NCBI GenBank assembly: GCA_905479805.1
Contig: CAJQNY010000107.1
Location: forward strand, 1-33,358
From: an uncultured Arenicella sp.
GTDB taxonomy: Bacteria; Pseudomonadota; Gammaproteobacteria; Arenicellales; Arenicellaceae
DNA length: 33,358 nucleotides
Direction of reading: 5' to 3'
Both the position numbers and the translations under genes were made by a program. Positions 1 to 33,358 of this stretch are shown here, piece by piece. The stretch's first letter is position 1. Each line of letters opens with the position of its first letter. The notes beneath the pieces were generated by a model. That model did no database searches and had not been told where the DNA came from. It saw only the letters and a list, made by a program, of their open reading frames with translations.

Positions 1-123
1 TGATGTGGATTATGTCATGAGGTGATCCCGGGGGGAGTCGCCTCGCTGTGTTTTAGGACTGAGGACAGACCTAAGATGCGAAAGGCCCTTATGCGACATC
101 CACGCATAGGGGCCTTTTTTTTG
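1..123 (+). ncRNA. Possible 3' end of a Csr/Rsm-like small RNA (partial)
   Basis: The first 80 bases have no convincing reading frame but fold into consecutive stem-loops ending in a strong terminator. Hairpin A pairs GAGGTGA (19-25) with TCGCCTC (38-44). Hairpin B pairs TTTTAGG (51-57) with CCTAAGA (70-76), then CTG (59-61) with CAG (66-68), leaving AGGA (62-65) as a tetraloop. GGA also occurs at 7-9 and 34-36, the latter possibly base-paired. Stem-loops presenting AGGA are the recognition element of CsrA/RsmA, and Csr/Rsm sRNAs are strings of such hairpins closed by a terminator. The 5' part lies outside the window. It could equally be the 3' UTR of an upstream gene. The folding is by eye; the assignment is inference. 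Confidence 0.3.
81..123 (+). terminator. Strong Rho-independent terminator
   Basis: A 15-bp stem (81-95 with 103-117, one T-G wobble) closes a 7-base loop and runs into a continuous T tract (115-122). It ends whatever transcript enters from the left edge and insulates the KAS III-like gene that follows. Confidence 0.8.
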
Positions 124-266
124 CTAGCAGTGTCCAATCCCATGAGTTCTTATACCGATATAGCTACTAACATTTCAACTGTTTATTTTTCGTAATCTTC
201 AATAATGTTGCTAATATGGGACACCCCCTAGTGTCGAGTTATCGGCAAGCGTGTCCGGAGACAACA

Positions 267-1292
267 ATGAACCATCAAGTAATCCCAAAAGTCAAAATAA
301 ATTCTGTAGGTACATTCTTGCCAAGAGAAATAGTAAGATCGGTCGATCTTATGACAGAGATCGATTCAGAGAATCGCTATGACATACCTAATAATTGGTT
401 AAGTGATGTTATGGGTATAGAGGAGCGAAGGGTGGCTCCGGCAGATGCTAAACCTTCAGATTTAGCGATTCCAGCAGCTCGAGAAGCTATCGAATTATGT
501 GAAGGGCTTGATCCCCAAGACATTGATTTAATTATATTTTGTGGGATTGAAAGGGACCAACCAGAGCCCGCAACTGCGCATACAATCCAGAATGCACTGG
601 GGTTAAATGCAGACCACGCATTTGATGTGGCAAACGCATGTTTTGGGTTTATTGATGCCATGCAGATTGCTTCTAATTTTATAAAATGCGGTGTCGTAAA
701 GTATGCATTAATAGTTACGGGAGAGGTTCCTTCAAAGGTGCTGCGTGCTGCTGTATCGTCACTAAAATCGGGTGTTGATATTAAAACAGCCCGAAATATC
801 ATTGGTGCATTATCGGTTGGAGATGCTGGCGGAGCTGCTATAATATCTGCAACTGATGTTTACGATTCTTCTGGTTTTGAATTATTTAATATTAATTGTC
901 ACAGTTCATATGTTGACAAATGTATGTATAAACAGTCTGAAGATGGGGGATTTGAAGGTCAAATGGTGATGGGCAAGATGGCCGGTGCGTTTATTCGCTA
1001 TAACCATAGATTGATCGATGAAACTCTTGGAAAGCTCGGCTGGGATAAGTTTGACTGGATGTTGACGCATCAGATTGGAAAGAAACCCTTCGAGAAGCTT
1101 TCTGGGCTGCAGGGTGTAAGGCCGAGCAGTATGATAAAAACGTTTGATAAGTTGGGAAATATCACTTCGGCGACATTTCCAGTTAATTTTAAAAAATTAT
1201 GTGAAGAGAATGCTGTTACTACCGGTGATCGAATTGGAGGTTGTTTCGGTGGTTCCGGGATCGCTATTGGACAGTTTGGTTATACTTTTTAG
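267..1292 (+). CDS. KAS III-like (FabH/thiolase-fold) condensing enzyme
   Basis: A 341-residue member of the 3-oxoacyl-ACP synthase III family, whose enzymes join an acyl thioester to a malonyl or second acyl thioester in the cytoplasm. The catalytic triad is visible: Cys125 in VANACFG, His268 in LTHQIG and Asn298 in KLGNITSA, in the order Cys-His-Asn. The C-terminal glycine-rich GGCFGGSG loop is present. I chose the ATG at 267 because GGAG (257-260) sits 6 bases upstream; an in-frame ATG at 216 has no ribosome binding site. It lacks fatty-acid synthesis neighbours and is instead followed, 123 bases on, by a membrane-bound regulator, so a specialised product (signal, alkyl ketone or pyrone-like) is more likely than housekeeping FabH. 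Substrate unknown. Family certain, role inferred. Confidence 0.85.
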   Translation: MNHQVIPKVKINSVGTFLPREIVRSVDLMTEIDSENRYDIPNNWLSDVMGIEERRVAPADAKPSDLAIPAAREAIELCEGLDPQDIDLIIFCGIERDQPEPATAHTIQNALGLNADHAFDVANACFGFIDAMQIASNFIKCGVVKYALIVTGEVPSKVLRAAVSSLKSGVDIKTARNIIGALSVGDAGGAAIISATDVYDSSGFELFNINCHSSYVDKCMYKQSEDGGFEGQMVMGKMAGAFIRYNHRLIDETLGKLGWDKFDWMLTHQIGKKPFEKLSGLQGVRPSSMIKTFDKLGNITSATFPVNFKKLCEENAVTTGDRIGGCFGGSGIAIGQFGYTF

Positions 1293-1415
1293 CTAGAGGA
1301 TGCTAATGATTGGTTTAACGATGTTATTAAGATTCACGATTGGTTACACAGCAAATACTATAACAGTGCTATAAATGGCTCAATTAGAGAGCCTAAAACA
1401 AACAGGAGTGAATTG

Positions 1416-2354
1416 ATGAGTATTTATATTATCCCGGCCTTATTCGCATTAATGATTAAGCTCGGAGTATTAACTCTATCTACAAAAGGAGTTTCCAAGT
1501 CGCCGTTATTTTTTACTATGGTATTATTTTTCGCCTGTCATAATGTCGCAGAAGTATTAGGCATACTTGAATTTTTCAATGGTGAGCGACTCACTCAGGT
1601 TTTGCGATGGTATTACCTAATGACCATCGGGGCTCTTGGAGTTATGGTTCTTTATGCGGCTGACATTAGTAACATTTCACGTAAATGGGGAGGTGCCAAC
1701 CTCAGAATTTTTAATGTATGCGTTATCACGTTAACCTCTGCTTTAGCAATATTAATAATGTTTACCAATGCCTTGGTTGCTGGTAGTGAGTCCTTGGGCT
1801 ATATCATGACTTCAGTGCGTGGGCCGGCTTACCTCCTATTTCCGCTGTTCGCAATCCTTTCTTTTTGTTTAGTGGTTTCGTTGTTGGTGTATGGTTACAA
1901 AAATGCTGAAAGCCACAGAGATGAAATTAGTAGTGCCTATACTTTATTAGCTTTAGCACCGGTTGTCATAGCGAGCTTTGTTTTGATGGGGTTAATGGTA
2001 TTTGGTGTCAGGATTAATGCGACCGCGGTTTTGCCGATAACGACAGCGTTGTTCTTAGTTATCATGCTTAAAACGGAGCGTCAACACAGGATAATTGATA
2101 TCCGTCGACACATTCCTTATTCATTGGAGCGTAAAACATCGGCGCAGATTATGGAGATCTTCTCTAAATACGCCAGTGATGAGGTTAATTATCGTGATGG
2201 ATTGGCCGAAATTGAAAAACTCTTGGTTTTACACAAGCATGATAAACATCGTGGAAATGTAAGTAGTACAGCAAGTTCAATGGAAATCCCTAGGTCGTCC
2301 TTGTATTCGATCTTTAGGCGTCTGGATATCGAGTTGAAAGAGTCAAAACAATAA
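1416..2354 (+). CDS. Seven-TM membrane protein with C-terminal Fis-type HTH (candidate one-component membrane regulator)
   Basis: About 312 residues. Seven hydrophobic segments are seen near residues 3-21, 31-50, 63-83, 97-120, 138-161, 174-198 and 201-219, followed by a charged cytoplasmic tail. In the tail, roughly residues 262-308 read as a Fis/HTH_8 unit: an EIEKLLVL helix, then GNVSSTASSMEIPRSSLYSI and FRRLDIEL, closely matching the pattern seen at the C-terminus of NtrC-class activators, but with no AAA+ domain. The start is the ATG at 1416, with AGGAG at 1404-1408; a TTG at 1413 is possible. The N-terminal part resembles the 7TM sensor modules found on histidine kinases, but no kinase follows. 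It is likely to sense a membrane or lipophilic ligand and bind DNA directly. The adjacent KAS III gene may make that ligand (inference). Confidence 0.65.
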   Translation: MSIYIIPALFALMIKLGVLTLSTKGVSKSPLFFTMVLFFACHNVAEVLGILEFFNGERLTQVLRWYYLMTIGALGVMVLYAADISNISRKWGGANLRIFNVCVITLTSALAILIMFTNALVAGSESLGYIMTSVRGPAYLLFPLFAILSFCLVVSLLVYGYKNAESHRDEISSAYTLLALAPVVIASFVLMGLMVFGVRINATAVLPITTALFLVIMLKTERQHRIIDIRRHIPYSLERKTSAQIMEIFSKYASDEVNYRDGLAEIEKLLVLHKHDKHRGNVSSTASSMEIPRSSLYSIFRRLDIELKESKQ

Positions 2355-2900
2355 GTATTGATTATGATCTCTTGTTTTGATTGAGCCGTCTTTGTTATGT
2401 GAAGGCGCGTTTGCGTGAGGAAAAAGTAGACTTAAATGCACTTTCAGGGTTGAGGAGTGCGTATTCTTGCTTCCAGGTGCTCTAGCCTCTGTAGTTTGAA
2501 AGCTTGGATATGTCTGATTCTTAAATCGTCATGTCTCCACGCCGTGTTTCATGATGCATGTTTATTGGGTTATGTCGATCATTATAGTCTTCGATTTAGT
2601 GATCATGATTTTTGCATTAATGGCTCGATACTATATGACTATTAAAATGCATCTTTATGTCATTGATGATTTATGGATTCGCGTTAAGCTATTTCTGTCT
2701 AATAGGCTGTGAGAACAGTGATGTTTATAGGTCTCATTACCACATTCACGTTCAATAGTGTGATTGGTAGAAGAGCGCTTTGGTTATTTCTTTAGTCGAT
2801 TAGATAAAATAAAAAATTCGTCCCGAACACCTTGAAACATAGCTCTAGTGTCTCGGAAGGACTTGACCACTAACGATTCATAGATACTGGTACATATAAG
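2355..2900. other. 546-bp intergenic region
   Basis: Between the membrane regulator and the acyl-CoA dehydrogenase. I see no strong terminator. The only coding candidate is the small membrane ORF at 2551-2712, listed separately; other short frames here have no ribosome binding site and unlikely composition. The last 130 bases are AT-rich and probably hold the promoter of the dehydrogenase gene, but no convincing -35/-10 pair can be singled out. Confidence 0.5.
2551..2712 (+). CDS. Possible small single-TM membrane protein
   Basis: A 53-codon frame beginning ATG ATG encodes a protein-like pattern: a hydrophobic segment at about residues 4-25 (with MSIIIVFDLVIMIFALM) followed by a basic, amphipathic tail ending in VKLFLSNRL. 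That is the usual design of bacterial small membrane proteins. Against it, no Shine-Dalgarno sequence precedes the ATGs and the frame could be open by chance in AT-rich DNA. No function can be assigned. Confidence 0.2.
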   Translation: MMHVYWVMSIIIVFDLVIMIFALMARYYMTIKMHLYVIDDLWIRVKLFLSNRL

Positions 2901-4049
2901 ATGCTATTCACTGAAGAACACCACGCCTTAGCTGAGACAACAGCAAAGGTCATCGCGAATGAAATAAACCCGTATTGTGATCAATGGGAAGAAGAGGGGA
3001 TATTTCCTGCTCATGAAGTGTTTAAGAAGCTTGGGGATCTAGGCCTATTGGGTATTGCTAAGCCAGAGACGTATGGCGGTCTTGGCTTAGACTATAGCTA
3101 TCAGATAGCGTTTGCAGAAGAGCTAGGAATGATACGCAGTGGAGGAGTCTCCATGGGAATTGGTGTGCAAACAGATATGTCGACTCCTGCATTGGCAAAG
3201 CATGGAAGTGATGCTTTGAGGGCTGAGTTTTTAGCTCCAGCAATTAGTGGCGATGCCGTTATGTCGATAGCAGTAAGTGAGCCAAGTGCCGGTTCCGATG
3301 TGGCGAGTATAAAGACCTCAGCGCGCAAGGATGGAGACGATTACATCATTAATGGCACCAAGATGTGGATCACAAATTCAACCCAGGCTGACGCTCTATG
3401 TGTCCTTGTTAATACCGGTGAGGGGCCAGTCCATAAGAATAAGTCCCTGGTAATCGTTCCGACTAATACGCCTGGCGTTTCATTTTCAAAACGACTGAAT
3501 AAGCTTGGGATGCGATCATCAGATACCGCGCAGGTGTTCTTCGATGATGTGCGAGTACCTCAGTCAAATAGAATAGGCGAGGAAGGTTTTGGGTTTATGT
3601 ACCAAATGGAACAGTTTCAAGAGGAAAGGCTCTTTGCGGCGGCAGCGGGTATTAAGGGCATGGAAATGAGTATCAAAGACACCATTGAATATACCCGTGA
3701 ACGTCAAGCTTTCGGTAAATCTATTCTGGATAATCAGGTTGTTCATTTCAGATTAGCTGAGCTTCAGACAGAAATCGAGGCTTTGCGAGCATTGACTTAC
3801 AATGCGACTGAGGAGTATTTGGCTGGTGTAGATGTCACAACTAAAGCATCCATGGCGAAGCTCAAGGCGGGACGTTTAGCACGAGAAGTTAACGATTCTT
3901 GCATTCAGTATTTTGGCGGCCAAGGCTACATGTGGGATAACCCCGTGGCTCGTTCTTATCGAGATTCACGCCTAACGTCAATTGGCGGTGGTGCTGACGA
4001 AATAATGTTAGAAATCATTTGCAAAAAAATGCGTATATCACCCAGTTAG
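2901..4049 (+). CDS. Acyl-CoA dehydrogenase (IVD/LCAD or citronellyl-CoA dehydrogenase-like)
   Basis: A full-length 382-residue flavin-dependent acyl-CoA dehydrogenase, which makes 2,3-enoyl-CoA and passes electrons to ETF. Family signatures are AVSEPSAGSD (residues 124-133), MWITNS (155-160), RQAFGK (268-273) and YFGGQGY (337-343). At the place where medium- and short-chain enzymes carry the catalytic Glu (YEGT-E), this protein has IGGGADE, so the base is absent there. Glu242 in QEERL is at the position used by isovaleryl-CoA and long-chain dehydrogenases, so a branched, terpenoid (AtuD-like) or long-chain substrate is likely. The ribosome binding site is weak. The MFS gene begins 184 bases later on the same strand. 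The subclass is inferred from the residue swap. Confidence 0.9.
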   Translation: MLFTEEHHALAETTAKVIANEINPYCDQWEEEGIFPAHEVFKKLGDLGLLGIAKPETYGGLGLDYSYQIAFAEELGMIRSGGVSMGIGVQTDMSTPALAKHGSDALRAEFLAPAISGDAVMSIAVSEPSAGSDVASIKTSARKDGDDYIINGTKMWITNSTQADALCVLVNTGEGPVHKNKSLVIVPTNTPGVSFSKRLNKLGMRSSDTAQVFFDDVRVPQSNRIGEEGFGFMYQMEQFQEERLFAAAAGIKGMEMSIKDTIEYTRERQAFGKSILDNQVVHFRLAELQTEIEALRALTYNATEEYLAGVDVTTKASMAKLKAGRLAREVNDSCIQYFGGQGYMWDNPVARSYRDSRLTSIGGGADEIMLEIICKKMRISPS

Positions 4050-4233
4050 GATAGGCATGAGGGGTTGCGAAATGCGCCTTAAAGGAGTAATTCCCTCTAA
4101 ATCAGTTGTCACTTAGTACGTTGCGTGCGGTGTCTGTCACACTAGAGACAGAACCGCTCCCATGTTTGCGTGATTATGTTTGTGAATAGTGATGCTAATG
4201 CGCGCACTTGAAAGCAAATATGGGGAGCCAAAT

Positions 4234-5523
4234 ATGATCGATGAACGTCCAGCCAAGGGTGCTAATTGGATACTGATTCTGTTGGTGGTGATTAATATCA
4301 TCAACATGGTGGATCGAAATTTAATCTCTAGTTTTGGGCCTGAGATCACGGCAGAGCTAAACCTTTCTGATACTCAGTTTGGTTATCTTACCGGATTATT
4401 GTTCGTTTTTTTCTACGCCATCATGGGGTTGTTTGTGGGGCGTCTTGCCGACATAGTGCATCGTCCTCGTTTAATCGCCGCGGGACTCCTAGTCTGGAGT
4501 GTTTTAACCGTGGTCTCTGGTGCAGCTAGAAGTTTTTTGCAAATCGCCATCGCGCGATTATTCATCGGCGTGGGTGAGTCCTGCTTATCACCTTCGGCAA
4601 TGTCGATGTTGTCTGACTTATATCCGCAGAATCGTCGTGGCATGGCAACGGGAATGTATTATTTAGGATTGCCTTTAGGTGCTGGGGCGAGCTTTATCGT
4701 CGCTGGAATTTTCGGTCCGCAAATAGGCTGGCGCAACTGCTTCTATATTATTGGTGCTTTTGGAGTGTTGCTTACCCCGTTACTCTTTTTCATGAAGGAT
4801 CCCATTCGCGGCCAATTTGATACTCAAGCTAAAGCGGAGCCTGCGTCAACAGGCGTTGTTGATTCGGTCAAAAAAGTGTGGACTCTGGTTCGAGCTACGC
4901 CAGCATTGGCCTGGGCGATGATTGGCGCTGTATTTATGCATCTACCTATTGGCGCGGCACAGTTTGTACAGCTTTGGTTGGTGCGTGAAAGAGGCTTTGA
5001 ATCAGCTGAGATTGCGACAATTTACGGTGGTCTATTTATTGTATTTGGAACGCTGGGTGCTTTTATTGGTGGCATGCTCAGTGACTGGTACCTCAAGCGG
5101 TTTCGTGGAGGGCGCTTACGCTTCTTGGCCGTATTCATGTTAATGGTTACCCCTTTGATGGTCGGCTACCGCTTTTCAGAGCCGGGTTCGATGATTTTCT
5201 ATATAGGTATGTGTGCAGGCTTTGTGAGCTTCATTGCATTCTATGGTCCGGTTTTTTCAACGGTACAAGATTTATCGCCGGCTAACCTTAGAGGCTCGGT
5301 AACAGCGTTCTTATTGTTGGTCTGTAACCTGGTGGGTTTGGGTCTAGGGGCGGTAATCACTGGTGTATTGAGCGACTACTTTTCTAGTATCGGTGTTGAG
5401 GATCCTTTAACGATGTCTTTACTTAGCGTAGACCTGGTGGGGGTTATGACATTGATTTCCTTCTTTGTTGGTTCTTTTTATTGGCAAAAGATGCAGGACC
5501 AAAACTTGGCCACGTCAGTCTGA
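4234..5523 (+). CDS. MFS transporter, Spinster-like
   Basis: A 429-residue, 12-TM major facilitator superfamily permease in the inner membrane. After a short cytoplasmic N-terminus, TM1 carries NMVDRN, typical of Spinster-type members (MDR/NYxDR region). The loop between TM2 and TM3 has the MFS motif A variant GRLADIVHRPRL, and TM4 has ARLFIGVGESCLSPSA. I placed the start at ATG 4234 because GGGGAG lies 6-7 bases upstream; GTG 4189, ATG 4192 and ATG 4198 lack a site. Substrate cannot be read from sequence. Lying between an acyl-CoA dehydrogenase and a Crp-like regulator, TonB receptor and acyl-CoA ligase, it may move an organic acid or lipid-like compound used by this block (inference). Confidence 0.88.
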   Translation: MIDERPAKGANWILILLVVINIINMVDRNLISSFGPEITAELNLSDTQFGYLTGLLFVFFYAIMGLFVGRLADIVHRPRLIAAGLLVWSVLTVVSGAARSFLQIAIARLFIGVGESCLSPSAMSMLSDLYPQNRRGMATGMYYLGLPLGAGASFIVAGIFGPQIGWRNCFYIIGAFGVLLTPLLFFMKDPIRGQFDTQAKAEPASTGVVDSVKKVWTLVRATPALAWAMIGAVFMHLPIGAAQFVQLWLVRERGFESAEIATIYGGLFIVFGTLGAFIGGMLSDWYLKRFRGGRLRFLAVFMLMVTPLMVGYRFSEPGSMIFYIGMCAGFVSFIAFYGPVFSTVQDLSPANLRGSVTAFLLLVCNLVGLGLGAVITGVLSDYFSSIGVEDPLTMSLLSVDLVGVMTLISFFVGSFYWQKMQDQNLATSV

Positions 5524-5660
5524 AATTCTAATGAGATGGTCGCGCGCAACCGTTATTGAGATTGTTTGTGCATTTGTTTGAATAGATGTTTGATTGAGGC
5601 GATTGTAAGGTGGATGCCTAAGCCTGCCAGTAAATCCTCGTAATCGAGAAGCCTAGTTGG

Positions 5661-5684
5661 ATTGCGAATATTGCTTCGCTCAAT
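5661..5684. promoter_or_regulatory. Imperfect inverted repeat upstream of the Crp-like gene
   Basis: GCGAA (5664-5668) pairs with TTCGC (5675-5679), flanked by ATT (5661-5663) and AAT (5682-5684), about 70 bases before the regulator's preferred start. It could be an operator for autoregulation or a 5'-UTR hairpin. It does not match the canonical Crp (TGTGA-N6-TCACA) or Fnr (TTGAT-N4-ATCAA) half-sites. Confidence 0.25.
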
Positions 5685-5753
5685 ACGATGAATCTTGCAT
5701 TGAAAAACCCTTCTAGCTATTGTGTCTGTCAATTTCAAAGCGAAGACAGGTTT

Positions 5754-6464
5754 ATGAAGTACAGTAGAGAGAAAATCGCTGAAACAGTAGCACAATCAGA
5801 TTGGTTTCAGGACTTACCGCCTGAGGCTCTCGAACAGCTTTGCGCAAAAGCCTTTGTTAAAACATTCAATGCAGACCAATTTTTATATTTGATCGGTGAA
5901 ACGTGTCAAAGTGTCTATTGCATCATGTCTGGTCGGGTGCGTTTATCAATTACCAGTAGCATTGGACAAGAGTTTGTATTGACGGACCTGCATGAAGGCG
6001 CTTGGCTGGGAGAAACTTCATTAATAGACGGTGAAACCCGAGTGTCAGAAGCGTGGGCGTTAGATAGCTGTGAAATACTGACAATTCCTGCGAACACCGT
6101 AAAGCAAGTCGGTGAGAATTACCCCGGGATGTACAAGAATTTGTTTTTTGAACATATGAGGCGTACCCAGCGTCTTTATGAACTCATGGCGGGTATGTTG
6201 TTCTACCCCCTTAAATCACGGCTCGCAGGGCGGTTACTCAATCTTGCTAAAAAGCACGGTGAAGTGAGTGCTGATGGTGTGGAGTTAGATATTCATATGA
6301 GTCAATTGGATTTTGCGCGGATGAGTATGGGGTCGCGTCAGCGGGTCAATAAAATATTCCGAGATTGGGTCAGGGAAGGGATTTTGTTAAAACAAGGTGA
6401 TAAGTATGTGATCAAGGATGTGATCGCGCTAAGAAAGGAAACGGAATTGGAAGATCCTGCCTGA
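5754..6464 (+). CDS. Crp/Fnr-family transcriptional regulator
   Basis: A 236-residue two-domain regulator. Residues 20-115 form the cyclic-nucleotide-binding-type beta barrel, with GETSLIDGETRVSEA (86-100) in place of the phosphate-binding cassette (Gly86, Glu87 and Arg96 kept). A long dimer helix spans about 118-150, and a Crp-type winged HTH covers about 165-225, with SQLDFARMSMGSRQRVNKI as helix-turn-helix. Cysteines at 30, 51, 56 and 106 are not arranged as an Fnr iron-sulfur cluster. ATG 5754 gives the compact family length; it has only a close AGG upstream. An in-frame ATG at 5688 would add 22 residues and has no ribosome binding site. It sits between the MFS and TonB receptor genes and is a natural candidate to control them. 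Confidence 0.88.
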   Translation: MKYSREKIAETVAQSDWFQDLPPEALEQLCAKAFVKTFNADQFLYLIGETCQSVYCIMSGRVRLSITSSIGQEFVLTDLHEGAWLGETSLIDGETRVSEAWALDSCEILTIPANTVKQVGENYPGMYKNLFFEHMRRTQRLYELMAGMLFYPLKSRLAGRLLNLAKKHGEVSADGVELDIHMSQLDFARMSMGSRQRVNKIFRDWVREGILLKQGDKYVIKDVIALRKETELEDPA

Positions 6465-6499
6465 CAGGGTATTTGAAGGCCCTGACAGGCGCCTGTTTT
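6459..6499 (+). terminator. Probable terminator after the Crp-like gene
   Basis: GCCTG-A-CAGGG (6459-6469) pairs with CCCTG-A-CAGGC (6480-6490) apart from a central A-A mismatch; a short TTTT (6495-6498) follows. The regulator's stop codon lies inside the left arm. A zero-loop palindrome CAGGCGCCTG (6486-6495) overlaps it. Confidence 0.45.
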
Positions 6500-6833
6500 G
6501 TATTAAGTGGGGGCTGGGGAGCAGGCCATTGGAGTCGCTGAGATAGTAAAAGAAAGGTAAGCGGCCTAATCGGGGGCTACTATTTATATGATAAATACTC
6601 GGAAATTGTCTGAGAAAGGGGAAAGTACAGCTGAAATGCGGTATAAGTACCCTGTTATATTAAGAAAAATAATTCGAGCTGTTCGTTAAAACAGCCGCAA
6701 CCGTTGTCTTTATTCGTTAAAATCAGGCCGTATTTGACCTGTTTTATCTATTTTGCATGTAAGACAATACGATTAATAATTTTACAATTACAACCTCAAA
6801 AGAATCCTTTATTAAATAGGGGAGGAGTACTAA
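6465..6833. promoter_or_regulatory. Regulatory region of the TonB-dependent receptor gene
   Basis: This 369-bp region holds no believable gene. It has the terminator described at its left end, two copies of TTCGTTAAAA at 6682-6691 and 6713-6722 (31 bp apart, about three helical turns, each followed by CAG within a few bases), and a weak promoter-like pair, TTGACC (6734-6739) with TGTAAG (6758-6763). A strong ribosome binding site GGAGGAG (6821-6827) precedes the receptor ATG. The repeats lie just upstream of the candidate -35 and could be activator sites. Confidence 0.4.
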
Positions 6834-9323
6834 ATGTCTAAGTTCCAAAAAATTGGTTTTAACCAATTAGGAGCAACTTTGCTGACAGTATCTGCACTTG
6901 CATTTCCGAGTATTTCGGCAGCGCAAGGTGGAGCACTAGAAGAAATTGTTGTTACCGCATCAAAACGCTCAACTACGCTGCAGGACATTCCTATTGCGGT
7001 GAGTGTGACTACTGCTGATACGATCGAAAAAGCCCAAATTTTGGACTTAAAAGATCTTCAAAGTGTCGTGCCATCACTCAGAATTAACCAATTGCAGAAC
7101 TCTACGAATACTAACTTTATTATTCGTGGTTTTGGTAATGGTGCAAACAATCCTGGTATTGAGCCATCAGTAGGTGTGTTCATTGACGGTGTTTACCGAT
7201 CTCGTTCTGCCTCATCAATCTCAGATTTACCAAACCTAGAGCGCGTGGAAGTCTTGCGTGGTCCACAAAGTACTCTTTTCGGTAAAAATGCATCAGCGGG
7301 TGTTATTAGTGTTGTAACACGTAAGCCTACTGGTGAATCAGCGGGTCGTGTATCGGCTACTATCGGTAACGAAGGTTACTTGGTATTGAAAGCACAAAAG
7401 GAAGGCGCGCTTTCTGAAAATGTCGCTTATGACGTCTATGCCAGCACCAATACTCGTGATGGTTACATTAAGAACGGTGTTACTGGTACAGACTTAAACG
7501 ATCGTGACCGTCAGGCAATCCGTGGTCAGCTTGTTATCACTCCAAGTGATACAACTGAAGTTCGTATCATCGCAGACTATGATCAAATAGATGAAGTCTG
7601 TTGTGCAGTCGGAAACTTTTTTCAATCTCCGCTTGAAGTCTTTGTGAATTCCCAGACTGGTGCTCGATTTATTCCAAATGACCCGTTTTCGGATACAGTG
7701 CTTTATGACACTGACCCAAAGAACGAAATTGAAAATGCGGGTATCTCAATGCAGATTGACAAGTCATATGATGGCTTTGATCTAACGTCAATTACGGCAT
7801 TCAGAACAACTGATTCTTTTTCGACTATTGATGCTGACTTCACGTCGGCTAATTACATCAGTAATCCTATCACGACTGAAATCGATACATTTACTCAAGA
7901 AATTCGATTAACGTCTAATGACGGCGACTCGGTTGATTGGATGGTCGGTGGTTATTTCTTCGATGAAAAAATTGCTTACGAAAATGACCTTCAATACGGG
8001 CCTGATTTCCGCCCATTTGTAGATGCATTAACATTAGCTTTAACGGGCTCACCAAACTTGCTAGCTGGTTTAGAGCAGTCTTTTGGGCTTCCAGTTTTCC
8101 AAAGTTTTTTTCCAGCGAACGGAGCTGTTACCGAAGAAGCTACGCTTGATAACCAAGCCGTTTCATTGTTTGGTACCGTGGATTGGCACCTAAGTGATCG
8201 GTTAACGGCGACGCTAGGCTTGAACTACACCAAGGATGAAAAAGATGCGACCTTAGAACAGGTTAATCGTGACTTGTTCTCAGGTTTGGATTTTGTAGCT
8301 ATTGGGGGTGGCTTAATCACTCAGAGCCTTATCGGCGCTGGTGTACCACCGCAAGTTGCAGTAGCTCAAGGTAATGCTTTAGCAACGAATCCTGCTTTCA
8401 ATCCTTTGTTGGGCTTTCAAGCTGTGCAGTTCCTTCCACCGCTACAAGATTATCCAAATCCAATTGAAGATGGTAAATCAGATGACGATGAGCTAACGTA
8501 TGCACTGCGTTTGGCGTTAGACGTTAATGATGATTTAAGTGTCTATGCTAGCCTTTCAACGGGTTTTAAAGCGACTTCCGTGAACTTGAGCCGTGACGCT
8601 CGACCGGTTGCTAGCGATCTTACTCGTCTGCGCGCATTAGGCATTGCTCAAAATAACCTTTTACCAGGTACGCGTTTTGCTAACCCAGAAAAGGCAACGG
8701 CTCTAGAATTAGGCTTGAAAGCCAAGTTTGAACGCGGTTCATTCAATCTAGCTATCTTTGATCAAGAGATTGAAGATTTCCAATCGAACGTTTTTAATGG
8801 AACTGGTTTTAATCTTGCGAACGCTGAGAAGCAATCAACCAAAGGCGTTGAATTTGATCTTCTTTATTACCCAACAGATGGTTTGAAAATTGCGTTTGCC
8901 GGTACTTTCCTTGATCCAACCTATGATACTTACACTGGTGCTTCTGGCCCGAATGGGACTGTGGTTGATCTGAGCGGTACAGAGCCAGCAGGCATTCATA
9001 AAACCAGCCTTTCATTGGGTATGACGTATAGTTTCACTATGGGCAATAACGAAGCTTATATTGGTGGTGATTATCAGTACGATGATAAAGTACCTACTAA
9101 TCAAGCAATTCCTGAATCGATCTCTGCTGAAGAAGTGAAGGTGCTTAATCTGAGCGCAGGTTTGAATACGCCTAATGGTCTTGGTTTTGCTCTTTGGGCT
9201 CGTAACGTAACTGATCATGAAACAGTGACTACGGCTTTCCCAACTGTAGGTGGAACCGGCGGAATATTTGGATATAGAAATGCTCCACGTATCTATGGGC
9301 TAACGGTATCTAAAGACTTCTAG
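6834..9323 (+). CDS. TonB-dependent outer membrane receptor
   Basis: An 829-residue outer-membrane gated channel that imports a bound ligand using TonB/ExbBD energy. The signal peptide ends near Ala30 (SISAA|Q). A TonB box EEIVVTASKR begins at about residue 36. The plug domain (about 48-165) includes RVEVLRGPQSTLFGKNASAG, and a 22-strand barrel fills the rest, ending in a terminal aromatic (VSKDF) as expected for BAM-dependent insertion. The length and plug wording resemble the large receptor family expanded in marine and sphingomonad bacteria for organic substrates rather than siderophores. Ligand unknown; the neighbours (acyl-CoA ligase, acyl-CoA dehydrogenase, MFS) hint at a hydrophobic acid or terpenoid. 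A strong ribosome binding site lies upstream and a strong terminator follows, so it is probably monocistronic. Confidence 0.95.
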   Translation: MSKFQKIGFNQLGATLLTVSALAFPSISAAQGGALEEIVVTASKRSTTLQDIPIAVSVTTADTIEKAQILDLKDLQSVVPSLRINQLQNSTNTNFIIRGFGNGANNPGIEPSVGVFIDGVYRSRSASSISDLPNLERVEVLRGPQSTLFGKNASAGVISVVTRKPTGESAGRVSATIGNEGYLVLKAQKEGALSENVAYDVYASTNTRDGYIKNGVTGTDLNDRDRQAIRGQLVITPSDTTEVRIIADYDQIDEVCCAVGNFFQSPLEVFVNSQTGARFIPNDPFSDTVLYDTDPKNEIENAGISMQIDKSYDGFDLTSITAFRTTDSFSTIDADFTSANYISNPITTEIDTFTQEIRLTSNDGDSVDWMVGGYFFDEKIAYENDLQYGPDFRPFVDALTLALTGSPNLLAGLEQSFGLPVFQSFFPANGAVTEEATLDNQAVSLFGTVDWHLSDRLTATLGLNYTKDEKDATLEQVNRDLFSGLDFVAIGGGLITQSLIGAGVPPQVAVAQGNALATNPAFNPLLGFQAVQFLPPLQDYPNPIEDGKSDDDELTYALRLALDVNDDLSVYASLSTGFKATSVNLSRDARPVASDLTRLRALGIAQNNLLPGTRFANPEKATALELGLKAKFERGSFNLAIFDQEIEDFQSNVFNGTGFNLANAEKQSTKGVEFDLLYYPTDGLKIAFAGTFLDPTYDTYTGASGPNGTVVDLSGTEPAGIHKTSLSLGMTYSFTMGNNEAYIGGDYQYDDKVPTNQAIPESISAEEVKVLNLSAGLNTPNGLGFALWARNVTDHETVTTAFPTVGGTGGIFGYRNAPRIYGLTVSKDF

Positions 9324-9363
9324 TTGAATATGTCAGAGCTTTTGCAATGACATAGAAAAATAG

Positions 9364-9398
9364 ACCGCCGTTGGCCTTGTGCTGGCGGCGGTTTTTTT
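9364..9398 (+). terminator. Strong Rho-independent terminator after the TonB receptor
   Basis: An 11-bp stem (9364-9374 with 9382-9392, a GC-rich ACCGCCG/CGGCGGT core plus wobbles) closes a 7-base loop and is followed by a seven-T run. Confidence 0.88.
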
Positions 9399-9434
9399 AT
9401 ACTTAAATTGATTGAATTGAAGGAGAAAGTGACA

Positions 9435-11039
9435 GTGACGTATGCTGAAGAGAAGTTAGAACTGCTCAACGAAGAAGGTTATTCCAGTCTGGTAGATATT
9501 TTCGAAAATACCTGTAAAGAGAATTCGGGTGTTGTCGCGTTTTCATGTTTTGAGAAGGAGCATAGCTACGCTGAGATAGATTCAATGAGTACGGCATTTG
9601 CGTGTTTTCTGGTGAATGATCTAGGGTTGCAGAAGGGTGATAGAGTTGCGATTCAACTGCCTAATATTACTCAGTACCCAATCGCTGTTTGGGCAGCGTT
9701 GCGTGCTGGCTTGATTGTGGTTAACACCAACCCACAATACACCGCTAGGGAGCAAACTCATCAGTTTAATGACTCGGGCGCTAAGGTCTTGGTTGTCTTA
9801 GAAGATCTTTTGCCGATAACTCGCTCAGTGATCGCAGAAACTGGGATTGAACACGTGGTTGTGACTGGCGCGTTGGATTTGCTTCAAGCTTCGGGGCTAA
9901 GGGGTAGGTTGACTGAAGGCATGACCTCTTTCAATAGCGCATTAGAATCTGGCTCAGGGTCTGATTTACCTGACCCTCAACTCTCAATGTCAGATGTAGC
10001 GGTTTTGCAATATACGGGTGGAACCACAGGCCCGTCCAAAGGCGCAATGTTAAGTCATGGTAATTTGTTCTCGGGAATGAAGATGTCGCGGCTAAGTATC
10101 GTTTTAATGGAACCAGGTGATGCAGAGATTCCGGTCGTCGTGTTGCCCCTGTATCATGTCTTTGGTTTCACTAGCTGTGTGATGGGCACTACGCTTCATG
10201 GCGGTACGAGTGTACTGATCCCTGATCCAAGGAATGTTGACTCAATCGTAAAAGCGATGAAATCGTACCCGTTCACATTTATGGCGAGTGTTAATACCCT
10301 ATTGCAGGCGCTGATGAGTCATCCTGAATTTGATGAAATTGACTACTCTCAACTGATAGCTGTCGTTGCAGGAGGCACCGCGCTAGTGAAAGAGATCGCA
10401 GATGAGTGGGAGCAAAGAACCGGAGTAAGAATATTAGAAGGCTATGGTTTATCTGAAACTTCTTCCACAGCAACCTGTAATCGTAAGGATAATGGCGAGC
10501 TTGGATCGGTAGGTCCTCCCTTAGAGCACGTCGAGCTAAAAATCATCGATGAGCAGGGGAGCGAAGTGAGCGATGGAGAGCGTGGCGAAGTCTGCGTTCG
10601 TGGTGCTCATATCATGCAAGGTTATTGGAATAAGCCTGAAGCAACCGCTGAGGCGATCGATCAAGATGGCTGGTTTCGAACCGGCGATATCGGTATTGTT
10701 GTAGAACAGGGGCGCCTTAAGATTGTCGACAGAATCAAAGATATGATTATTGTGTCGGGATTCAATGTTTACCCTAATGAAGTAGAGGCGGTTATCTACG
10801 GTCATCCAAATATTGTCGAATGTGCTGCCATTGGTGTGCCGAACGATGCCACTGGCGAAGCTATTAAGTTATTCGTAGTCAGCAATGATCAGGGTTTGAG
10901 CCCTCAGGATGTGATAGATTTTTGTCGTGATGAGTTAACGGCTTACAAGATCCCCAAGCAAATTGTTTTCGCAGAGGATTTGCCTAAGTCACCTGCAGGT
11001 AAAATATTACGTCGTGAGCTGCGAGAGTTGCCTGCCTAG
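9435..11039 (+). CDS. Long-chain acyl-CoA synthetase (FadD-like, AMP-forming)
   Basis: A 534-residue adenylate-forming ligase that activates a carboxylic acid to acyl-CoA through an acyl-AMP. Core motifs are all present: the P-loop YTGGTTGPSKGAML (193-206), GYGLSETS (336-343), GWFRTGDIG (about 410-418), the hinge DRIKDMIIVSGFNVYPNE (432-449) and the catalytic Lys523 in SPAGKILRREL. The start is most likely GTG 9435, with AAGGAG at 9420-9425; GTG 9429 is too close to this site, and the TTG at 9408 precedes it. Spacing from the TonB receptor includes a strong terminator, so it is transcribed separately. Together with the acyl-CoA dehydrogenase it would provide the first two steps of beta-oxidation-type degradation of an imported acid. 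Chain-length preference cannot be told. Confidence 0.92.
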   Translation: MTYAEEKLELLNEEGYSSLVDIFENTCKENSGVVAFSCFEKEHSYAEIDSMSTAFACFLVNDLGLQKGDRVAIQLPNITQYPIAVWAALRAGLIVVNTNPQYTAREQTHQFNDSGAKVLVVLEDLLPITRSVIAETGIEHVVVTGALDLLQASGLRGRLTEGMTSFNSALESGSGSDLPDPQLSMSDVAVLQYTGGTTGPSKGAMLSHGNLFSGMKMSRLSIVLMEPGDAEIPVVVLPLYHVFGFTSCVMGTTLHGGTSVLIPDPRNVDSIVKAMKSYPFTFMASVNTLLQALMSHPEFDEIDYSQLIAVVAGGTALVKEIADEWEQRTGVRILEGYGLSETSSTATCNRKDNGELGSVGPPLEHVELKIIDEQGSEVSDGERGEVCVRGAHIMQGYWNKPEATAEAIDQDGWFRTGDIGIVVEQGRLKIVDRIKDMIIVSGFNVYPNEVEAVIYGHPNIVECAAIGVPNDATGEAIKLFVVSNDQGLSPQDVIDFCRDELTAYKIPKQIVFAEDLPKSPAGKILRRELRELPA

Positions 11040-11094
11040 AGTCGAGTTAGCTCGTTCTGTTGCGATGATTTAGTTCTCATAGGATAAGGTTTAA

Positions 11095-11124
11095 GCCCTG
11101 ATTTATTTGTTTTTGGGGCGTTTT
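11095..11124 (+). terminator. Weak terminator-like hairpin after the acyl-CoA synthetase
   Basis: GCCCT (11095-11099) can pair with GGGGC (11115-11119), followed by GTTTT. The stem is short and the loop long (15 bases). A second small hairpin, GCCTA (11126-11130) with TAGGC (11137-11141), follows and may instead belong to the promoter of the sigma factor gene. Confidence 0.3.
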
Positions 11125-11194
11125 AGCCTATATATTTAGGCCAATGGCATTCATGGTGTAAGCTAATTCAGAATAGAAAAAATAATTGAACAAA

Positions 11195-11875
11195 ATGCGA
11201 CCAAATAGTGGTCCATCGCATCTTATCGATATGCAGGCAAGAAGTTACCCAAAAAACCAGCGCTTTCATCAAGTGTTGTCTAATGAGATTGTGCGTAATG
11301 CACAAGGTGGAGACATGCGTGCTCATACACAAATATATCAGATGTATTCGCAATCTGTATTTTCTCTAGCGTGCGGTTTTTGTCGAAATCAACAGTGTGC
11401 AGAAGATGTTTTACACAATACATTTATTAAGTTAATCGATAAAATAGGTCTATTTCAGAACCGTGCGCCGTTCGGTATGTGGCTGAGGCAAATTGCTGTT
11501 AATGAAAGTTTGATGCATTTACGCAAACAAAAGAAACACCACTCAGCACTGTCTACGGATGAACACATGTTTCTCGATGCTGGTTTTGGTTCGCTTGATG
11601 ATGAAGACGACATTTTTGAACGTAGCGATTTCACTCAAGCTCATGAGGCTCAGAATGAAGTTAGCGGCGTAATGAGTTCGCTTCCGGAGCACGTTAGGTT
11701 AGTTGTTTGGTTGAAAGAAGTTGAAGGTTATACACATGAAGAAATAGCTAAATTGGTGAATAAGTCACCAAGCTATTCGAAGACGTTGATTGCCAGAGCA
11801 TATAAATTTTTGCGCGGTAAAATACGTGATGGTGAGAGCAGCATGGTGCTGAAGCAGGTCCAAAATGAACATTAG
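11195..11875 (+). CDS. ECF-type RNA polymerase sigma factor
   Basis: About 226 residues with the two ECF domains. Region 2 includes IYQMYSQSVFSLACGF, CAEDVLHNTFIKL and WLRQIAVNESLMHLRKQ. Region 4 includes MSSLPEHVRLVVWLKEVEGY and HEEIAKLVNKSPSYSKTLIAR, which is the -35-recognising HTH. An acidic linker (about residues 128-145) joins them. The start is uncertain: ATG 11195 is used here, TTG 11188-adjacent starts and ATG 11231 are alternatives, and none has a good ribosome binding site. The anti-sigma gene begins 29 bases after the stop, which fixes its role as a regulated alternative sigma factor, probably for envelope stress given the PDZ and M13 genes that follow. Its target promoter cannot be defined from one window. 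Confidence 0.9.
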   Translation: MRPNSGPSHLIDMQARSYPKNQRFHQVLSNEIVRNAQGGDMRAHTQIYQMYSQSVFSLACGFCRNQQCAEDVLHNTFIKLIDKIGLFQNRAPFGMWLRQIAVNESLMHLRKQKKHHSALSTDEHMFLDAGFGSLDDEDDIFERSDFTQAHEAQNEVSGVMSSLPEHVRLVVWLKEVEGYTHEEIAKLVNKSPSYSKTLIARAYKFLRGKIRDGESSMVLKQVQNEH

Positions 11876-11904
11876 TCAAAGCCAATATCCAGAGTCGGTG
11901 CCCT

Positions 11905-12594
11905 ATGAATAATAGTGAACACGCCAACGTCGAGCAGTTACTAGAAATTAAGGATGGAATTTCCAATAGCGCGAGTGAACACGTGCGTAATTGTGAGCCT
12001 TGCCAAGAAGAAATAGGTTCCTTGCTTGCACTAAGTGAACAAATATTTATTGACGCTAATCGGCCCCCAGATCCAGACGTTTGGGAAAGGATTAAGGCGA
12101 CACACGCTTCTAATGCCACGACGGATCGTCAAAGGTATCAACATGTGCCTATGGAATTATTGGCGGCGAATATGCCGGCTCAAGCTAGCCAAGCGTCTTT
12201 GAGTAAGGCGATTTATTCATTAGCGGCTTCGGTATTGGTTACCGGATTTATCGGTCTGTATCTTTTTGGTCAACAAAACATCAGTAATAATCAGCAAAAT
12301 AGAATGCTGCAAGCTAATATACAAGAGCTGATGCTGAACTCTAGAGGGATGGAGCGCAGTTTAGAAAAAGTGGCGTTGCAAAATGAAATGTTAACCGCTT
12401 CAGAGCAGTCGGCGGCGGATCGGTTGTATTGGCGCTTAACTTATGTAGATCAATTGATTCACGAAAATAATGCTGATAATCAAGTTGACCCAGCAAGAAT
12501 GGAAATGCTCTGGAGTGATCGTATTAACGCTCTGACAGAGCTTAACCAAATTTATTACCAGCGTCAGCAGACGTTGGACGAGTCAGAAATTTAA
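11905..12594 (+). CDS. Membrane anti-sigma factor with zinc-binding (ZAS-like) N-terminus
   Basis: A 229-residue bitopic protein. The cytoplasmic N-terminus has His26-x3-Cys30-x2-Cys33 (HVRNCEPC), the ZAS-type zinc motif of anti-sigma factors that hold their ECF sigma inactive. One TM helix spans about 103-122. The periplasmic part starts with a Gln/Asn/Leu-rich stretch (126-170) that looks coiled-coil. The gene is 29 bases downstream of the ECF sigma gene and 38 bases upstream of the PDZ gene, so one operon is likely. Release could be by proteolysis of the periplasmic part or by zinc/redox change; neither is shown. The start has a weak upstream GGTG. Confidence 0.85.
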   Translation: MNNSEHANVEQLLEIKDGISNSASEHVRNCEPCQEEIGSLLALSEQIFIDANRPPDPDVWERIKATHASNATTDRQRYQHVPMELLAANMPAQASQASLSKAIYSLAASVLVTGFIGLYLFGQQNISNNQQNRMLQANIQELMLNSRGMERSLEKVALQNEMLTASEQSAADRLYWRLTYVDQLIHENNADNQVDPARMEMLWSDRINALTELNQIYYQRQQTLDESEI

Positions 12595-12632
12595 TTTAGA
12601 CGTAATATTAAAATAGCAATAACGGTGAAAAA

Positions 12633-13118
12633 ATGAATATCCTCAAGAACCTATCTTCGATAATGCTTGTCTTATTGTTGGCAAGTGGTACCGCGATGGC
12701 CGGAGAAGAATACTCTGAAGAAAATGTCCGTCATGAGATTAGTTATTTGGCAAAAAAACTCTTGGATATGAGTGGGCGTGACTCCTACACAATAGAATCG
12801 TCGGCGTACAAGAAGCCCTACTTAGGTATCTGTTCTGAAGTTGGCGAACAAGGTATTACTCTTACCTGCGTGACTCCTGGCTCCCAAGCTAAAAAAGCAG
12901 GGCTAAAGTCTGGAGATGTTGTTATTGAAGTGAACGATATTAGTACTTCAGGAAGCGATAAGGGAAAAAATAAGAAATCGTATTTCGGTATCCTAAATAA
13001 AATGAAAACCGGCGAAGTTATTAAGATGAAAGTTGTCCGTGATGGGAAAGAATTGGACATAGATGCCACAGTTGGCTCCCTTGATCACCCTGCCTACGTG
13101 CTAAAAATTAATAAGTAA
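12633..13118 (+). CDS. Secreted PDZ-domain protein
   Basis: A 161-residue protein with a signal peptide ending at AMA|GEE (residue 23), then a helical stretch (28-47) and one PDZ domain (about 62-148) with the carboxylate loop YLGI and the core GSQAKKAGLKSGDVVIEVND. There is no protease domain, so it would bind exposed C-termini rather than cut. Cys67 and Cys79 could form a disulfide in the periplasm. Position, third in the sigma/anti-sigma operon, suggests an accessory in sensing misfolded envelope protein or presenting substrates to a protease such as the M13 enzyme next door (inference). Confidence 0.8.
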   Translation: MNILKNLSSIMLVLLLASGTAMAGEEYSEENVRHEISYLAKKLLDMSGRDSYTIESSAYKKPYLGICSEVGEQGITLTCVTPGSQAKKAGLKSGDVVIEVNDISTSGSDKGKNKKSYFGILNKMKTGEVIKMKVVRDGKELDIDATVGSLDHPAYVLKINK

Positions 13119-13135
13119 TCATTAATACAAAGTAT

Positions 13136-13169
13136 CTGTGTTTTTGTTTTTATAAACAAAGAAAAACAG
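13136..13169 (+). terminator. AT-rich hairpin between the PDZ and M13 genes
   Basis: TTTGTTT (13143-13149) pairs with AAACAAA (13154-13160) around a TTAT loop, with outer CTGT/ACAG arms (13136-13139, 13166-13169). It is a weak terminator or attenuator candidate that could lower M13 expression relative to the upstream genes. Confidence 0.25.
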
Positions 13170-13215
13170 AAAAAAGTTGTTGTCTACCTACCCACTGACT
13201 AACCAAGAGAATATT

Positions 13216-15273
13216 ATGAAAAGACTAATCGCTTCGGCATTTTGTCTCGCTTTTACCGCTGCCTACGCCCATGGGCCTGATGATTCAGGCAACCACGCAG
13301 CGGTAAGCCTAGTGAGTAAGAGTCCTGTAGTTTCAGGGATATCAGTAGCGAATATGGATAAATCAGTAAGAGCTCAAGATGATTTGTTCAATCACGTAAA
13401 TGGTAAATGGTTAGACTCTTTTGAAATTCCGGCTGATAAATCAAATTATGGTTCTTTCACTAAACTTGCAGATGAAGCCCGTGAAAATGTAAGAGCGATT
13501 ATCGAAGCCGCTGCACAGAGTAAGGCTGAGCCGGGTACGGATGCACAGAAAGTAGGTGATCTGTACCAGAGTTTTATGGATGAAGAGCGATTGACTGAGT
13601 TAGGTAATTCGCCTTTAACCCCAGAACTCAAAAAAATTAATGATATCCAAAACCTATCCGACCTATCTGATTATATTGCGTACGCGCAAATGATGAGCGA
13701 TGCGCCGTTTTACGTTTATGTCTATGTTGATGACAAACAGCCAGATACCTATATAACGCAAATGGGTCAAAGTGGCTTAGGGCTACCCAGTCGTGAATCT
13801 TATCTAAAGGATGACGATATTAGTAAGGGTATCCGCACTCAATATGTAGAGCACGTTGCCAAGATGTTTGCTCTTGCAGGTGTCAAAAATGGTAAGGATT
13901 TGGCTGCGGACGTAATGGCGTTAGAAACAGCTATGGCGACCGCTCATTGGCCGAAGGAGAAGTTGCGGGACCCAGTTGCGAACTATAATAAGAAGTCGAT
14001 GAAGGAATTAGCTGACCTGATGCCAAATGTAGATTGGTCGCGTTGGGCAGAGACTGCAGGCTTAGAAAAAGCAGAGGCAGTATTGGTCGGCCAGCCTGAT
14101 GTTTTTGCTTCGATCAACGATATGCTAAGCGATGTTTCACTTGATACTTGGAAGGCTTACTTTAAATGGCATTTGATTACTAATGCTGCGCCCTATCTTG
14201 CTCAGGAGCTAGATAAAGAGAACTTCAATTTTTACGGAGGTGTGCTCAGCGGAACTAAAGAACAAGAGCCTCGTTGGAAGCGTGGAGTCTCGACAGTTAA
14301 TCGCTCTTTGGGTGAGGTAGTTGGGAAAATTTATGTAACCAAATACTTCAAGCCTGAGGCAAAGCAACGTATGCAGACTTTAGTTGAGGGTTTGCGCTCG
14401 GCATATGCTCAAGGCATTAATGAATTGGACTGGATGGGTGAAGAAACCAAAGTTCAAGCGCTTGATAAGTTGGCGAAATTCATTCCAAAAATTGGCTATC
14501 CTGACGTATGGAGAGACTATTCAGCGTTGCAGATAAAGTCGAACGACCTGTTTGGTAATATGCGGCGTGCATCGATGGTTGCCGTCGCTAGAAATCGAGA
14601 TAAACTCGGTAAGCCAATTGATCGCACTGAATGGGGCATGACGCCGCAGACGGTAAATGCTTATTACAACCCATTGCTCAATGAGATTGTTTTTCCGGCA
14701 GCGATATTACAGCCACCATTCTTCAATCTTGATGCTGATGATGCGGTTAACTACGGCGCCATTGGCGCCGTGATTGGCCACGAAATGGGCCACGGTTTTG
14801 ACGATCAGGGATCTCAGTATGACGGCAACGGAAAACTAAATGATTGGTGGACTGATTCCGACAAAGAAGAATTTGAAAAGCGTACAGGCAAATTAGTATC
14901 GCAATACGACAACTTTGTAGTGCTTGATGATGTGCATATCAACGGAGAGTTTACTCAAGGAGAGAACATAGGAGATCTTAGTGGTTTGACCATTGCTTAC
15001 AAGGCCTATCAGTTATCAAAAAATGGTAAGAAGGCGCCAGTTATCGATGGATTAACAGGTGATCAGCGAGTGTTTGCTGGTTGGGCCCAAGTATGGGCTA
15101 GGAAGTACCGTGATGAAGAGTTACGCAAGAGAATCGATACGGACCCGCATTCACCTAGTGAATTTAGAGCCAATGGAACGGTAATGAATATGCCTGAATT
15201 CCATGAGGCATTTGGAGTTAAGGAAGGTGACAAGATGTATCTCGCGCCGAAAGAAAGAGTGAAAATCTGGTAG
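13216..15273 (+). CDS. M13 (neprilysin/PepO-type) zinc metallopeptidase
   Basis: A 685-residue secreted peptidase. The signal peptide is MKRLIASAFCLAFTAAYA. The N-terminal M13 domain covers most of the protein, and the C-terminal catalytic domain shows NAYYNP (substrate binding), HEMGH at 522-526 (zinc ligands His522 and His526, catalytic Glu523) and GENIGDLSG with Glu583 as the third zinc ligand. M13 enzymes cut short oligopeptides, not folded proteins. ATG 13216, with AAGAGA upstream and a signal peptide immediately following, is preferred to a TTG at 13177. It lies 97 bases after the PDZ gene on the same strand and probably belongs functionally to the sigma/anti-sigma/PDZ group. Confidence 0.95.
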   Translation: MKRLIASAFCLAFTAAYAHGPDDSGNHAAVSLVSKSPVVSGISVANMDKSVRAQDDLFNHVNGKWLDSFEIPADKSNYGSFTKLADEARENVRAIIEAAAQSKAEPGTDAQKVGDLYQSFMDEERLTELGNSPLTPELKKINDIQNLSDLSDYIAYAQMMSDAPFYVYVYVDDKQPDTYITQMGQSGLGLPSRESYLKDDDISKGIRTQYVEHVAKMFALAGVKNGKDLAADVMALETAMATAHWPKEKLRDPVANYNKKSMKELADLMPNVDWSRWAETAGLEKAEAVLVGQPDVFASINDMLSDVSLDTWKAYFKWHLITNAAPYLAQELDKENFNFYGGVLSGTKEQEPRWKRGVSTVNRSLGEVVGKIYVTKYFKPEAKQRMQTLVEGLRSAYAQGINELDWMGEETKVQALDKLAKFIPKIGYPDVWRDYSALQIKSNDLFGNMRRASMVAVARNRDKLGKPIDRTEWGMTPQTVNAYYNPLLNEIVFPAAILQPPFFNLDADDAVNYGAIGAVIGHEMGHGFDDQGSQYDGNGKLNDWWTDSDKEEFEKRTGKLVSQYDNFVVLDDVHINGEFTQGENIGDLSGLTIAYKAYQLSKNGKKAPVIDGLTGDQRVFAGWAQVWARKYRDEELRKRIDTDPHSPSEFRANGTVMNMPEFHEAFGVKEGDKMYLAPKERVKIW

Positions 15274-15288
15274 TTCCCGGTTAACTAC

Positions 15289-15402
15289 AGGATGTAGTTA
15301 TGTCGCGATCGCATGGATGCGAAAGAGCGACGAACGTAAGGATGTAGTTATGTCGCGATCGCATGGATGCGAAAGAGCGACGAACGTGAGGATGTAGTTA
15401 TG
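15289..15402 (+). repeat. 50-bp tandem repeat, 2.3 copies, with internal hairpin
   Basis: Two adjacent 50-bp units (15289-15338 and 15339-15388) differ only at the last base (A or G), and a third stops after 14 bases (15389-15402). Each unit begins AGGATGTAGTTATG and contains TCGCAT-GG-ATGCGA as an inner hairpin enclosed by GTCGC and GCGAC. It lies just after the M13 stop codon. The near identity indicates recent expansion or active homogenisation, as in REP/STRR-type extragenic repeats. The T-poor 3' side argues against a plain terminator. Confidence 0.9.
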
Positions 15403-15736
15403 GGGTACCCTAATGTGGGATACCCTGTGCCGCTGTAAAAGGTGCGAGGCAGTGATCGCCTGTGTTAGCAAGCTATCGAAACGAAACTCCCTTCTATGAG
15501 AATAACCTGAGTCACACCGATACGACGCGGCGGCCCCTAAGTAAAATGTAATATTCTCGGTTTAGGAATGACAGAATTAGCGCTATACTGTATCTACGAT
15601 TGCTCTTTATGGGTAATTTGAAATGCGTTTCCCCTTAATTGAACTCGACATGGAGATAAAGGAGGTTTGCTAGAGCGAGAGATATTTTCGATCGCTTTAA
15701 AATGTATTAATTTGCAAGCAAACAGCTAAGGATAGA
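15403..15736. other. Non-coding region between the tandem repeat and the RND exporter
   Basis: No gene is recognised. Immediately after the repeat there is a bulged inverted repeat, GGGTACCC (15404-15411) against GGGATACCC (15417-15425), and a short AGGC/GCCT hairpin further on. The second half is AT-rich and should contain the exporter promoter. A strong AAGGAGG (15658-15664) is not followed by a usable ATG, only a short TTG frame, so I assign nothing to it. Confidence 0.4.
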
Positions 15737-15784
15737 ATGAAAATAGAATTTAACCCCAACGTATCAGCATGGCTCAGCGTATGA
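15737..15784 (+). CDS. Possible 15-codon leader peptide coupled to the exporter
   Basis: ATG 15737 is preceded by TAAGGA (15727-15732) and encodes MKIEFNPNVSAWLSV. Its stop TGA (15782-15784) overlaps the exporter ATG at 15781 as ATGA, the classic arrangement for translational coupling. The exporter itself has no ribosome binding site at 15769 or 15781, so ribosomes terminating here could be what starts it. The short length makes chance occurrence possible. Confidence 0.35.
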   Translation: MKIEFNPNVSAWLSV

Positions 15785-18099
15785 GTCGTCTGAGCTTTTT
15801 CAAATGGGTGTTGTCACACCCATTGAGCGTGCTCCTCATCACTTTTTCAATCTGCATTGCCTGTGCTCTTGGTTTAAGTGGCTTATCCACAAGTAATGAT
15901 TACCGGGCATTTCTAGATGACGAATACCCACCAATTGTTGAGCTCGCCGAGGTAGAAGAGACTTTTCAAGAGAACAAGATGGCCAGCCTTATGATTATGC
16001 CTAAGGGTGGCAGTGTTTTCTCCAAAGAGACTCTTGAAGTTGTTCGGTCTCTAACGGAAGCGAGCTGGCAGGTACCAAAAGTTACTCGGGTTGATTCTAT
16101 TAGTAATTTCCAGCACACCAAAGCGGTCGAAGACGACTTAATAGTGGATAACCTTATAAATGATGAACTTATTCTTACTCGCGAAACAATTGCTGAAATA
16201 GAAAGGATTAGCTTGGCTGAGCCAGCAATTAGAAGGTTTCTAATCAGTCTAGATTCACAGATTACAATCATAAACCTAACCTTTGATTTTGACTCTAATG
16301 AGCTACTGTCTTCGCAAGAACGTGCTGATGTTGCTAATGAGATTTTGGTTCTTTTGGAGGAGGCTAGACAGCAACACCCCGACATAGACTTTAGAGCCAG
16401 CGGTACTTATTTTGCAGACTACGTGGCGGACACCTATTTGGTGAAAATCAATAATGTATTAATGCCTTTGATGTTGCTGGTGATGCTGGTAACTCTGACC
16501 ATTTTGTTGAGATCTTTCGGGGGAGTGATGGCCGCTGTCGTAATCGTCATTGCATCAGGGGTAATGACGATGGGCTTCTTCGGCTGGTTTGATTTGATGT
16601 TGGAAGCCGTCGCCGCACTCGGACCCATTGTTATCATGACATTGGCCGTGGCTGATTCCATTCATATTATTATCGGGGCTCAGAATGCACTTGGTAAAGG
16701 TCTGTCCAAGCAAGATGCAATTCTAGAAAGCTTACAAATAAATTTTGTGCCGGTGTTATTAACGTCAGTTACTACGGTGCTAGGAGTCATTACCTATACC
16801 TTCACAGACTTTCCGAGCCTACGGAAGCTGGGTGTGATTGTGGCATTGGGCGTCAGTGTTGCATTTGTTCTTTCAATTACCTTGCTGCCTGTGTTGATGA
16901 AATATTTACCGCTACGCGCGAGCAGACCAGACTCTAACTTAAATGCTTTGCTAGCATCACTCCAAGTTTGGGTTGTTAAGCACTTTCGTCTTATCGTGCC
17001 AATTTCCTTAATCGGCGCGTTGATAGTCAGTGCATTTGTAACGCGAACCACCATGGATGAGAGTTTCTCAAAAATGTTTAAGCCGCATACAGAAATTGCC
17101 GAGACCATTCGTATTATCGATACTAAGATGGCTGGGATACTTCGAATGGATGTAGCTGTTTTTGGAGAGAGTGATCCATTAACGGGTAGAACTTCTTTGA
17201 GTGATCCGGAGTTTTTACGGACTTTAGAAGATTTCACAAAATGGGCAATGAAACAAGACAACGTTTCGCATGTAAGCTCTATCATCGATACCTACAAGCG
17301 ATTAAATCGATCTATGCACGGAGATGATCCCGACTGGTATAAGATCCCCGATACTGCTCAGCTCGCTGCACAATACCTTCTCATGTATGAGATGTCGCTG
17401 CCCTATGGGCTCGATCTCAGTAACCAGATGTCGATGGATAAATCGGCGACCTTAGTGTCGGTGTCGGCTAGTAACGCTGCAAGTGCAAACGTTGTTGCCC
17501 TAAGAGATAATATCAAGCAGTGGTTTAAGATTAATGCTCCAGAACTCAGAGTAGCTCCCACAGGGGTAGTGGCGGTTGTTTCTGACGCGTCCTACAATCA
17601 TATGATGCCTAGTATGGCCAAGGGTGGGGCAATCGCATTATTAATGGTCTCCCTAGTTTTGTTTCTCGCGCTCGGCAGCTGGCGACTTGGTTTGTTGGGC
17701 ATGGCGGCCAACCTTATCCCTATTGCAGTCGGCTACGGCTTGTGGGGGATGATGGGGCAAACAGTCGGGTTTATTGTAGTCTCAGTCGCAGGCATCTGTT
17801 TAGGTATGGTGGTAGATTTTGCCGTGCATTTTATTGATAAATTTCGTTTGGGGCTCAAACAACACGGCTCGGCTGAACTGGCTGTTCAATACGCTTACGA
17901 AAGGGTTGCAAAGCCACTAATAGTGACTGCGGCAGTGTTAGTTTCAGGTTTCTCCATGATTGCGTTCACCGAGTTAAATTCAATGGCTGGATTGGGCATA
18001 ATGACGCCTCTCATTATTTGCTTGGCGCTCGCATTTGATTTGGTGGTCCTGCCAGCATTGTTAATTTGGATCTATGGTGGCGATCGGGGTCCCTCTTAA
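15781..18099 (+). CDS. RND-superfamily exporter (MMPL/COG1033 type)
   Basis: About 772 residues, a single-chain inner-membrane RND protein with the duplicated plan: TM1 near residues 9-31, a large periplasmic loop, TM2-6 (about 222-385), TM7 (about 405-425), a second periplasmic loop, then TM8-12 (about 610-768). Counting from the in-frame ATG at 15769, intramembrane acidic residues are Asp296 in TLAVADSIHIII and Asp683 in GMVVDFAVHFID, the proton-relay positions of TM4 and TM10. Members export lipids or other hydrophobic molecules; the substrate here is unknown. The start is uncertain: ATG 15781 overlaps a small leader, while ATG 15769 adds four residues. The stop codon abuts that of the opposing 4-TM gene. 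Confidence 0.9.
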   Translation: MSRLSFFKWVLSHPLSVLLITFSICIACALGLSGLSTSNDYRAFLDDEYPPIVELAEVEETFQENKMASLMIMPKGGSVFSKETLEVVRSLTEASWQVPKVTRVDSISNFQHTKAVEDDLIVDNLINDELILTRETIAEIERISLAEPAIRRFLISLDSQITIINLTFDFDSNELLSSQERADVANEILVLLEEARQQHPDIDFRASGTYFADYVADTYLVKINNVLMPLMLLVMLVTLTILLRSFGGVMAAVVIVIASGVMTMGFFGWFDLMLEAVAALGPIVIMTLAVADSIHIIIGAQNALGKGLSKQDAILESLQINFVPVLLTSVTTVLGVITYTFTDFPSLRKLGVIVALGVSVAFVLSITLLPVLMKYLPLRASRPDSNLNALLASLQVWVVKHFRLIVPISLIGALIVSAFVTRTTMDESFSKMFKPHTEIAETIRIIDTKMAGILRMDVAVFGESDPLTGRTSLSDPEFLRTLEDFTKWAMKQDNVSHVSSIIDTYKRLNRSMHGDDPDWYKIPDTAQLAAQYLLMYEMSLPYGLDLSNQMSMDKSATLVSVSASNAASANVVALRDNIKQWFKINAPELRVAPTGVVAVVSDASYNHMMPSMAKGGAIALLMVSLVLFLALGSWRLGLLGMAANLIPIAVGYGLWGMMGQTVGFIVVSVAGICLGMVVDFAVHFIDKFRLGLKQHGSAELAVQYAYERVAKPLIVTAAVLVSGFSMIAFTELNSMAGLGIMTPLIICLALAFDLVVLPALLIWIYGGDRGPS

Positions 18100-18582
18100 T
18101 TAAAAAATATGAGCTAAATAAATGTAGGCGTCTCTGAAATCGAAGATAAACGAGAAGAGAATAACGAACGTCATTACGCCGCTCCAGATAGTAAATGCTG
18201 AGCGCATATCGCCACTGGCCAGGAAGGGGTGCTTGGTGAGCAATTGGTATAAAGCCGGTGACCAACAAATGATATGGATGCAAGCGATAAAACCGGAGAG
18301 TACGATCAAACCAAGTTTTGGTGCGAGGCTTGTGATTATAAAGCCCACGACAAAGCCACCAACTACCCAGCGTGCGATAGGGTGATTCCGAACGAAGAAT
18401 AATCCGGCAAAAAAGGTCGCAGCCATAAAGGCGATCCACAGCTTCACCCAGGTTGGAGAAGCCGCCATTCCCTCAGAATCAAAGACTTCGAGGGCGCCGT
18501 GTCCTTTGGTGTATTCGTTGGCTGCATCGGCATCGCCCATAGAGACAGTTATAAGGATTATTAGGAATGCAATTATCTTCAT
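18100..18582 (-). CDS. Unknown membrane protein, signal/anchor plus about four TM segments
   Basis: A 160-residue protein I do not recognise. An N-terminal hydrophobic segment with possible cleavage (GDADA|AN) is followed by a short extracytoplasmic stretch and about four TM helices near residues 46-64, 69-88, 90-111 and 132-153. The reading frame is credible: GAAAGG lies about 8 bases before the ATG on the minus strand, and the gene exactly fills the space between the exporter stop and the divergent promoter of the amidohydrolase. It is divergently transcribed from that gene and convergent, with no spacer, with the RND exporter. A role beside the exporter or the DUF3604 block is only suggested by position. 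Confidence 0.75.
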   Translation of the reverse strand: MKIIAFLIILITVSMGDADAANEYTKGHGALEVFDSEGMAASPTWVKLWIAFMAATFFAGLFFVRNHPIARWVVGGFVVGFIITSLAPKLGLIVLSGFIACIHIICWSPALYQLLTKHPFLASGDMRSAFTIWSGVMTFVILFSFIFDFRDAYIYLAHIF

Positions 18583-18738
18583 TTTGGCTACCTTTCATTG
18601 ATTGCGTTAATGGTCACTCAGATGCACCTTAAGATCAATTGATATAGTTAAAAATAACTGACACCAAGACTGACAATTGATTACACTAAGAGTCAATCTA
18701 TTTCATTAAATTTCTTGGCGAATTAGGAGCCGTGCAAT
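18583..18738. promoter_or_regulatory. Divergent promoter region with repeats
   Basis: This 156-bp stretch separates the minus-strand membrane gene from the amidohydrolase gene. It contains a hairpin/dyad AGTTA-AAAA-TAACT (18646-18659) and a direct repeat CAATTGAT at 18636-18643 and 18674-18681 (38 bp apart). These could be operator sites shared by both directions. The amidohydrolase ribosome binding site AGGAG is at 18725-18729. Confidence 0.35.
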
Positions 18739-20481
18739 ATGTATCGATCTATAACAGCTTGGGTAGCGGTTTGTTTGCTGCTTGTTTCTTGTAACAGTGG
18801 GGATGATTCAGTTAGCAAGCTGGATGAAAAATCGGCTGTAGTCAGTGAGAATGTTGCCGACGTGGCACCAACTGTTGTTTATGCGAATGGCAATATTATC
18901 TCCATGGAAGCGGAAGGAAAAACTGTTGAAGCAGTAGCAACGAGAGACGGGAGTATTTTAGCAGTAGGAAATAAAAGCGCGGTTCTAGAAGTGGCGGGTG
19001 TAGATGCGCAAGTAGTCGATTTGCAAGGCAAGACGATGCTGCCTGGTTTGATCGATGCGCACGGGCATATTAGCTTCACATCGCTCACCTTGGCATCGGC
19101 AAACCTTTCTTCTCCACCGGTAGGAACTTCGAACAGTATTGATGATGTAGTGGCAGCTTTGAATGCGTTCCGAGAGAGAGTGCCAGGGAATGGCTGGATC
19201 ACTGGATGGGGATACGATGACTCATTACTGAGTGAGAAGCGTCACCCAACCAAACAAGATCTTGACAAAGTTTCGACCGAACGACCGATTGCCATCCGCC
19301 ATGTCTCTGGCCACCTAATGAGTTGCAATTCAAAGTGTTTGGAATTGGCTGGTATTACGGCCGACACGTCAGATCCAGCGGGAGGAATAATTAGACGTAT
19401 TGCGGGTGGCAAAGAGCCAGATGGTGTATTAGAAGAAACGGCCATGGGCGCTTTGCATAAAGTCATGCCAACACCTACTGAGAGTCAGCGAATAGCGCTA
19501 TTGGCAGAAGCACAGAAATACTACGCGGCCCATGGGATTACCACCGTACAAGACGGTGCGGCCATGGCTGAAGAAATTGATGTTTTACGAAAGGTGGCGG
19601 CAAACCAAGGCCTCTATCTTGATGTAGTCGCATTTCCCTATGCCCCATATTTGGCTGAACGCATTGATGATTACAAACCGGATTTAAACTATAAAGATCA
19701 TTTCAGGATCGGTGGTTTTAAACTTGTCTTGGATGGCTCACCACAGGGTAAAACCGCTTGGCTAACAAAGCCTTACTTGCATGCACCCCATGGTCAGAGT
19801 GGCGAATATACAGGTTACGCCACTCTGACAGATGATGTGGTTGCTGGTTTTGTTGATAAAGCTTTCTCAGAGGGTATCCCTTTATTAGCGCATGCAAATG
19901 GTGATGCCGCCGCTGATCAGTTGATTGATGCTGTTGCCAGTGCTAATGAAAAGTTTGGCCAGAAGGATAGGCGCACTGTGATGATACATGCGCAAACAGT
20001 ACGTGAAGACCAAATAGACAGCATGCTTGAACAGGGCATAATTCCATCCTATTTCTCTGCGCATACTTTCTATTGGGGTGATTGGCATCGAGACTCTGTA
20101 TTTGGTGTAGAGCGAGCTTCTAGAATCAGCCCTCTACGCAGTAGTGCTGATAAGGGGCTTCGCTACACTACGCACAACGATACGCCGATAGTGCCACCCG
20201 ATATGATGCGCTTGCTTTGGGCATCAGTAAATCGCGTTACACGCAGTGGACAAGTCTTAGGGGAGGAGCAGCGTGCCACGGTATTTGAAGCGCTTAAATC
20301 TATAACCAGTGATGCCGCTTATCAGTACTTTGAAGAGGATATTAAAGGCACGATTTCTGTCGGCAAGAAAGCTGATTTAGTGATTTTGTCTGATGATCCG
20401 ATGAGCGTTGACCCATTGATCCTCAAAGATATTAAGGTGGAAAAAACCATCAAGGATGGCGTTGTGATTTATCAGCGTTAG
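18739..20481 (+). CDS. YtcJ-like amidohydrolase, predicted lipoprotein
   Basis: A 580-residue member of the amidohydrolase-3 (YtcJ/AepA-like) group of metal-dependent hydrolases. The N-terminus has a lipoprotein signal with lipobox LVSC (Cys18); Asn at +2 is compatible with export to the outer membrane. A small beta-sandwich half is followed by the TIM barrel: His108 and His110 in DAHGHIS (first metal-binding strand), His385 in LLAHANGD, His417 in MIHAQ and the H479-N-D481 motif on the last strand. It hydrolyses an unknown amide, lactone or related bond outside the cytoplasm. A good AGGAG precedes the ATG. It is followed 93 bases later by the DUF3604 operon. Confidence 0.9.
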   Translation: MYRSITAWVAVCLLLVSCNSGDDSVSKLDEKSAVVSENVADVAPTVVYANGNIISMEAEGKTVEAVATRDGSILAVGNKSAVLEVAGVDAQVVDLQGKTMLPGLIDAHGHISFTSLTLASANLSSPPVGTSNSIDDVVAALNAFRERVPGNGWITGWGYDDSLLSEKRHPTKQDLDKVSTERPIAIRHVSGHLMSCNSKCLELAGITADTSDPAGGIIRRIAGGKEPDGVLEETAMGALHKVMPTPTESQRIALLAEAQKYYAAHGITTVQDGAAMAEEIDVLRKVAANQGLYLDVVAFPYAPYLAERIDDYKPDLNYKDHFRIGGFKLVLDGSPQGKTAWLTKPYLHAPHGQSGEYTGYATLTDDVVAGFVDKAFSEGIPLLAHANGDAAADQLIDAVASANEKFGQKDRRTVMIHAQTVREDQIDSMLEQGIIPSYFSAHTFYWGDWHRDSVFGVERASRISPLRSSADKGLRYTTHNDTPIVPPDMMRLLWASVNRVTRSGQVLGEEQRATVFEALKSITSDAAYQYFEEDIKGTISVGKKADLVILSDDPMSVDPLILKDIKVEKTIKDGVVIYQR

Positions 20482-20574
20482 GTTAATAGAGGGTGAGTAA
20501 ATGTCACCTTGGATACGCCATAAATTAAGCCAATAGGTACAATGTATTACTCACCGAATAGAGAGAGGTTAAGC

Positions 20575-22485
20575 ATGAAGCAGGTAGCACGTAATAGAGT
20601 GATCGCAGGTTGTTTGTCGTCTGGATTGGCGCTCGCTTCAATCTCGTTTAGTGCATTGGCCGCTGATAATCCCGACCGGCTACTTTGGGGGGATACTCAT
20701 GTGCATACGTCTTATTCTTTTGATGCCTTTTTAAACCAAAATCATTCAGCTGACCCTGACACAGCCTATCGCTGGGCAAAAGGTCAGCCGGTTATTCACC
20801 CATACAATCGTGCGCGAGTGCAACTTAGCGATCCTTTGGATTTTTTGGTGGTATCCGACCATGCTGAATTGATGGGCGTGATTCGCGCGATTGATAATGG
20901 CACGGCCGAATTAGAAGACGATAGCTTTTGGGCTGGAATCGAACGCCGCGTAAAAACATTTTTCTTGCAAGATGCAATAGAGAAGGAAGCGGGACGAAGT
21001 TTTTTTAGTAAATTGCTACCGGTTGCTGGCCAAAACCCCGGTGAGGATCCGGTTCAAGACACCAATAATGATATATCAAATAGAACTTTTGGAGACTCCA
21101 CGGTAACGGAGACCAAAGCATGGCACGAAATAGTAGACGCAGCGGAACGTCATAACGATCCTGGGAAGTTCACCAGCATAATGGGCTGGGAGTGGAGTTC
21201 AATCCCAACGGGGGCCAACCTTCACAGAGTAGTGATTACCCCAGACGATGGTATAAAAGCTAAGCAATTTTTACCTTACGGTTCAGATCAAAGCCAATAC
21301 CCAGAAGACCTTTGGAATTGGTTAGAGGAAACTACCGAAAAGACCGGAGCGCGCTTTATATCAATTCCTCACAACTCAAATATCTCTAAGGGGTATATGT
21401 TTGCCGAGACCAATTTGCGTGGAGAAGCAATCACAGCCGACTACGCTAAGCGTAGAATGGACTATGAGCCGATTGTTGAGATGACTCAAATTAAGGGTGA
21501 CTCGGAAACCCACCCCAGCTTATCACCCAATGATGAGTTCGCTGATTTTGAGACGTATAAGTTTTATATTCAACAGGAGTGGAGTGAATATAAACCGACT
21601 GAGGCTGACTATGTTCGGTCTGCCCTTAAGACTGGTTTGAACTTGCAAAACAAAATTGGTGTTAATCCATACAAGTTTGGCTTCATCGGGTCAACCGATG
21701 CACACACGGGTTTAAGCACGGCTGAAGAGGAGAACTTTTGGGGTAAGATGGCGAAAGACTCAACGCCTGAAACCAAGCGGACTACTGCTGAATTGGACAG
21801 TCAACAACCCAGCGGTTGGAATATGGCGGCTCAGGGCTTAGCGGCGGTTTGGGCCAATGATAATAACCGCGAAGAAATTTATTCGGCTTTTAAACGTAAA
21901 GAAACCTACGCAACAACCGGGCCAAGAATCAGTTTAAGAATGTTCGCTTCTTGGGGTTTTGACGCCGCGGATGCTCAAGCAAAAGATTTTGCAGATATTG
22001 GTTACGCCAAGGGCGTGCCTATGGGCGGCGATTTAATCGCTACTTCGGATGAGGCTGCTTCAGCTCCGATGTTGTTGCTGCGCGCAGTTAAAGACCCAAA
22101 GGGCGCGAATCTAGATCGAATACAGGTTGTAAAGGGCTGGGTCGATAGTTCAGGCGTTTCTCAAGAGAAAGTATTTAACGTCGCGTGGTCAGGGGAGCGC
22201 AATATCGACGCTCAAGGGCAGATATCTCCCTTAGAGAACACGGTTGATGTTAAGTCCGTCACTTATGATCGAAATCAGGGTTCCGCTGAACTCGCTGTCG
22301 TATGGCAAGACCCAGAATTTGACCTTTCACAGCGTTCGTTTTATTACACACGAGTATTACAAGTTCCTACACCGCGACATTCGCTCTATGACGCCGTTGC
22401 TCTAGATGAAGACGCTCCTGAAGAAGCGCCCGCGAGCATTCAAGAACGCGCTTACTCTTCACCCATTTGGTATAATCCTAGTTGA
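20575..22485 (+). CDS. Secreted DUF3604 protein, copy A (PHP-like putative metallo-hydrolase)
   Basis: A 636-residue protein with a signal peptide ending at SALA|AD (residue 29). The start is ATG 20575 with GAGAGAGG upstream; an in-frame ATG 33 bases earlier would bury the signal peptide. Metal-binding motifs of the PHP fold are clear: GDTHVHTSYSFDAF (His42, His44), VVSDHAEL (Asp95, His96), IPHNSN (His266) and GSTDAHTG (Asp375, His377). DUF3604 proteins are widespread in marine and oligotrophic proteobacteria, and to my knowledge no substrate has been established. The gene is 16 bases ahead of a clear paralogue and heads an operon with a PPIase and a metal permease. Periplasmic hydrolase of a phosphoester or similar bond is inferred from the fold only. 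Confidence 0.9.
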   Translation: MKQVARNRVIAGCLSSGLALASISFSALAADNPDRLLWGDTHVHTSYSFDAFLNQNHSADPDTAYRWAKGQPVIHPYNRARVQLSDPLDFLVVSDHAELMGVIRAIDNGTAELEDDSFWAGIERRVKTFFLQDAIEKEAGRSFFSKLLPVAGQNPGEDPVQDTNNDISNRTFGDSTVTETKAWHEIVDAAERHNDPGKFTSIMGWEWSSIPTGANLHRVVITPDDGIKAKQFLPYGSDQSQYPEDLWNWLEETTEKTGARFISIPHNSNISKGYMFAETNLRGEAITADYAKRRMDYEPIVEMTQIKGDSETHPSLSPNDEFADFETYKFYIQQEWSEYKPTEADYVRSALKTGLNLQNKIGVNPYKFGFIGSTDAHTGLSTAEEENFWGKMAKDSTPETKRTTAELDSQQPSGWNMAAQGLAAVWANDNNREEIYSAFKRKETYATTGPRISLRMFASWGFDAADAQAKDFADIGYAKGVPMGGDLIATSDEAASAPMLLLRAVKDPKGANLDRIQVVKGWVDSSGVSQEKVFNVAWSGERNIDAQGQISPLENTVDVKSVTYDRNQGSAELAVVWQDPEFDLSQRSFYYTRVLQVPTPRHSLYDAVALDEDAPEEAPASIQERAYSSPIWYNPS

Positions 22486-22501
22486 AAATAAGAGACCAAT
22501 A

Positions 22502-24451
22502 ATGAAAAAGCTAATCCTATCTATCTTACTTATTAGTGGTTTTAGTGTCGCCATTGCGCAAGACGTAGGAGCTGATGCTCGCAGTGTTGAGGTTTCTGAA
22601 ACTACTGAAGCCACAGAACTGACAGAAACTACTGAACCTACACAAGTTTTGTGGGGCGATACTCATTTGCATACCTCCTATTCATTTGACGCGTTTTTGA
22701 ATCAGAATCAATCAGCCGACCCAGACACAGCCTATCGTTGGGCCAAAGGTTTGCCGGTTATCCATCCGTATAGTAGAGCAAGGGTGCAGATAGAAACGCC
22801 ACTCGATTTTCTCGTAGTATCGGACCATGCTGAACTGATGGGTGTGATTCGTGCGGTTGCTAACGATACGGCGGATATTGGCAGTCTCGGATTTCTTAGT
22901 GATATAAAACGTTGGTTTACAACGCGCGCTATATTGAATGCCATTGAAAATGAAACTGGTAAGGGGATATTCGTAAAGATATTGCCCGTTACTGGAGAGC
23001 AACCGGGTAGCGACCCTGTTAAGGATCCGGCGAATGAGTTGGCGGTCGGCGCTTTTGGAGATACCGTCAAAACCGAAACGACAGCTTGGCATGAGATTGT
23101 TGATGCGGCCGAACGCCATAACCAACCCGGTAGATTCACCAGTTTGGTGGGTTGGGAATGGAGTTCAATCCCTACTGGCGCGAATCTGCATCGAGTAGTG
23201 GTGAGCCCAGATGGGGGCGAGAAGTCCAAGAAATATTTACCCTATGGTTCCGATCAAAGCCAATACCCGGAAGATCTGTGGTCTTGGTTTGAACAGACGA
23301 ATAAAGATACCGGAGCCCGGTTTCTTTCGATTCCACATAATTCAAATATTTCCAAGGGGTATATGTTTGCAGATACCACGCTAAAAGGCGAAAGCATTAC
23401 TGCGGCTTATGCGAAACAGAGAATGAAGTGGGAGCCTATTACAGAGATAACTCAAATTAAGGGCGACTCAGAGACCCACCCAAGTTTATCGCCCGATGAT
23501 GAGTTTGCTGGCTTCGAGAATTATCCGTTTTACATTCAACAAACTTGGGAAGAATACTTGCCGAAAAAGGGTGACTTTGTTCGCTCAGCACTTCGCCGGG
23601 GATTGGAAATAGAGCAAAATGTTGGCGCCAACCCATACAAATTTGGTGTGATTGGTTCAACTGATTCTCATACTGGAATAGCGTCGGCCGAAGAGAATAA
23701 TTTTTGGGGAAAGATGGCTAAGGATTCAACCCCAGAAACAAAGTTAGACGGCCTAGTAAGAGATGGTGGAGATAGCGCCAATGGTTGGCATAGGGCCGCA
23801 CAGGGTCTAGCCGCGGTTTGGGCAAAAGAGAATACCCGCGAGGAGATCTTTGCCGCATTCCAACGCAAAGAGACTTATGCGACGACGGGCCCTCGAATGA
23901 AGGTGCGGTTTTTTGCTGGCTGGAATTTCGTTGAAGAAGATCTCCAAGCCAGAGACTTTGTTGAACGAGCCTATCAAAAAGGCGTCCCGATGGGAGGCGA
24001 CCTGATAGCGCCACAACAAGCAGAGAATGGACCTCAGTTTCTAATTAGAGTCACTAAGGATCCGCTTGAAGCAAATCTTGATCGGGTCCAGATGATCAAG
24101 GGCTGGGTAGATGCCGCCGGAAAAAGTCAAGAGAAAATATTTAATGTGGCATGGTCTGGTGAACGTGAACTCTCCGCCGATGGAGCTTTACCCGCCGTTG
24201 GTAATACGGTTGACGCGGGTGTGCCCACCTATAATAACTCGATTGGCAGTGGCGAACTGTCAGTGATGTGGGCCGATCCGGAGTTTGATGCATCTCAGCG
24301 CGCTTTTTATTACGTAAGAGCTTTGCAAATTCCTACCCCTAGGCATTCTCTTTACGATGCGGTCGCATTGCAACAAGAGGCGACTGATGTGGCCCCTGCG
24401 GTTATTCAAGAGCGAGCTTATACATCTCCCATTTGGTATGCGCCACAATAA
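22502..24451 (+). CDS. Secreted DUF3604 protein, copy B (PHP-like, with Thr/Glu-rich tether)
   Basis: A 649-residue tandem paralogue of the preceding protein, with long identical stretches such as HTSYSFDAFLNQN. The signal peptide ends at AIA|QD (residue 19). It is followed by a Thr/Glu-rich linker (residues 28-48, with TEATEL and TETTEPT) that copy A lacks. The metal motifs are kept: GDTHLHTSYS (His55, His57), SDHAEL, IPHNSN and GSTDSHTG. In the last motif Ser replaces Ala. The start is ATG 22502; in-frame ATGs further upstream lie inside copy A. The linker suggests a flexible tether between the signal region and the enzyme domain. The divergence is spread over the protein, so this is an old duplication with probable division of function. 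Confidence 0.9.
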   Translation: MKKLILSILLISGFSVAIAQDVGADARSVEVSETTEATELTETTEPTQVLWGDTHLHTSYSFDAFLNQNQSADPDTAYRWAKGLPVIHPYSRARVQIETPLDFLVVSDHAELMGVIRAVANDTADIGSLGFLSDIKRWFTTRAILNAIENETGKGIFVKILPVTGEQPGSDPVKDPANELAVGAFGDTVKTETTAWHEIVDAAERHNQPGRFTSLVGWEWSSIPTGANLHRVVVSPDGGEKSKKYLPYGSDQSQYPEDLWSWFEQTNKDTGARFLSIPHNSNISKGYMFADTTLKGESITAAYAKQRMKWEPITEITQIKGDSETHPSLSPDDEFAGFENYPFYIQQTWEEYLPKKGDFVRSALRRGLEIEQNVGANPYKFGVIGSTDSHTGIASAEENNFWGKMAKDSTPETKLDGLVRDGGDSANGWHRAAQGLAAVWAKENTREEIFAAFQRKETYATTGPRMKVRFFAGWNFVEEDLQARDFVERAYQKGVPMGGDLIAPQQAENGPQFLIRVTKDPLEANLDRVQMIKGWVDAAGKSQEKIFNVAWSGERELSADGALPAVGNTVDAGVPTYNNSIGSGELSVMWADPEFDASQRAFYYVRALQIPTPRHSLYDAVALQQEATDVAPAVIQERAYTSPIWYAPQ

Positions 24452-24482
24452 TTAGAACCGTTTTTGCTGCGTTGAGGTAGTT

Positions 24483-25382
24483 ATGTCTTTCTTCAAAGAA
24501 CCCTTGGTTCAATTTGTTGTGCTAGGTCTGGCGTTGTATGTTTTTATCAATATACTGGCACCCGATAACCTTGTGCAAAACGATACCAATACCATTCAGG
24601 TAAATGATGATCGCTTGGTAGAGTACTTGCAGTTTCAACGCAAGAGCTTTGAGCCTGCTAAGGCATTGCAGATGTTAAATAAGATGCCCGCCGGTGAGCG
24701 TGATAGGTTGATAGATAATTATGTTAGAGACGAAGCGCTCTATCGCGAAGCACTGTCGTATGGCCTTGACGATAACGATGAAATTATCCGTAGACGTCTA
24801 ATTCAAAAAATGGAGTACATCGCGCAAGGCTTTTACGACAATGTTCCCGCGCTTGAAGAAGCGGATTTACGCGCACATTTCGATAAAAACATTGATCAGT
24901 ACAAGATTGACCCAAGCATCACATTTACTCACGTGTTTTTTCCGGCTGAGAATGATGATCAGCAAGTGGTGTTACGTCAGGCTGAACAGGAGTTGAGTCA
25001 ATTGAATAGAAAAAAGGTCGATTTTTCTGAGGCAGGTAAGTATGGAAAACGATTTTTGTATAATCTGAATTATGTGGAACGGACACCTGCTTTTGTCAGC
25101 AGTCATTTTGGCCAAGCTTTTTCACAGAATATTTTCACGTTAAAAGACCTGGCTCAATGGCAGGGTCCTATCAGATCTGAATACGGTTATCATTTGGTAA
25201 ACATTAAGAGTACTAGTCCTGCGCGAACGCCCGATCTAGAGGAAGTGGCTGCGAAGGTTTTGGCTGATACGCAAAGAGAACAACATCGAGATCTGAAATC
25301 GGCCGCCATAGATAAAATCGTCGAACGGTATCAGCGTGTCTCCCAGCAAGAGAAACATATATCTGCACCAGGCTCTGAGTAA
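24483..25382 (+). CDS. Membrane-anchored parvulin-type peptidyl-prolyl isomerase
   Basis: A 299-residue protein with a single N-terminal TM anchor (about 8-27), a helical SurA/PpiD-like segment (about 40-135) and a parvulin domain (about 140-247) marked by FTHVFFP, FSEAGKYG and WQGPIRSEYGYHLVNI. The C-terminal helical tail is hydrophilic. Such proteins face the periplasm and assist folding of exported proteins. The gene has a clean GAGG site and lies 31 bases after the second DUF3604 gene and 7 bases before the HupE/UreJ-like gene, so it is cotranscribed. A dedicated folding helper for the DUF3604 enzymes or the permease is the simplest reading (inference). Confidence 0.87.
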   Translation: MSFFKEPLVQFVVLGLALYVFINILAPDNLVQNDTNTIQVNDDRLVEYLQFQRKSFEPAKALQMLNKMPAGERDRLIDNYVRDEALYREALSYGLDDNDEIIRRRLIQKMEYIAQGFYDNVPALEEADLRAHFDKNIDQYKIDPSITFTHVFFPAENDDQQVVLRQAEQELSQLNRKKVDFSEAGKYGKRFLYNLNYVERTPAFVSSHFGQAFSQNIFTLKDLAQWQGPIRSEYGYHLVNIKSTSPARTPDLEEVAAKVLADTQREQHRDLKSAAIDKIVERYQRVSQQEKHISAPGSE

Positions 25383-25389
25383 CCTGAGG

Positions 25390-26481
25390 ATGAAGCTCCT
25401 CAACGTTGGCCTAATCGTGATGCTCTATCTCTTTAGCTTAGCGGTGCACGCGCATGAAGGTCGCCCAGTATTTGTGGAATTGAATATTACCGATACTCTA
25501 CAGATCGAGATGCAGTGGAAGGTGCCACCTGTCATGGCGCAAGGCGAAGAGCCGAAAATCACCCTGCATGCCAATTCATGTGTTCATGCCTCAAACAGCC
25601 AGAAAACCCAACAGGCGTTGACGGGCAGGCAGTTGTTTCAATGTGATCCCCGGCCCACCGAGTTGGCGGTGGTTATTGACTATCCAGGTGCGAACCCAGC
25701 ATTGTCGTCATTGGTGTTGGTAAGAGAGTCCGGTGTATTGCTGCGACAAATATTTTCCGGGCCGCAGGAAGGCACGGTTGATGTTCTCAAGACCACGGGA
25801 ACTATTGACTTGGCCTCGCAGTACATTCGCGGGGGTGTTAAACACATTCTTGCAGGTTGGGATCATTTATTGTTTGTGCTGTGTCTATTGCTATTGTCTC
25901 GGTCATTGAAGGGCGTTCTGATCACCGTAAGTGGTTTTACCATCGGGCACAGTATTACCTTGGCACTCTCAGTGTTGGGCGTGGTTTGGGTTCCCATCGT
26001 TTTTATAGAGATGTTGATTGCTCTAAGTATTGTCGTGCTAGCCGCAGAGCTGCTAATGGGCTTGAGAGCAAACACAGATTTAGGCGAGGCTTGGGATAGT
26101 GCGGTTGCATCCGGAGAAAAAAATAGAGTTATACAAAGCACTGCAAACACGCTCGCAGATGCATCCAAAGTATCATTTAGCTGGCGTTACCCAGCGTTAG
26201 TCGCGGCTGGCTTTGGCTTATTGCATGGTTTTGGTTTTGCGAGTGTCTTAGGGGAGCTAGGCTTACCGGATACACAACGTGTACTAGCGCTGCTATTTTT
26301 TAATTTGGGAATTGAGCTAGGGCAAATTGCCTTTATTCTAATGGCTATGTGTTTGGCGCTGCTATTGATCAAGATAGATATAGTCCGTAATAATCAGCGT
26401 CACATTCTGCATTTAGTTATCTACTCAATCGGCTTGGTAGCAAGTTATTGGTTGTTTGAGCGGCTGAGCTTATTGCTCTAA
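25390..26481 (+). CDS. HupE/UreJ-family membrane protein (putative Ni/Co-type metal permease)
   Basis: A 363-residue protein with a signal peptide ending at VHA|HEG, an extracytoplasmic domain (about 22-140, Cys64 and Cys85 possibly bridged) and a C-terminal membrane domain of six to seven helices. The family metal motif HxxxGxDH is present as HILAGWDH (His152, Asp158, His159), followed by GHSIT (His187) and LLHGFGFA (His279). HupE and UreJ proteins carry nickel (or cobalt) for hydrogenase and urease; no hydrogenase or urease is in this window. ATG 25390 is 7 bases after the PPIase stop, with GAGG directly adjacent, so coupling is likely; a GTG at 25336 lacks the signal peptide at its start. 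It may supply metal to the DUF3604 proteins (inference). Confidence 0.88.
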   Translation: MKLLNVGLIVMLYLFSLAVHAHEGRPVFVELNITDTLQIEMQWKVPPVMAQGEEPKITLHANSCVHASNSQKTQQALTGRQLFQCDPRPTELAVVIDYPGANPALSSLVLVRESGVLLRQIFSGPQEGTVDVLKTTGTIDLASQYIRGGVKHILAGWDHLLFVLCLLLLSRSLKGVLITVSGFTIGHSITLALSVLGVVWVPIVFIEMLIALSIVVLAAELLMGLRANTDLGEAWDSAVASGEKNRVIQSTANTLADASKVSFSWRYPALVAAGFGLLHGFGFASVLGELGLPDTQRVLALLFFNLGIELGQIAFILMAMCLALLLIKIDIVRNNQRHILHLVIYSIGLVASYWLFERLSLLL

Positions 26482-26527
26482 TTTACTTATCATTCCTTGA
26501 GATACAGGGAAGAACACAGGAAACTTT

Positions 26528-27823
26528 ATGACTAATTTAATGAATCAACCCGTAACGCTTCCTTGTGGAGCGGTATTGCCTAATCGTATTGCTAAAGCAG
26601 CCATGACAGAAGGAATGGCTACGCCTGCGGGGGTGCCCACCAAAGAGTTAGAGAACCTTTATGGTATGTGGTCAGATGGTGGTGCTGGGTTATTGTTGTC
26701 AGGCAATATCCAAGTTGATGGCGATCATTTGGAGCGGCCTGGAAACGTGATTGTTGATTCTGAGCCGTCGTCGTTAATGCATGCTGCACTGTCATCGTTG
26801 GCACAAGCGGCTACTCGAAACGGCAATCACTTTTGGGCACAAATTAGTCACGCAGGAAGGCAGACACAGAAACCCGTCAATCCAAAACCGAAAGCTCCTT
26901 CTGCCGTCAAAGTAGGTTTACCAGGTGGGCAATTTGGTATGCCCGTTGCGCTTACTGGCGATGAGATAGAAGACATTATTAGCCGTTTCGCTGTCTGTGC
27001 CAAGGCTGTTAAGGAAGCGGGCTTTACCGGAGTCCAAGTTCATTCAGCGCATGGCTATTTGTTCTCACAATTCTTAAGCCCACGTACTAACCTGCGAGAA
27101 GATCAATACGGCGGCACCTTAGAGAATAGGGCGCGAGCACTATTAGAAACGATAAGAGCCGTGCGTCAGGCCGTAGGCAATGATTTCCCAGTTGCGGTAA
27201 AGCTTAATAGCGCTGATTTTCAAAAAGGTGGCTTTGCCTTTGAAGACAGCTTACAAGTTGCCAAGTGGTTACAGGAAGCAAGCGTTGATTTGATCGAAAT
27301 TTCGGGAGGAACTTATGAGCAGCCTAAGCTGCTAGGCCTGGATGGCATTGAGGAAGAAGAAACGCAGAATGTAAAGCAATCAACTTTAATGCGTGAAGCG
27401 TATTTCGTGGATTTTGCATTAGCAATGCAAGAGGTGGTGACCATTCCGTTAATGGTTACTGGCGGATTTAGACGTAGTGACGTGATTGAAGAAGCCTTAA
27501 GCAGTGGTGCCGCGGACGTTATCGGCATCGGGCGACCAATGTGCGTCGATGTTGATGCGCCTAATTCATTGCTCAATGGTGCCGAAGAACTCGTTCGTTA
27601 TGAAAACCAACTTTCGTTGTTTCCGTCTTCGTTATCATTCCTTTCTAAACTTAAGGCACTGAATGCCTTGGCCAGTTTTGCCGTGCAGTTCTGGTATTAC
27701 AGTCAGCTTTTCGAACTAGCTGAAAAAGGCAAGGCTGATTCTAATCTATCCGTTTTTAAAGCTGTTAAGCTTCATATGAAACGTGAAAGTGTGTGGTTAA
27801 AAGCACGTAAAGAACTAGGTTGA
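26528..27823 (+). CDS. OYE-family NADH:flavin oxidoreductase
   Basis: A 431-residue FMN enzyme of the Old Yellow Enzyme/2,4-dienoyl-CoA reductase type, reducing activated C=C bonds. Seen: PNRIAKAAMTEGMA (FMN site), QISHAGRQ, the catalytic pair His172/His175 in VQVHSAHGYLFSQFLSP, DQYGGTLENRARALLE, and the phosphate-binding strands VTGGFRR and VIGIGRPM. There is no 4Fe-4S/FAD half, so it is the short form, but it carries an unusual C-terminal extension of about 65 residues (from about 365) rich in aromatics and ending in basic helices. AGGAAA precedes the ATG. It follows the HupE/UreJ gene by 46 bases and may be the last gene of the DUF3604 operon. A truncated second copy lies at 32476-32913. 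Confidence 0.92.
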   Translation: MTNLMNQPVTLPCGAVLPNRIAKAAMTEGMATPAGVPTKELENLYGMWSDGGAGLLLSGNIQVDGDHLERPGNVIVDSEPSSLMHAALSSLAQAATRNGNHFWAQISHAGRQTQKPVNPKPKAPSAVKVGLPGGQFGMPVALTGDEIEDIISRFAVCAKAVKEAGFTGVQVHSAHGYLFSQFLSPRTNLREDQYGGTLENRARALLETIRAVRQAVGNDFPVAVKLNSADFQKGGFAFEDSLQVAKWLQEASVDLIEISGGTYEQPKLLGLDGIEEEETQNVKQSTLMREAYFVDFALAMQEVVTIPLMVTGGFRRSDVIEEALSSGAADVIGIGRPMCVDVDAPNSLLNGAEELVRYENQLSLFPSSLSFLSKLKALNALASFAVQFWYYSQLFELAEKGKADSNLSVFKAVKLHMKRESVWLKARKELG

Positions 27824-27995
27824 AAGGTACTGGCTTTATTCTAGGAGTACGTTGTAGAGCGTCTAATGTAGTGTCATGATGCAAAGCGTGGATTAGAAAG
27901 ACGATGTCGCTATACATCGATTTCTGGAAGGCATAACGTGCGCTAAGAAAGCACAATAAAGCAAATGGCTGGTAATACTTACAGGAGAGTTAAAA

Positions 27996-29831
27996 GTGAA
28001 AAGTAGATACAAACAAGTTTTCAGTTTTGCAGCAATATTTTTTCCTTTGTTGTTTGTGCCGAGTTTTGTCAGTGCCGATTTTGGTTCTTCGTTCATTGAA
28101 TCTCATTCGATACGTGTCATCGCGAAATCCGGGGACGGCGCGAAGGCGGCAAGCGGGTTTTTATGGAAAAACAATACGCAAGTGATTACCTCCTTGCATG
28201 CTGTACCCCGTGGTAGTGAAATCTCTGTTGAATGCAGAGGGGTCAGAAAACCAGCAAAGGTTTCTAAAATGCTGGTGAAAGCGGACCTGATTCTTCTGAA
28301 CGTTCAGGGTTTACCCGTGGGCTGTCAGCCATTTACTGAGTTCGATCCTAAGAAGCCAGAACGAAACACGCCTCTTTGGACATTTGGTTATCACGCTGGT
28401 GCCAAAAGCTTGACTGATAGAGAGTTTAAGAAGCGCTTTGGCTCACCAGAACGACTGGATTATTTGGTTACGGGTAAACCACTGGAGGAGATCAAGAAGC
28501 TTGGTTATCCAGACCCAAAGTTGGATATCTACTATGTGCAAGGAGGGCTATTGCCCGGCTACTCTGGTGGCCCTGTTGTGGATAAAGACGGTAATTTAAT
28601 AGGGGTTGTGGACGGTGGTTTAAATAGAGGCGCATCTTCTTATAATTGGGTTATCCCCGCTAAATACTTAGATGAATTGGTTTCAGTAACTGAAAATGAT
28701 ATTCCAGTTAGTACTGGTGCGAGTGGAAGCACTGCCTTCGCAAGTGGGATTGTTGAAGCCAATGAATCTACAAGCTTTACATTTACTGAAGGTGAATTTG
28801 AGGAGTCGTGGGTTCTAACAAAGTCACAATCGCTTTTTGAGCTAGCTTTCACATCAGATGATCCTCACGGTACGCTCGTGTTGTACTACTTTTTTGAAGA
28901 AGCCGCGGGCCTTAACGAAGATCAGAATCTAATTTTTGACATTTATGAAGAACAACGACTTGGATTAATTATTGCTGTTCCCAAAGGCCAAGGTTTGCGT
29001 TATGACGACGATGGCTCTGGAGAAGATCGCTTAAGATCGATAAGCGAAGTGTTGAGCTCCGATAATGCTCAGATTTTATTTGACTCAGGCGCTGTTCAAG
29101 TGACGGATAACTTGGGAGTTGATGTCTCCGCTGACGCGGCTGAATACTTTCAACACTATGTTGCCGGCACACTCGCTAAGTGTCACGACCCACTTCAGGG
29201 TAAAAAGTGCGTTCTCATGGACACATTAACGAGAATTATCGATTTTGGAGAGGGTTATAGAATATTAAGGTTTGCTGTGCAGGAGGTTGATCAGACTTCC
29301 GGAGAGGTAGTGCGATTGAATTACTTTACTCTTGCAGTGAATGACGGCTTTCCGCTTGAAGCCAAGGCAAGTGTTTCCGTCAAAGGTAAATCTGGGTTAT
29401 GGCAATGTTTTCTTGCAGACAGCCCAAATGAAGTGAGTTGTGGAGACCCAACTTCTGCAAGGGTTCAACTAAAGCAAATGTTAGCTGTGCATTTAACAAC
29501 TTTTCCAGAGCTACAGACAGGTGAAGATCAACGCATTGTCGGAGAAAAAATTGTCTTCGATAGTAAATATGACGAAACAGCTACCAAGCTCGTTCCATAC
29601 TTCGATGGTGAAGAGCTGCGCTTTTTCAATACCCGTGGCAAACTCTGGCGAGTGTTCGAAGATGGTATAGAAGATGACGCAGTTGAGGTAAACAGAGCTG
29701 ACGGCCATGTGACCTTAAAATACTTGGACAAGTTCTATTACAAACTGCCGATCGCAGGTGGGACCTATTATGAATGGTCCGATGATACTGAGCCAGATGC
29801 TGTAGGAGAGCTCCGAGCGGTTTACCCATAA
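27996..29831 (+). CDS. Secreted trypsin-like serine protease with unknown C-terminal region, copy 1
   Basis: A 611-residue protein starting at GTG 27996, with AGGAGAG 6-7 bases upstream. The signal peptide ends at VSA|DF (residue 27). The S1 (trypsin-like) domain spans about 30-230 with the complete triad: His68 in ITSLHAV, Asp97 in KADLILL and Ser190 in PGYSGGP; Cys80 and Cys110 could pair. The remaining 380 residues match nothing I recognise: beta-rich, acidic, with two further cysteine pairs (near 396/403 and 470/481) and a closing Tyr/Asp-rich part. No PDZ domain, so not DegP/DegS. The target is unknown. A paralogue follows downstream in the same direction. Confidence 0.8.
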   Translation: MKSRYKQVFSFAAIFFPLLFVPSFVSADFGSSFIESHSIRVIAKSGDGAKAASGFLWKNNTQVITSLHAVPRGSEISVECRGVRKPAKVSKMLVKADLILLNVQGLPVGCQPFTEFDPKKPERNTPLWTFGYHAGAKSLTDREFKKRFGSPERLDYLVTGKPLEEIKKLGYPDPKLDIYYVQGGLLPGYSGGPVVDKDGNLIGVVDGGLNRGASSYNWVIPAKYLDELVSVTENDIPVSTGASGSTAFASGIVEANESTSFTFTEGEFEESWVLTKSQSLFELAFTSDDPHGTLVLYYFFEEAAGLNEDQNLIFDIYEEQRLGLIIAVPKGQGLRYDDDGSGEDRLRSISEVLSSDNAQILFDSGAVQVTDNLGVDVSADAAEYFQHYVAGTLAKCHDPLQGKKCVLMDTLTRIIDFGEGYRILRFAVQEVDQTSGEVVRLNYFTLAVNDGFPLEAKASVSVKGKSGLWQCFLADSPNEVSCGDPTSARVQLKQMLAVHLTTFPELQTGEDQRIVGEKIVFDSKYDETATKLVPYFDGEELRFFNTRGKLWRVFEDGIEDDAVEVNRADGHVTLKYLDKFYYKLPIAGGTYYEWSDDTEPDAVGELRAVYP

Positions 29832-29970
29832 GGAAACCACTCGTGGGGAGCCTGCCAACGATATAAAAGCTGAATCTGATCATGGCTTAGGGTTTGGGCT
29901 TTGCCATCAACGGTAACGATTTTTCTGTATTTAACTATCACAAAAGCCATTGTATTGGATAGTCATCCGT

Positions 29971-29999
29971 TTCGAAATCTCTGATGGCGTGTATATAAT
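29971..29999 (+). promoter_or_regulatory. Sigma-70-like promoter candidate for the second protease gene
   Basis: A perfect -10 TATAAT (29994-29999) lies 17 bases after TTCGAA (29971-29976), which matches TTGACA at three of six positions. It would give a 5' UTR of about 165 bases containing the direct repeat that follows. Confidence 0.4.
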
Positions 30000-30014
30000 G
30001 GCGATTAATACAAA

Positions 30015-30052
30015 GTGATACCGAGGTTGAGTGATACCCTTCTGAAGGTTGA
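30015..30052 (+). repeat. Short direct repeat in the leader of the second protease gene
   Basis: GTGATACC followed by GGTTGA occurs twice: 30015-30022 with 30025-30030, and 30031-30038 with 30047-30052. The different inner spacing suggests two separate paired motifs, perhaps a regulator or RNA-binding site in the 5' UTR. Confidence 0.4.
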
Positions 30053-30169
30053 GGCGGAACTCAGTATTGGGTTCAGATTGATGATGGAGAATGCTAAGGA
30101 TCATTATGCCTGTGAATAAGAGCATCTATGCTGTGCTGAAAAAAAATGTTTGAAAGCGAAGGTTAGACC

Positions 30170-31750
30170 GTGAGGTTTTTACTAAATATAAGAGTTGGTG
30201 CATTGATTTGCTTGTCAATATTTCCAGTGCATCTGTTCGCTCAGCTCAACCCTGATTTCATGCAAGCTCATTCGGTAAGAGTGCTTGTGAACGAAGCAGG
30301 GTCCCATACTGTGTCTAGCGGATTCATGTGGAAGACTTCAGACCAAATTGTTACCTCGCTGCATGCGATCCCTACTCGGCACGGTATTACAGTGGAATGC
30401 GCCGGGGCGAAGAAAAAAGCTGAGGTTATAAAGACGTTGGCCAAGGCAGATTTGGCGTTATTAAGGCTTGCTGGTAATGGTGGCCAATTTCCAGAATCCT
30501 GCGTGCCAATCACCTCCTTTGTTGCTACTAAACCAGAATCAGGTTCAGGATTATGGACTTATGGTTACAACTCTGGTGCACGTAGTGGTACATCAAAATA
30601 CCTAATAAAAGGCTCGGCGTCATTTGAAACTTTGCAGGGCCTTCTTAACCCTTCTGTATTAAAGCAGGTCAAAGATTTCGGAATACCAGACCCTGATTTA
30701 GATATTTATTTTGTTCAGGGTGGGGCTGCTCCAGGCTATTCTGGCGCTCCAGTTGTTGATAAGGGTAAAAACCTAGTTGGGATTGTAGATGGTGGTTTAG
30801 ATAGAGGTCTAAGCGATTACAACTGGCTGATTCCGGCGGCTAACTTAGATGCCTTATTAACCTCAGATACTAATGAATTACCTGATCAACTCGCTAATGG
30901 AAACTTATTTTCCACTATTACCTATGATTCAGATGCGAGCCGCGTTATCGAGTATGAGCATGAGGGAAGAAAATTTTCATGGGTCTGGACTAAAACTCGC
31001 TCACTAGCGGAAATAGCTTCAACCGCAGATGCAGAAGAGGGTATTGATGAGTTTCTGGATACTTATTATCCAGTGGGCATCGAACACTTGGTTGATCGCT
31101 TGGTGTTTGACATTTATCAAGAAAAGTCTTCAGGTATCCTGATTGCGATTCCAGAAGGTGCTGGCTTGATCCAAAATGATCGAGGAGAATTAATTCTCAA
31201 GAGGCATGACCCAGCCCTTCGCGGGAATGTTATCTATAAATCAAGCTTCAAGGATGTACTAAATAGAAATAGAGAATTAGTAGAGCCAAAGAATGCTGAC
31301 TTTTTTAGAATATTGGTCAACAACGCTTTGAAGGCGAATTACTGGGAAGGGGAGACTTCTGCGTTGCCTTTTATACAAGTTCTTGATGATGAGCAGGGTA
31401 ATAAAATATTACGCTTCATAACGCAGAAAACGTCCCCCAGTTCTAGATTCATTCAATTCTCTTTTAGAACGATTGTGGTTCGGAACAATACAGCATTCGG
31501 GGTTGAAGTGCAGTTTTCGCTTTATCCAGGTGAGTGCGTATTTGGATGTGGAAAGGAACCCGTGCAACTCATAGGTCATATGGGCGGAGTACCTAGTATG
31601 CTCAAACATCTTGAGCTAATTGTTTCAACAAATTTGGTGACACTTTCCAATTTTGATTTGGGCTTTCAATACAAGGATGTAGGTCAACTGGTTATTGACG
31701 AGATACGTATTCAAGAATGCCTGAACGGCCGTCGACGGAATGGGTGTTAG
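30170..31750 (+). CDS. Secreted trypsin-like serine protease with unknown C-terminal region, copy 2
   Basis: A 526-residue paralogue of the preceding protease, also starting at GTG, with GAAGG about 7 bases upstream. The signal peptide ends at LFA|QL (residue 24). The triad is His65 in VTSLHAI, Asp94 in KADLALL and Ser191 in PGYSGAP; Cys77 and Cys111 align with the pair in copy 1. Shared segments outside the triad include LDIYFVQGG and the IVDGGLDRG strand. The C-terminal region (from about 235) is shorter than in copy 1 and has diverged more, but keeps LVFDIYQE and ILIAIPEGAGL, so it is a common domain. The last residues are Arg- and Cys-rich. Tandem duplication with C-terminal divergence suggests different targets. 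Confidence 0.78.
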   Translation: MRFLLNIRVGALICLSIFPVHLFAQLNPDFMQAHSVRVLVNEAGSHTVSSGFMWKTSDQIVTSLHAIPTRHGITVECAGAKKKAEVIKTLAKADLALLRLAGNGGQFPESCVPITSFVATKPESGSGLWTYGYNSGARSGTSKYLIKGSASFETLQGLLNPSVLKQVKDFGIPDPDLDIYFVQGGAAPGYSGAPVVDKGKNLVGIVDGGLDRGLSDYNWLIPAANLDALLTSDTNELPDQLANGNLFSTITYDSDASRVIEYEHEGRKFSWVWTKTRSLAEIASTADAEEGIDEFLDTYYPVGIEHLVDRLVFDIYQEKSSGILIAIPEGAGLIQNDRGELILKRHDPALRGNVIYKSSFKDVLNRNRELVEPKNADFFRILVNNALKANYWEGETSALPFIQVLDDEQGNKILRFITQKTSPSSRFIQFSFRTIVVRNNTAFGVEVQFSLYPGECVFGCGKEPVQLIGHMGGVPSMLKHLELIVSTNLVTLSNFDLGFQYKDVGQLVIDEIRIQECLNGRRRNGC

Positions 31751-31971
31751 GGTTTATTGACTGCATATTTAACTCTATAGAATATTAGTCCTAGTGCTCG
31801 CCTCAAGCACATTAGACGCTAATGAGCTTGAAAGCTCGTGAGAAGCTACGTTGAATCGGGCAAGATTCCAGCTTTGTTCTAGAAATGAGGATTAGGTGTT
31901 CTCAGAGAATGTAGTAGCGTGGGCTGGTTTTTGCCCTTAAGAGCCGGTCGATAACGCCGCGAAGAGCGGCA

Positions 31972-32035
31972 GACTTGTTGTTGATTGTTTTGAGCAACAA
32001 TGGCGAAGCCATGCACAAAACGCAAGAATCAAGTC
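31972..32035. repeat. 64-bp branched inverted repeat (REP/IS200-like remnant)
   Basis: Outer arms GACTTG (31972-31977) and CAAGTC (32030-32035) pair, then GTTTTG (31987-31992) with CAAAAC (32016-32021), and the tip is ATGGC-GAA-GCCAT (32000-32012). AAGTCCTGACACCTTTT follows the right arm. Such imperfect branched palindromes are typical of the ends of IS200/IS605 elements and of REPs moved by RAYT transposases; no transposase is present here. The family link is inference. Confidence 0.5.
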
Positions 32036-32191
32036 CTGACACCTTTTACTTAAGTTAACCACGAAGCTAACAGCTTAATATACGACTTGATGTCAGCTTA
32101 TTTAAATAATTGGACATGCTTCTCTTCGCTCTCTTCCAATTTCAAGTAACAACTTGCGCAACTACATCGAATGTCGGCGTTGAGCATAGGC

Positions 32192-32365
32192 TGTGGGAAA
32201 ACTCAAAAATGGGCGTATAAATCGCGTTTTAAACTTCCATATTAGCCGATCAATGGGGATTTTATCGACTATGGTCAATACAACTGAGTGGAATGCACAC
32301 TCATCCTCTCTATGTCATATTTTCGACCTTACTCTCGGCTGTTTAGAAATTGAAGTTTTCACGCA
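32192..32365. repeat. Possible MITE-like element with short inverted repeats
   Basis: TGTGGGAAAACT (32192-32203) and AGTTTTCACGCA (32354-32365) are inverted copies matching at 10 of 12 positions and bound 174 bp. No target-site duplication was identified. Treat as a weak candidate. Confidence 0.2.
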
Positions 32366-32475
32366 ATGTGAGTATGCAATTGACGGTCGATTAAATTAAA
32401 TTATTAAACCGTCAACAGGCAATACTTGCGGTGCGGTCATTAGTGAGCTTAAACGTGGTACGTCCCCGGTTACGC

Positions 32476-32913
32476 CTCATGCGTGAAGCATACTTTGTAG
32501 ATTTTGCCCTCGCCATGCAAGAAGTGGTAACCATCCCCTTGATGGTGACGGGTGGGTTCAGACGCGGCGATGTGGTTGAGGAAGCGCTAAACAGCGGTGC
32601 GGCAGATGTTGTTGGCATTGGGCGACCGATGTGTGTGGATGTAGACGCACCAAAGTCTCTCCTTAATGGTGCAGAAGAACTCGTTCGCTATGAAAACCAG
32701 CTCTCCTTGTTCCCATCTTATTTATCCTTCCTTACTAAAATTAGAGTACTTAATTCGTTGGCAAGCTTTGCGGTACAGTTCTGGTACTACGGGCAGCTCT
32801 TCGAGTTGGCTGAAAACGGTAAAGCAGATTCTGATCTTTCTGTCTTTCAAGCGGTTAAGCTTCATATGAAACGTGAGAGTGCTTGGTTGAAGGTCCGTAA
32901 GAAGCTAGGTTAA
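32476..32913 (+). pseudogene. Truncated OYE-family oxidoreductase (C-terminal fragment)
   Basis: From LMREAYFVDF to the stop, this frame matches the last 145 residues of the intact OYE protein at 26528-27823; my hand alignment gives 127 identical positions (about 88%). Everything before Leu/Met (32476-32481) is unrelated, so the FMN-binding N-terminus and catalytic His pair are missing and the fragment cannot be an active reductase. Most DNA differences are at third codon positions, so it diverged as a functional gene before being cut. It contains the second phosphate-binding strand (VTGGFRRG, VGIGRPM) and the C-terminal extension. A GTG at 32431 could open the frame but has no ribosome binding site. 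Confidence 0.88.
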
Positions 32914-33279
32914 GATGAACAGGGCTCAAGCCATAGTTTAAAAGTTAATTTTGAAACTTTTTGAGTGAGTATGGGGGTGAGCCGCCCTGAGTATTGCTCA
33001 ATGTAGACGTTTAATTAAGTCGGCTCTGTGACCCCAAATATGTGTGTGAATTTCGAGACGTTACACGTACTGTTCACTAGTCGTCTATAAACGATCTGAT
33101 AGCGTACTTCCAATTTACATGATGAAAGCATTATATCTCTATTCTCTCTTTGCAATATTGAGCTAAGTTGTAATTGCGCGATAGCTATAGCGTGTTAACA
33201 AGTAACTGATTGTGCTCGAAGGATTTACTCAAGTGCAACTTCATCTTTGACACTAAATTTTATCTCAAAGATGATTCAG

Positions 33280-33316
33280 ATAATGCGGTGCCTTCACAAA
33301 GAAGGCACCGCATTAT
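33280..33316. terminator. Perfect 16-bp hairpin, probable (bidirectional) terminator
   Basis: The 16 bases at 33280-33295 are fully complementary to 33301-33316 around an ACAAA loop. T-richness on either flank is modest (TATAATTT on the right). Placed just beyond a possible minus-strand stop, it most likely terminates a gene entering from the right edge. Confidence 0.6.
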
Positions 33317-33358
33317 TATAATTTAAAGAGTTGTGCTACTCCCCTTCGGTGTTTAAAT
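33316..33358 (-). CDS. Possible 3' end of a minus-strand gene (partial)
   Basis: On the minus strand one frame ends in HRRGVAQLFKL and a stop immediately before the perfect hairpin; another frame ends in LNTEGE and a stop. The hairpin's position suggests one of them is a real C-terminus, but 43 bases cannot settle which. Confidence 0.15.
   Translation of the reverse strand, partial: FKHRRGVAQLFKL

Follow-up and report, generated by a model that had tools for sequence, protein, structure and literature searches.

DUF3604 proteins in the bacteria sampled here are associated, far beyond chance, with a parvulin and a HupE_UreJ_2 permease. We analyzed an operon with this content in a 33,358-nucleotide stretch of contig CAJQNY010000107.1 from an uncultured Arenicella sp. 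(the window; Table 1). In the reading that we prefer, and in which our confidence is evenly balanced, the operon encodes two secreted PHP metallohydrolases together with a helper pair devoted to the DUF3604 family, the pair folding and metal-loading the enzyme.

Table 1 Coordinates of the operon and of a further gene of the window
Feature	Position	Strand	Remarks
DUF3604 protein 1 (636 aa)	20575..22485	+	Sec-type signal peptide by eye; 64% identity to protein 2
DUF3604 protein 2 (649 aa)	22502..24451	+	Modelled from residue 37 on; nearest solved fold 3e38
Membrane-anchored parvulin (299 aa)	24483..25382	+	EPLxxF anchor; conserved histidines H150, H237
HupE_UreJ_2 permease	25390..26481	+	Short beta-sandwich domain at the N-terminus; contains HX5DH and GFTxxHS
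Codon for the probable first residue (His) of the mature permease (VHA|HEGRP)	25453..25455	+	Cleavage site placed by eye, without a signal-peptide program
TonB receptor	6834-9323		

The ORF coordinates place the four genes on the same strand with gaps of 16, 31 and 7 bases, and together with the Pfam scores they bear out the original prediction of two tandem DUF3604 genes, a parvulin and a HupE/UreJ gene. Both DUF3604 proteins are full-length members of PF12228 (777.2 and 780.8 bits against a cut-off of 20.4, covering profile positions 3-591 and 2-591 of 591). The parvulin matches Rotamase_2 with 50.9 bits (cut-off 27) and the permease HupE_UreJ_2 (PF13795) with 146.5 bits (cut-off 24.5).

The co-occurrence was measured in 299 Pseudomonadota genomes from 154 genera. 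DUF3604 is present in 20 of them, with an intact DUF3604-parvulin-HupE cluster in 15 and remnants in 2 more. The parvulin type (E<=1e-20) occurs in 17 genomes of 15 genera, which are 17 of the 20 DUF3604 genomes versus 0 of the 279 others (Fisher 5e-25); its absence elsewhere is bounded by the search, because at most eight first-look candidates per genome were scored with a profile built from linked parvulins. The three DUF3604 genomes of this sample in which it was not detected are G297, G417 and the remnant-bearing G012. All 20 parvulin genes in the sample adjoin a HupE_UreJ_2 gene. The association anticipated for DUF3604 is strong with both partners. It also extends beyond adjacent genes: where the sampled DUF3604 gene stands by itself, 41 of 43 genomes carry the parvulin at another place (none was detectable in the other 2), and 35 of 40 inspected unlinked parvulin loci hold a parvulin-HupE pair, with no HupE gene at 4, one of them at a contig end. 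The gene order varies (D-P-H, P-H-D and convergent), and the linkage is therefore not mere inherited synteny. The cluster is seen, for example, in Pseudoteredinibacter isoporae and Marinobacter sp. F4216, and an unlinked pair in Haliea alexandrii. The parvulin-HupE pair has the appearance of a helper reserved for DUF3604, one that acts on it in trans as well.

From a confident structure model and nine conserved His, Asp and Glu positions, both DUF3604 proteins are predicted to be PHP metallohydrolases in fold, in agreement with the PHP-type enzyme proposed originally. The model of protein 2 has a pLDDT of 94.9, and its only fold matches at E<=0.001 are two chains of the PHP protein 3e38 (E 1.7e-6 and 2.5e-6, probability 1.00), for which the TM-scores are low (0.27 and 0.44), probably because DUF3604 contains an added beta domain and insertions. 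Further down, among matches to unrelated beta domains, come the PHP proteins 2anu at rank 8 and 7ug9 at rank 12 (E 0.006 and 0.009, probability 0.97); a PDB sequence search for DUF3604 gave nothing useful. PHP metal ligands follow a canonical order, by which, together with strand ends, we assigned the predicted ligands H42, H44, D50, H96, E206, H217, H266, D375 and H377 in protein 1. The first eight are identical in 65 of 65 homologues and the last in 64 of 65, the exception being a single X; the motifs DTHxHT, SDHAE and STDxHT, pointed out previously, belong to this nine-residue set.

Judging from other secreted PHP enzymes, DUF3604 most probably hydrolyses phospho(di)esters or carbamates/esters; the literature searched holds a single passing mention of the family. 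The secreted PHP diesterases Sb-PDE and No-PDE are similar in having a Sec-type signal, a PHP domain and metal dependence, and their sole homologue of known structure, 3E38, is the solved structure whose fold comes closest to DUF3604 as well (PMC5460133, PMC11656708). They differ in length (441 aa) and Pfam family (PF02811 versus PF12228), and the available text does not connect them with either a parvulin or a permease. Of 65 DUF3604 proteins, 50 show a weak profile likeness (E<=1) to the CehA/McbA carbamate hydrolases (NF038032), the best at E 5.3e-7, but protein 2 of the window reaches 12.3 bits, below the family cut-off of 80, and neither window protein has an NCBIfam match at E<=0.001. 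Histidines matter for activity in CehA/McbA, and in McbA these are histidines of the PHP-like domain (PMC8292978).

The two histidines of the parvulin listed in Table 1 are of the type that is catalytic in parvulins; H150 is kept in at least 90% of the aligned sequences and H237 in 22 of 22. In the divergent L217 and L218 copies the catalytic histidines look lost by eye.

By sequence, the window permease belongs to a clade whose members go with DUF3604 and the parvulin. In a tree of 121 permeases (duplicates removed), a supported branch sets apart a group of 49 rows, which holds 46 of the 49 DUF3604/parvulin-linked sequences. The HX5DH, FTxxH and HGxGxA motifs are conserved in 22 of 22 aligned rows. 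Other HupE_UreJ_2 clades adjoin other metal-type secreted proteins, for example calcineurin-like 5'-nucleotidases. The nearest described counterparts are the anglerases Ang-1 and Ang-2 (2025), which share with the window permease PF13795, a signal peptide and a putative beta-sandwich with a chelating N-terminus followed by the permease; in such HupE/UreJ-2 relatives, Cu and Ni are bound by the N-terminal domain (PMC12537917). Whereas the mature N-terminus of Ang-1 is His, as by eye it is in the window protein, about one-third of the linked relatives seem to begin with Asp (His 32, Asp 16 and unplaced 1 among 49, from a heuristic that clearly misplaced the site in at least one case, L216). Moreover, the N-terminus lies closer to HX5DH in the DUF3604-linked class (median 131 residues) than in the TPR/DUF4331-linked class (165). 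The most frequent Ang-1 neighbours are described as proteins of unknown function, and the main text mentions neither parvulin nor DUF3604 (PMC12537917). Literature that pairs HupE with prolyl or metallohydrolase terms offered nothing pertinent among the matches listed. A PDB profile search (E<=10) found no solved relative of the permease, and the fold search with its model returned weak Ig-like and other matches, none convincing; the anglerase domain RbAng-1a (PDB 9GCE) was not among them, although 9GCE may be absent from the structures searched.

A Tat-like signal is missing by motif test in 106 of 107 DUF3604 proteins and present in 1, so most are probably exported unfolded through Sec, and import of metal into the cytoplasm would then leave them unloaded. 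Metal export, or periplasmic capture and hand-over, fits better than import into the cytoplasm. In the mechanism that we propose, DUF3604 would cross the inner membrane unfolded via Sec, the membrane-anchored parvulin would hold or isomerise it at the periplasmic face, and the permease would deliver a divalent metal to the nine-ligand site, either by export or by a catch in its periplasmic domain and hand-over; one parvulin-permease pair could suffice for several DUF3604 enzymes in the same cell.

PrsA is a parvulin foldase, and TerC is not known to have an operon devoted to one enzyme family. In Bacillus, Sec-exported enzymes receive their metal through TerC transporters, which are found in co-precipitates with PrsA (PMC10550928). 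The likeness of MeeF/MeeY and PrsA of Bacillus subtilis to the window genes lies in a polytopic membrane metal transporter combined with a foldase and the secretion machinery for Sec-exported enzymes; the difference is that TerC is another family (PF03741) serving several Mn exoenzymes, whereas the window pair tracks DUF3604 (PMC10550928). This resemblance may indicate a way of working, not membership. Secreted PHP diesterases containing Zn have been prepared recombinantly or from their native host (PMC5460133, PMC11656708), and a special loader is therefore not always needed.

Taken jointly, and with rather less than even confidence, we suggest that the parvulin and the anglerase-type permease form a dedicated trans-acting 'exo-metalation' module for one exported PHP hydrolase family, and that each HupE_UreJ_2 clade may be matched to its own secreted protein, in some cases with a chaperone-like partner. 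The partners observed are a parvulin for DUF3604 and a TPR protein for DUF4331, with none seen for the 5'-nucleotidase-like phosphatases; a literature search on DUF4331 found nothing.

The genes around the operon gave no shared pathway: when 969 proteins encoded around 35 loci that have the pair and 43 that do not were clustered, the recurrent clusters, taken as a whole, were mostly lineage synteny and common enzymes. The Porticoccaceae loci have much synteny in common, and the Robiginitomaculum operon L110 is of mixed content. Two neighbours once thought to act with the system are not conserved. Among the loci compared, the OYE profile matched genes of the window itself, of L184, which has no DUF3604, and of L323, and none at the remaining DUF3604-parvulin loci; the amidohydrolase profile matched one other such locus, L120, about 7 kb away and on the opposite strand. 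At L323 an OYE-like gene (E 2.3e-46) follows an unlinked parvulin-HupE pair.

Other explanations of the permease seem less probable. DUF3604 could split a periplasmic metal chelate or metal-binding compound, with the permease importing the freed metal and the parvulin only folding the enzyme. This unlikely scheme would agree with the capture and uptake that the anglerase authors propose for HupE/UreJ-2 permeases (PMC12537917), with the TonB receptor in the window and with a cluster that by eye is TonB-receptor-like and recurs at 5 of 35 parvulin-bearing loci and at 3 of the 43 lacking the parvulin. However, recurrent neighbour clusters mostly follow lineage, and the helper pair tracks one enzyme family even where the enzyme lies elsewhere in the genome. 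Slightly less probable still is a permease that moves the substrate or product of the enzyme and no metal, its HX5DH-type residues serving structure or proton coupling. The permease has no solved relative by sequence or fold, so the case for its metal role is made by the name of its family and by data on the N-terminal domain in its relatives; that domain's binding of Cu and Ni nevertheless argues against a metal-free function, as do the invariant motifs and the metal-type proteins next to the other clades.

Import of Ni or Co into the cytoplasm as the metal supply of the enzyme, the earlier reading, now appears improbable, even though HupE/UreJ domains have been termed known nickel permeases (PMC12537917). 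Most DUF3604 proteins, having no Tat-like signal, would be exported metal-free, and the 16 linked permeases that seem by the heuristic to begin with Asp rather than His also speak against it. A search of the genome (78% complete) found neither urease alpha nor a NiFe-hydrogenase large subunit, which counts against such import too and upholds the earlier statement that no urease or hydrogenase explains the permease. The original idea of enzyme, folding aid and metal supply in one operon thus keeps its enzyme-specific link to parvulin and permease, whereas its Ni or Co uptake component is weak given the signal counts. Chance or common inheritance of neighbours without a functional link, to which the highly syntenic Porticoccaceae loci would lend themselves, is very improbable in view of a Fisher test over 154 genera, 15 with the parvulin, the varied gene order and a co-occurrence that persists when the genes are unlinked.

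Metal acquisition by exported metalloenzymes has been called 'less clear' (PMC10550928). In the genes described here, close co-occurrence joins an enzyme to a folding helper and a presumed metal handler within a small unit that can be taken apart genetically, and metal content can therefore be tested with and without each helper. These genes offer a first functional handle on DUF3604 and a new setting for deciding the role of anglerase permeases. The close co-occurrence in the sampled bacteria suggests that the helper pair is a purpose-built folding and metal-loading route for an exported enzyme.

The original prediction placed two DUF3604 genes, a parvulin gene and a permease gene on one strand, separated by 16, 31 and 7 bases, and coordinates and Pfam matches bear this out. 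The window is one entire contig (C107) of a genome of 2.88 Mb, 78% complete and in 280 contigs. Five DUF3604 genes are present in this genome, three of them outside the window without a parvulin or HupE gene alongside, and the window copy of HupE_UreJ_2 is the only one found at that completeness. The fifth DUF3604 copy (L014:8094-10136) lies amid genes for a thiolase, an acyl-CoA dehydrogenase and SDRs, by eye a likely catabolic cluster. A 160-aa probable membrane protein without a Pfam or NCBIfam match is encoded at 18100-18582 (-) of the window, convergent with an MMPL gene. In G143, a 99% complete genome of the same genus (4.2 Mb), DUF3604 and HupE_UreJ_2 were both not found, so the module was gained or lost within the genus.

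Genes of the DUF3604-parvulin-HupE_UreJ_2 (D-P-H) operon in the window
Gene	Position	Strand	Pfam match
DUF3604 protein 1	20575-22485	+	DUF3604, 777 bits, over cut-off
DUF3604 protein 2	22502-24451	+	DUF3604, 781 bits, over cut-off
Parvulin	24483-25382	+	Rotamase_2, over cut-off
Permease	25390-26481	+	HupE_UreJ_2, over cut-off

Among 185 sampled genomes that, judging by the titles of relatives, are Gammaproteobacteria, matches over cut-off were found for DUF3604 in 19 genomes, for HupE_UreJ_2 in 51 and for both in 14 (Fisher 1.3e-5). The two matches lie ≤5 kb apart in 10 of these 14, counting a remnant in G012, compared with an expectation of about 0.23 as a rough upper bound. Counting DUF3604 beside both a parvulin and a HupE gene, the check originally suggested, supports the association: in a sample of 299 genomes, on the same grounds Pseudomonadota, that overlaps the first (e.g. 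G000, G012), 20 have DUF3604 over cut-off and 15 of these (14 plus the window's genome) carry an intact cluster. In G337 parvulin and HupE persist next to what is left of a DUF3604 gene, which carries a stop, and in G012 a single open frame (L220:5937-6923) fuses the start of DUF3604 to the end of HupE_UreJ_2, as a deletion across the operon would leave. G297 and G417 have DUF3604 only (the G417 match is weak), and G436 has two lone DUF3604 genes, one of which is 41 kb away from a parvulin-HupE pair. Gene order varies from D-P-H to P-H-D (L263), P-H convergent with D (L266) and D-fragment-P-H-D (L259).

With 22 aligned linked parvulins as query and E≤1e-20 as threshold, the parvulin type was found in 17 of the 299 genomes (15 of 154 genera), all with DUF3604. 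It did not show up in any of the 279 genomes that lack DUF3604 over cut-off (Fisher 5e-25), as searched with a profile from the linked parvulins and with at most eight first-look candidates scored in most genomes. A HupE_UreJ_2 gene adjoins all 20 parvulin genes found at this threshold in the 299 genomes. At the looser E≤1e-5 the profile also matches other parvulins of the window's genome (L008, L010, L011), so at that threshold the label by itself does not suffice and the argument is carried by gene neighbourhood. At two loci (L217, L218), distant DUF3604-like proteins of 756 and 778 aa are encoded divergently to parvulin-HupE genes, and by eye the parvulins seemingly lack catalytic histidines.

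Around DUF3604 in 80 named GTDB loci, some of which may share a species with sampled genomes, we found D-P-H in 21, DUF3604-parvulin without HupE in four (one, L118, cut by the contig end) and neither partner in 43, while 12 end too near to judge; the window's eight best-scoring relatives all have D-P-H. Of the 43 genomes with neither partner at the locus, 41 have the parvulin elsewhere (E≤1e-10; best E per genome 3.7e-111 to 2.9e-32), and the genome search at that threshold did not find it in G486 and G495, both Luminiphilus. One parvulin locus was fetched for 40 of the 41 (G480 omitted): 24 have parvulin and HupE without nearby DUF3604, 11 all three genes, one DUF3604-parvulin and four parvulin without HupE, one of them at a contig end. 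Hence the pair accompanies DUF3604 even without linkage, and several DUF3604 enzymes may share one pair.

A PDB sequence search found no solved relative of DUF3604. The model of protein 2, made from 65 homologues (mean pLDDT 94.9), has two PDB matches at E≤0.001, namely the two chains of the PHP-like metal-dependent phosphoesterase 3e38; TM-scores were low, and the PHP proteins 2anu and 7ug9 ranked 8 and 12 amid matches to unrelated beta domains. In model numbering, H19, H21, D27, H73, E183, H194, H243 and D352 are identical in 65/65 rows and H354 in 64 (X in the other). Their order and strand-end position fit a putative nine-ligand PHP site, assigned by what we take to be the exact PHP ligand order. 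The predicted structure, with 3e38 as best fold match and nine conserved His/Asp/Glu positions, is thus in line with the PHP-type metal site originally proposed. PHP enzymes hold their metals by nine residues (excerpts of PMC5636811 and PMC5460133). The CehA/McbA profile matched 50 of the 65 DUF3604 members at E≤1 (best 5.3e-7); membership of that family was rejected for protein 2 (12.3 bits versus a cut-off of 80). Two secreted PHP diesterases that hold zinc, Sb-PDE and No-PDE, have 3E38 as their only homologue of known structure (excerpts of PMC11656708 and PMC5460133). Given the CehA/McbA matches and this likeness, our best guess is that DUF3604 hydrolyses phospho(di)esters or carbamates in the periplasm. 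In a simple motif test, 12 of 107 DUF3604 proteins have a lipobox-like and just one a Tat-like signal; with Tat-like signals so rare, most should exit the cytoplasm unfolded via Sec.

A quick tree was made of 121 HupE_UreJ_2 proteins, whose loci were in part picked for DUF3604, so that frequencies are not natural. One supported set of 49 rows holds 46 of the 49 DUF3604/parvulin-linked permeases together with three unlinked rows, and the link label changes 5 times versus 38.4 when shuffled. Another clade (16 rows) goes with a TPR protein, 11 of them with DUF4331 by profile, and another (16 rows) with 5'-nucleotidase-like phosphatases. L177, L186, L196, L205 and L211 have a similar plan, a TPR and a DUF4331 protein followed by HupE_UreJ_2; the literature search found no paper on DUF4331. 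HupE_UreJ_2 genes at L171, L175, L184 and L189, and 12 others of their class, adjoin 5'-nucleotidase-like metallophosphatases. HX5DH is in none of the 16 phosphatase-linked proteins, 15 of which have a variant with one extra residue between His and DH. The window permease has the motifs HX5DH, GFTxxHS and HGFGF, is modelled as an N-terminal beta-sandwich plus membrane helices (pLDDT 87.8), and its mature form probably begins with His. A heuristic with three odd placements listed (L216 clearly wrong) gives the first mature residue of the DUF3604-linked clade as His in 32/49, Asp in 16/49 and none in 1/49, and the median distance from N-terminus to HX5DH is 131 versus 165 in the TPR class. The anglerases Ang-1 and Ang-2, relatives in this permease family for which metal capture and import are proposed, bind Cu with their N-terminal domain (Kd 74 nM for RbAng-1a, which also binds Ni, 220 nM; excerpts of PMC12537917). 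With Asp in 16/49 and the shorter distance, the DUF3604-linked permease is a sister type of these, not clearly an Ang-1.

Two window neighbours suggested to act on the same compound drop out as conserved parts: the OYE is in no other DUF3604-parvulin locus examined, and the window's type of amidohydrolase is in one, L120, about 7 kb off on the opposite strand. An OYE-like gene directly follows an unlinked parvulin-HupE pair at L323:1935-3374, as in the window, and one is present at L184, where DUF3604 is absent. Window-type amidohydrolases also lie near lone or contig-cut DUF3604 genes (L083, L088, L089, L106, L131).

Both the parvulin and the permease are tied to a single family of exported enzymes. 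The parvulin, of a class that includes PrsA, is most simply a putative folding helper. Of the metal supply first ascribed to the permease, the enzyme-specific tie to the pair stands; import into the cytoplasm is an unlikely route, as it would not load a Sec-exported enzyme. On these grounds we favour a maturation module in which parvulin and permease would work on exported DUF3604 at the periplasmic face. Uptake, in which the permease captures and imports metal, is a live rival as the model of the anglerase authors (excerpts of PMC12537917). The closest precedent for the periplasmic module comes from the TerC proteins MeeF/MeeY of Bacillus, which function in Mn export, are required to metalate enzymes exported by Sec and are found with SecDF and PrsA in co-precipitates (excerpts of PMC10550928).

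In the literature searched, DUF3604 turns up in one paper, in a table that concerns a Chlamydia transposon mutant. The main text of PMC12537917 mentions neither parvulin nor DUF3604 and describes the commonest Ang-1 neighbours as of unknown function. No report of the three-gene unit was among the literature matches listed, in a search with most subscription journals outside it. By the reading favoured here, the D-P-H unit would be a variant form of exoenzyme metalation or maturation.
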